This document shows, piece by piece, positions 1-64,000 of a DNA stretch of 64,000 bases. This DNA is from Branchiostoma floridae (lineage: Eukaryota > Chordata > Leptocardii > Amphioxiformes > Branchiostomatidae). A program made the translations under genes and the position numbers. The notes beneath the pieces were generated by a model. It worked only from the letters and a program-made list of their open reading frames with translations. It searched no databases and was not told the origin of the DNA. How positions within the stretch are numbered: position 1 is the stretch's first letter; each line of letters begins with the position of its first letter. Where the stretch lies: NCBI RefSeq assembly GCF_000003815.2, contig NC_049992.1, forward strand, positions 13,043,369 through 13,107,368, written 5' to 3'.

Positions 1-1435
1 TGGAATGTGCAATGTATCTAAATTAAAAGCCCTAGACTCTAGAGTCAAGCTAGTGAAAAGTTGTTCTGTTGCCCAAACCTTGTTAACAACCGTACAGATT
101 AATTATTCATGCCTAATGGCAAACTGTGTCCTTCTGATCCCAGCTGCAGTCTACAAATGGAACAACCCTTTTAACTTTGGCGTAACCACTCCTGGGTTGC
201 TAAGCAACTCAGAGATTTAGTGCACTGACTTTGCTTGGCATATATACAGCTACAAGATGTAAATCCCTTTGAGTGCTTTCAAGGTCGCAAATAGAAAAAT
301 CTGCTCCAGAACTTGATCTCCCAGAGCCTTTAGCTATGGTACACAATAGAATATTATAGATCATGCTGTAACATGTGCTTCTTTCATGTTAGTGATGGGT
401 AAATACATGTAGAGCCAGACATGACTTTAGTGGACAGCCTTTTGAGGTACCAGAGTTGCACAGCTGGTGTGTTACGCCGAAGCCAGACTATATTTCATTT
501 GCTCCATCCATCTATTGTAAAGTTGTCAAGACTTTGGTGGAGGCCTGTGGTTCTGAGCTTTACAGTTTAGATTAAAAAACATATGACGGCCATTTTCTCT
601 CATGTAATTTTTCTTTAAGAATAAAGGAGCATATAATCCTGCTTACTCAACGTCTAATAAGTTCAATATCAAAACATGAAGTTGAATCAAGTAAAACATC
701 ATATTTCGATATTGCTTTAGGTCCAAAAAGGCTAAAAATGAGGTTATACATGGGAGTGCAGTTCAACAATCTGTCTTTTGGAGGGGATCATGTCATTTTA
801 AGCTGCTTTCAGTTTCACCTATGGGAGAGCATGTTTAAGAGCCAATCAGTTACTTGGAACCGTCTGAGTGGGGAACTGGGGGTGATCCATTATGCTTAGC
901 AAAATTCACACTTTCTTCCCCTCCTTTCGATGACAAATGTTACAGTATGACTATAAGACTTGAACGCTACCACAAACCTTGAAACCACATGCGACCGAGA
1001 AGGCAACGCCTTAAAAAGTTAATGTTGGGAATAAACTTTTTGAAAAGCTATTTTAATAGCAGTCAAACAAGTTGCCAACTTTAAGATAATGAATATAATT
1101 TGGTATGTTAATGATCAAGGCATGATGATAAGGCCCAAATCTGTCAAGCAGTTGGCACCTTATGATCACCTGTATTCAGGTGCGAATCAATTTTCACACT
1201 GTTGACATTGTCCATGAAATTACAAAATCGTGCCATGATCATTCCAAACAAGATATTTCGAGAACCATCGTTGTTTGTTGAGCTTGGGACGAATGACATC
1301 AATGTCAAATGTTGACAAGTGCACTACAGTACGATCCATGTTATTGGCAACGGAATACACACAGGGTCATTTCATTGTGTACATGACACAACTCATTAAC
1401 CCCCTCCCCCCTGACAAGCCTCCTTTAAATCTCAC
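1..1435 (-). other. Intron 1 (part) of the second FHAD1-like gene
   Basis: AT-rich DNA downstream (on the minus strand) of the splice donor at 1434-1435. I looked for the expected second FHA exon, which in the neighbouring paralogue encodes the HHA and GTYVN motifs, and saw nothing like it, so that exon should lie beyond the left edge. The paralogue's first intron is 7.7 kb long, so this is not surprising. The short ORFs here resemble no family I know. Confidence 0.5.
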
Positions 1436-1528
1436 CTGTATCGACAGATCGCAGTTTTCCCGCCCAACAGTCGTGACTTTGGGACCAAGGGCAACCACTC
1501 CGTCTTGACTCTTAAGAAATCCCTTCAT
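1436..1528 (-). CDS. FHAD1: FHAD1-like protein, paralogue B, first coding exon (partial gene)
   Basis: The minus strand from ATG at 1528 to a CAG|GTGAG donor after 1436 encodes 31 residues beginning MKGFLKSQDG and ending CDLSIQ. This is the N-terminal half of an FHA (forkhead-associated) domain: beta-strand 1, then the turn VTTVGRENCD with the Gly-Arg pair that normally contacts phosphothreonine. It aligns with the first exon of the complete FHAD1-like gene to its right (MKGFLKTPNG... at 22100-22204), and both exons stop at the same place in the fold and in phase 0. I infer a second, head-to-tail FHAD1 paralogue running off the left edge. The start has no competing upstream ATG in frame nearby. 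FHA domains of this family bind phosphoproteins; a cilium or sperm-flagellum role is inferred from vertebrate FHAD1. The chance of a processed fragment is low because a good donor and a promoter-like region with an X-box-like site are present. Confidence 0.72.
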
Positions 1529-1878
1529 CGTCCTCCAGAAATACCAAAGATTACTTCACGAATGTCCCGGTCTCTGATTCAAACTCCGACCGCCCGGGGT
1601 GAAAATGGCGTTCGCTCGAAGCTCGTCCAAAAACAGTCCGATTTCACGTCTCTCGTGTTAGGATCTGGCTTCAAAACAAATCCACTCCTTCAGGAATGTG
1701 TTGAGAAGTCCGGACAGCTTCTTTACCCGAGCTTACAGCGCTCCATGACGGTTTGAACGGAATGTTTGGCCGGTGTTTTCGGTAGACAGGATCACTTTTC
1801 ACCGAAGAGTGCTTTCTGATCATAGATATCCAATACGCATGCGTAATTGACGTTAGCAACCGGGTAAATTTACATACA

Positions 1879-1892
1879 GAGTCCTTAGCAAC
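1879..1892. promoter_or_regulatory. Imperfect RFX X-box-like site upstream of paralogue B
   Basis: GAGTCCTTAGCAAC has one perfect AGCAAC half-site and a degenerate left half with 2-base spacing. It lies about 350 bp upstream of the paralogue B start codon, a distance similar to the perfect X-box upstream of paralogue A. A further AGCAAC half-site is at 1854-1859. Function is inference. Confidence 0.35.
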
Positions 1893-2171
1893 GGGATTGC
1901 TACTTCCGCTAGGGGGCGTGACGAAACGGATGGCTTTGAGACTTGAGACTTTTATTTCTGGGGTTTAGAATATACTAGTAGTCTTTACCAGGCACCATGG
2001 GTTTCTGAGAAAATGATAGAAATTGGGCAAATAAACAAAATAATCTGGCTGAGGAGATAAGCTGACAAGAGAACTACAATTTTACAACAACGCAAGTCGC
2101 AATTGTAATTCTATGGACAGCTAATACCAGGCCAAGGCACTGGGGTCTTTACGGCAACTAATTGAGAAAAG

Positions 2172-2624
2172 GAATGCACACTTTGGGATATTGATGCGAT
2201 TAAGTTTGAAAGTTGAGAATACTAATATACAGTGTCATTTATGTACATACTAAATTATATACCCCAAAGACATTGAACGCCTTGCTGCAAGGCAGGTAAA
2301 TAATTTTTGAAATCCAAACGACTTTCAGCAATCACTGAATGACTTATGATATTGAATCTGATTCCAGCAACATAACTAACGCACATCACGTCATTGTGAC
2401 GTCACGACATCTCAAATCGAAATGGAGCTTTCCGTATCCCCGACATTCTCTGCTAAACCAACAGTTTTCAAGCCTTGTAGAAACGCAACAAAGTAATTTT
2501 AGCACTTAAATGGCTTTCTACTCTCTGTCCTCGGGTTTTACTTTGAAATTCAAGTGAGAAATGTAACGCAGACTTTGAGATATTAACGCCATTACATTTG
2601 AAAGTTGAGAATAATACGTAAATA
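2172..2624. repeat. Imperfect 60-bp direct repeat pair
   Basis: Positions 2172-2231 and 2560-2624 share the same order of words: ACTTTG, GATATT, then TTTGAAAGTTGAGAATA. By eye they are roughly 80% identical over about 60 bp, about 390 bp apart. They may be two copies of an interspersed repeat or the ends of a local duplication. Confidence 0.5.
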
Positions 2625-2675
2625 CACAAAAGAACATAAAAGACACAAAGACATAGGATCCTGAAATGATATGTT

Positions 2676-2681
2676 TTTATT
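2676..2681 (-). other. Polyadenylation signal candidate for FHAD1-like A
   Basis: AATAAA on the minus strand (TTTATT on plus), about 1.07 kb downstream of the stop codon at 3750. Other TTTATT words occur between this and the stop, so the 3' UTR (about 2655-3749) could end earlier. Confidence 0.4.
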
Positions 2682-3749
2682 GAATCAAAGTTTCTAGAAC
2701 TTTTAAGCCATTCAGGTCATGTCAGTCTCATACATATAGTATATACAAAAATAGTCCAACATAGAATTATACAATCAAATGGATATAAACATGCCATTTA
2801 GTGTAAAACCAGAACTCAGAAAAGGTACTTCCAGATGCATATTTACATATAACTGCTGCCCAGTCTTTTATTGCACTTAACACGTTCATTTGGGTAATTT
2901 GATAAAATCTCATCCACTCAAATCTCGAGCACTCTCTGCTCAAGTCATAAACATTTCTGCATTCAGTTTTACTTGCATAAAATACTTTACTACATAATAC
3001 TTACATACATACAACAATGGGTATAGAATAAATGTTTTATCAACAACACAGTATCATAATCTTGATTAGATCAGTTTATGGCAAAATTAAATTAAAGTCT
3101 GATACATTCTACATTATGTTGTTCCTTTTTTGCATACTACATTGTAATAGGTTTGAATCATAGTCTATACATCTATTTCAATGTTCTAAAAATAATGGAC
3201 AGACTTCATCAACAGGAAACAACAGATAGATGGACCATATGAGTCTTGGTGGATTCTGCCATACATGTGTAGATATTAAGTGGTCTTTCTTCCAGTTATG
3301 GCTCTCAGTCATAAACTCATAATTGTTGTAACTGTCACAGATGTACAGAAAAATTGCCAATGGAATATTTTTATTGCTTATACCACAGCAAATATTACAA
3401 ATCAACACAAAACTTAGTTCCAAATCAACAGCTAAGTTAGATGTAGTGGGGACTCTTTGTGACTTCTAGGCCTGTTTTGGTTTCTTGATATATACTGGTA
3501 GTAGAACATACATAACGAATGCCTACTCAGAACATACAGAAACATTTGTTCAAACTCCAAATGGCTTCTTTCTTATTCTTCCTATTTTGTCTTTGTTCAA
3601 GGTTCCTAGGCCTGCATCTTAAAACATTCATAGGTCTCAAGAAGAATCAAGGCTTTACTAATGTAAATTTCTGTTCTCATTGCATTTTGATTTAAGCTTT
3701 CTACACAAAAATCAATATTGATTTCTACCAATCAATGTGCTCTTTAATC

Positions 3750-6700
3750 TCATTTCCCTTTGTTCCCTTTGGCAGAGGGAGGAGGTCCAAGCTGATCCTT
3801 CAGCATCAGTGTCATCTCTTTCTTCGTGGCTTCGTCCAGTTTTCCCTTCTCTTTAACACGTTTCAGGATGTCCTGACACGCCACGCGCTCGTCCATTAAC
3901 CGCTGGAGGTTCGTCAGGACGTCGTTGTCTGATAGAAGGGAAGATGGCTTCTTTTTGTTGGCCTGTTGGAACAAGAGAATGTCTTATGAGACAAAAAAAA
4001 AAAGACTTGCTTGGTATCAAGTATGTAGAGATGAAGTGTAAATGCTTAAGTTAAGTATAAGTTGATATTCAATATTATTTTTTTGTAAGTGGGTTGACCT
4101 TCCGCTGGGGAATAAGTGACAACAATTTGGGAGAGATCTGCAGTCAGATTTGTATCCAGGAATTTTTCCATCGATTTGTATCCAGGAATTAATGAAGAAT
4201 TCAAGCAAGCAAGCATTCAAAGTAGTATCAGGAGGTAGGGCCAATGGCCTGTAGTGCCCCCTAGTGTTCAGTTTGGAAACTGCATATAAAATTACAGAAC
4301 AATCCTATAAAAAGTATAAAGATACAGTGTTCTAGCCAGTCCCCTAGATTTTGAATGGAAATCCTGTCTAAGGCATGACGATCCTAGGGGGTTCGGGAAT
4401 ATGCTCCCCAGGAAAATTTTGAAATCTAGACCATCTGAAAAGCTATTTCCTTTATTTTGAGGGGCAAATTTTGCTGGAAGACTTAGCTTGGTTCATTCAA
4501 TATCTTATATAACATGCCAATTTTTGTCCATCACAGAGGACAGACTGGGCAAAATTTTTGTCCATCCCCAGCGTCAAAATTTACGGAAGGAGGGATGTTG
4601 GCTAGAACCCTGTAACAGATACATTTTATTCCACAGTAACCCTCCCACCTTGGCAGGTGCCCCGTACACAGCCTGGATGATCTTGCTGCGGAGTCTCTCC
4701 ATACGAGAGGAGGTGGACTCCAGCTCCACCCGCAGCTGCTGCTCGGTGTGCTGGCTGGACAGGGCTAACGACTTGTTCTCATTCAGCTCCGACTGGAGCC
4801 TGGTGTGGACCTGCGGGGAAAACAGTTACATGTTCTACTTAGGCATTTCCAACAGTCAAACTGTCACAGTGTTGTGCTTGAGTTCAGTGTCAAGTAAATT
4901 CATATTGGATACCCAATGACTTGCATGTATTGAAATGGCCAATGGAGAAAACGATGAGTTTAGAAATAAAACCTAGAATGTGGTAAAAAAAAATGTCATT
5001 GTTTTTCTGTTGAACTGTATTGAAAAGAAAAGGCTGGTACTAAGTATTAAAAAACTTGTATAATACACATTGTTCATCACATTTCTCCACAGTTTGCTAT
5101 CACACAAGAGATGTATCTTTACCTCTTTGTCAGCTGCTCTCTGCATCCTCAGTCTCACCATGTCCACCCTGTACTTCTTCAACTGCTGCTCCTGCTCAGC
5201 TGCCTTCTCCTCAACTGTTTTCAATGTCTGTATGTGGGCACAAAAAAAAGAAATCAAAATTGAAAAATACAAATGTAGACATACGATGGAAATGAAAAGA
5301 AAGTAGCATATTTTAGGATCAATGCTTGTGGTTTTAATCCACAAGTAAGGGGTGAAGGTATTCACATTAACAACTCAGTAAGGGACCGTACGGCATTTAG
5401 CGAGGGGGGAGGGCCGGTCGCCAGGGGGGGAGGGCCAAGCAAAAAAATATTTTGCCAGGGGGAGGGCCTAGCAAAATTTTTTTTACTTGGGGGGAGGGCC
5501 AAGCAAAAAAAAAATAGCTTGGTCTGCCAGCAGAATATGTCCCTTAAAATCCAAGAAACGGCGTTTCAGAGGGTCAAGATTTCAAAATTTTTCTGGACCT
5601 CTGCAAGGGATCGCCCGAGGTTGGCGCTCGGGATACAGTGAAAATGCGAAAGGGAGGGGGCGGGGCTTATGCATGACGCCCTCGAAAACCTTCTTCACGC
5701 ACAGAAATGTTATTAAACTCTAGATTAGTCTGCCAGCAAAATTTACCCCTGTCTTATTGCCCTCAAAATGTAAGAAATGGCGTTTCAGAGCTCGAGAGTA
5801 AATATTTGCAAATTTCCCTGGATCCCTTTTGACGTGACCGGCCTCGCGCCTTTGATGACCGACATCATGATAATGTGTTTTGGGGGGATTTAATTTTGTA
5901 TTTCTAAATTGAAATGCTATTAAAGTTAGCTTTGTTTGTCAGCAAAATATCTCCTCAAACTGAAGGAAATAGCTTTTAAGAGGGTCAAGATTTCAAAATT
6001 CTCCCGGACCTACCTTGCGATTCTTCGTGCCTTTGGCGCCGAACATGGTGTTCGGAACGTCGTTCTCAAAAACTTGAAACCCTCGTATTTTTTTTCATAG
6101 AAATGTCATCTAACCAGCAAATTTTCCCATAAAAAAGCAATGCAGGAAATCGTGGCAAAAAAAGCGTGGCATTTCTAAAAGATCTCCTGCAAGTCTGCGG
6201 TCTCACCATGGTCTCACGCCCGCCGGCGGCTAGAGAGAGGCGACCGGTCTTACCCCGCCGTGGGAAAATCAGCGTCACGCGTCGGCGCCCCCCCCCTCCC
6301 CACTACAGTTTTGGAAGTCGAATAGTGCTGTCGTTTTGGTTTTCATTTTTCCCCCCGATTTACCGTAAGTTATTACCACCACAGAACCAAGAAAAAGTCC
6401 AAAATATATGTAAATTGAAAATACTTTCCGTCAAGCCGCTCAGGCCCGCGAGCTTGCAATACGTAAATTTAGGGAGCGGGGCGCGCGCCGCTTCGTGGCG
6501 CAAATCTACTAGAAATCCAGGTACAAATGCTTTTTAGGTGTTGTTTTAATATCAAAACAATGAAATAGCTTCTATAAAGCAAATATTTATGCCTCTATGA
6601 AGCAGATATTTATCCCTCTATTTAGCAGATATTTTGAGCCATTCTGTTTTCCTTTTTTTACTAGGGGTGAGAGATCTGCTTCTCGATGAAAATCATGAAA

Positions 6701-9700
6701 AAGTATGACGCAAAGCACATTTCCAAATGTGGGAGCGCAGTGTTTTATTGGCGTCTTGAATATTTTTTTCAAAGTTGATAGGAGGGGGGAGGGCCAAGCA
6801 AAAATATTTTGTCTTGGGGGGAGGGCCTAGCAAAAAAAATTTTACCTGGGGGGAGGGCCATGCAAAAATTTTTTGACCCGACCCTCTGGCGACCGGCCCT
6901 CCCCCCTCACTAAACGCCGTACGGTCCCTAAAGGGTCATGAAATTGACATCCTGTCATGAAACAGGAAAGCAGCAAGCTGCAATACCACTATCAACTGCT
7001 AGGCGGCGCTGCTGATCCATTGTGTAGGAAACCTTACACCTGTCTACATCTATGGTGAGTCAACAAGAACAACACATGACTAACACAGCGTGACTCACGT
7101 TCTTCAGGTTGATGATTTCTTTCTCCAAGGAGAAGCTTTCGTCAGCTGAAGACTTTTTCTTGTCTTCTCTCAGTCTGGAGAACTGTGGGTGAACAGAGAT
7201 TATGAGTCAGCTCTTACTTGGGTAACCTAATATACTACATCCAGAAATTGTCTTTGGGGGGAAAAGTTGAAGACAAAACAGCACAAATATAATATATGGT
7301 TTGAAATCCACCTAAAAATAGAAGATGTATATCAAACACAACTGACAGCAGAATATATGAAACCAATTTGTTAAGAGGACCCAACAAAACATTATTCTAG
7401 AAGAGCTACAAGAGCTCTTGACCCAATACCCCTTACCCCTAGGCCGTGGCAGAGGAGTATTCTCTCAAGTACACACAATGTATTGCAATACCTTGGTTGA
7501 CATGAGTTCTACTTCTGCCTCCCTCTCTCTGAGTTCCTTCTTAACCTTGTCCATCTCTTTCTTCAGCTTGGCAATATGTTCATCTTTCCTGGTCACCTCT
7601 CTCCTTAGGGACATGACAGTGCCTGCTGACATGTTGTAGTTCTTACTGGTCCTACAAGGGTGAGATAATATCATTTTTTAAAGGATGCAAAAAAATCTCA
7701 AACAAGACATGTCAACATCTGAAAACTGTATAATTAACAATCTAGCCCTTTGCACTCAAATGTGCCCATTACATTTATTTTTCCATTTCTGTCCATTTCT
7801 TTCCTAAAAATGATTTTTAACATGTTGAATAGTAACAGAAATATTCTGAAGAAAAAAAAAACACATTGACATTGTTTATTTTACCTTTCCAGGTCAGCTC
7901 GCAGCGAGGAGACCTCCTGGTTCCGTTCTATCAACTCTGACCTCATGGCTTCATAACTGTCATGGTACACTGAGGAGTCTGCCTGCATTGAGCCAAGCTG
8001 GCAAAGGGAAGACGACAAAACAATAAATACATTAAGACATACACACAAGATCAACATATAACAATTTAAGCATACCAATTTAAACCTTTGGGGCATATGT
8101 AACTGGTTATCTATATTGATATCACAATGTTATAACATTCCATCAAAGTGATAAAGGCATATTTCAAGCTATTACTTACTCACTCACTATCTGGTTTAAC
8201 GTCTGTTGTTCCCCATCCCATGGGGGTTAGACGTGCTATTATTTTTTAGAGGTATATGATTTTTTACCTGATGTCTAAGCCTGGCTAGTTCGTTGTTCTT
8301 GCGAGCCACCTCACTCTCCAGAATAAACAGTCTCTCAGCGATGAAGGATTCGCTGTCTCCGCTGCCCTGTGCCTGTAACAGGGCTCCTTCTAACTGTGCA
8401 ATCTCCTCCGTCAATGATAGAATGGTGTTGTCCTTGTCTCGTGAGTCCTCCTCCAGTAACTGCAGTCTGGACATGTTCTCTTCTAGCTCAGCTATGTACT
8501 GGTCCTAATTTGGAACCAAAAAGGAACATGATTAATCAAAGGGCCAAATTGCAATCCAAAGGATTGACTTTTGGGTGTCATAATTGACATTTTAGAGGAC
8601 AGTGTCAAATCTCGTACTTGAAATAGAAAAGGCCACTTATAACTTATTTACATTTATCAGTACTTACCTTCTCCTCAAGTGTCCTTGCCTTCAGCACCTC
8701 TCCATTGAATAACCTTGTACCAGTGTTCAGGGAACTGTGTGTTACAGACCCATTCAAAGTAAAACCACCATCTTCCTCTACTCCCATGGCTTTGTTACTG
8801 ACTTCCACAGAAGACTGTCCAAACCTCGGACTGGCTGGAGAAGCATCAAAACCATCCTCAAAGGGAACGTGGACATTTCTTGGGGAGTCATGGCCATTTT
8901 GCTGATTAACGTCTCCACCAGTGAAGTTCAAGGCATCCTGACTGACAGACACATGTCCATTCATTTCTTCTGTGAGTTCACCAAGGAAAGAGGCACCGGT
9001 ATCCCCCGAACCGAGGATGTCATGACTGTATCTTCTCCTGTCAGTGATGCCTATTTTCCTGCCCCCCACGGCAGTTTTAACCCTCGGAGGTGAGAACTTT
9101 TTCTGCATGGCGTCCTGAGCCCTGTCCCTAGCCAGGCCACTGTTCTCAGAGCCAGACAGACCTATTCTCTTGGCTGCCAGGTCTCCGTGTGACGTGGGCT
9201 CGTCTCTAGGAGAACTGTTTGGTGTGGAATTCAGACTCTCGTTGCTACTGAGGCTGCCATTGCGCGGAGAGCCGGAGGGTCCTGCAGGTCTGATGCCACC
9301 ATTTGTCATCCATTCAGCCGGTGCTGGGGGAATAAAGGGACAAGGAGAGGGGATTATTCTCTTAAATAACACCACATGTATTATTCATATGACAATCCGC
9401 AGTGGTTAATAAGTTCCTCTGTGGCCTTTAGATGTCTATACCTCTACAGGAGATGGCTTCTGCAGGTGTGAAAGCAATTGACCTGAACTGCCTGGAGATC
9501 TATAATCATGGCTGACAATTGTTGGCATGTCACTATACAAATGTCAATTGTTTGACATTTCAAGTCATAATGTATTCTGGCTTTATATTTTCAAGGTCCT
9601 TTCAGAATCTGTTTTTTCACTTCCCTCTCATATATGGCATTTTTGTTAGCTTTGTCTCTGCTTTTTTTCTTTTCCCTTTATCTCCTGTCTTTCATTATTC

Positions 9701-12700
9701 TTCTCTTTCTTCATCACATCTCTAGTCTCTTTAGTTTATGCATTCTTCTTTTACAAAAGATCCCGTGCCAAAAATCGAACATTCAGAAGAGAAATTGCCA
9801 TGTATCTGATGCCCTTGAATGATTAATTTTTCTTTCTTTCTTTTTACTTCCTCTCCTTTCTATCCCTTTATCTTTGCTCTCTCCCTCTCTCCTTTCCTTT
9901 CACCGCAGCTTTGCTACCTTCCTAAGTAACACCTTCCTACCCCATCCCTCCCATCATCCCTCACCTGTGGTAGGTTTGTGTCCCACATGGCTGACAGCAG
10001 GACTGTGGGAGCCACTGCCGATGCCTGAGGACTGAGTGGTGGAACTCTGTGGCCGTGCCCAGGCCTGGGTGCCTGGATGTAACATGTTTCTGTCTGGGGA
10101 CTGAACAAAGAAAAACAACAGTTACCGTATTAATATTTATACCATACAAACCAAGGCCCTTGATACAAACAAATAAACCCTTAAGTTTACAAATGTTTAA
10201 GTAGAAACACTGTTGGAGACTTAGATCTCCTCCTTCTTTCTATACAAGATGCATGCTCAATCTTTGAAAGTTTCTTGTAATGTTAGAGCAAAGAAGTTGT
10301 GATACAAGTACAGCATCATGTAGTAAACAGTCCTATTAAGTAATTAACATTTTGTACCTGTGGCCTGTATCTCTCCATCCGACTGCTGCCTTGGTTCCCC
10401 ACTACATAAGGCTGGCTGGACGTACTGCTCCTGCTACTGGGCCACGATTGGTTCAAGTCTGTTCTATACGGAGTAGAGTGTACGACGGGGCCTCCCAGGT
10501 TGGGCAGCATGTGCTGACTGGGCAGGCTCTGTCTGCTGACGCTGAGCGTATCCGACATGGTTCTCCCCACCCCCAGAGGCTCCACTGTCGTATACATCCC
10601 CGGTGGTACGGTCTCCGAGCCAGCGCCGGGCGGTGCCGGGCGTCTAGCGAAGGCTGGTGCCTGCAGCGGTGGTTTGGGAGGGGAGTTTGTGTCGGGATGT
10701 TGTTGAGGAGGAGAGCTGTGTCCGGGCCTCCTGCTCAGAATCCGCGGTGCAGATGGCTTGGGTTGGGTCTTGCCTGCCCAGGGTTGGGACGGTGTGGCTG
10801 ACGTGGAGATGGCAATGGGCAGATTGGAGGCAGGACGTTGGTACACTGGAGGGTAGTAAACCTGCAACACATTGAAGTATGCATTCTGTTACTCTGAGTC
10901 TACGTTGTTCTGCAATAAAATTTCAGTTCTGCAAGATACGTAAAAAATAAATGAAGAACTGATGTGGAACATTTGTCAATACATGTACTATGTGAAATAT
11001 GTCAAAGTTTGTGTTTTATCTCTTTTGAACACAAAGTTCGGAAGAAAAAAGAACTGACATGGCATTGAATAGCTCTGTAGGAATGGAGTCAACAATACCA
11101 TGGCTGTTAAGTATACAAAATAGAAGAGGCTAACAGCACTAAAGGAATGCAACCTTTTCAACATGTGAAGCATATCAGGAATCTCCCTACCCTGCCATGA
11201 ATAAGACTCTTCACATGAGCACAACCATATCCAGCCACTTCCCTGTACTGTAAGTGTTGTTTACCAATATACACCCATCACCTGTAGTTGTAGCGTTCTG
11301 TCACATTAATGACTTTCAATCTATTCTTACTGTACATATTGCTATGTCTTTAAATGCCACTTCATGGTCTCTCTGACAACCCCAACTGTACGTTCTGACA
11401 AGCAGTTCAAAATGCAACATACTAGAACTAAAGGTTAGTAAATCAAGAAGTTAATAACACTCAAAACTGAAATGAAGTCTTCTATTCATGGCCGACTCCC
11501 TGATATGTCAAACGTGTCTGCCAGAACGCTAAGTATAGCAACGACAGGCACTCACTGAGTGACTCAATACCAAAGTCTATTTGAACACAGTGCCAATTAC
11601 CACGAACAAAGACACGCTGGGGTTGCAGAGGCTTTGGATCAGGGCAAAACTATATAAGACAGGGCAGGTGGCAAAACAATATTAGCCTTACACAACACCT
11701 TAAAAGAATGTACGACACTCTAGATCTGTACTTCGAAAAACAAAATGCAAATGTCACCATAGTTCAGAAGAGCTACTTTACTGTATGACGTCTAACCCAG
11801 CTACTTTGCACAGGGACAACTTCCTCTTGAGCCACTTCCTCATAAAACACAGAAGACTCATTTAACCAATTGAAAGTACTGTTTCAGTTACCTTTAGGGA
11901 TGTAAAACCCAAGACATGTCAATCAATATGTGAAGATTCTGACCCAGCTTCTGTAGAGAGATACAAGCATACCCTAACAGTAGCGGATGAATTAAGAGCA
12001 CACTTTACTGTATTAAGTAATTTACAACAAAAGCTTTTCATACGGATCTCAATGTTGCTGACTACCTGATAGAAAAATGCACTCTGACAATACCTTACAT
12101 GTTTAAGTGCCTTCCGAATTCAAGTTTCCGCAGTGTCCCTCTTACCACTACACCCACAGGTATTACACCCAAGTTACACATGTTAGGGACACCTGTTATA
12201 ACACTGGTACAAGAGTCAAGTGGCTCTCACTGTCACCACATCCCGACCCAAGCCCACTGTTACTGTTTTATGTCTCCAAGCTGTTCAAATACCCACCACA
12301 GAATGAGTCAGAGTTACCACTGTGCTACGACAGTAACGAGTAACAATCTATTGATTTCTTTAAGTTGTAACATTTCACTGATCAGTAGTCAAAGCGTAGT
12401 AACTTAATCCTCAACATGTTGCCACCCACACACTCTGACTTGAAAGAGAGATATTTACAATACTCAACCCTTAAAATTTGTATTCTTTAAGACTAAGTTT
12501 TTCTCCCTTTGCCCCCTCTCAGAACAATTTATTGTTGTAACAGCCCATGCTTTAGCAGGTTTCGGCCCTTTACTTACTTAGCCCATGGACAATATCAGAC
12601 CCAGCTTTACCCAACACCCTGCTGGTCAACTTAGCCCCAAAACCTAATCCTGGCCAAGTTAATCAGGGTGTTGGGCCAAGTTGGGTCTGATCCCTTTTAC

Positions 12701-15700
12701 ATTGTAGCACAATCAGATGAACAAAACAATACGACTTACCAGACTGAGTATAGTGAAAATCCTTTACATGCTAAATCAGAGATGGAAAACCCTTACTTCT
12801 TGCCCACATCTCTAACAGAGTCAGAGATTTTAGAACTGTGATTGTAAACATGTCCTTGGAACATTTCACATCCAAACTTCTCAACAGACATCTACAAACA
12901 CCTGAAGACAGATCCGGGTCAGAGCTAATCCTTGAGACAGAATGATTTGCTGAAAGAAGTACTAGTAATCCTTCACAATAGTCATTGGATTGGTAAGAAA
13001 TATTTACCATAGAAACTGGAAGCCACGTTAACAATTCCACTTCAAAAATTTACCCCACTTTTAGTGACATTTGGTCATTAGTCTTGACAAAGAAGAAAAC
13101 TACTAGTACTTATCTTCTTGAAGTAGCAAAATCATACCTTTTCTTCACCTGACCACATCCAATGGTAGAGACAGATATATACTTTGCCAAGGTACATGCC
13201 AAGTGTAGTTGTGGTTGTATGAGACTAAATATTTGTTTGAAACTTTACCAAGTATACAGAGCTATGTGATCTTGATTGTGATAACATTCCACTAACGACA
13301 GAAACAGTTGAATTTCATTAGTAATAGAATATCGGTGTAAACTAGCAACCCTACCTTCAACTTCATATTCGTTTTAATGAACGACTTAATAATGACGTGT
13401 TACACATATAAGAAGTTTTAGTTTGATAAATGAGGGACAGGTATATTGTGCTTCATTTACATTCTTCACTAGTTTCAATTAATTCGTACAACATACATTT
13501 TTTATCCACAATTCTTAGACTGAAAAGTATAACACAAATTAACAGTCAACATAAATTTTATACATGTCTTTGAAACTATTGTTATAGATTAAACTGATAA
13601 TTAATTTAAAACAGACACATCAAACAGAACGTATGCAATGCCATGGTAACAACACACAAGCAATGGATCCCACCTAGTTAAGCTGTTACAGTACCTAATC
13701 TATTTGATACAAGAGGGGGGATATAGTTACAGAAAAAAGACAATGGATAATTGTTAAAAGAATGCCATCTACTGTCACTGATGCTTAACTATGGGTGGAT
13801 AAGTTTACCACACAAAAATTTAGCATCAAAGTTCATCAGCTTTCCTAACAGTTTTTGCACCACTATGAATTGGAAACTCTGCAAAGATTTTGACTGGCTT
13901 TGCAAGTTTCTTAGTCCTCCCTTGAAAAATTCTATACAAGAGAGTCTGTATGCTTCTTTTCCGTAGGACGTAGGCAACGTATTTTGATTTCCCATAAGTC
14001 ATAAGGAAAGCTCAGTCTTTTGCACATGATTCTTGGTGAAGAGACCAAATGTTGCATATTTGACTTTCTTGATTTTAACTTAATTCATAGGGGGTTCTAC
14101 TGAATTCAGCGTTAAGAGTTGTCTGGACCCTCCATACAGACCCTCCAATAAATCGTCATCAAAGTACCAAATAAAAGGGATGTTCAGACAGTTACCTCTA
14201 GTTCGTAGCCTTCTCCTTCTCCCGCGAACTTGATGACATCTCCTGGAGCCAGTCGGACTGCTCCGGTGGGAACGCGACAGTCGTTCACGTACGTCCCGCG
14301 CTGTGACTTCAGGTCCTGCAGCACGAAGCAGTGGTCACGCTCGTTCAGCTGGATAACAGCGTGGTGATCCTCCACATGGGGGTTCTGCAATGAGATGGGA
14401 AGCAGTTTGTTTTAACCAAAAATAGGGAAACCTTCTCAATTCTGCATGCACATAATATAAGTCACTTGAGTAGTATTCAATCGGATGTCACTGAAAAAAA
14501 CAGAGGGGCGAGTAGAACAGAAAGAAACAAACTCTTAGGATTCGAACCTGCGACAAACCCGGGCAGCCGAATCACAAATCCAACGTACAAAATGATGGCA
14601 CCCGTGCAGACTGTGGTCTTTTGCAGCTGCTTTTATAAAGCTTTTAAAATCCCATAAAAGAAAATTGTTCTTTGAGATACTTGATAGTCCAGCAACAAAC
14701 AAGAAAAGGCTATTTAAGGCATCAAGGCTTGATCCTAAGCGTCATAAGGGCACGTAACAAAATACAGTCCAAAAACATCCTGAGAAAGAAATGGAAATGT
14801 AATTCCCTGCTGTTTTGAATAAAAAGGCAATGTTTACAACTTTCATCCACATAGCTGCGTTCTTTTTGTGTCTTTCTCTACCGCCGTGTTCCATGTCATT
14901 CTTAAATACAGGCATCCCCCTTGTGTAAACACTGGGAAATGCAGGCAGACAAACGCTCCTGCATCACCGTGTGGGTTTAGTTTCCTATCAGGTGCCGACG
15001 TGTTGACCTAAGGACCTGATCGCATTCCTCCGCACGTTTCTTCTGATTGAAACAAAAGGGGCGAGTAGAAACAGTCTCCTGGCTCCACCCGCGCCAAACC
15101 ATTTGGCAAGACAGTTTGGCGGCACTTGGACCCCAGACCAGTGTTACATGTTACAGTTTTGCCAGGCTTGCTCTGGACGAATAAGGAACACCTGTTACCA
15201 TAGTAGAAAATCTGCATATTTCTTTTTCCCTTTAAGTTTATGTCCTGTTTATGTCCTATATTTTGCCCTTTAAGCTTATGTCCTGTTTCACAGTCAACAT
15301 ACTGTAGCCATCTCTATTAAGAAATTGCATTGTTTGCTCACAATGGCGCAAGTCTAATCATCTATTCAGCAAATAAAAATGATAAAGTAGATCCTGGCAT
15401 ATGGAAGTCCTTTTGGACTCCTGGCATTGTTACAGACATATATGTAGAGCTGTACCTATGAATATCCAACAATAAAAAAGGGACTGATCTCTGTCTAAAG
15501 AAAGTATTGTTAGGTACTTTGAGTTAAGGATCATTAAATGTTTCATCAATGGCTAACCAGGCCAAGTAATTATTGACATATGGTTAACTGACAGGGACTA
15601 TTGTATCTCTCGGAGCAGAGATAATTGTGAAGCAATGCTTGAGTGCTACTGCACACAATTTGCACCTTGAAAAACGCAAAAATATTGACTATGTGTCACG

Positions 15701-18700
15701 ACTGTTTTTCCACCAAAGCTAGCTTATTAAGAGATGCAAACAGCTACAACAAACTGGCCTGTGGCTTGTTGTTAGGCATCTGTTGTCTCAAAGTATGCAC
15801 TGAACAGGCATGTAGAGTTGTGTACCTATTATAGTAAAGAAATTTTAGGTACAGGTACACGGGTTTAGGTACAGGTACAGACCTTTAACTGTACCTAAAC
15901 GAGTTTGATCAATGATTTGTAAGTTATAAATGTAGCCACTGTCTTTTTCGGAGAGAAATTGTCATCTTTGTATGAGGAGTTAGATATTTGAACCTCAAAA
16001 GTTTTCTTAATTTTCAACTGCAAGATTATCACAATGGTCATCTTTGATTTGGAATGTTGCAAATCTTTTCACAAATCCTTGGTCACTCAGCTGTTGCAGT
16101 CACTAGTGAAAAAGGACTGTAAGAAAGGCCTTTGTTTCTTTCTAAGCCACTACATTGTAGATGGGAAGAACCCATGTACTGGGCTGAGAACAGGAGACCA
16201 CAATGTCTCCTGACTATGTTACAGGTGTTGTTTCACACAGAAGGACAGAGTTTCACCTGTGTAAAGGTCTGACCTTCACAAGAGGCACATTATCTCCGAC
16301 GGAACGTGCCCCAAACAACGACTCTCTTTCCACTGAACCATCATTATCACACCTGTTTACATAACATCGACTCTTGGTTGTCAAGGGTGATGCCAGAAAA
16401 ATAAATGGCACCGTTGACCCTTCCTTTCTAACCTTGTCACGGCACAAGCAAGTTTTACGCTCTAGAACGGTTGCATCGCACGCCAGCAGCGGATAATGGA
16501 CCGAGTTCTGGAATGTGTTCGGTCTCTTGCAGCCTTTGGTCTACACTTCAATTAGATATGATCAAATATCATTATGAGCTCTCATGTACACAAAGTGTTT
16601 TGTCCAGATGGTACAATCCAAAACAAGATTGGAGTGCAGAGGGCACAGATACTGATGGCTCATAACGTAAAACTACCGGTATACCATCAGTGGCTGTCCT
16701 GGGTCAGTTTTGAGAACTTAAAATGTGCAATCGAAGATATGCCATATTGTGAAAGAGGAAATGATGGTATCTCACTACTCCATTTTGTTTCATACATTTT
16801 AAATGATTATGATGGATAATTTTGGCTAATGCATTGTATAGCTCAATAATACCAAATTAAAAAGAATCCTCCTGAATTAAAAAAAAAACTACAAACTACA
16901 TCTTTTCCCCTTTCCATATACTTTTGTTGGGATTCTCCTGTTTGTATCCACTACTTATTTTAAGTGTTCCTAGAAAGGATCTGTGTTTTGTTGGGTGCTC
17001 CAACTTGTCCACTTTTGTAGCATTAAAAGGACTGACTTCCTATTTTGAGTGCTCACAAACTGGGCCAAACTCATTGAATAGGCACGTTTCAATCCACTTA
17101 ATAGTCTTATGCCTTCAACATCCCCTACAGCTAAGAAAACACAAAGTAGCAAAGAAGCTCAGTCACACACTCGACTAAGAATGGACACTCAAGCATTCCT
17201 ATGTAACTGACCTGGAAAAGTTATGTCTTGTATTCTCAAAATGATGGTCACCTATTTTCTTGAGTAGTTAATGTAAAAAATAAACGTATATGGCCTGGGT
17301 TCCATAGAGCGACTTGTAGATTGAACAATTTTCCTTTTTCCTTAAAGCTGACTGATAACTTAGTACTTCTAGACTTCTTACAATCACAATAGGGCCCTTG
17401 GTAACTGAAAGAGTTTCAGACACAAAGTAATAATAATGTACAAAATGTACAATCATACAAGATCTTACCTCATCATTGATTCAGAACCTTTGGTCTAAGG
17501 CAGGGGCTGGAAGTTGCTACGTACAAATCTTGAACAATCACAGATTAAAATAAAAGTGCTTTCAATGCAACTCAATATTGATCAACAAACCTGGCTGTGA
17601 TGACTGACCTGGTTTGATGAGAATTTTCTCGACTCTTTTGGAGTTTAACTAGACGGAGGAAAAACTGAACACCACACCCAAATTTGAGTGCAGGTAACTA
17701 CGTAGGTAGGCGAACTTTATCTTCTTTGCCTAAAATTAACGACTAATTAATACTACTAAACAAAAAGTCCAAAGAAGATGAAGCCATTTGTTACATACAA
17801 AATGACAAAACATTTAGGGTCAACAAGAAAAGGCGATTTGGAATTGATGGTGGTCTTTAAGGGACAACCAATTACATGCCAGTATCTACAACGCTGTGTA
17901 GACTCTCTCTTCATGTGGGACAAAATGTGAACACACAGTACATTAATGGGTAACAAGCTGAGTGACTTTTACAGCCTCCTTGGGGGGTACCGGAAGAAAA
18001 AGAACGTGTACTTGCTACGGCGTAAAAAACACGTATGGTGTCGGAAGTCATGCCAATGCCAACGGTCAAACCGCTGTTGCGCACTCACCGTGAAGGGGAG
18101 AAAGAAAACTTTTGTCCCACTTTCGTGTTATCGACTGGAGGGGATAAAACGGAGACAAATAAACTGTGCAAACAGACCAGCCCGAGTGTTTCTTCTGCTG
18201 GTTACTGTGTGTGTTGGTCTCCATGATAAATAACGACAGCCTGCAGGTCTGCTGGGAAAGGAGGAGACTGGCAGCCAGCAGAAGGATTTCTACCATGTCC
18301 GAGTAACATCTTTTCTTGTAGTGCAAACAAACTGAACATGGATGGACCTTTGCACCTTTTCTAATACTGAATCAGATGTACATGAACACGTACTTTGACT
18401 GTTTTAGTTGTTCACACTGTCAATAATTGTAGTTATGGCTAACATATCATATTACAGAGGATATCATTCCAAAAGTCCAAAGTAGAGTTTTGTTAAGGCA
18501 ATAGGACAAAAAATTTAATGCTAACATTTGCCAAGAATATAAAACTGTTACCATTTAACTACAATGTACATTGTAGTCTCTACCAGACTAAGTAGCTGGA
18601 GTCTATTAGGGAGAATAATTTGCCAGGGGAGTTACCCTCACTGTGTCTCTCTCTCCTGGCCAACTATTCACTCTATTTTTGCTGAATTCTACCATCCATA

Positions 18701-21700
18701 ACTCCTTACGAAGGACTGATGGCGGTATCAATCAGTATGTACCAAATATTTCATATAATCTACCTGACTCCATGTCTTTACAACTTAACACACGTTGGTG
18801 CTCACCTGCCCAGGTAACCACTCATCTGGCCTTAATCCCATAACACACCTGGTAAATATCCCTGCCCTTTCACTAGGTGATGAGTACAATTGAACAAGTA
18901 TTCATCTGACTTTCAGAAGCCTTCAGTCAATATATAATGCATGTCTCAATGTACATGAACATATACTGTCAAACCTGTAAAAGTGACCACCTCTACATAC
19001 AAACTACCTGGTCCATGTGGTCACTCTTTGGTGGTATCTTAGATAATTTTTCCCACCGATAAAGCATTAAGAACACAGTGACCAACTGTTCATATTTAGA
19101 CTTTAGCAGTCACCTGAGTGGTCTTCCAAGGCAGCTTGACTGTACAATAGAATTCTGATCTTTTTGGTTCAGTAACTACATAATTCAACATTGACTTATT
19201 TTTCCTTTATGATCATACCTGCTACAAAAACACACTGTGACTGTCCAAAGGATTAAACACAACTCAAAACAGTTTTCAAGCAAAAAGAAATCTAATTCTC
19301 CAAAAATTTCATGATTAAAGTTTTATTGCTAAAGCCTTGCCATTGCCTTACTAACTTTGCAAGAAAAGTATTTCATTTCATCCATATTGTGTTGATGGCA
19401 ATATCTCAAACATTTTGTTTCTGGGAATGAAATAAGAAAATATGCAGTATCTTGATGAAGTTTTTTTTACTTTCTTTTACCTGGTGCAAATTGATGACGG
19501 CAACTGATTTATCAAAGAATTATCACCTTTACAGCATTTCTTTATCTTTTATTCCTTTTATTAGATGGCAGAAATGACGTCACAGGACGACCTTGTCTGA
19601 GCTAAATCACTAAATTGACCCAGGTAACAGACAGATAACATTTTCTCCTGATTGTAGGCAGTGATTAATCATCTGGATTTGCTGACAGTTGACACATTCC
19701 TCAGCTGAAAGACAAGTCACCATGGAAGGAGGAACCATAGCATGCAGCATGTCTTTATTTATAGACATTAGTGTTACCACAATCTAATGAACACTGCAAA
19801 ATGTTGTAAGAAAATGACATAAGGACGAAGCTTGTAGAAAAAAATGACATAAGGACGAAGCTTGTAGAAAATAGTTATTATTAGGATATATCATTGTTTA
19901 TTTGTTGTCATTAACTTTATATCAAACTTAATGCATTTAGCCCCATTGGGGCATGAACATGCAATAAACATCATTGTCATTGTCATTGTCATAATCATAA
20001 GGAGAGACATTGTAAATTGTTAATCATCAAGTTTGTTTGAAGACTAATTTTAGTTTTGAGTGACTGTTCTGTCTACCGGTACAACCGGAAGAAATTATAT
20101 GTTGAAGAATTGTGGTTATTACTTATATTCAACAGTCTGTAATGATCTAGCCTCCTTTGCATGCTCTACTTGTAAATTTGAGGACTTATAATGTGCTCTT
20201 GATGAAGGCAGACAATGTGAGCCACAAGTTGATTGAAACCAATATGCCATTAAAAAAAACGCTAGCATATAATAAGCCCAAAAAAGCCCAACTGGTAGAG
20301 CTTGCTACATAATATATGCTACATGCACATGTAGTAATGATCCCTTATCAATACTTTTCTTCCATCCCTCCGGGTTGCAAATCTTTGCCCATATATACTA
20401 ATTGCTACAAACAACCCTTTGCTGTAGAGATGCATATCTGACAATAGTAAATACTTTAGCCTCTAGGGAAATATCAAACTGTCAAACCACCTTTCTCATA
20501 AAGTCTGGAAACAAACCATGGTAGACAAAGGATTTCCTAATACTAATAATGTATATCTTTATCAATTTTCTCCCTAGAACTACTGAAGTTATTGTTTGTA
20601 TTGGTAACAACCTGGTTAACCAGCAGGTTAACCAAGAAGATTGAAATATTGGTTAGCTCCTCTTTCCACACGATTTCTGAACAACAGCAAAATGACCAAA
20701 ATTGGATTTTAGTGACCCTTGGTTTCATAATTTGAATACTAGTATCATGCAAGGTGTAAAAGTATGATTTATAACACTACAAAACACAAAATTTGATCAG
20801 TCAAATCTTTGTCTGCTCAGTGGTTGCAGCCGCTTTAGTGGAATGTTTGGAAAGATCCTCTAGTGAAAGATCCTCTACATGTAGGAAGTCATATGGTAAA
20901 TCAAATATGATGAATCTTTCAGCAGTCAGGTGCGTCATTTGTGTCTAAGAAAAACAATGACATCAGCACATTGTAAAAGTTTAACTTGTTTGTGAAACTT
21001 TGAACAGGAAGTGTCATGAGGAAACGACTTTGAACCAAAAACAAAGTTTGACTTTGCACCTCCACACAGGACTGATCGAACACCTCCGTAAAATGTTCAT
21101 GGGGAAAAAAAGAGCAGTTTAAGTTCAAGTTCAACCAAACAGGAAGTTGTTGTTTACAGTGCATTTGATACAGTTGTCTTTGTTCATATTGTATTATCGA
21201 GCTTACTGTATCGCCTTGGGAAAATATAACAGGCGTACAACTTGGTGGGAAGGTGCGTAGGTGCATGCATTTACAGACGAGATTTCAAAACTTATACACA
21301 AGAAGACAAAAGATAGAAATATCACAAACATTACCTGAGGAACTGCTTCCTGTTTTTGGACAAACTTCGGACCTGGCACATCTTGCCTCAACTATGTGTC
21401 CAAGTCAACCAAGCTTTCAGGTTGTGTTTTGTAGACAGACTTAACTATTTCTACACTGTAAGTTCTAGACAAAACTGCTGACAAGCATTGTGGACACTGG
21501 TTGTGGATATGGTATCTGTTTTTCCAGCACAGTAGCAGTGTTGCTAATTTGTAGTATCATTGGAACATAATTACCACCTAGTATGTTGCATGGGGTTATA
21601 AGTATCCCCTACGGCCTACCTCATGTTGGGCCATCAAGTCGATTGACTCCATTAATACAATACATACAACAACCAATTTCTAGTACTATTCCTAAAACCC

Positions 21701-22204
21701 CCAGCAGAGATTATGATACTAGAGTGTGATTCGTACATTTTATCATCAGGATCAGGTAATGTTAGAACTGAAGTAGAATTTTCCCAGGCACTCCAGTAAG
21801 TATTTCTCTACAGTAGTTCTTTGTTGGCATTTTGCTTAGCCAAGAGGTTTGACGTTAATTCGAGGAATGTCAACATTTATCCAGAACGCTTGTGTTCTCA
21901 CAGCTCACCAATTCAAATGGTAAATATTGAAACTCACGATGATATCAAGAGGAAACATTGGTCCTATATCAAAAGGATAAGCTTATCATGAATTCAAAGT
22001 GTATGTAAACAAATAGAGGCAAAACACTGTAGGAATGCTCATTCTAAGTTATACTACGTACGTGTGAAGAAAACACTCTAGAAAACAACAGATACAAACC
22101 TTCAGTGTGATCTCACAGCCTTGCCCCTTCCCAACAGTCATGGGCTCCTTGGTAAGGGTGAAGACCCCGTTAGGAGTCTTCAAGAACCCCTTCATTGGAT
22201 TCAT
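3750..22204 (-). CDS. FHAD1: FHAD1-like protein, paralogue A (complete, 12 coding exons, 887 aa)
   Basis: Exons in transcript order: 22100-22204, 14196-14384, 10358-10861, 9965-10100, 8668-9323, 8268-8504, 7885-7997, 7492-7651, 7099-7182, 5123-5227, 4649-4810, 3750-3962. All introns are GT-AG and the frame is kept throughout (2664 nt). Residues 1-98 form an FHA domain split after residue 35 by a 7.7 kb intron; HHAVI, FVLQDLKSQRGTYVN and LAPGDVIKF match FHAD1 better than other FHA families such as CEP170. Residues about 99-530 are Pro/Ser-rich and look disordered. Residues about 531-816 form a coiled coil (for example ELREREAEVELM and LEKEIINLKN). A basic C-terminus ends GNKGK. Human FHAD1 is longer (about 1,400 aa), so the coiled coil is shortened here or exons were missed. 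Two phosphothreonine-contact positions are changed (G-K for G-R, SQRGT for SxNGT). The promoter X-box suggests RFX control and a ciliary role, which is inference. Confidence 0.88.
4328..4613. repeat. MITE-like element in an FHAD1 intron
   Basis: The ends carry the inverted word GTTCTAGCCA: GTGTTCTAGCCAGTCCCCT on the left, AGGGATGTTGGCTAGAACCC on the right. The interior has mirrored AAAATTTT tracts. It ends 35 bp from the donor of the exon at 4649-4810. The inverted repeat is short, so this is a moderate call. Confidence 0.42.
5379..6931. mobile_element. Harbinger-like non-autonomous DNA transposon, copy 1
   Basis: A 1547-bp element (5382-6928) flanked by TAA on both sides (5379-5381, 6929-6931). 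The terminal inverted repeats begin GGGACCGTACGGC and match over about 42 bp with two differences. Just inside both ends are G-rich units of about 30 bp (GGGGGGAGGGCCAAGCAAAA-type) that point the same way at the two ends, unlike the inverted termini. The middle holds diverged repeats of a unit containing GTCAAGATTTCAAAATT and GGCGTTTCAGAG. No transposase is visible. A 3-bp TWA target and GGG-starting termini suggest PIF/Harbinger, which is inference. It fills most of the FHAD1 intron 5228-7098. Confidence 0.8.
10862..14195 (-). other. FHAD1-like A, intron 2
   Basis: A 3.3 kb intron between the FHA exon and the proline-rich exon. It holds a foldback repeat at 12593-12692 and otherwise AT-rich DNA. 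No exon with good splice sites and homology was found in it. Confidence 0.6.
12593..12692. repeat. Foldback repeat of about 100 bp
   Basis: The left arm begins ATCAGACCCAGC and contains CCCAACACCCTG. The right arm contains CAGGGTGTTGGG and ends TTGGGTCTGAT. The arms pair over most of their length with a few mismatches, as expected of a small MITE. It lies in an FHAD1 intron. Confidence 0.65.
14500..14600 (-). repeat. tRNA-related SINE remnant
   Basis: On the minus strand a perfect B-box, GGTTCGAATCC (14538-14548), follows a GC-rich stretch reading GATTCGGCTGCCCGGG. The flanking arms do not pair as a tRNA T-stem, so this is not a functional tRNA. A tRNA-derived SINE fragment is the best explanation. 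The limits are approximate. Confidence 0.4.
18964..19144. repeat. TACAGTCAAACCTGT-family MITE, copy 1
   Basis: The left end reads TACTGTCAAACCTGTAAAAG and the right end reads GCAGCTTGACTGTAC. The interior has the family words TGACCACCTCTACATA and GAGTGGTCTTCCAAG. About 180 bp, in FHAD1 intron 1. Confidence 0.6.
19811..19870. repeat. Perfect 30-bp tandem duplication
   Basis: Two adjacent identical 30-bp units, 19811-19840 and 19841-19870, each containing ATGACATAAGGACGAAGC. The lack of any difference suggests a recent event or an assembly stutter. Confidence 0.85.
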
Positions 22205-22800
22205 AACGTCTTGTATGGAACTGCTTCCGTGTCTTCAAGGTCCAAATTCCATAGCACCTGCACTGAACTCGAGACTTCCTAAGACCTTGGCGGTACAGTT
22301 GAGAGTGTCGTGAGACTCTTGAAAGCCCAACGGATTGAAAAATCGGTTAAAAAGGCGTCTTAGCCGGCCCTCAGAGGGTTTTGTCGAGTCTACCTGGCCG
22401 ATCCTTGCCTCTGCCAGCCACAATGCAAGGCGGGATCATGTGTCCCATGTTGGATACAACGCACACAATGGGGGAAAACTCCGATCAACAAGTTGACAGC
22501 GCAAAGGGCATGCGTCCCGCTACCATGGCAACACAGGTGACGGCCGCCCCGCTAGGCAGGTGCGCTGAGCAGCACACCTGTTAGGAGCGACGCTTTGCGA
22601 GAAATATACGCATTGCAGCTAGTCAGAACTTGCAAAGCTGTCATAGATTCGTAGGGACATACAAGTTACAGGTATACTAGGCATGCAAGTAACGTTACTT
22701 CTTGAATTAGGTACAACATAACAATACATAACGTTATATCTTCACTGAAAGGTGCTACTGACATCTCGGACCATCCCGGAGGACTGGCCATATAAACTTC
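22205..22800. promoter_or_regulatory. Divergent promoter between FHAD1-like A and PARK7
   Basis: The two start codons are 596 bp apart on opposite strands, so both promoters and 5' UTRs must fit here. The interval contains CpG-rich stretches around 22500-22620 and a perfect X-box at 22519-22532. No TATA box in an obvious position was seen. Confidence 0.65.
22519..22532. promoter_or_regulatory. Perfect RFX X-box
   Basis: GCTACCATGGCAAC fits the RFX consensus GYNRCC-N2-RGNAAC at every position. It lies 315 bp upstream of the FHAD1 start codon and about 270 bp upstream of the PARK7 start. RFX factors drive ciliary genes in animals, which suits FHAD1; control of DJ-1 by the same site is possible but unsupported. 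Confidence 0.6.
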
Positions 22801-25800
22801 ATGGCTGCAGCCCGCCAAAGTTGGAAGCTGCTATCCTCCGTCACAAAACGGGTGTTTTTCCCCGTAAAGCTGTCCCAAATAGCCTCGGCAGTTCCCTTCA
22901 TACATTCTATAGCTTCTCGTGACAAGTTTGAACGCCATTTTTCGACAGGTAAGCCAGAAATGCCCACAGAATCTATTAACTTTGTGGGGAGTATGAAGAA
23001 AACGCTTTTCTCGAGCCTTTTACGAGAGTTCAAAGGTCGGATCTGCCAAATGTATACGGGGATATTTATTACCTATAAAAAGTCTACATATATACACACT
23101 ATGCTATTTACTTATTGATGTATTTATAATTTTGCAATGATTTTCATGATTTTTGTATTGTTTTCAATAGTAATATCGAATCTATTTTGTCAACGTAAAT
23201 CCAACACCCCTACGTTTGGTGTGTTCCCTACCAGACAACATGGGTGACGAGGAGGTGACAGCGCTGGTGATTCTCGCCGAAGGTGCGGAGGAGATGGAGA
23301 CCGTAATCTCGGTCGACGTCATGCGCCGCGGAGGGGTGAGGGTCGCTCAGAAATTGTAGACAATCAAGGACTGAAAAGCACAATGTCATGTATTTGCTTT
23401 GCTCGTGACCTCAGAGAGCAAGCGCATCAAAACCCTTACGTTACAACATACCATGACTATGAGCTTTCATGTTGCCTATTCAGTTCTATTTTTGTTAGAT
23501 ACCAACAGTAAGTAGAATAGAAACAAGGGGATATGAAAAAAAAAATTCATTCAGGAGAACTAAGTATTATCCAATGCATCACAATGGCTTAACTCTTAGT
23601 CTTACTATCCAATTTGTTTTCGGATGCCCCTCTTCCATGATTATGAAGGGGGCGTGGTCATATAGGTCATCTGCGGGTATGACAGTCTGACTGTAACATT
23701 AGGAAGTTGAGTAGTTCACATTGATACAGAACATGCTGTCCAAAAGTCAATTCATATACATANNNNNNNNNNNNNNNNNNNNNNNNNNNNNNNNNNNNNN
23801 NNNNNNNNNNNNNNNNNNNNNNNNNNNNNNNNNNNNNNNNNNNNNNNNNNNNNNNNNNNNNNNNNNNNNNNNNNNNNNNNNNNNNNNNNNNNNNNNNNNN
23901 NNNNNNNNNNNNNNNNNNNNNNNNNNNNNNNNNNNNNNNNNNNNNNNNNNNNNNNNGCTCGCAAACATGTAAGCATCTTATGTAGCATTCACTTTCTTTG
24001 CAACAAGACATTGTGTATATACAATCTTACTAATGACATAATGAAACATGATTTCGGAAACGTCCATATCCAGTTGCTGAAATAACTGCTAGTTGGCATA
24101 TTTTATTACCTTGATGTCTAGCCATTGTTGATGTGTGATGAAACATGATTTAGCTCGAGGATATTTTATTACCTTGATGTCTAGCCATTGTTGATGTGTG
24201 ATGAAACATGATTTAGCTCGAGGATATTTTATTACCTTGATGTCTAGCCATTGTTGATGTGTGATGTATACTTAATGTTATTTATAACATGATGAAACAT
24301 GTTTTTGGATATGTTCCAAAATCATATCCAGTTGCTGGAATAACAGCTAGTTGGCATATTTTATTACCTTGATGTCTAGCCATTGTTGATCAGATGTGTG
24401 ATGAAACATGATTTAGCTAGAGGATGTTTTGTTGATATCATTCAGTACATGATGAATTTTTCACAAACATCACAGGTATGCCTGTTATGATTAAATGATA
24501 CTGTTGTATTCCCCAGGGTCCCTATGATGTGGTTGTATTACCTGGAGGACTAGGAGGGGCAAAGAACCTGGCTGCTGTAAGTTACAACTTGTCATATAAT
24601 ATACTTGTTGCATATTATCCAACTCTACTATAGCTGCCCAATGTCTTTTGACCTCTTCTTGAGGAGCTACTAGCAGACCATTGATTTAGAATTGAAATTT
24701 GCCATTGAATTGTACATCACATTTTGTAAACAGTATGACCACCATCTTGTTTCCCTGTGACCTCTGTAGTCCCCCAAGGTGAAGGAAGTGTTACAGGAGC
24801 AGGAAGGGAAGGGATCCCTGGTGGCTGCCGTGTGTGCAGGTGAACGCTTCTTCTTGCTCTCCTTTTTTTCTCAAATTCAGTTGTCCTAACGGGCAAGTAC
24901 ATGCCAAAACCAATTTTTCACTTGCCCAGAATTCGAATCACATTTTCTGTATCTGTATCAATATAGCCGGTATAACCGCCCTTCGGCGTGACCAAGGAGG
25001 TTATATTCTGAATATAACCTCCTTGGCGTGACACACCATTTTCCTAATGCATTTTCACTTCCAGCTATGGAATTCTTTTATTATTGGCTCTATTTTTCTG
25101 TATTGACCACTCAATGGTTGATGCCATTACTGTGAAAAGTAACATGTACATTTATATAAAGATGTCACTCATGGAAAAATCATATGTGCCCAATATGACA
25201 TGCGCTTGCCAGATAGGCGCTTTACTTGCCCTGGACAATCGGGCTAGTGGACTTGTCCAACCCTGTCTTCTTACACATGAAATAAGATGTGAAATAATCT
25301 TTGACAGCACTTTTTTTTAACCTTCTTAACTTTTTTATCTGTGGAGGGCATTGCAATGTCTTTTTTTTTTCAATTTCATACAAGTTGACAAGGTTGCCAA
25401 CCCTTTGCCTCCCCCAGGTCCCACAGCGTTGGTGAGCCATGGCATCGGGAAGGGCAAGACTGTCACCTCTCACCCCAGTGTGCAGAAGGTTATGGAAGAA
25501 GGTATCGTCCAAAGTTTTAGCTTCTAGAGTTAAATACATCTTTAAAAAATGGTTCTGAAGGGAGAAGACATCTTTGTTGTACTTTGTGTGACCCTCACTT
25601 TTTCTCTTTTGACCTCAATGAAAAGCAGAATTTCTGAATGAACAAACAAACATCATCATCATATTGTTCCGCATCAGTACTGCAGTACTTTGCTGGGGTG
25701 TTAGATTCAATATCCATGTACATGAGCATAGTAGATAATCATTTGTATAAAGGTGCAATGTTTAATAAAAGTACAAAGTCTTCCCACTCTAAAAGTGCAT

Positions 25801-26016
25801 GTAGGACTCCTCAGTAGTGTCTGTGTTTAATTTGACCTGTCCTGTTGTGTTCCAGCTGGCCACCCCTACACAGAAGCCCGTGTGTCCAGAGATGGCCACA
25901 TCATCACCAGCAGGGGGCCCGGAACCTGCTTTGAGTTTGCTCTGCAGATCGTAGAGACGCTCCGAGGCAAGGAAGTGGCTGACAAACTGGTCTCTCCCAT
26001 GCTGGTCAAACTGTAG
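22801..26016 (+). CDS. PARK7: PARK7 / DJ-1 (7 coding exons; exon 3 mostly in an assembly gap)
   Basis: Exons: 22801-22948, 23235-23335, [gap]-23968, 24517-24576, 24770-24839, 25418-25501, 25856-26016. DJ-1 is a small cysteine-dependent redox and glyoxalase/deglycase-family protein of cytosol and mitochondria. Visible signatures: [15 protein letters not shown] with the conserved Glu, [11 protein letters not shown], the nucleophile elbow VAAVCAGPTAL with the catalytic Cys, VTSHP with the active-site His, and [12 protein letters not shown]. The first exon adds about 51 residues in frame before the usual start (ATG at 23240-23242): Arg/Lys/Ser-rich, no acidic residue in positions 1-40, then RHFST resembling a mitochondrial processing site. 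Starting at 23240 gives about 190 aa, the usual family length (human 189); the long form is about 241 aa if the hidden exon has the usual size. Only the last four codons (ARKH) of exon 3 are visible, ending at a GTAAGC donor. Confidence 0.9.
23763..23956. other. Assembly gap (194 N) hiding most of PARK7 exon 3
   Basis: A sized run of N. Exon 2 ends in phase 0 with MRRGG, and the visible end of exon 3 (23957-23968, ARKH then GTAAGC) also ends in phase 0. In DJ-1 proteins about 34 residues separate these points, so about 90 hidden coding bases fit in the gap. Confidence 0.85.
24066..24425. repeat. 63-bp tandem array with flanking partial copies
   Basis: Units start at 24101, 24164 and 24227, exactly 63 bp apart. 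Each begins TTTTATTACCTTGATGTCTA and carries TAGCTCGAGG. The third is truncated, and another diverged copy starts near 24358. The array is preceded by CCATATCCAGTTGCTG, the start of a longer interspersed repeat seen again at 24325-24360 and at 60757-60836. It lies in PARK7 intron 3. Confidence 0.85.
24992..25026. repeat. Near-perfect palindrome in PARK7 intron 5
   Basis: CCAAGGAGGTTATATT and AATATAACCTCCTTGG flank a 3-base centre. GGCGTGAC occurs on both outer sides (24985-24992 and from 25025), so the hairpin sits inside a duplicated word. The preceding TATAGCCGGTATAACCGCCC looks like the tail of an interspersed repeat. Confidence 0.75.
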
Positions 26017-26414
26017 TTCTGTCCTCTATCGATCCTCCAGGGATCTAAAGCATTTGTTGTGTAGACATGGCTATCAAAGAAACTTGAAAATCTTGACACT
26101 GAAATGGTGAATTAGATATGTCATGTTGCTACTGTAATAACGGTTGAAACTGTAGGAAAAGTAAGAAATATTGTGGTTTAAAATTAAGTCTTTGCAATGC
26201 TGTGGTGAGTATTATTTTCTTATCACTGTAGAAACAATAATGCTTTCAAAAAGAGCTGTAAGCTATGTATGATGAAAAAAGCTGTGCTTTTAAATGGAAA
26301 ACATCAAGCATGCTACTAGTAGATTGCTTGTAAAATTCTCTTTGCAAATCCACTATTGTGTTCTTTAAATGAGTCGCGGAAGGTCAAGGTGTTCTTTGAT
26401 TCTGGGAGAAGTAA

Positions 26415-26420
26415 ATTAAA
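26415..26420 (+). other. Polyadenylation signal candidate for PARK7
   Basis: ATTAAA about 400 bp after the stop codon, followed within 30 bp by a strongly GT-rich stretch (GGTGTGTTCTTGTTGTGTTG), the expected downstream element. The 3' UTR would be about 26017-26440. Confidence 0.5.
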
Positions 26421-26439
26421 AGAATTGACAATGTGACTT

Positions 26440-28755
26440 ACTATTCTTTTTGGTGTGTTCTTGTTGTGTTGTCTGTGATGTCTACTGTCACATACTATAA
26501 TGTAATTTTCCCAGTTGGAAGAAGTAGTTCTTAATCATGCAACTTGTGATAGCAAAATCCGATATAAAACTAAATACAGGTCATCATAGTTTTAGACATT
26601 GCAAGAGAAAACAAGATAATGAACATCAAGATTATTCAAGGCAGTCTTCGAAAATTAGAAAAAAGAGCACCTGAAAGGAGCCACAAACCTAGCCTCCTTC
26701 ACAGCCTTCTGCGAGCGTTGGCATTCATTGTTGGGGTGAGTGCTTTCAACATGTGGGCCAGTTTCTTATGCTGAGCAGTTCGTTCGTGTCTGTGCCGGCT
26801 ACACGTAAGAGAACTTAACCCTTGTTGAAAGTGGTAAATTTAGCCCCCCCCCCCCCCCCCCAAAAAAACACACCCAAATAATAATGCCAACACACATGGA
26901 AGGCCGGAAGAAGACTACCACAAACCCTGCTGCCACAAAACCAAAGACATTTTGATTTTGTTAACTTTTACTACCAAAACAATTTTGCATGGACAGATTG
27001 ATATGTTTACATGTAATTCACACAAACATTCTCTGAAGTGAACAACCAAAAATTCCTCCCTCATAAGAAGGGTTGCTTTATTTCCCCCCCTTTATTTCCT
27101 TTACATCCCTTTTTGGGAAACACATAAAAAGTATTCAAACATAAAAGTGAATTTTACAATGATAATGCTAGGCAAAGGCATCATGTCATGTCACTTAATG
27201 TCATGTGACTTAATCATCATTCAATACTGTAACAAACTGATGTTTTCGCTGCAGCTGAAAAGTTACTTTGTGTCTTTCAAATCTTCACCTTGAATTATGA
27301 TACAAGTTGCAAGAGTTGATGGCAACACATTTAAAAAGAAACACTGGTGGAAAATATTTGTTTACAACTTAACAGAACATCCCTTGTGCAGTCTTGGTGT
27401 TTTATATCTAGTCTGACAACTGAAGTAAAAAATCAGTTCAAAAATCAGTAAAATCAGTAAGAAACAAATTTGTGACAAATTGGCAGTTTGATAAGACGTT
27501 TCTGAACGTTTACATAACAGCAAAACACTTATCGTTTTCCCCCATGATTATAGAGTTAACAGCTTAAACATAACAAGACAATTTATTTCAATCTTAAAAT
27601 AAGGGACATACATAAGCTGGCGATTTTACTTCTGAATTACTTCTGAATATTTTAATTGCTCCACAGTTAGGATGACCCACAATTTTTATCCACATGCTGC
27701 AGTCACCACAGCATTTGTAACATTTTACACACATGGTCTCTATAAGCAGAGCTCACCTCACCTATCCCTTGACCTCTGAATGGGTTGTTGGAGCACCACG
27801 ACTGTTCCATCCACTATCCTAAATACAGTCAAACCTGTGACCACATCTATGTACGGGCCATTTTGGTTGTCCCTTTAAAGATGATTTCTTCACTGACAAA
27901 GAATCCTGCCCATAGTGACCACTGTCCACATAGACTTGACTTTACTGGCCCCCTGAGTGGTCTTCTTGGGTACGGTTTGACAGCATCAAGATTTAAAAAC
28001 TGGTAATAACCTGAGGTGGGCTATATTCATTCCAGCCAACGCGCTACATCTGGTAGATACATTCTAACAAAATATTACTCCATCACCCTTTTACAAATTA
28101 CAACATTTCTAGGGCTGCATCAGATATGACAGGCAGTGTACAATAATATAAGACATAACATTTATTAAGCAATCTAGAGTTTTTTTCTAAGTCACCTTAT
28201 TGAACATACTCGACTTGGTTGTAGTAATAGTTGTCATTGCATAGCTCTCAGCTCCAACATGTGACAAGCTAGCTCATAGTTTATCATCACATGAAAGACA
28301 AATACAGCTTTTCTCTTTCAAATGTTTGTATCTACATGTCATAAATAGTTTGTTCACATACAAATATAGACGTTTGTGAGTGAAGAATTCACCAGACTTC
28401 ACAATATTAAGGGTACAGGAATAATCACTGTGAGGGCAACTTGAGTCCATCGAATGACAATCTTGCCACATGTCTGTTGTCAACCTATCCAGCACAGCAT
28501 AACAATCTAAGGTTCAGTCCCAGTAGCTTCAAATCTTACATGTGGACTAAAAGGTGACTGCCAACTTCCATTGGTGTTTTATCGATGTTTGCTCCAAACC
28601 ATACTTAAGGATATTGCACTGTTAAAATTGCTTCAAAATTGTTCCAGTAACAATGGGTGCTTGCGAAGTCAGTATGATTGAGGCATGGTTTCAGTCTTGT
28701 TTTACTGGGGAAAGTGAATGAACGACTTGAGGTGTAGTGCCTGAGTAAATCCCTT
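26440..28755. other. Spacer between convergent PARK7 and SLC25A11
   Basis: About 2.3 kb between two gene 3' ends. It contains a poly-C run followed by A-rich sequence near 26846-26875 and one inverted-repeat element (27824-27983). No coding exon is recognisable. Confidence 0.55.
27824..27983. repeat. TACAGTCAAACCTGT-family MITE, copy 2
   Basis: The left end is TACAGTCAAACCTGTGACCA and the right end is GGGTACGGTTTGACAG. The interior has the family words CCACATCTATGTACGGGCC and GAGTGGTCTTCTTGGGT. About 160 bp. Confidence 0.65.
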
Positions 28756-28774
28756 TCTTTTTATGATCAATTTC

Positions 28775-28780
28775 TTTATT
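28775..28780 (-). other. Polyadenylation signal candidate for SLC25A11
   Basis: AATAAA on the minus strand, about 215 bp downstream of the stop codon at 28995. This implies a short 3' UTR. Confidence 0.5.
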
Positions 28781-28994
28781 GTTTAATGACATTATCAGTG
28801 AACGATACATCTACATAGAGCTGAACCTTACAAAGGGTTATGTTGGACAGTCTTTTACATCATTCTGTTCAAGGAGCTGAGAGATGCGAACTCTACTGCT
28901 ACAGCCAAGTCTTACGGTAAGCTGGGCACTATCTTGGTTGGCTCTAGCCCATAGACCAAGACATCCCAGGTAAAATCTTTGCAGAGCCCTCCCC

Positions 28995-31900
28995 CTAGAG
29001 GCTGCTGCCTGTCCCCTCCTCCCCCATGATGACCTTTCTGTAGAGGCGGTTCATCTGTTCCAGGAAGATAAAGGTGATGACCGTGTGGGGGCCCAGACGG
29101 AAGTAGTATGGGGTGAACCCCTTCCACAGGCTGAACAGCCCCTCCTGTCTGATGACCTTGTACAGCACGTCCAGCGCTCCGCGATACTCAGCCTTCCCAT
29201 CCACTACCTTCATGTTCTGTATCCTGTACATAGCCGGCCAAGAATATGTTATCTCTTATGATAAGTAATAGGTCAAACATGCAAGTGTCAAGTATATGGT
29301 CTAAACTTACCCAGTAGCTGTGTTAACTTTTTTTTTCATTGTTTCCCTGTGATTTGGTTTTTTCAATGGATATCTAGCTACATTAATCTAAAACTTTTGC
29401 TGTGTATTGTGGACGTACAGTAATATGCTTTTAACTACACGCAGTGATGTTTGGAGTTGAAAGCAACTTTGCGAGGCTTGACATCTACAAAATAATTTTT
29501 CACATAAACTGGTGTATGTCCTCCATTGTAATCACTGTGGCAAATTTTAACAATTCAGAACATAAACACCAAATTACCCAAAATTTTCCCATTTCATGGT
29601 AGATTCTACCACAAAAAGACCTTTGATGGATCAATAAATGTTACACTCTTTTGTTCAATCAGATGCCTGATTTATATACAAAGTTTGGTGACTGACAGGT
29701 TGAGTACTGACCTGGTTTTCGCAATGTCCACTGGCATGGAGGCAGCAGTGGTGACCAGACCACTGATCATACTGGCAAAAAAGTGACACAGGATGTTGTC
29801 ACGAAACCAACCTAAGAAAACAAACAAATAATAACAAAAATAAGTGAGAAAGCATTGATGGACATTTCACATCCAGGTAATAAGATGCACTAGTACAAAC
29901 TTTTTCAAGCTACTGGATCAGTTTAATTGTTCAGATGTTTCAGATACCTCAGTCACTGAGGAAAGAGTGGATGCTGTCTGAAATGTCTGGCCATTTATAA
30001 AACTTACCAAGCTGCTTGAGTTACTTTTGAATTGTGCATTAAAAAGTAAGTGGGAAAAGTACCTATCTCAATCTTTTGATACAAGGTTGATAGCAAGTTT
30101 TATTTATCTATTTTTTACACAGAAAGTGGTTTTCAATATAGTTACAGGTAGTCCAAAGCTAAAGCCTAAAGTAAAGGTATTTCAAAAAACAAAGACACCT
30201 ACCTGTACCCAAGAGGAACTGCTTGGCTTGAGAGTAAGATGCCAGCTGAGCTGCATTCACCACAACAGCTCTGGACACCGTCGGGCCACAACCCTGGAAC
30301 ACAAGCAAAACTGATTAACACCAAGGTGTTTGTGCTATCTAAGACACTACATTTAGTAATTAAGAAAGTCAAACCTGTCAAACCTGGTCGCTCAAGGGAC
30401 TGAGCAAATTTGACCACTATGAACTATAACTTCAAGGCCACCCTAAATTTATTGGTTGTTTCACAGATTTTTTCAGAAAAAAATTCAACTGACAGGTAAA
30501 AACAAAATGCACAAGTAGTTATGAACATGAATAAGACTACAGTACAACTTGACTTTTTCAATACTAATCAAAGACTTCTGGTTTCATCATTTTAAGCAGC
30601 ACAAATATCTGCAAGCTGTATTTTACTACCTTTAGCTCTGGGACACAGCAAGGGACCTCACCTTTCCCTGTTTCATTCCTATTGCCCTATTGTTTTCATG
30701 ACAATCTATCTATTCTGTATTATAGGTACTCACTCTCCATAAAGTGAAGAGACCTTCTTCCCTAGTTATCCGAGCCAAGGCATTGAAAACACTGCTGTAG
30801 TTCCTTCTTTCAGCTACCGGTAATCTACAATTGGGGGTGAAAAGACATTCAACCATTTGAAAAACATATGACATGTTTGAGCTTGTGCAGTTTGTTGCTC
30901 ATCACATTAAGACTTGACATACCAAAACTGGTTCAGTGTGATATTTTTAAGCCATCAATAGAGTACAAAAGATAAGATGAAACATGTACAAAGCAGTAGG
31001 AAAAATACAAATGTAACACAAAGCCAGAAGGAAAATGACACTGTTTATGTTTATCAAGATGCTGACCAGAGTTATATTTTTATGTTGTATAAGAAATACA
31101 TGTACTATAAATTCATAATCAAACAAGAAAGCAAAGAAGGTCCTTGCCTTCCATCTGCTGTCATCCTTATAAGTGAGATCTCTGCAGGAGTTCCTACAAA
31201 TGCACCAATTGCACCTGCTGTCATACCTGTGGACAAGAAACAACAGGTCTAAGCTATAATCAAATACTGGATACAACTACTATAATGTATTGATGTATTG
31301 TCTAAGGCGGGTATTTTGTCTTCCAGCCTATTCAATCTAACCGCCTTATTGCAATGTCTCATATATATAGTATCATCATTCTCACAACACTTCAAAGTGT
31401 CTAAGCAGTGTACACACCTATCCCTGCTTTCATGAAGAAGTTAGGGGGCTGACCATTCTTGCTAAATTTCTCAAACAGAATGGTGTAGATACCCAGACGG
31501 GTGGTGGTGTAGGAGGCTTGTCGTAGAAGCCCTGCAGACAACCTGGAGAAAGAAAAAGCCTCACCAGTACTGTACCATATGATAATGTGCTATGAACGTG
31601 GTGTATAACATTTGAGGTAACAAAGCCAACACACTTGTTACAATTTCATTTATTTCTTGAACCTATCAAAGCAAACTTTTGTAGTAGGATCATCAGAAAA
31701 TGGCAACTGTTAGCAAAACTTGACTCCACAAACAAAGAAATCTTGCTACAAGCAGAAAAAGTCCTTCTTAACTTATGTATATATCTACTCATTAGATTTG
31801 TTATACTACTTATAGTTAAGAATAAGAATAAAGATGTCAGTTGCACTTACCCTGTATACATGCCAATAATGCCTTCAGATCTCAATATACTTGACACAGC

Positions 31901-34900
31901 ATGAAAACTGGTCTTATATTGTCTCTTCCCCCCTCCTTCACCTGGAAACAAAAGTAACAAGAATTTACAACAGATTTAAATGATATTATTCAGTTGTATA
32001 TCGGATCCATACCCTAATTAAGAATAAATGACACTTATTGAATAATCAAAGGATAGGTGAATTCAGACATCCCTACAATCAAATAAAACTCATCCAAATA
32101 TTTAAACATCAACAAAACCTTAGAATTACACTTACCACTTAGCTGCATTCTATTTTTCACCAGGTCGAGGGGTTGAACAAATAGAGTTGCACCCATGCTG
32201 CAAAATAGCAAAAACAATTTACAGTCAAACCTGTCTATAGCGGCCACTCAAGGGACTGGTCAAAATTGGCCACTATAGAGAGGTGGCCACTATAGAGAAT
32301 ATGCTAATTATTTGACCACAAGCAATAAGTTACACATGGTTTTAGTACCGACTGATCTTTATTCACACAATACAGTACTGTACATGTACTGCAATGATTT
32401 TTACACTATATGTATTAAGAAAATAAAAAGTTTGAAATGTTCTACAGTTGATATTGTCTGAAGAGACCGGCATAGGGTGACGATACGGCCGCTGTATATG
32501 GCCGAACGCGTGCCGAAACATAGATCAGCGGTCCGCGTGGCCGTAATCGGCAGTGTTTTTGTACCTGCGGGACCGGAAATTGTGTGGCCGTGGCCGCGTT
32601 GGACAGGTGGCCGCTAAGCCTATTTCTTAATCATTACGAATCCAAGGGACCGACAAAAAGTGGCCACTATAGGCAAGTGGCCGTTATGCAAAGGTGGCCG
32701 CTAATACAGGTTTGACTGTATACCTAAATTGCCAAGGCATGAACAATAATAGTGAAGAATCAAAGAGCTTAATTCTAAGTACTGCAAGTAATTCATACTT
32801 TTCTAAGTTAATGATCTTAGTCAGTGCATCTGCACTTTGTCCTACTTTGCTAATTTGTAACTTAAGTTTATGTGACCTGTGTTGACTGACTGAGCAGTAT
32901 TCTGTATTGTACCTTTATGAGTACTATTGTCATTTGTTCCTTTGTCATCTGTTCCTTTGCGCATAATAGCTACCATGCAAAAGTTAAAGGCAATCTAAAC
33001 AACAACTCTGTCTAGATAATTGAGTGGTCAAACAAGTAACTAGTTCTTTTCAATACTAGTGTATTCCTAATGCAAATACAAATTGTAAAGGTTGGGTTGT
33101 TAGAGCATGCAAATTGATGCCAAAAGGTGGGAATACACATCACTTTTTACAAAATTGTGAATGGTATCATTAATATACCTTTAACCCAGTACCTTAAACC
33201 AGCCCAACGCAGAACCAGAGGAAGTCACATGTTTAAATATCAGTTTATCACAGCTAGAAGAGACTGCTTCAAATTTTCTTTTTTCCCTCGCACGGTAGTT
33301 GAGTGGAACAGGCTGCCAGGGCACACTGCCCAGGCCCCGTCAGTCGAGGTCTTTAAGGCCGGTTTGGCTGCCTCGCCCTAATCCGCAAGCCACCCCCCCC
33401 CCCTCAGCGACACGCCAGTGGGGTTTTTCGAGGGTAACAAAGACGAAGATTTTTAATTGGCATTAGTGCAAAAAATTAACATTGTGACCTCTTTGTCTTG
33501 CATTATTTGTAACCAAAGTAAACATACATTCTAACATTCTAACAAGAAGTATGATACACAGACACATCACTCCACATCAAATCAATACGACACAGGTGTT
33601 GCATCATGCAAACTGTCAAAGGTTACTACAGGTCACTGATCAGCTAGATCAAGAGCAGGGATAGGTGATATTCTTATCTTTTCCTTTTTTCATCGCGTTA
33701 CTACTTATAATGGAACATTTTTCTTATGCCATGCCCATCTTTCTTACTATTTTGAATCTTTTCTTTTTCTTTGGTTTCAACATACAAACTTTCTTTCTGC
33801 ACTGTATACACCTGACAACTCCAATTTGCCCCCGATATACAAGTAGTTCATTCGTTTATGCATAGATTATAGCTGCAGGGCACAGACTTTGAATGAAGAT
33901 CAAATGGCCTGGGCTGCATTCACGGTGCACACCCCAGTTCTTCCGCCACCGGGGTCCGTGGTAGTGCGCGACAAAAAAGTGACGAAAGGCTTCCGAGGGT
34001 CTATGTTTGAGTTGAGATTTCTCATTATTTCCTGCGAAATGACATTAAACGGTTACATGGCTGAAAAGCGTAGGAAATGGTGTGTTTTTGGTGCAAATTG
34101 CGTTTTGGTCCGCGGCTTACTTTCGGGATATCCCTACGCCTGAATGTGATTAGGCTCGTGACCTAGATTGAGCTCTGAAGCGCTGTGTTAAGCCAAGTTG
34201 CAATGCCGCGCGTCTTGGATGATTAAAAAAACTGTAGTACTAGAATTTTCTTCATAATTGGCTGGATTACTCTTTAGACTTTCCTCTTTCTGGCAGTATC
34301 AGTCGTGCTTGCCGGAAAAATCTGCTTCATCTGTTTTATCCAATGCGAAAATGCCCGATTTTGTGCATCATTTTTGACATGAAAATAATGGTTTTTCCCT
34401 ATAATTTTTCAAAATTAAAGAAGTTGAAGGATCAAAACTCAGTTGGTCTTGTAGCTGAAGGAATATCTTCTCACCCCATAACTAGTTATTTTGCTTCAGG
34501 ATAATTCCCTGGAAGAGATGGTCGCTAGACTTCAGGGTGTGCCGCCTCCATTTGAAACCCCAAATAAACTGGGGTGTGCCCCCTTCAGTTGGAATCCCAA
34601 GAAAGCAGGGAGGTTTTACATGACAAGAGGCAAGACTTTTGAAACTTTGATTACAAAGTAATTATAAACATGTCCATTAATCCCACTGCTTGCATTTCTA
34701 GCTCAGTAGTCTGCATTTCCAAACGTTATGATTGTTTCCGAATAAGACGTTGAATCTTTTAGAGTGGAGAAGAAAATTGCACAAATATGATCATGAACAT
34801 AATTTGCTGACAGTCAATCTACAACAAGAGGGCGTGAACCAGTTCCCGCGCTCTGTCCTCTATTAGTATTAGCTCCCTCCTGGAGACCACACAAAATGAT

Positions 34901-35313
34901 TTGCCAAGCCAAGCTAGCTGAGGGGCGTGACGAGAAAACATCTCTCTTTTAACTTATGTCTAATTCATGAAATGCCAACAACTCGGTGTCATAACAAGAA
35001 ACATAAAATCCAAACACAGGATCTGGAAAGTGTCACAAAACGGAGATAATTTGGCTTTGATAAAAATCCCAGCCCCAAGTAAGCCTTGCGACAGCACAAA
35101 GAATTGCAAAACGCCGGTCGACAAGGACACGATCTGACCCGATTGTGCGTGCGTTTTCAAGCTTCGGGAAGCATTTAACTCTCGCAAACATATAAACAAG
35201 ACTTCAGTCAAAGATCTATGGGCTCAGAAGTAACCTACTTACCCCGCAAGCCCTCCGAAGAGGAACTTGATGTACTTGGGCATCGTCTTCTTCGCGTCTG
35301 TCTGGGCAGCCAT
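28995..35313 (-). CDS. SLC25A11: SLC25A11, mitochondrial 2-oxoglutarate/malate carrier (9 exons, 312 aa)
   Basis: Exons in transcript order: 35243-35313, 32136-32197, 31851-31941, 31418-31542, 31148-31226, 30734-30824, 30203-30293, 29712-29811, 28995-29223. The total is 939 nt, in frame throughout, for 312 aa (human 314). The carrier exchanges 2-oxoglutarate for malate across the inner mitochondrial membrane in the malate-aspartate shuttle. The three repeat signatures are present: PLDLVKNRMQ, PAEISLIRM (the family's variant second signature) and PVDIAKTRIQ. KFLFGGLAGMGAT opens helix 1, SAGLLRQASYTTTRLGIY matches the family's first-repeat substrate region, and the last exon carries SLWKGFTPYYFRLGPHTV. 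The intron after exon 31148-31226 uses a GC donor (AG|GCAAGG). The C-terminus (GEEGTGSSL) is divergent. Start ATG at 35313 is chosen because it gives normal length and lies just downstream of promoter-like motifs. Confidence 0.95.
30367..30430 (+). repeat. Solo left end of the TACAGTCAAACCTGT family
   Basis: AGTCAAACCTGTCAAACCTG followed by CTCAAGGGACTG and TTGACCACTATG matches the left part of the element at 32220. The right end is not evident, so this is a truncated copy. Confidence 0.45.
32220..32720. mobile_element. TACAGTCAAACCTGT-family element, 501-bp copy
   Basis: Perfect 15-bp terminal inverted repeats, TACAGTCAAACCTGT on the left and its complement on the right. They extend imperfectly through TAGCGGCCAC. 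Inside are repeated words such as GTGGCCACTATAGAGA and a GC-rich core (32460-32610). It may have inserted at TA. No ORF of note. It lies in SLC25A11 intron 1 and is the longest copy of the family here. Confidence 0.75.
33127..33381 (+). pseudogene. 3' end of a non-LTR retrotransposon reverse transcriptase (fragment)
   Basis: The frame reads FYKIVNGIINIPLTQYLKP, then RRTRGSHMFKYQF, SFFPRTVVEWNRLPG and a stop. This arrangement (FYKI-NG, RRTR, FFPRT-WN-LP) is the characteristic C-terminal tail of animal non-LTR retrotransposon ORF2 proteins of the CR1/L2/Jockey type. There is no reverse transcriptase core upstream, so it is a 5'-truncated insertion. The DNA after the stop (GAGGGTAACAAAGACGAAGA) fits a 3' UTR tail. 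It sits in SLC25A11 intron 1 on the opposite strand to that gene. Confidence 0.75.
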
Positions 35314-35325
35314 GTTGGGATAGTG

Positions 35326-35338
35326 AGGTGAAAGGTCA
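35326..35338. promoter_or_regulatory. DR1 nuclear-receptor-like site at SLC25A11
   Basis: AGGTGA-A-AGGTCA is a direct repeat with 1-bp spacing, 13 bp upstream of the SLC25A11 start codon. DR1 elements are bound by HNF4, COUP-TF and RXR heterodimers, which often act on mitochondrial metabolism genes. Activity here is inference. Confidence 0.4.
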
Positions 35339-35346
35339 CCCTCCTT

Positions 35347-35354
35347 TGACGTCA
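35347..35354. promoter_or_regulatory. Full palindromic CRE at SLC25A11
   Basis: TGACGTCA, the complete CREB/ATF site, lies 34 bp upstream of the start codon and next to the DR1 site. Position relative to the transcription start is unknown. Confidence 0.45.
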
Positions 35355-37800
35355 TCAAAATAACACTCTTATTTAAAAAATTCACAAAATCGAAAATATA
35401 ATCGAGAATTTTAGCTTCTCTGGCATTTCATTATCTAGTTAGAGTAGTTGAATCCTAAAGCATATTTCTAACTACACAGGTTTAGTATTTTGGCTTCGCA
35501 AAACTGTGACCTCACGTGACTATAAGGTTAGGGATAGTACATTACTTACTATCTAATGAGCTTTAAAGTTCAAAGGTGTTCAAAGACATTCTTCAATTAT
35601 AGCTTTTCAACACATTTTAAGTTATTTCGTTGTATGTTCTTTCAAAACGATATAAAATTCAGTGCTTGAATGTCAATTCTGCATGAGTACCATAATATTT
35701 AAATAATCCTAAATTGAATAGTGGTTTATCCCTGGTAATTGAGATAAGAGTTCGCCATACTGGTTGAGATTCAGCTGCAGGCGGACAGGGATGGTCGGAG
35801 TTCCCAGCTTCTTCGTGTGCGGTAAACTTGGCCAACTGTTAAAAGACTGGGTCTGACACCTTCACGACATCTATCTCTTGTCTAAGAGGAAGGTAAGGTC
35901 GAATTTCTGACCGAATTCGCCTTCGTTTTCCCGCTGTTTGGTTGCGGAAGATGCGGATGTGTCGTAGACAGCCCCCGAGTTGAATCTCCTTTCCCAAAAC
36001 AGGGGAATGTTTACACAAATTACATCATTTTAAAATGAAGAAAACTACTCAGTATGTAACATTCCAGAGATATTTTCACAAGTTTTAGTCACAGAGTTCG
36101 TCATGGATACGTTTGCAAGACTGCACTGAGTAAAATAATGTCTTTATTATCACTGCCAAAATCAGAATTTCCTGCAACATAATCTCATGAGTAGTGACCT
36201 CAGTATAAACCGAACTCCAGAAGGCCAAATAGTTCCCCCAATTCTGTCACATCAGCTAAAAAAATAACTAGGAAAAAAAGGGATGTCAAAACGCACGTGG
36301 CATTCCAGGCTGCAATACCACGGGTTGTCATTTGCTTTGAAGTAAGTTGCAACACTTCATTCCAAGTTTATATGAACGAGGAGCTCGAGGCTATAACCTA
36401 CTGGGTACAAACTTTGCCATAACTGAGAAAGTTTTAACATGTTTAAAAGGTAATCTTTAACCTTGGGACCAATAATCCTTTTTCTCAAAATAGAAGTTGA
36501 TGCTTTATACCTTGTCACAAACATTATTCAAAATACTGTATGTCATGATTGTCCAGTATTGTTTGTAAGGTGTGCCAAATCATTTATGGACAATGGACGC
36601 ATTGTTCTCCTTTACATTACCATTATGATTAAGAAGTTTACAATTACTCATACCACACCAGTTTGTTACTTTGTATTAAGTACATTATTTTACAGGCATT
36701 GAGGGAGTGACATTTCGACTACTTTGATCTTTGGAATGTTTTGTCTATCCTTCCAGACCATAAAGTTTATTCGATCAACTGCATCTTACTTCTCATAACA
36801 TGTCCATAGACTGATGGAGATAGTTGCAATTGTAACTGCATCATACCTGAGCTCTTCATTTGATTTTTTTGGACAGATGTGTCCTGTACCAATGTCTTAT
36901 TGTTTTAGACTGGCATTTTTTCGTTCTAAAGGTCATTGGGAGATGACAGATCTTTTTTACTGGACTATTCCCCAGTAGAACACCCCGTCTTCCTCACTAG
37001 GTGTGGCTCCCACAGTTAAGTCTTTTCAAACTAGGCTAGAGGCCTTCCCCCTTACTTTGCCCATTAATGGGATGTTTCTGGGTATTTATGACAAAGTCGG
37101 AAGATAACAACAGGAAAAATTGGTTTTCCGGTCTGTGAAACCAGACTCTGTAAGTCATTCATCTGTACTGCTATTGTCTACATCATCATTATTAATTTAT
37201 TGTTGTGCCACATATTAGCTGTTGCAGAGGTAGGCCACCATGTTAGAGACATGTATTTTGTTTCCTTAATAGTTATTAATTACTATAGATTCCAATTATC
37301 AATACTGTTGTAATGATGTAAGGAAGATTAAGAGGAGAGGACCCATGACGGAGCAATGTCATCCCCTTTTTAGTCAGTCATTTAAATTGTTTATTTTTTT
37401 TAGTTCATTTTTTTTGTTCTGTCCAGTTTTGCTGACATAATGTAGGTTGTTGATAGAGACATCTATGCCAGAGGCACTGATGTCAGCAATTTCATATCTG
37501 GCTTATATAGTTACACTTACAGGAAGGAAAAGAACCTAGTATCATTAGGCCCATGGTTGATCAACTTGATGTGGATAGCAATATGTTTCAACAGTTTGTT
37601 TGGATTACATACCCGGTAAACAATCTCATGGTAAAAGGTAAAGTGCCTTATGGCTGAAAGGTTAACTCAATAACTGCCTCATGACGTAACAATACTAACA
37701 TGCCAGGTTTGTACATAACAGTACAACTTGCTTATCCAGATTCCTGATTTATTGCGTACTTCGGCCCCAATATCATTGTTGTTGTTTTTTAGAATCTGTC

Positions 37801-37837
37801 AACCCTAATGAATGATATTCAATGTCATTCATTAGGG
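37801..37837. repeat. Short perfect palindrome
   Basis: ACCCTAATGAATGA and TCATTCATTAGGGT are perfect 14-bp inverted arms around a 9-base loop. Confidence 0.7.
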
Positions 37838-38239
37838 TAAATAGCTTATTCTGAAAATAACCTATAACAAAAATGAGTATCTTTACCTCTGACATTTTAG
37901 TATTGATATACAGTATTTTTCAAAGAATGAATTCAGCTGTGTGCTTGTATGTTATATGTTATATTATTTGGTATAACTTGCATGAATGCAGTAAAGCCTA
38001 CCAAAATAAAGACTGAAGTTGGAAGCTTTATGTCCTCAATGTGTAATGGGGCCAGGATTTGTCTACAATAAGTAACATTGCACTGTTAATCTCGCACTAG
38101 CCAACTTTCCTACCATCTTATGACAATTTAGCAATTGAGAAACAACATGTTATATTACATATCATGGCTTATTTTAATAGGCAGCCAGTGTTCTCTTTAG
38201 CTCAGATACATGCTGGGATGATGGTGATCATGTATGATA

Positions 38240-38414
38240 TACTGTAAATGCAGAAATGTTCGCGGTGGATTAACTTAAAATTGCCGCGAACATTTTTCAA
38301 TTATGGAATTAGACAGCATTCTATGCTGTTACCGCGACTTGAATCCACCGCGAAAAGTCCCTTTTCCCGCTACCGCGAAATTAAATCCCCGCGAAATTAA
38401 ATGCATTTCCAGTA
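38240..38414. repeat. MITE with CGCGGTGG / CCGCGAAA ends
   Basis: The left end reads TACTGTAAATGCAGAAATGT followed by TCGCGG. The right end reads CCGCGAAATTAAATGCATTT followed by CCAGTA. The inner part is full of CCGCGAA words in both orientations. About 175 bp, abutting the next element. Confidence 0.7.
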
Positions 38415-38531
38415 GTCAAACCTGTTCAAGTCACTACCTCTACATTAAGATCACCTGGCCCATCTGACAACCTGGTCACATAGACCAGATTTTATTGGTA
38501 CCCTGGGTGGTCATCTTGGGTAGGTTTGACT
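38413..38531. repeat. TACAGTCAAACCTGT-family MITE, short copy
   Basis: The left end is TAGTCAAACCTGTTCAAG and the right end is GGGTAGGTTTGACTA. The interior has CACTACCTCTACATTA and GGGTGGTCATCTTGGG, matching copies 1 and 2. It starts at the very base where the preceding MITE stops. Confidence 0.65.
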
Positions 38532-39823
38532 AATTGGTGATTAGGTGTGTTTCAAGAGGGATTCTGATGGTCAGGTTGAAATAAACAGACCATCCATCAG
38601 GTTGTTCCAAATATAAAGCTTGCTAGCTTTGGTATATTTCATATTCACTCCAGTTGTTTCTTGGTAGAAACTTGTGGAGGTGAGCCAACCAGGATGGTAC
38701 ATGTGGATCATGTATATATTCTTTGCTGTTAGGTTTGTTGGTGGTGATATGGAAAAGCTGTTTAGTGTCTTTGCCCAAGAATAAAGACAAGGTATTTTCT
38801 ATGCTAGACTTAGACTGAATTCGTAACACCCATAATCTTCTTAGATGTCTGAACTGATCATATATTATTACAAACTTTTTTATCATCTGTAGATAATTGA
38901 AATGCTGACCTGGCTGAAGCATTGGGAAGGACACAATAATACCAAACACAATCTATGTCTGAGAACATACAGTGAACAATTTCAAAATTATTAAAGGGAA
39001 AAATATGTGAAATGTACTGTCTCAACCGAAAGAAACAAATCGTGTGTCCCAATGAAGATGACAAGTGAGTATTTACTGGTTGTGTAAAAAGAAATCTCCA
39101 GTACCCTAACTTCAAAATCTGTCTCTACCAATATTTTTGATTTATCATTGACACTTATGAATTGCATGTATCAAGACACGTAAGTAAGTTAGTCCAGATT
39201 ATCTAAGACTCCTGGGCATTTCAATGCACTTTGGTTACTTCTAAATGTATCTGTTTAACTGCCAAGTGTACAGTTGGGTCATTCAACCCCAGTGACGTTG
39301 AGTCATGTATGACATCTTTGTCAGATACCACACATACCTACAAGCCTTCCACGTACCAGGGTGGGATGTGTGGGTCGTGGTGGAATTTACCCAACGTCTA
39401 TTTCTGTATTGGTGTTATAGAGAGCTATTACATGGCTGAAAATTCATTTAAGGGTGTAGGTGTGCAGAAAAAAACATGATGCACGATTTAGACTGAAGCA
39501 GAATGTCAGCTGTTTCAAAAGTAGATCTTTGAAAAATTGTGATAACCAAAATTCTTTAGCAGTCTATCTTCAAAAAACAATAAAGGTTTTATTGTCATTT
39601 TTTACACTAATAAGTAAATTGCTATGTATGTGTACTAGTGAATGATATGTGTACTATTGTACAATGGTAATAATTCCCTAATACACAAAACCTTGGTGCA
39701 CACTCAGTCAAAATTAGGTGCACAGCTCCAATTTTTTGGTGCATATGCACCCAAACTTATTTTGAGCACCATAGTCAACTAAACTTTGTCAAACACTTTA
39801 GGTCACTTTGTTTCTCAGACTTT

Positions 39824-40180
39824 GGCCCATCTACACACAGCTTTTACCGATATCTGTGGAGATGTCGGGAGGGATCTAGAACATAGGGGGCCGGACACCC
39901 ATGGCGCTTGCAGTCATAAACATATAGTGCGATTTTCCAAATGGCGTTATATGCTAATGAGCCTTCCCGAATTCGGGGCGCATCTACACGCGCGCGAAGT
40001 TGTCGGGGACCCCTGCTAAGCTATCGGTAAGGTATCGTACGAATGGTCCGGACCTTTCGGGAGAAATTTTCCCGATATCGTAATGGCGATATAGTAGTTC
40101 CATCTAGACGATGAAAAAAAGCTGTCGGCGAGAGGTTGTAGGCTCGCTGATATCGGGAAAAGCTGTGTGTAGATCGTGCC
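39824..40180. repeat. GC-rich MITE-like element, 357 bp
   Basis: Terminal inverted repeats: CTACACACAGCTTTTACCG on the left and CGGGAAAAGCTGTGTGTAG on the right, each followed inward by GATATC and outward by a short GGCC/GGCA word. The interior is GC-rich and repeats TATCGG/CCGATA words. No ORF of note. Confidence 0.7.
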
Positions 40181-41408
40181 TTTTACTGATTTACTTCTTT
40201 ACTGCTGCTTTACACTGGCCACGCTTTAAACGGCGTGTGATAAGTGTTGAAGGCGGGGCAAGTAGATACCTTTGAGCAATGAGTAATGTGAATCTAATCA
40301 CAGATCGAAGTAGAGTTTGGCATTCAGTTTGATGAATTGGTCAGCTCTCTCATGGTTGCAATCCATGATGGCATCCATCCTCAACTTTACATTACCCCTA
40401 GCAAGAAGGCACTGGATGCTCCACTTGTATGAATACTCATGATGAAAAGCAAGGCATCTGGGGAAATCAAGTGCTACTAGATGTTGTGCAGTATGGTAAG
40501 TTTGACCTATACAATCATTCTGTGGAACAGCTACAATATTAAGGTATATAAAGTACAAGAACTGTATTTTATTGCAAGGTGTCACAGTAGGACACATACT
40601 ATACATCTTGAAACGTTCACAGTGGTTCTATTTTCACAGTTCTGTTTGTGACCTCTCTACCACCAATTTATGACAAAGGGAATATGCAAAATGTGTTTAG
40701 TTACTGTACTAAAAAATTGCTTCAATCACAGTCTTATAACACTGCAAAAACCTCTTTTCCCATGCTACCATGAAGGTAAATGGATTGACAGTACTTGTGT
40801 TTTACAATATCTTGTGTCGATGTTCATCCACCTGTATGTGGCAGTGTTGTAATGGAGTCGAAATTACATTTACCGAACTGTTCAGTGTGTCTCTAGTGTG
40901 TCTCTCGGTGCATTGTGTCAATATCTATCATGGTTATAAATGACTTTCGTTCTGTAGGGTTACGCGATATTGAAATTCCACATGCTCTCTCCTGGTCGTG
41001 AGTGTCCTTCATTCGACACTGAAGCCATCAGTGACGTCAGTTCCATCAGCCTGGCTTAGTTTTACCAAGGACGTTATATGGTTTTACACATCAGAATGTT
41101 TGCTGACGTAGATTGCAATAAGACACACTGAATTTTGCTTTGATGTACGTAGATGTGTATTGGAGCCTATCAAATAAAAGCAAGGAAAACGTGACCGGCT
41201 TTGATACAATAATTACAGTATGCTACAGAATATTATAGTATCATCTCTAGTTTCCAGCTCCTTGCTTGCAGCTTCCTTGATTTGCATCAGGTGGTGACAT
41301 TTTAATTCCTTTTGCCTTTTTGGCTCTTTGGAATCACAGTTATATGTACGTTAGATGTTAGGAGTTCTTGCATATGGATGATGCATTGACTGTAAATTTG
41401 TTTTAAAT

Positions 41409-41761
41409 CACCAATTTAATTTCTTGGTTCACGAATTCGCTCGCTCCTATTTTTTGGAAAATAAAAAATAAAAATAAAAATTACCACTCAGCAATTTTTC
41501 ACCATTAATGAAACCATTCACCAACTCTCTGGTGTAGCAAATTGGCCTTTATATTATAAGCTCCTTAAAGTGTGGGTACAGGTGCTGTTACTGTACAATA
41601 ATAGTGTTTTTGTACTTTTTTCAAGCTGAAAACTTTTTTCCTTTATGTTTTGGATTAGCCGTTACCTTTACCCCAACCATTGTACAATTTTTATTTTTAT
41701 TTCGCCCTCTCGCTCCATATTTTTTATGAAAAAATCCGTGAACCAAGAAATTAAATTGGTG
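41409..41761. repeat. MITE with perfect 25-bp inverted ends
   Basis: CACCAATTTAATTTCTTGG at the left end has its exact complement at the right end (arms 41409-41433 and 41737-41761). Inside, TCGCTCC followed by ATTTTTT occurs at both ends in the same orientation. Confidence 0.75.
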
Positions 41762-42504
41762 TGGCCTAATGACATTTTGATTGAGTTTTTGTAGTAGGAA
41801 ATAATTTTCCATTTTTCATTACCTGTTTATTAAAGTGAGAGACTTGTCACACCAAACCTTTTGACATATAGCTATCTTGATAAAAGCTCCTTGCCCTGAT
41901 TTATCATTAGTTAAGTAACAAATTAAAATGCTCTGTTCATCTTGCACTGTACTCCCATTGGATCAATTCTATCTATGGGAAGGTTAGTACACATATAGCT
42001 TTCGTAAGACTTTCATAACAAGGGAAACAAAGTACACAATGAAGACTTGAGATGGTCTGTTGACGGTCTCATGTTGAACCATTCGGCACCACAGCCTTAA
42101 AGCATTATAATCAATCACCCTGTGAATTAGGCATTATTTCACTCAGGTTAGTCATCTTTTAGTTAAGATGATGTTGTATATATTTGATCTCCATCTTATA
42201 AGTGTAACCATCACACACAACATCATTTTATTCTTAACCTATGAACTGTTTGCTGAGTGGAGATCCAAAGTCCATGTCACTAGAGGGCAATAAACAAATG
42301 AGAGATGCAATACTACTAGATACCAAATAACCTTGCCACCCTTATATAAACATCCATAATTGATCTAATGTATGTAATTTGTCCCCTAAAAGTAATGTGT
42401 ATCAAGTTTTCTTGGTTTGACCAAGAATGTTTTATCCTCCTTGGTTTGACATCATCTATTCTTCTCATTAGCTATGTCTCTGTATCTGTTGGAATCAAAT
42501 GTCC

Positions 42505-43023
42505 TTAAAGGGACATATTGTAAAATTATGGCGCCAAAATTTCAAATGTTCTGAACTCTAAAATCTCAAGTCAGATTGACATTTGTAACTTATTTCCAAC
42601 TTATCTGCGTCATTTTATCACATTTCTAGCGCTAATTAACAATGCAAAAGTAAGCCCCGAACAAATTCACTTACTTCCGGGTAGCCTACCCGGAAGTAAG
42701 TCGGTCCTAGATTTCCGAATCGACCGTTGCGGTCGCATATCTTCAGAACTTAGCGGGGACTTTCAACAAACTTCAGTAACGATTCGAGCGAACCACCGAA
42801 CGCGTTCTAGAGCGCGCCTTGGTTCGTCGGAGAGTTGGATAAAATGTCGGACAACTCCAGCGGCGGAGGGAAGTGCGCATATTTCAAGACGTCCTCACGC
42901 CACAGCAAAGCCGTATCAATACGTTGTAAATATTGCTGTGCAGTGTAATAAGGTAGACTCAACTCATAATGCAGACAAATGACCGAAAACAGTGACTTTA
43001 TTTTTTACATTATGTCCCTTTAA
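42505..43023. mobile_element. TTAA-flanked non-autonomous DNA transposon (511 bp)
   Basis: TTAA at 42505-42508 and 43020-43023 flanks an element with inverted ends AGGGACATATTGTAAAA (left) and AGGGACATAATGTAAAA (right, complement). TTAA targets are typical of piggyBac and Kolobok. Inside are a perfect palindrome (42670-42702, CTTACTTCCGGGTAG and its complement) and a GC-rich segment with a 34-codon Cys-rich ORF (42844-42948, starting MSDNSSGGGKCAYFKT). No transposase is visible. Confidence 0.75.
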
Positions 43024-44551
43024 GACTTGACTGATTATAGTGCTGCTAATTTTATGATGAAGTGAGGTTACTGTAGAAACTATTTACAGTTTATGTTTTG
43101 CTTTATGAAGTGATATTGGGCAGCCAAGCATTGATTTTGATGTTTCCTGTTTTATAACCATGTCACAACATGTTTTGATAACTTTTTGCATAATCATTCC
43201 CGGCAGGTAAATTTTTATTATGTATGAAAGTAATGGGATTTCCATGGCTACAAATTACATGCATCTTCATATCATAATATAGCTCATATATAGCTAATAT
43301 AAGCTAGATCCAAATAGAAATATGGAAAAAGACACATAGGCACTGCAACCCAAAATATGATTTGTTTTTATTTGATGGACTAAAAAGTGCTGTTTTTTCT
43401 TATGGTTATTGGGTCAGTGTTTCTAGCTTCTTTGTGATAACAACCCACGTATGAATATGTATGAATATCAAACTTTAAAGGAATCTAATTTTTATCATAC
43501 AACTCATCTGATGCTTCAAATTTTTTGAAAATTTTATTATGACAACTAGAAAAACAGAATAGTTCACAGCTTATAGCAATGGTCATATTCATTTTACAAC
43601 TTCAAGATTGTTAAAGAATCATAAGCAAAATCCTTTTAATTACAACAGGTATACAAAGGAATACCATGGTACATGGGAAATGATAGCAGGAGACACATCA
43701 GAGTAGAATAGGCAATGTAGATAATTATATATGTATGTTCTATCAGATCTGGACAGATTAAATACTACTATCACTAGTAAACCTATCCTGTGATTGACAG
43801 CTTGTTATTACACGTACACATGTACCTACCTCTGTATGCAAACCATCAAATTTGGGTATGTAGTTTCAATGCTGCATGATGTATACTGAAATGTATCAAA
43901 TCTGCCTACGGAAAATGTAATGACATATCTATTGTACTGTTTCAATCATTTTTCAGAATGAGCATGGGCATGATATTTACAAAGCAATTCAGTTGAAAAT
44001 TTTTTATATCAACTTAGAAGTTTAAAACAGTTTTGGTGGTTGTTGAGAGGGAATGTTGTTATCATTTTCCTTGACGGATGTGTGTACTTTGGTACAATGT
44101 AGTAAGAATACGCCAGGTTTATGTGTATTTTCACACTTGCTAGTGATTCACACACATTAGCAGCTTCGAGGGCTGCTTGTTAATTGCTGACTGAAGAGTT
44201 ATGAAGCACCTGAATTGTTTCATACCTTTCTGTTAACTGATGGAGGATTAAGAAGGAAGGTTGTGAAATGGTTGAATAGTAGAGTAATCAACTGATGATT
44301 AATGCTTGTGATTAGAACTAAGCTATGAAGGAGAGGGACAGTAGATTTTACAGTATCAGCACTTCATACAATATCATATGTTGTGTCCAGGTAAACAAGC
44401 TTCTTCCAGAGTAAGATTAAAACATGACCCTCTCATGTTTCATATTGGTCATTTACTTGCACCGATGATTTAGTTGTTGTTGTGATGACTTGCCTCTCTC
44501 CATGGAGGTTGAAAATCCTGCTCTCTCATTTCTAGAGGCCTGATCAATATA

Positions 44552-44695
44552 GAATACAACACGGTGTATTCCGTATCACCCGAGGTACCAGCCCGACTGC
44601 AGGAAGGATCGCCCGACGGCCAAAAGGCCGGAGGGTTATCTGACCCGCGGGAGGGCTGGGACCAAGGGAGATGCGGAATGCACCATGTTGTATTT
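44552..44695. repeat. MITE of about 145 bp
   Basis: The left end AATACAACACGGTGTATTCC and the right end GGAATGCACCATGTTGTATT are inverted complements with a few changes. Pairing continues through GGTACCAGCCC and GGGCTGGGACC. The centre contains CGGCCAAAAGGCCG. Confidence 0.7.
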
Positions 44696-47037
44696 TATTT
44701 ATATTAACCCACCTGAGAAAACACATATTTCGATGCGAAATGCACCAGAAGTTGAGAAAATGTTGTGTCCTCAAACAAAAGATTATAACAACAGCAATTA
44801 TAACTTCCAAATCCGGTATTCGACTTCTCAACCATGCCGTAATCGAAAAAGTTCGATTTACTCGAAGGAAGCCTGTGTGATACAACTTTCAAACCTGTGT
44901 GATACAGAAGTTATCACACGGTCAGGAACACCCGTATTGAACTCTTTCGCATCACATGTACGACATAAAGTACCTTATATAACGTCCTTGGTCTGATTAG
45001 AGATTACTGCAGAGCAGACAGACTTTTGCAGACAGCTGCAGTTTTCCAACCCCCTCCTCTAAACAATTGTCTTTAGCACTTGTCTTGCTTGTACCTGCAT
45101 GTTCAGACAAAGCCTTGTTTTGTCTATTACTAGTATTAGTTTCCTTGTCTTGACAGACCTTATGCCTGCTTTGAGCTTTTTGGCACCTGACTTTGACTGT
45201 GATTTTGTTTTATATGTTTTGAAGGAATATTGTTATTTTCTTAATCAAGACATTTACCTTTTGTGTGCCCTAGATTTCCTTTGATCTGTGAAAGTATTAG
45301 TTTATGGTCTGAGTTGGATTGCATTCTTGGGGGCCAGTATGTTACTTTTGTCTTGTTCTTGGCAATCAGATGGTCCCGCCTAACAATAACAGTTAATTGA
45401 ACATCGGAGTTATAACCAATGAACAAAAGCAAAGACAACTGGTGTCAATCCCAGACAATCTAAACTGCCCGGCCTTTTCGTACCTTGGTCCATTCACACT
45501 GAGATTAATCATGTAATTTGTTAGCACTGATGTTGTCTTGCTATTATCACTTGGCACTGGGTTGTGGAGGTGTGAACTCTAGGGGTTGTACAGTTCATTC
45601 ATGGATAGACAGAGGGTGGTCCAGATGTATCTAAATAAAGTAGTCTCCTGCCCAGGCTTTTGTCTGGACAATGCCTTTCTTGTAAGGAAGAAGCCATTAG
45701 TAAAAAAAGGGGAGGACTTCTATGATTCATTCTTTTACATTTTCTGAAATAATCCAGCACATCATTTCTGTAGCACTTGAAAAGTACAAAAGGGTTATTT
45801 TATTATTACTGCAAAACAATTGTACTAGAAGTTAGTGAGGACAATCTATATATTTTTGCTATGCTATGATAACTGTCCTTATTTTAAAGAGTTTCATTGT
45901 AACATTCTGTATCATTGCTAAACAATGGCTATAAGCAACCTGCCTTAGCTTTCCTTCCCTGCCCTCGGATGGACTCTCCCAATTAGATCATGTGACCTAA
46001 TCTGCATGAGGGGCCCATTGTACCCTGACCAGGGCCCCCTTTTTGTTGTCCAACTGGCATTGTTGCCCTCTAGTGTGCCAGATGGCCTCAGACCTTGGTG
46101 GGAGTAGGGTGTGTTCAGGTGCATTTGTGGTGATCCAGGCCAGATTCTCACGAGACTAGGATGGTGGTAAGTGTTCTTATTTCTGAACATCCTCCCCAGC
46201 ACCAGCCATATCCTTGGTGCTGCCCTTGGCATGATATATGCAGGGTAGCTGATGTGGAAAAGAAGTCACCTATCTCTAGATACGTTTTCTTTTACGTCAA
46301 AGCTTCTCTTTCAAGGCCTTTATTTGCATAGGATTCTCTCTGCATGGTTCAGACCTTCAGTTGCATTGTGTGCAAATTATTTAGTCATCTCTGAAATTGA
46401 TTTTTAGTGGAAAGGCATACATTTTCCAGCTGCTAGCTATGGCTGTAGTGTTCGTGATGGCTAAATTTTCAGCAGCCTGTGTCTTAAAATCCTCACCCTC
46501 AGTGCCCCCCTCCCCCACTTGACAAAAGCTTTCTTGCCTACATAGCAAGATTTTGTGCAATTTGTGTAAAATAGGTCAAATTCGTGTTATGTAGCACACC
46601 TATTTCCAAATCCGTGTCATTTGACCCAGCCCTAATGATGTGAGAGCAGAACTGGTGAGGCACATCCACATCCCCATTTTTGGAGGGAAAACGTAGCCAG
46701 TCAGCCATTGGTAATCAAAACAGCCAGCCAAACAAAGGTCATGGTACATTCTTTCGTCTTTCTGCCCAAAAATCTACAAAAGATTTGTCCCACCTTGCAT
46801 ACTGGTGGTATATTTTCTCAGGCAGACACATGCGTCATGTCATAGGGGCACTATCAGGGAGTTTCTAACAGTCCCCAGTTTTGGAGGGAAAGAGTAGGTC
46901 AGATTTCCGGCCAAATTGTGTTCTCTTCACGTACATCCCTTTGATCAGACAGGGATTTTGACAGAGAAGGTTTTTCTACTGGATAATGTCATGTCTGTAG
47001 TGTCTGATTTTTGTCAAGGTTGATAATTTGTGACCAG

Positions 47038-48808
47038 TAAGGGACCTGACGATATTTACCGGGGGGGGAGGGCTGGTGCATAGGTGGGGGGGGCCAATGA
47101 AAAATTTTTTGAGCCGAGGGGGGGGCCATTGAAAAATTTTTTGAGCCGAGGGGGGGGCCATTGAAAAAAAATTGCCTTAGGGGCCTTGATAAATACAAGG
47201 AAAATGTGCCCCTGAAATGCAGGAAATGAAGTTTCAGATGGTCAAGATTTCAATTTTTCTCTGGACGTCCCTTGCGACGGCTTGCGCCTCCGGCGCACAC
47301 AACACTTCGGCACTCGTCGCCATCAAAAATTTCTTCCTCTGACAGAAAATTGTCATTACATTTAGCATAGTCTACCAGCGAAGTTTATCCCTCAAAATGC
47401 AGAAAATCGTGTCGCAGAGGTCCAAACTTCATCATTTGAATGACATTTCTCCAGTCCTACCTTGCGACGGCTCGTGCCATGCCCGGCGCTCGAAATCGTG
47501 GAAATACGTTGGGGCGTCGTCGCCCTCAAAACCATGTGAAGTTCTAATAGAAAGGCTTAAAGCTTAGTCTGCCAGCAAATTTTGCCCATCAAAATTTAGG
47601 AAAGATCGTTTCAGATAGTCAAGATTTCCAAATTTTGCCGGGGAAGCATGCCCCCCGGACCCCCAAGGATTACGTTGATATAGTTCACCCTGATCCCCAT
47701 GCTGAGAAATTTTCTGCAACTGCCTCTGTCGTGTGATTCCATGTTCGCACGAAGTTTAAGAAAACTATAGAAACTAAAATTGGTATAGATATCAATCCTG
47801 CGTGCATCTGTTCTTTGTATTTGGAATGGTTCACGGACGGCAACGGGATAAAACATTACGATGTTTACTTTCGTGACAGCGGGCTCTCTGCTGCATGTCG
47901 ACGTAATCATGGTGGCGCGAAATTTTTTTGGCAATTTTGTAGGTTGCAATTGGCCGAAATAACTCCCGTTTTGGAAAGATTGAAGCAGTCTTGAAGCGGT
48001 TTTCGAAACGATATCGCTAAAATGTACCCAAGGCTCTTCCATCTACAACATTAATTTGTTTTCTTTTGTGCAAATTTCGTACATGTGTAGTGGAAAAGAT
48101 CGTCTTGGATTACCGCCCCTCCCCGCCCGCTTTTCTCTTCGTTGATGTGGACGCATAAAATCCACATTTTTTTGCCTCACAGAATGCGGGAAATTTCGTT
48201 TTAGAGGGTCAAAATATCAAAATTTCCCGGGTAGCATGCCCCTAACCCCCGAGACCGGTCGGGCCTTCGGCCCTCCGATCCCTGGACGGCCTTTAACAGC
48301 TAGCCGTCGGTCCGGCGGAAACGCTCAGTTTCGTGATCTTGCGTATTAAACGTTACCAGAGACTTTTTTCACGTAGATCGGAGAAGTGATATCAGACAAG
48401 GTAAGTCTTATAACCGTTGCAGCGTGAGTGTAACAATATCAAGTGCTACATGTTTGTATATATGTCATCAAAATGAAAACTCGGCTGTTGTAAAACTTTG
48501 GGAGATAACATATGCCCCAGCAGGACTCCAACGTGCGTAATTTGTTGACGCGCGGGTCTTGACACCCCGGTCGTCGTCACGTTCAAACAACGCTACCGCT
48601 ATTGTTATTGCTATATTATTTAATGACAGACTGTGTGTAATGGAAAAGGCAAGGAAAAGTTGGGGGGGGGCCATTGAAAAATTTTTTGAGTCGAGGGGGG
48701 GGGCCATTGAAAAATTTTTTGAGCCGAGGGGGGGGCCATTGAAAAATTTTTTACCAGACCTATTTTGCACCAGCCCTCCCCCCCCAGTAAATAACGTCAG
48801 GTCCCTAA
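47038..48808. mobile_element. Harbinger-like non-autonomous DNA transposon, copy 2 (distinct subfamily)
   Basis: A 1765-bp element (47041-48805) flanked by TAA (47038-47040, 48806-48808). Inverted ends begin GGGACCTGACG and match over about 40 bp. G-rich units of about 32 bp (GGGGGGGCCATTGAAAAATT type) occur three times near each end in the same orientation, as in the element at 5382. The middle has diverged repeats containing GTCAAGATTT and AGTCTGCCAGC that also occur in that element. The longest ORF (47611-48042, minus, 143 codons) resembles no protein I know. No transposase is visible. Confidence 0.8.
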
Positions 48809-50239
48809 GTCCGGATGTTGTCCTGTTTTGTGTTGGGCAGACTGTTTCCGGGACGTCCCGTTTCCCTCCAGAATTTACATAAGGAGGGTAAATACACCCA
48901 AACTAGCCATTTGCTGTTAGGTGTGCGATTTGCCGTTACGGGTGTGGTTTGAAAAAGGTCTGTATGTATTTTCTGAAAGACTATCAAGACTATTCTTGGC
49001 TGAAAACGGCTGAATTAAGCAATTTTAGACAAAAAAACTAGCAGACTTTTGACTTGTGGGAGGGGGGCAAGTGATTCACTTACATGACACCATGCCTCAG
49101 GCCGTAGAACTTATTAGCAGAGTTGATTGCAAATTGTCTGGATGTTGTGATATCTTAGATCTTTGATTATTTGAAAATTCAGAAGTATTACTTTTTTATC
49201 TTTCATCACAGGAAATGATTTATTAATCATCTGAAATTAATTGGAGGAGGAATTTACATTGACTATTTCCTTCAAATTTTTATTCCAAGATTCTTTTTCA
49301 GTAAATATGTTGTTAAAAAAACGTTCAGCAATGTGATTATTGTTGTTCATTGGTAATGTAGGTGTTGGATGTCTTTTAATCATTGGCACACAATTTGTTT
49401 ACATTCTGGTGGTGTGTATTTGAAAGCTTCGTTTTCTTTTGTGCTGCAAACTTACAGTACAGAGTAGGCAAGTTGTGCTTTCATTCACCAGTAAAAGGAA
49501 GCTACAAAAGACATTTGTTATTTCTAGTGTTAATTCTGTTGTGAAAAGACTGTGAACTTGATTGCCTTACCTGTCTGTAGATTTTAGTACTTACATGTAT
49601 TTTCTTTGCTGATTTACCGTCAATATACTCGTATTCTTATGTAAAACTCTTGGTGACAGGTTTATACAGCATCTTTCATAAAAGTGTTCAAAATATATGA
49701 AATCTTCAGTAGGCAACTACATGTGTAGTCATAAGAAAGCATTTCTTGTACTGTACATGTTGCTTCTTACTAATCTTAGTATAATCGATTCTATTGCAAT
49801 TTGGTTCAGAGCAAATAACAATTTTCGGGTAGTTTTCATCCAGCTGGTCCAACACAGTCAACATCAGAACAAAGACTCTCCTAGCCAGTCATATCTTTGA
49901 TATGTGTCCCTGCTTCTCTTTTCCTTTGTGTGTGGGACACTGACCAATTTCCCTTGGGATGGAGCCCATGGCAAGTTGATTGTTTTTGTATAATGAACAG
50001 GTGAAAAGGAAGATGCAGATTCATGTCATCAAGATCCTGAATCAACAAAGATCAAACCAAAACTTTCCAAAATGCTGATTGCAAAACCTGATGGTGGTTT
50101 TGTTCTTTGCTTTATTGGACAATTTTAGCATCATATTTAGCAAGAACTGCTGGCCAAATGTGGTGTGGATACAGATTGACTTTTTGTCCATTCTACACAA
50201 ATGTAAACCATGCATATTTTTTTCTGTTTCCTTGTGCAG

Positions 50240-50392
50240 CAAACAAGAAGCAGTGGTGCAGCAGTTGCCCATAACACACGCCTCCGCAGCCTGCGGGAGT
50301 GCAACTGCCTGAGGTCCCGGATACGCCAACTGCGGGAGCAGACCCGCCGACAAGTTTCCAGGATTTCCAGCGCCAACAGACAAGTGCGGGCC
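50240..50392 (+). other. 5' UTR part of the SPSB coding exon
   Basis: A pyrimidine-rich acceptor (TTTCCTTGTGCAG, ending at 50239) begins an exon that is open in frame upstream of the start codon. Human SPSB1 starts with the same MGQKV residues, so the upstream codons are taken as untranslated leader. An upstream untranslated exon is implied. Confidence 0.55.
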
Positions 50393-53300
50393 ATGGGACA
50401 GAAGGTGTCTGGTGGGGTGAAGACGGCAGGGCCAGGGCGGGAGCCGTCACTAAAGGCTCTGAACTCGGACAGGGACTTGTTACACCCCGACATGCAGAAG
50501 CCTAGCCGACTAGATATGCTCCTTGATATGCCACAGGCGGACAGGGAAACACAAGTCAAACACGCGTGGAACAACGAAGATCGGTCACTGAACATTTTTG
50601 TGAAAGAAGACGACAAACTCACCTTCCACAGACACCCGGTTGCTCAGAGTACGGACTGTATTCGTGGTAAAGTTGGGTACACAAGAGGACTTCATGTATG
50701 GGAGATTCACTGGAGCACGAGACAACGGGGGACGCATGCTGTGGTAGGAGTAGCGACAGAGCATGCCGCCTTGCATTCGGTAGGGTACCAGTCTCTAGTG
50801 GGGAGCAACGCAGAGTCGTGGGGCTGGGACTTGGGAAGGAACAAGCTCTACCACGATAGTAAAAACAACCCCGGAATCACGTATCCTAGGACATTGAAAG
50901 CGGATGAGAACTTTGTGGTACCAGACAAGTTCCTTGTAGTTTTAGACATGGATGAGGGCACAATCAGTTTTGTAGTGGACGGACAGTTCTTGGGCATCGC
51001 CTTCCGTGGACTGAAGGGAAAGAAGTTGTACCCAATTGTCAGTGCAGTGTGGGGACATTGTGAGATCACCACCAAGTACATCGGAGGCTTGGATCGTAAG
51101 TATACCTAACAGAAACCTTTTATGTGTCTACTTTTTTTACAGATGTCCNNNNNNNNNNNNNNNNNNNNNNNNNNNNNNNNNNNNNNNNNNNNNNNNNNNN
51201 NNNNNNNNNNNNNNNNNNNNNNNNNNNNNNNNNNNNNNNNNNNNNNNNTTAACATGTGAAAACCATGGCATTGCAAAAATTTTAGGAACAAAATGACCTT
51301 AAAGAATACTGAGGTAGTGTACTGTAAATCCATACAGCTTCATGTTTTTGTCATACCCTGCTGATAACTCGTGCGCTGCTATGATATGAATTAGACAAAT
51401 GGTGAGAGATGTGCTTCGGTCTCATGGGAACAGGGGGCCCACTTCAGTTTGCCATGTATGTGAATTGTGAAACCCTCGCACGTGCTCGTGGTGATGCATA
51501 ATCTCAGACCCTTCAGAACCGCGTGGTATATTTGTAGGATTACTTAGATGATGAAGAATTCACATGCCTGGTGCTGTGACAGGGTGGATTGGAGGGCACA
51601 GCTGAAAGGACAGCTGGGAAAATAGCAGTAGGGGCAACAAAGGCCAAGCATTTCACCTAATGGTCCATTTGGACTTAAAAGAAAGTTGTCATTTTGTAGT
51701 CATGGCATCATTTTGAGATGTTATAACTTGCTTTCTTCAGAGAAAGCTCTTTGGCAGTATTTTTTTATCCTTGCCTTTTGCCTATGAAATTTATGATTCA
51801 ATACATTCTGTCATAACCTAATAGAAGAAAATTGAGTTCAAGCATGAATCTTTTAGTGTGAACTGTAAAGACTGCTTTCCATAGAGAAGAGCTTCAAGAA
51901 AGAAATCAAATACTTATAGGCTAGAAAGTAGAAACAGGCTAGAAAGTAGAAACAGTGTGACTTTCAGTTTATTGGTTTATATCTTCATAGTAAATTACCG
52001 GTTTGGAATCTTCATCTTTGTGCAGAAAACCAACTAAACCTATTGCGAGGGGAGTACTACACTCTACAGTGTAGTAGCCTGGTATCCAGCAGTATTATAG
52101 TTCCCTGGTCTCTTCAGTCTGCATTTGTGGAGAGGACAGAAGAGGCTTGGAGCTATGATACGGCTGGATACCAGGCTAACAATGTAGGCCAACAATTCTG
52201 TGGTTCCATGTAGTAGAGTGTGGACTGAACAGAAGACAGACAGCTGCAGTGACAGGTGGTGTCTTCTTGTAGCTGTAGGGGTTCAACTGATTACATGTAT
52301 TATTAGTTGTGATGCCCCATGTGGGTTCTCATCTCATCTTCTACTCAGCCTCTTATTATGCCTGGATTGGAAAAAGCTTTTTTTCTTCTTGAGTCACTAA
52401 GATTATTAAAAAACTAAGATATTGAAAAACTCTATCTAACATTTAAACGTATATAGATTTTGTCATGTTGATGGAGATAAACACATTATAAGAATGACAA
52501 GTCAAGGTTCACCTGTATATTTTAGTGGACACAGGTTAATGGTTACAGCAAGGGAATGGGTTACATCTTTTTATACAACATTCATGTCGGTCAAAGTGAT
52601 GAAAGTTTAAAATGAATTGCAGCTGCAAGTTCAAAAGTTCTCTTGGTAGATATTATAACAGTGAACATGCAATGCCCGAGTAATATTCTATGTAATCCCA
52701 GGCAGTCTGAATGGGAACGGGTTTTCTGCGCGTTAAAAATCTGTGCGCACGTTAAAAATCTGCGCGTTAAAAAACTAAGTTGTGCATTGAGAAATTCTTA
52801 GATGTAAAATCATATAATGGGGTCACATTTTTCATCCTGTTACCTGAATTTTTGGTTTGAAAAGCACCTAATTGTTAGGTCCCTTGGGAATAGGCTAATT
52901 TGCATATCCAAAAGATTTCAAAATCACTTGAATTAGACACAAATACATGGAAAAATTACTAGTGTGAGGCTTTATATCATAATATATAACTGCTTGGGGC
53001 TTTTTTTCCATTCTACAAGGTTCATTTCATCTTTTCTCAAGCAGATTGTTTCACATGCAAATATCAACCTTTGTTGCGCGTTAAAACTTAATGTTTAAAA
53101 ATCACTTTAAAACTCCTGGAAAGGGATATTTGTACTCTAGAATGCAACAATATGATACTTAATTTCATCTTGTGTTATCTTCTTCAAGCTTTTAAGTTTA
53201 AAACTGCAAAAAAATTTTCAAATCCCCAGGGAATCAGCTAATTTGCATATTTTAACACACAGGTTTTTAACGCGCAAGTTTTAACGCGCACAAAACCCCA

Positions 53301-53802
53301 ACCCGTCTGAATTATGCCTTGCATTATTCTTCATGGAAAGAATGAGATGTCCTTGGCCAAGGTCAGAGATATATGATAGCAATGGAACTGGAGCCTGTGT
53401 GATGAGAGTCTCCTGAGGCGGTCATGTTGATCTTGCAGCTGTCACCATAAATTGATAATGAACAGGAGTTCAGGATATCAATCTGAGAAATATGAAATAG
53501 ATATAGAATAATTTCATTTGACAAATTTTCTAAACTTGTGATGTATGAGGAAATTTATCAGGGTGTAGAGATTGTTGAAGGCACCAGAATTGATTATTTC
53601 TAGATTTAGAAACTATTTGTGTTGCTTGCGATGCACATATATTTACTAACAAGCTGTGTTCTGTTGTCCCACAGCGGAACCCCTGCCGTTGATGGACCTG
53701 TGCAGGCGGACCATTCGCCTGTCGCTGGGGAAGGACCGCCTGAAGGACGTGCCCAAACTCCCTCTCCCACAAGCTCTCAAGAACTACCTGCTGTACCAAT
53801 AA
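50393..53802 (+). CDS. SPSB1: SPSB1/SPSB4-type SPRY domain and SOCS box protein (2 coding exons, 276 aa)
   Basis: Exons 50393-51095 and 53675-53802, joined in frame (codon split C|CG). The protein is an adaptor that brings targets to an Elongin B/C-Cullin 5 ubiquitin ligase; in animals the family (Drosophila Gustavus) binds D-I-N-N-N-type peptides. The start [11 protein letters not shown] matches the conserved N-terminus of SPSB1/4, and GCCATGGG is a strong start context. The SPRY domain spans about residues 55-235, with [55 protein letters not shown] and [20 protein letters not shown]. The SOCS box is in exon 2: BC box [11 protein letters not shown] and Cul5 box [14 protein letters not shown] at the extreme C-terminus. 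Length is close to human SPSB1 (273). Orthology to the SPSB1/4/2 group is clear; assignment to SPSB1 rather than SPSB4 is arbitrary because the vertebrate copies arose later. Confidence 0.95.
51149..51248. other. Assembly gap (100 N)
   Basis: Exactly 100 N, the usual placeholder for a gap of unknown length. It lies in an intron, so no coding loss is expected. Confidence 0.95.
51918..51953. repeat. 18-bp tandem duplication
   Basis: AGGCTAGAAAGTAGAAAC is present twice in direct succession without a mismatch. Confidence 0.8.
52075..52178. repeat. Foldback MITE of 104 bp
   Basis: TAGCCTGGTATCCAGC, then AGTATTATAG, on the left pairs with CTATGATACG, then GCTGGATACCAGGCTA, on the right (26-bp arms, two mismatches). 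Confidence 0.75.
52705..53312. mobile_element. Non-autonomous DNA transposon with 8-bp target duplication GTCTGAAT
   Basis: A 592-bp element (52713-53304) flanked by GTCTGAAT at 52705-52712 and 53305-53312. Inverted ends: GGGAACGGGTTTTCTGCGCG (left) and GGGTTGGGGTTTTGTGCGCG (right, complement), followed by several GCGCGTTAAAA words at each end. The interior is AT-rich and carries CTAATTTGCATAT twice. An 8-bp duplication fits hAT, P or Merlin superfamilies; the ends alone do not decide. No transposase. Confidence 0.8.
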
Positions 53803-55890
53803 CAGTAGTGCAGTCTTCATCAATGCCAGAGGATGTGTAATGAATGAGGTCAATGTGCATTTGTCTCTACCACCCCTACTTTTCAAGTTGACGGGCACTT
53901 TGATTGGAGGAAACTAGTATTTTTGAGATCATAACATAAAGTAGGGGTGGTAGAGAAAATGCAATGTGAGAATGATTTCGAAATGTTAATGTCTGATCTA
54001 ATATATGCCAAGGTATTGCTTAAGAAGCACTGTAATTGTTACCAGCAGAAAATGGTCTCAAACGTATTAAATGTTAATTTCTTGGAAGACTAAATGCTTG
54101 GTACAGATTGATTTAATTGTGAGCATTTTCAATTTTCTTTTACATGTATTTGCATTTTCAGCATCATGATTTGTAAATGTGCTGATTGTAATATGTGGAG
54201 ACCTTATAGTCTATTTTTAATTCTTTTTCAAGACTTGGCCAAAAGCATAGTTAGCTCTTAGAGTGTCTGTGAGCTTGAGAATACACAGCAGACATCCTAA
54301 CACTGTTTGAACTCTTGTGAGGGAACAGTCACTTCAGAATACCTGCACAAGGTTCAAGAAAAGTATGTGCAGAAGTTTGATCTTACCTCACATGGAAGAA
54401 GCAATTAGCATGTAAGCACTTACAGTAACACTGATTAACCTAGTAAAAATGTAATGGCCATTTCTATAACTTTATTAAATCATCTGTACCATGTTGGCAT
54501 CTGAATTAATAAGACTCTGCACAACCCAAAGACAGTTGTTCCAAGAAGACAAGGTTATTATTGTTCTATAAGCTCAAAACATTATTTGAAGATTTTACTT
54601 TCTTAGTTTTGTCTTCCCTCTTAGAATTAAATATGTATCTAACGAAGTCATATTTTAAATTAAGTTATCGCTCGTTTTAGGAATGAGAGCTATGTAGATA
54701 AATGAAGTTGTGTATAATACCACTTCAGTAATGGACAGAGCATTGTATTGTTATTTTTCACCTCAAGAAACGTCCAAAGAAAGTATGGCAATATGCAAGA
54801 ATGATAATTTGAACCAGTGCTTTTGATGCAAACTATTTTAAATCTGCGCCATGTTGTAGCAATTGCTTTAAAAGCAGGAAGACACGATTATACTGTTACT
54901 ACAGATATTGCTGATGTTTTAGAGAAAATTTATAGTAGCGCTATCCAGCTTCCATGTAAACCCTGTCTTGTGTTCAACCTAGTTGAAGCTGCGACATATA
55001 GAAACCAACAACCAGTCACAAACAGTGCTTACTCAACCATCTAAAGCAACCAAGTTTTGGTCATGGTTTTTTTTTAACAGGCACACAATGTATTTTGATA
55101 ATTCCATCAGTAGTTAGGATAAAGAGTGTTCATTAACTATCTTCCTGCTGGTTTATACAGTAACCGGTACATTTGGTGCATGTATAGGCCTATTACTTCT
55201 ATAGGGAAATGGTTAATGCACAATTTTAGTAGCACTACGTAATGTTTTAGCAATTGTTGACAATTTAGAAAGTTGGCATTGTTGCTCATGTACATTGAGT
55301 GTCCTGTTTGTCCGACACCTTATCCAAAACTTTGTTGTTCCCGTCATGTATTATTTTTGGTGAGATAATACGCTGACTGTTGTGTACCTGAAGCCACACA
55401 AAGCCATGCTTTTTCTCACAGCAGTGCATGTCTTGACTCTTGCCAAGAATATGTCACATCACAGGAGATGGCTTCACCTAACCAAATTCACAGTATCAAA
55501 CCAGTCTGCTGTGAGCATACGTTTCTCCAACCCCTTGATAGGCGTTGTAAGTTTTAGGTAAAAGAAAATTATGTTGTCCACATGGCAGCGTCCACAAAGC
55601 AGAGATTTAGACCATTTATGGCTACTAATGTACAAAGTTCCTTTGGTCTGCTTGTATGTGAACTAAACTGAAGCGCTGCGCATTGTTGTAATTTCTACAT
55701 TTAACTGCAGCTGTGCCTGTGTACATAGAATGAAAGTTGACTATATTCTCTTAATCACAGATGCAGTTAGAATGTTTGGAATCCGTTCATTGATTTGTTG
55801 GTGTAGTCTAATGTAGTTTATAGTGCCGTCATCACAATTGTATTGAGTCATGGCCAGTAGTGCTGAATAAAAATGTCACTTTTATCATAC
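53803..55890 (+). other. SPSB 3' UTR
   Basis: About 2.1 kb from the stop codon to an AATAAA at 55866-55871 (TGCTGAATAAAAATG). It starts with a strong hairpin (53859-53961). It contains no ORF of note beyond a 75-codon one at 54817 without homology. An earlier poly(A) site is possible. Confidence 0.5.
53859..53961. repeat. Inverted repeat in the SPSB 3' UTR
   Basis: CTCTACCACCCCTACT (53865-53880) pairs perfectly with AGTAGGGGTGGTAGAG (53940-53955). Pairing extends outward (TGCATTT with AAATGCA) to about 27 bp with one bulge, around a loop of about 55 bases. It may be a small MITE or an RNA hairpin. Confidence 0.7.
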
Positions 55891-56960
55891 CTTCTTGACT
55901 CCTGTACCTGTTAAGTCTGTATGAAGTCAGGACCATCTCATTTAACCAGCTGACTTAATGAGATCCAGCAGTATTACTGCAAATTTCAGGGGGAAAATGT
56001 GTGTTTGTGGTGTTTTTAGTTCACAGTTGAAACAGGGATATGTGGCCAGAAGACAAGATCATGCATTTTTTCAGTGAAGAGGTTACTGCAAAAAAACTAA
56101 ACATTAAACTGAAAATTTCAACCGTAACACTTAGGTCCAGGTAACATGTTTGGAACTTAAAACAGTAATAGTAAGGGTTAGCAACATAGTATTAATCTTT
56201 TTTTAATTGGGGAAAGGAATGTAATAATGTCTTGTACTGTCTTCAAGTATTGGTATATAAACAGTGCAGGTGGATTGATAGACATGTAAGACATAATTGT
56301 CATGAATGCAATAGATATCGAAATAATGTAAACCACAGAAACTAAATTAGTCACCTGTTGTATCCAAAGAGTAATTCACATGAGAACAAATTGGTTTTCT
56401 CTGACATTGATTAAAACTTTAATGGAAAAATGAACCAATGTCTTCTATGAAAGTGGTGCATTTGGTTACATATCAGTGCCAACATCAGTATGTACTAAAC
56501 AAAGACTGAAGTGCTTAAATAAAAGTATTGTCTAAAATATCTATTTCTATCAATATAAAATAACAGTAATGATCAATAAAACTGAGTAATATTACTCTGA
56601 GGTATGACAGCTTAATGGTCCCTCTTCTGTAAGACATCACCATGTACATGTACCGGTACATGTATGTCTTTTTTCTGAAATACCAGCACTGCCAACAAAT
56701 ATCGATTTCACAATGCTTACCTTGACAGAGGTATGAGTGAAAAACTGAAGTTAGTAGGATAAAAAATGGACTGTGACTTAAGGTTAAAATACTACATGTA
56801 CTTGTTTCAGAAATCTAGCTAAATGTCATGTTAGGACAGCATCACTCTTTGTACATGTACACATGTAACTTGTATTTCTCAGGTCTTGGTGCATGTAATT
56901 CACAAAGTATTTAGTTTATATTGCCAAATGTGTGCACCAAAAAGTGACTGATAAAAGATA
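55891..56960. other. Spacer between convergent SPSB and DDB2
   Basis: About 1.1 kb of AT-rich DNA. Several AATAAA words on the plus strand (for example near 56518 and 56576) could be alternative SPSB ends. Nothing else recognisable. Confidence 0.45.
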
Positions 56961-56969
56961 TGAAACCTT

Positions 56970-56975
56970 TTTAAT
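56970..56975 (-). other. Polyadenylation signal candidate for DDB2
   Basis: ATTAAA on the minus strand, about 90 bp after the stop codon, followed by a T/G-rich stretch. This would give a very short 3' UTR. Confidence 0.35.
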
Positions 56976-57063
56976 GACCTTTCTATTTCTAAACTTGTAG
57001 TGGGCCAAACTTCCCAAAGTTGTACAACTAACTATACAGTTAAGAAACTGATGAGCATAAACA

Positions 57064-59438
57064 TCACTGGTCCTGAAGCTTCTTCTTGATCTTGGCGGCC
57101 ATCTTGCCTGCAGGTGGGCCTGGCCGTTGTCTCCTAGTGACGCCAGGTGTATCCAGGTGTGCTGCCACTTCCCCCTGCATCTTCTCCATCAGTTTCTCCT
57201 GCTTGTCCTGGAGAATCTCCTTACGCTGCCAGATAAGTATGTTGTAGCCTGAAGGGAGCAATGAATATCAATGTTCAACTCTGAATGGCTTAACCTATAT
57301 TTTGGTTCATCATAGGGTACAGACCAGGGCTGTCTCAAGGACCCGTCCCTCCATCCCAGGACGGAAAATTGCTTGTTGGAACAGAAAAAAAATTCCCCCA
57401 ATCCGTCGGAAAAATCTAAACTTCATTACCTGCAACTGTTGAAGACTGGCTTAAAATGATATACTTAACGAGGACAATCAACAACATCAAAAACAATGAA
57501 TGGCACAGAAAAAAATGAGAGGCTGGAGACAGCCCTGGTACAGACACTATACCAGCCATCATGTACAGTTGGGGCATCCTGACTAGACAGCTTTAAGTAA
57601 CGCTTGCAGCTACATGTGCAAAAGTTAGGTGCAATATTCAGTATGATATAAAATCAGCTGCTGTTGCACAGCTTGCTTGCAAAGTTGGCATGTTATGCCA
57701 ATCGGTAGTAACAGATACATATACAGGCAGACTACTTTAATCAACTCTAGTATATAAACATATTTCAAGTTACTCTTCAAATGTTGATAAATACAGCAGA
57801 CACATACCCATTGCTGAGACCAGTGACTCTCCACTTGGACTAAACTTGTTGAGCTGTAGAGGTAGTAGGGTGTACATGTGTTAAACAGACAAAAGATAGG
57901 CAAAAACTCTTATTCTAGAAGGGAATATATGTTGGCCAGCATCAGAAATCTTATCATCATTGAAATAACTACTTTTCTATAAGAACCTGATAAGGCCTTC
58001 AGTACACACAAGTCAGTCGTGGAAAAAGTAGTCAGTTGATAGTCATTTTGGCTGCAGGACCAAACTGTGAGTGCATCACAATGCTATAAGTCTAATTCTG
58101 TGCACTAGAAATGACCTACAGCTACAGCTACTTACCGACTTGATGCCCGGAGCCCCCTGGTCCTGTAGCTGACACACCGTCTCTCCTGTGTTGATGTTGA
58201 AGATGTCGATGGTGTTTGCCTCCCCAGGAACATGGTGGGGAGACTTGTTATCTGGATACCTGCCCACCACTGCCAGGTCATACATGGGGTGCCAGCAAGC
58301 CTGATGGGTACAAAACATCACAATTATAAAATAACCAAGTAGACACTTAAATAGGCAGACTCTTCATCAAAATTCACCTTATAATCAATTGCAGTCACTG
58401 ACATAATGTATATTTGCAACCAGCTTCTCTGCTGCACCTTGCACTTGAGTCAGAGACTTCTTATTGAAACATGTATAAACAGACCTAATCCTCTATTTGT
58501 ACAGGCACATCCTTAGTGGGCCTCGTATCTCTTAGATCCCAGGCTCCCAAGCTTTTTGAGCACATGTGACTTGCGATATTCCAGGAGTGTTTCGACACAA
58601 TGACCCCCTGAGTTGAGCAATATTGTCCAACATCCCAAAGTACTTTTCAAGAATATAAGTTATTACCTTGATAGGTGTGAGATGCTGGAAGAACCTATGA
58701 GGATGGTAGATGGCAGTGTCCAGTCTGCCCCAGTCTGGTCCGCTATACACTCGCAAGTCGTGGTGCTGGTCAGTGGTCAGCAGCTTGCAGTGGTCATTGG
58801 GGCTGAAGTAAGCTATAGAGACAACACAGTCAACAGTCTCAGCACAAATGCCACACATCTATCCAAAATATATACCTCTTGTTCATCATTCATCAAATAC
58901 TGCAGCCAACCATCATACCTTCACCTCGATATTGTACAGGTGAGAATAGTTGAAAGAAAATTGTTTGAAACAATACTTTGCATATTTTTGTATTAGCTTA
59001 ATGAAGACAGGCAGTTTAAAGGGGGAATCTTATAGACTGTGCCAAATTCCACCAGGCATTCTTATAGAGGGTGAAAACTGGTAGCCTGGGTACCATCCTA
59101 TTTCTACCGGGGCTCCTTACACTCACTTCCCTGTATTTTTTAGGGGTAGTGAGTGTAAGGAGCCCCGGTAGAATACGGATGGAATTAGAAAACTGGTGCA
59201 TGCACAGTCCAGAAAGATAATACCTACTTAGGGTGCCAGTTGACAGAAATATAGTGCTGTACATTAACGTTTATGTACATAATAAATCTTGGGAGATATA
59301 AGAAATGGAAGTTGAAGAGGGACCATTATCAAAGTTGACCATTTTTCTGACTTCTACCCACCTATCAAATATCATTACGATCCATCCAAGGCTTCTTGAG
59401 TTATGCTGTTTACAGACAGATAGAAACACGCACACACA

Positions 59439-59498
<60 letters not shown>

Positions 59499-62400
59499 CA
59501 AACACACCAAAAATGAAACCTTCTTTGTGAAGGTGTAACAACCCACCACTGTTGATAGGATGGTCATGCTCCAGCGTGTACAGTGCGCTGCCCTTCCCCT
59601 CCACCATACGGATGTCCCACAGTTTCACTGTCCTGTCTGTGGATGCAGTCACCAGCAACCAATCACAGCCGGTGTTGAACTCCACATGGGTCACCTTTGA
59701 CTTGTGTAGTCGATGCTGCCACAACTAGGAGTGAGAAACAAATTCAGTTGACTTATAGCTGCTATCAGTCTGTATCTGTATCTGTATCTATATAGCTGGT
59801 ATCTATAAGTCTTTATATCATTGTCATTAACGACTGGACACTTGAATCTGTGCAAAAAAAGTTTTTAAGTTTTCCAGTAAGTACAATTGACCATGTTTAA
59901 AGTATGAAAGAAGCACTCTCACAGGAAGACATTACCAAAAAAAAAAAGAGTCGACCAAGACCTGTATGTGATAGTTCAGTATCCTATGCAGGTAGAGTAT
60001 GCAGATAGAGTAGAAGACACTTTTTCTATCTATTGGTAGTAAAGAAAAGTAAAAGGTAATAGGTTCCTCACCTTTTCTCCCTCTGTGTCCATCATGACAA
60101 CATGACCCTGACTCTCTCCTGCCACCAGCATCTTGTGTGGAGTGTTCACATCCGCTGCACAGTACCAGTTACTGCAGGGTACAGTAGTTATGGGTTAGTA
60201 AGTTTTTCATCATCTATCTACTATTTTGTGACTATCATACTACATTTCTGGGGTTTCTTTCTGACATACCATTAATGACTGAGCACTGATTAATTGTAAA
60301 ACATCTTGCTTAATTTTCTGGTTGGGAAAGACAAAGTTCCTTCCTGTCTGTCAAAAACAAATTGGAACTTCATGACAGGAAACTGATTAAAAAGTTGTTC
60401 TCAAGGATAAGTGTCTGGCAGCCAGATTTAACAATGGAAATCAACAACAAGCAATCCTAAACAATGAATGGGACACAAAAAAGCGTGTGTCCTACCATAG
60501 TCTACCAATGAATTAGAATATGACCTGACATGTATACCTCCAACTGTGTGTGGATAGAAAGTTCCTGTTGTTTCTGCCGTTGAAGTCCAGCAGGTTGACA
60601 GTACCATCCAGCTGAGCTGTGTATACCTGGCTCTCATTCCAGGGGGAGAACTTCAGCGCAGACACATAGCCACCTGGACCAATCTACAAAAGGAAATAAA
60701 TATATAAATTATGGTTGACACCAAAAATTAGTTACTCATGCAACTGGTTATGATTTTGGAAAATCATATCCAGTTGCTTGAGTTACTACTTCTTGGCATA
60801 TCTTATTACCTGGATGTCTAACCTTCATTGATGTAAATTATGGTTTATGTTATAAGTTTATCAATATTCAACTTTTTCTCTAAGCAGGATTATCCAAGAG
60901 AGATGCATTGTAATAAAAGATAGAGATTATGTGAAAGGATTTGCTAGAGAGCAAAATATGTTGTGAAATGAGGACAGCTAGGAATAATATAGGGACAATG
61001 AAGCAACTGAGCATTGATAGGTCAGAAGTGTTTCAGACAGCTTATGTATATTTGACATGGGATAGAATGGCTATTAAAAACAGTTGGAAAAAAAACTGAA
61101 GAAAAAACTACACTAACCCCTTGAATGAAGCAGTCCATGCCAACTTTCTCGAAGTTCCACAAGATGATGTCACCACCCTTGGACCCAGCTGCTACCAAAG
61201 TGGGGTGGGAGGGGTGCCACTCTATGACGGTGACTCGTCTGTCAAACGGACTGGCTGTACGATACAAGCCCAGGGATCGCAAGGTCCGCAGGTACGGCTC
61301 GTGGGGTGATGCATACACCTGGGGATGGGAATGACACATGGACGGGTTTTATACGTTGGCTATCAATATCTGCACTTGATCAACAAGAGTGATTACCAAA
61401 CAATTGTTTACAAAAATAATCAAGAATTCTTTTTTAATCGTGGTTACCTTCCCATTGTTATTCAGTCCCATGGCAGCTCTGTTGAGAGAGAGAACGATGT
61501 TGCTGCTCGACTTCCTCCGAGTCACCTCAAACAACACATCCCCTTCCTCCAAATTCACATACTGCTGGGTCATTTTCTGTTCCTTACGACTTTTAGCCTC
61601 CTTCCCTTTCTTGTCTTGTCCTTTGGTCTTCCCTTTCCCTCCTGTCTTTTTGCCACCTGACGGAGACCCTGTGTTTGAAGATTTCTTTCCACTTGCCTTT
61701 GTTGATGACCTTGAAGAACTAGAACTTTTCTTCACCTTGACTTTTAGACATTCCATGACGGGAGTACCTGAACCTGCCTTCTTCCTTTGCGCAGGTGTTC
61801 CCTTACTTGTTGAAGCTGTTGGTTCAGTTGATTTTCTTTCTGCTAACATCTTTGGTGTCTTTGGACTTTTCTGGTATCTGAAAGCTGAGAGGCCTTTCTT
61901 TACTTCCTCCAGTTGTGAGGCTGGGTTGTCTTGGTCAGAATCTGAATCACCAGACAACTGTGATGCCTGTTTCTTTTCATGCATTTTCCCATTTTTCTTG
62001 TCAAGCAGTTTACCATTTTCTTCAGTCGTTGAATCTGTCCTTTTCTTACGTGAGATACCGGGGGTCACATCTGCTGTGCTTGTTTTCCTGTTTGTCACTG
62101 CACTTGTTTTCCTTCTTCCACTCTCACCTTCTGCAGAAAGCTTTGCAGATTTCTCTTCGACTTTCTTTGTCTTGGAAAGCTTCAACTCTTGTTTTGACAT
62201 TGAAGCACCCTGGCTGCATGTACTGTCTGGGTCGTCTCCATCGGAATCTGTTTCATCCTCAGACAGATTTGATTCCTGATCCTTTGCATGCTTTTTACCA
62301 TTCCTCTTTCCATGATTTTTGCCATTGACCACAGGCTTTGCTGAAGTTCCATTCTTCAGGTCCTTGCTACAAGTCTTCGTCCTTGCAGAGGCTGGACTGG

Positions 62401-62530
62401 TCCTACTGGATGATCTTTTCTTGGCTTTACGAGGCAGAAACTCAGGATTCTCAAAGTCATCTTCATCACTACTGGATGGAGTATCTGAGAGATGCTTCCT
62501 CTTGTTGGACTTCTTGGATGCCGGAGCCAT
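57064..62530 (-). CDS. DDB2: DDB2, UV-damaged DNA binding protein 2 (9 exons, 749 aa)
   Basis: Exons in transcript order: 61448-62530, 61118-61318, 60538-60683, 60072-60171, 59547-59724, 58667-58812, 58136-58300, 57808-57853, 57064-57248. The total is 2250 nt in frame. DDB2 is the WD40 subunit of UV-DDB, which finds UV photolesions in chromatin and links them to the DDB1-CUL4 ligase. The propeller (about residues 362-710) has [53 protein letters not shown] (Arg549, at the position of human Arg273) and [13 protein letters not shown], whose F-Q-H triad (611-613) is the lesion-probing hairpin of the human protein. Residues 1-361 come from one exon and are Lys/Ser-rich with acidic clusters, far longer than the human tail (human total 427 aa). 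A basic extension follows the last blade. Start ATG at 62530 begins MAPASKK; TPI is divergent upstream. Confidence 0.94.
57323..57539. repeat. MITE-like element upstream of the last DDB2 exon
   Basis: Inverted ends ACCAGGGCTGTCTC and GAGACAGCCCTGGT (14 bp, perfect), with GTACAG nearby on both outer sides. It spans about 217 bp in the last DDB2 intron. Confidence 0.55.
59093..59182. repeat. Long hairpin in a DDB2 intron
   Basis: Two 35-bp arms (59093-59127 and 59148-59182) pair with about two mismatches around a 20-base loop. The arm core is CTACCGGGGCTCCTTACACT and its complement. Confidence 0.8.
59425..59496. repeat. (CA)n microsatellite
   Basis: About 70 bp of nearly pure CA repeat with two AA interruptions, in the DDB2 intron just downstream of the exon at 59547-59724. 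Confidence 0.95.
60757..60836 (+). repeat. Diverged copy of the CCAGTTGCTG repeat
   Basis: AAAATCATATCCAGTTGCTT, then TTGGCATATCTTATTACCTG and GATGTCTAAC, follow the order of the repeat at 24325-24400 with scattered differences. It lies in a DDB2 intron. Confidence 0.6.
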
Positions 62531-63062
62531 ACTTACTGTTGTATACACTTAGTTTATCAGGATCATATCTGAAACATCAAATTATGATTCAATGTGAATA
62601 TGTTGTTGCAAGATTTTTTTGTTAATACAGCAATTCACAGCATCATCATCATGACCAAGGAAATTATATGAGTACCGTTATACACGTGGGTGCACAATGG
62701 GTAGGCTTAACTTATCTGGATGTCCTTGGCTATGTTCCTGGGACGAGGAATAATTTGCAAACGCTTGCTTGCGCCTTTAATACCCATACTGGTACTTCCC
62801 CCTCCCCCATATGCGAGCAAACATCACACAGCGCTAGCAGTCAGTACAGATCATGATGACTTTGCAGCCGAAAGGGATCCTACCGCTATCCACGAATAAC
62901 TCCACATACTTCTACGTTACACAAAGTCTTCTACACACACTTACCTTTGTTCTTACGACGTCAACTGCGACAAAAGGCGACTGTGGTGGCTACTAGCTGG
63001 ACAAATGCACAACCCTTTGTAGTTACACAAGCTGATCTGCATTTGTTGTGTAAGGCGAATGT

Positions 63063-63082
63063 GGCGCGAAAACAGTCACGTG
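63063..63082. promoter_or_regulatory. E2F-like site next to a CACGTG E-box
   Basis: GGCGCGAAAA (complement TTTTCGCGCC) is a near-ideal E2F site. CACGTG, recognised by Myc/USF-type factors, follows 4 bp later. They lie about 535 bp upstream of the DDB2 start and 710 bp upstream of the TPI start. Which gene responds is unknown. Confidence 0.4.
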
Positions 63083-63499
63083 GGCGACATAAATACAACA
63101 TTTATGTGGGCGTGGCGCCTAAATACTACTTGTGACTGAGAACTTCTCTCATCTATCACAACAAAAAGTCTCCTTTATGTCAAGTTTTGGTGCAATAATC
63201 ATAGATTCCTTTGTTTAAGGAGCTAAGAAAGAAATGGTTTTCACTTTTACAGACAATAACTTCGTGGCTGACGTCGCATTCCGCAGATTCGATTATAATG
63301 TCGCCACTTCGGAGCTGTAGAATTTGAATATTGGTATCATATTATTCTCTAGTTGATACTTAAATGTATAAATAAACTATGTAAATGCTTCATTTTCACT
63401 TTTAATGTCTAATGAACTATAATGACGTTGAAATGCTAAAAATAGTGCGTCTCGAATAGGAGGCTGGAAACAGCGTGATATGTTCACCCACTTCATGTG

Positions 63500-63778
63500 G
63501 CGGGCCTTTGACCTCACGTAGCCCACATCGGCGGCAAGAAGGACTCAAGTTTCTGTGATCTAAAATAAAGGTAAGAATTTCAATATAGCGCTAGATGTCC
63601 ACGCATTTTTGTGCTCAGTTGTGAACTGCTGTCTTGTTAGACTGATATTTCATTTGGTGAACTCTTGTTTATTTTCCACATCTCTTTGTATATATAAACG
63701 AAAGTGTATTTTCAAGTAAGTGGGTCACCTTGGATTTTTTTCAACGTGTGAATATACTCTAAGTTTGCATATCTACAG
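63500..63778 (+). other. Probable untranslated first exon and intron of TPI
   Basis: A strong donor, AAAG|GTAAGAAT at 63570/63571, and an acceptor, ATCTACAG|AACG at 63778/63779, bound a 208-bp intron just before the TPI start codon. The upstream exon would end at 63570; its start is not known. Confidence 0.55.
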
Positions 63779-63788
63779 AACGAAAACC

Positions 63789-63903
63789 ATGGCGGGAAAC
63801 AACCGAAAGTTTTTCGTGGGCGGGAACTGGAAGATGAACGGCAGTAAAGACTCCATCAACGAGATCTGCGGGTGGCTGACGGCCGGGGACAGGGGAGACA
63901 CCG
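63789..63903 (+). CDS. TPI1: Triosephosphate isomerase, first coding exon (partial gene)
   Basis: The ATG at 63789 opens a 38-codon exon ending in phase 1 before GTAGGG. The product starts MAGNNRKFFVGGNWKMNGSK. The GGNWKMNG motif contains the catalytic Asn and Lys of TPI, which interconverts dihydroxyacetone phosphate and glyceraldehyde 3-phosphate in glycolysis (cytosolic homodimer). The exon ends in the poorly conserved helix after beta-strand 1, at a normal place for animal TPI genes. The remaining exons lie beyond the right edge. ACCATGG is a good start context. Confidence 0.94.
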
Positions 63904-64000
63904 GTAGGGAGTGCGGGACAATGCGTGGAGATATGCACTGTGGGGAGGGGGGTGGCATTGACATTGTACTTGGTTTGCACGTGCATATCGCCGTTGAAAG

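Follow-up and report, generated by a model that had tools for sequence, protein, structure and literature searches.

The DJ-1 gene and its neighborhood

The window, by which we mean the whole 64-kb stretch of DNA analyzed here, carries on its plus strand a DJ-1 gene of which six exons are visible, counting the leader exon discussed below, and one more is unseen. The usual DJ-1 start exon (23235-23335, plus strand) contains the ATG at 23240 (gacaacATGG) and encodes the conserved body up to residue 32. Downstream of it, an assembly gap of 194 bases (N, 23763-23956) most likely holds the unseen exon, which would encode about 34 body residues, and the translated exons then continue on the plus strand with one of 20 residues (24517-24576), one carrying the VCAG motif (24770-24839), one of 27 residues (25418-25501) and the last one, which ends in the stop codon TAG (25856-26016), with a candidate poly(A) signal at 26415. 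Outside the gap the DJ-1 body is intact. Since 32 + 124 of its codons are visible and human DJ-1, with 189 residues, has about 34 more, a short form of 190 amino acids, gap exon included, is plausible.

The gene is a member of the DJ-1 (PARK7) family, its domain scoring above the curated cut-offs. Namely, the body as joined from the visible exons, a sequence short of one junction Ala as well as of the gap exon, matches PF01965 at 1.9e-35 with 122.5 bits (cut-off 26.6) and TIGR01383 with 156.9 bits (cut-off 131.25). When the start exon is compared with solved structures, the best matches are DJ-1 / Parkinson disease protein 7 chains, which we take to be human (best E-value 5.1e-06), and these matches leave the leader itself uncovered. 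Both the Cys of VCAGPTA and the Glu of AEGAEEME are present in the translated exons; we assume that the former is the conserved redox Cys and nucleophile, and that the latter has its usual role as part of a family motif. In the intron before the exon at 24517, two identical copies of a 63-base unit stand head to tail (24099-24224, plus strand), with a third, partial copy after them.

Other genes are visible in the window as well. Minus-strand exons at 28995-29812, which include EGLFSLWKGFTPYYFRLGPHTVITFIFLEQMNRLYRKVI, presumably belong to a mitochondrial carrier, one close to the 2-oxoglutarate carrier SLC25A11, and we claim no functional link between them and DJ-1. A SPRY-domain open frame (PF00622, 4.6e-20), which we take to be like the SPSB family, occupies 50207-51109 on the plus strand, with a 100-base N gap after it at 51149-51248. 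Finally, the minus strand has at 61349-62548 an open frame of 399 residues with a high content of Lys and Ser, for which a Pfam search gave no match at E 0.01.

The leader exon and its splice

The usual DJ-1 start exon is preceded by a 148-base exon at 22801-22948 (plus strand), whose ATG at 22801 opens 49 codons followed by the first base of Asp50. The exon ends at 22948, in phase 1, with the donor CAG|GTAAGC, and intron 1 (22949-23234, plus strand; GTAAGC...CAG, 286 bases) closes with the acceptor CTACCAG|ACAACATGG, which opens the exon 23235-23335. The joined frame thus reads 49 leader residues, then Asp-Asn, and then the usual DJ-1 Met. In other words, the proposal of a preliminary description of this DNA, namely that an upstream exon joins the DJ-1 start in frame, is confirmed by the joined translation together with the rank of the donor, which is second among the 3829 GT sites of the plus strand when scored with a position weight matrix built on assumed frequencies. 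As this donor also outscores the gene's other four donors, all further downstream, the stretch 22801-22948 is probably a genuine first exon, translated or not. The nearest in-frame TGA 5' of the leader ATG lies at 22759-22761 (plus strand) and M1 is the sole Met of the leader, and therefore 22801 is the sole AUG able to start it.

If the exon is not translated, one arrives at the main rival to a presequence combined with a second start. In this view the exon would be a 5' untranslated first exon of the ordinary kind, open in frame by luck, with transcription starting after 22801 or the ATG being skipped, and with cytosolic DJ-1 as the only product. We regard this alternative as possible, if rather doubtful, and count in its favor that in human PARK7 the start exon is preceded by a first exon that does not code.

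Presequence-like composition of the leader

The leader contains four Lys, four Arg, two His, one Asp, one Glu, eight Ser and two Thr, and its two acids are confined to residues 41 and 44. These counts agree with the earlier characterization of the leader as basic, Ser/Thr-bearing and free of Asp and Glu in its first 40 residues. The mitochondrial processing peptidase (MPP) site is defined by an Arg at position -2 or -3. As the preliminary description had noted of the leader end RHFST, it fits R-x-F|S: there is a single processing-motif match in the leader, R-H-F|S at residues 45-48, starting at residue 45, and the predicted cut falls four residues ahead of the native Met.

Residues 1-18 have a hydrophobic moment of 0.505 and a net charge of +4. 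Projected on a helix, their charged face lies at 80 degrees and their hydrophobic face at 273 degrees if LIVFMW are counted (262 degrees with A and Y added), which places the charged and the LIVFMW faces approximately 167 degrees apart; the fraction of permutations of residues 1-18 that match the moment is 0.031, and the fraction that match the separation of the faces is 0.021. This amphipathic signal is limited to about the first 18 residues and does not extend over the whole leader, which counts against a presequence. A single-sequence AlphaFold2 model of the 49 residues, which at a mean pLDDT of 74.5 and a pTM of 0.28 is weak evidence, has helices at 3-19 and 24-48. Judged from its sequence and from this model, the leader has the traits of a candidate mitochondrial presequence, being N-terminal, basic and acid-poor, with a predicted amphipathic helix at 3-19 and a putative R-2/R-3 MPP site. 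An untranslated first exon would leave unexplained why an acid-free, basic amphipathic helix and a processing site stand just before the native start. A reading of the leader as an ER signal peptide was also considered and was rejected on inspection alone, the leader having no long hydrophobic core.

Chance expectation

How often would such a leader arise by luck? Our null model consisted of 2,550,000 random first exons, generated as first-order Markov sequences from the make-up of 22501-22948. A phase-matched leader of at least 49 residues occurs in 59,741 of these sequences (2.3%), and one of at least 40 residues in 91,703. What is more, the two strands of the window contain 509 donors of at least 5 bits, and 24 of these are preceded by a phase-1 leader of at least 40 residues, the DJ-1 leader among them. 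Both the 2.3% and the 24 of 509 speak for the untranslated exon, as far as the open frame by itself is concerned. The picture narrows with composition: leaders of at least 40 residues that have six or more Lys or Arg and are free of Asp and Glu over residues 1-40 number 5,990 in the 2,550,000 null sequences, and those of the same class which also carry R-x-[FYL]|[AS] within the last eight residues number 88, by criteria that were chosen after the leader had been seen. A smaller run of 200,000 sequences gave equal rates for the leader of at least 49 residues and for the acid-free basic leader.

In the window itself, all three phases taken together, there are 69 leaders of at least 40 residues in 1527 donor-phase pairs. 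Two of them are acid-free and basic, three have the R-3 motif in their last 12 residues, and the DJ-1 leader is the only one with both, again by post hoc criteria. Against a presequence it must be counted that, at 3.5e-5 per gene and an assumed number of approximately 20,000 genes, luck alone would still supply roughly one leader of this kind per genome. The in-frame leader with its presequence-like make-up is real and hard to obtain by chance.

Signals for transcription and translation

A TATAAA at 22791-22796 (plus strand) begins 10 bases 5' of the leader ATG. Were it to function as a TATA box, it would place the transcription start within the leader, near 22819-22825, and the leader ATG would be lost. 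On the other hand, the plus strand of the 64-kb window contains 67 TATAWA, and this one is therefore perhaps a chance match. The region 22401-22700 is GC-richer, which fits start sites upstream of 22801. It lies between the DJ-1 gene and a divergent open frame on the minus strand (22100-22204), which begins approximately 600 bases from the leader ATG and reads MNPMKGFLKTPNGVFTLTKEPMTVGKGQGCEITLK, then GTTTGT. We take this frame to resemble the beginning of FHAD1, an FHA-domain protein; a Pfam search with its 35 residues gave no match. The DJ-1 gene and this divergent gene may share a promoter region. A scan for bacterial promoters and terminators, which is irrelevant to a eukaryotic gene, found two promoter-like sites and one terminator-like site against shuffle means of 1.7 and 0.8.

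Start-codon context bears on which AUG ribosomes use. The context of the leader ATG is weak (aacttcATGG, with T at -3), whereas that of the usual ATG at 23240 is good (gacaacATGG, with A at -3 and G at +4), the downstream in-frame AUG thus being better placed than the one at 22801. Coding bias by codon position was sought in the leader as well, using G+C and RNY, and none was found, in a sample of 49 codons that has little power. Namely, the G+C at codon positions 1/2/3 is flat in the leader (0.51/0.47/0.49) and uneven in the DJ-1 body (0.67/0.43/0.66), while RNY stands at 0.16 in the leader frame versus 0.20 and 0.33 in the other frames, a measure that discriminates poorly, given values of 0.29, 0.11 and 0.28 in the body. 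This result lowers our confidence in a translated leader. That said, it does not decide the matter, because 49 codons give little power and because presequences evolve fast. The TATAAA so close to the ATG, the weak context of that ATG and the flat codon positions are nevertheless what one would expect of an untranslated exon.

Discussion

The explanation that we prefer, with modest confidence and on the strength of the sequence features described above, is that an ordinary DJ-1 would carry here a conventional cleavable presequence, and that a second start would give the cytosolic form. We infer a start of transcription, translation, import, cleavage and two products along the following lines. 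Messenger RNAs starting upstream of 22801 would yield a precursor 51 residues longer, whose basic amphipathic helix, at about residues 3-19, would direct import via TOM/TIM23. MPP would then cut after Arg45-His46 and an Icp55-type aminopeptidase would take off Phe47, leaving STDN-MGDEE..., which is almost the cytosolic protein with four extra residues. Either some ribosomes would scan past the leader ATG, or shorter mRNAs would be used, and in both cases translation would start at 23240 and give normal cytosolic DJ-1. Leaky scanning is proposed here because of the poor context of the leader ATG and the good context of the one at 23240. The preliminary description had proposed a mitochondrial-type leader through which one gene could make two addressed proteins. 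The in-frame, presequence-like leader bears out a part of that proposal, while the TATAAA at 22791, the context of the leader ATG and the codon positions count against it.

Besides the untranslated exon, one can imagine that the leader is always used, which would make this DJ-1 essentially mitochondrial and the ATG at 23240 no separate start, as in NgDJ-1 of Naegleria. The same presequence-like features of the leader would be compatible with this, and the Naegleria protein is described as exclusively mitochondrial in the part of the report available (PMC9035749). We consider it improbable here, however, as the ATG at 23240 is in good context and that of the leader in a weak one, and as mammalian DJ-1 is described, in an excerpt, as predominantly cytosolic (PMC3856108). 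Finally, an extension that is translated yet carries no mitochondrial signal, being a chance N-terminal proteoform or one with another address, has a parallel in human non-AUG starts, which give extended proteoforms without evidence of selection according to the portion available of PMC9789052, but is very improbable, given a leader composition that resembles presequences.

How does a presequence combined with a second start compare with what has been described for other DJ-1 proteins? The body of the amphioxus protein is like that of vertebrate DJ-1/PARK7, as the PF01965, TIGR01383 and structure matches indicate. The difference lies at the N-terminus, where the human protein is without a conventional presequence: it 'contains no mitochondrial targeting signal', and its first 12 residues failed to move GFP into mitochondria, with data not shown there (excerpt of PMC3542337), while a cryptic signal in its N-terminus is exposed upon destabilization or unfolding (excerpt of PMC8645234). 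At least as far as these excerpts go, human DJ-1 agrees with the earlier statement that vertebrate DJ-1 has no cleavable presequence. Among other eukaryotes, Naegleria gruberi NgDJ-1 is, like the long form proposed here, a mitochondrial, apparently leader-cleaved protein of the DJ-1 superfamily, whose migration at approximately 26 rather than 30 kDa was attributed by the authors of that study to probable cleavage of the leader; unlike the gene studied here, it belongs to a protist, is found in mitochondria only, and comes with no second start mentioned in the part of the paper available (PMC9035749). In Arabidopsis, AtDJ1B and AtDJ1C have organelle leaders, that of AtDJ1B being predicted (PMC3160306, in part). 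What is more, AtDJ1B (AT1G53280) is one of 68 listed genes for which Ribo-seq and N-terminal peptides support a downstream start, in its case at Met48 with an acetylated Ser (PMC8770321, in part). Its architecture, an organelle-type extension with an internal in-frame start giving a leader-less form, is nearly that of the amphioxus gene, the differences being that it is a tandem double-domain plant protein and that its predicted target is mitochondria and/or chloroplasts (PMC3160306, PMC8770321, both in part). In the available portion of PMC6356872 we found no mention of a transit peptide of AtDJ-1B.

Outside the family, human genes such as RFK acquire, by an alternative start, an N-terminal extension that adds a mitochondrial signal absent from the short form; the extended amphioxus form would be alike in this respect, but the genes are other ones, and PARK7 and DJ-1 are absent from the main text of that paper (PMC12718117, in part). 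As regards animals and other DJ-1 proteins described, the following picture emerges from partial texts. At 186 amino acids, the cloned Tribolium DJ-1 leaves no room for a leader (PMC8750249); in Drosophila, DJ-1beta was directed to mitochondria by attaching to it the leader of cytochrome oxidase subunit VIII (PMC3616925); of the two C. elegans proteins, one is cytosolic/nuclear and the other cytosolic (PMC3856108); Dictyostelium DJ-1 is predicted to be without a signal and is found in the cytoplasm (PMC5665451). PMC2654450 mentions amphioxus in a reference title only. Among the literature matches listed, which do not extend to annotated animal protein databases or to the bulk of subscription papers, we found no animal DJ-1 with a presequence, and one with a leader may already be present, unremarked, in a public gene model. 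The rarity of an addressed DJ-1 that the preliminary description had implied thus has to be qualified: across eukaryotes such a protein is less unusual than that, given the Naegleria and Arabidopsis precedents as far as they are described in the excerpts, whereas for animals the implication is in keeping with those literature matches. The mechanism is, in other words, already known in kind, and its use by an animal DJ-1 would be new.

In some inherited forms of Parkinson's disease, human DJ-1 is lost. Whether the protein acts inside mitochondria, and in what way, is disputed, with wild-type DJ-1 placed partly in the matrix by one study (PMC6641658) and destabilized mutants imported by a cryptic signal according to another (PMC8645234), both available in part. 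Tentatively, and with less confidence than in the presequence and second start as such, we suggest that this animal orthologue of human DJ-1 may carry a genuine cleavable presequence, that matrix and cytosolic proteins may be made from the one gene by leaky scanning or alternative starts, and that the way in which vertebrate DJ-1 enters mitochondria, weakly and depending on its conformation, would then be a remnant left once such a leader exon had ceased to be translated. If true, an animal DJ-1 that brings its own address for the matrix would amount to an experiment of nature: a function of DJ-1 in the matrix would seem to be ancient and under selection, and the matrix and cytosolic pools of the protein could be cleanly told apart.
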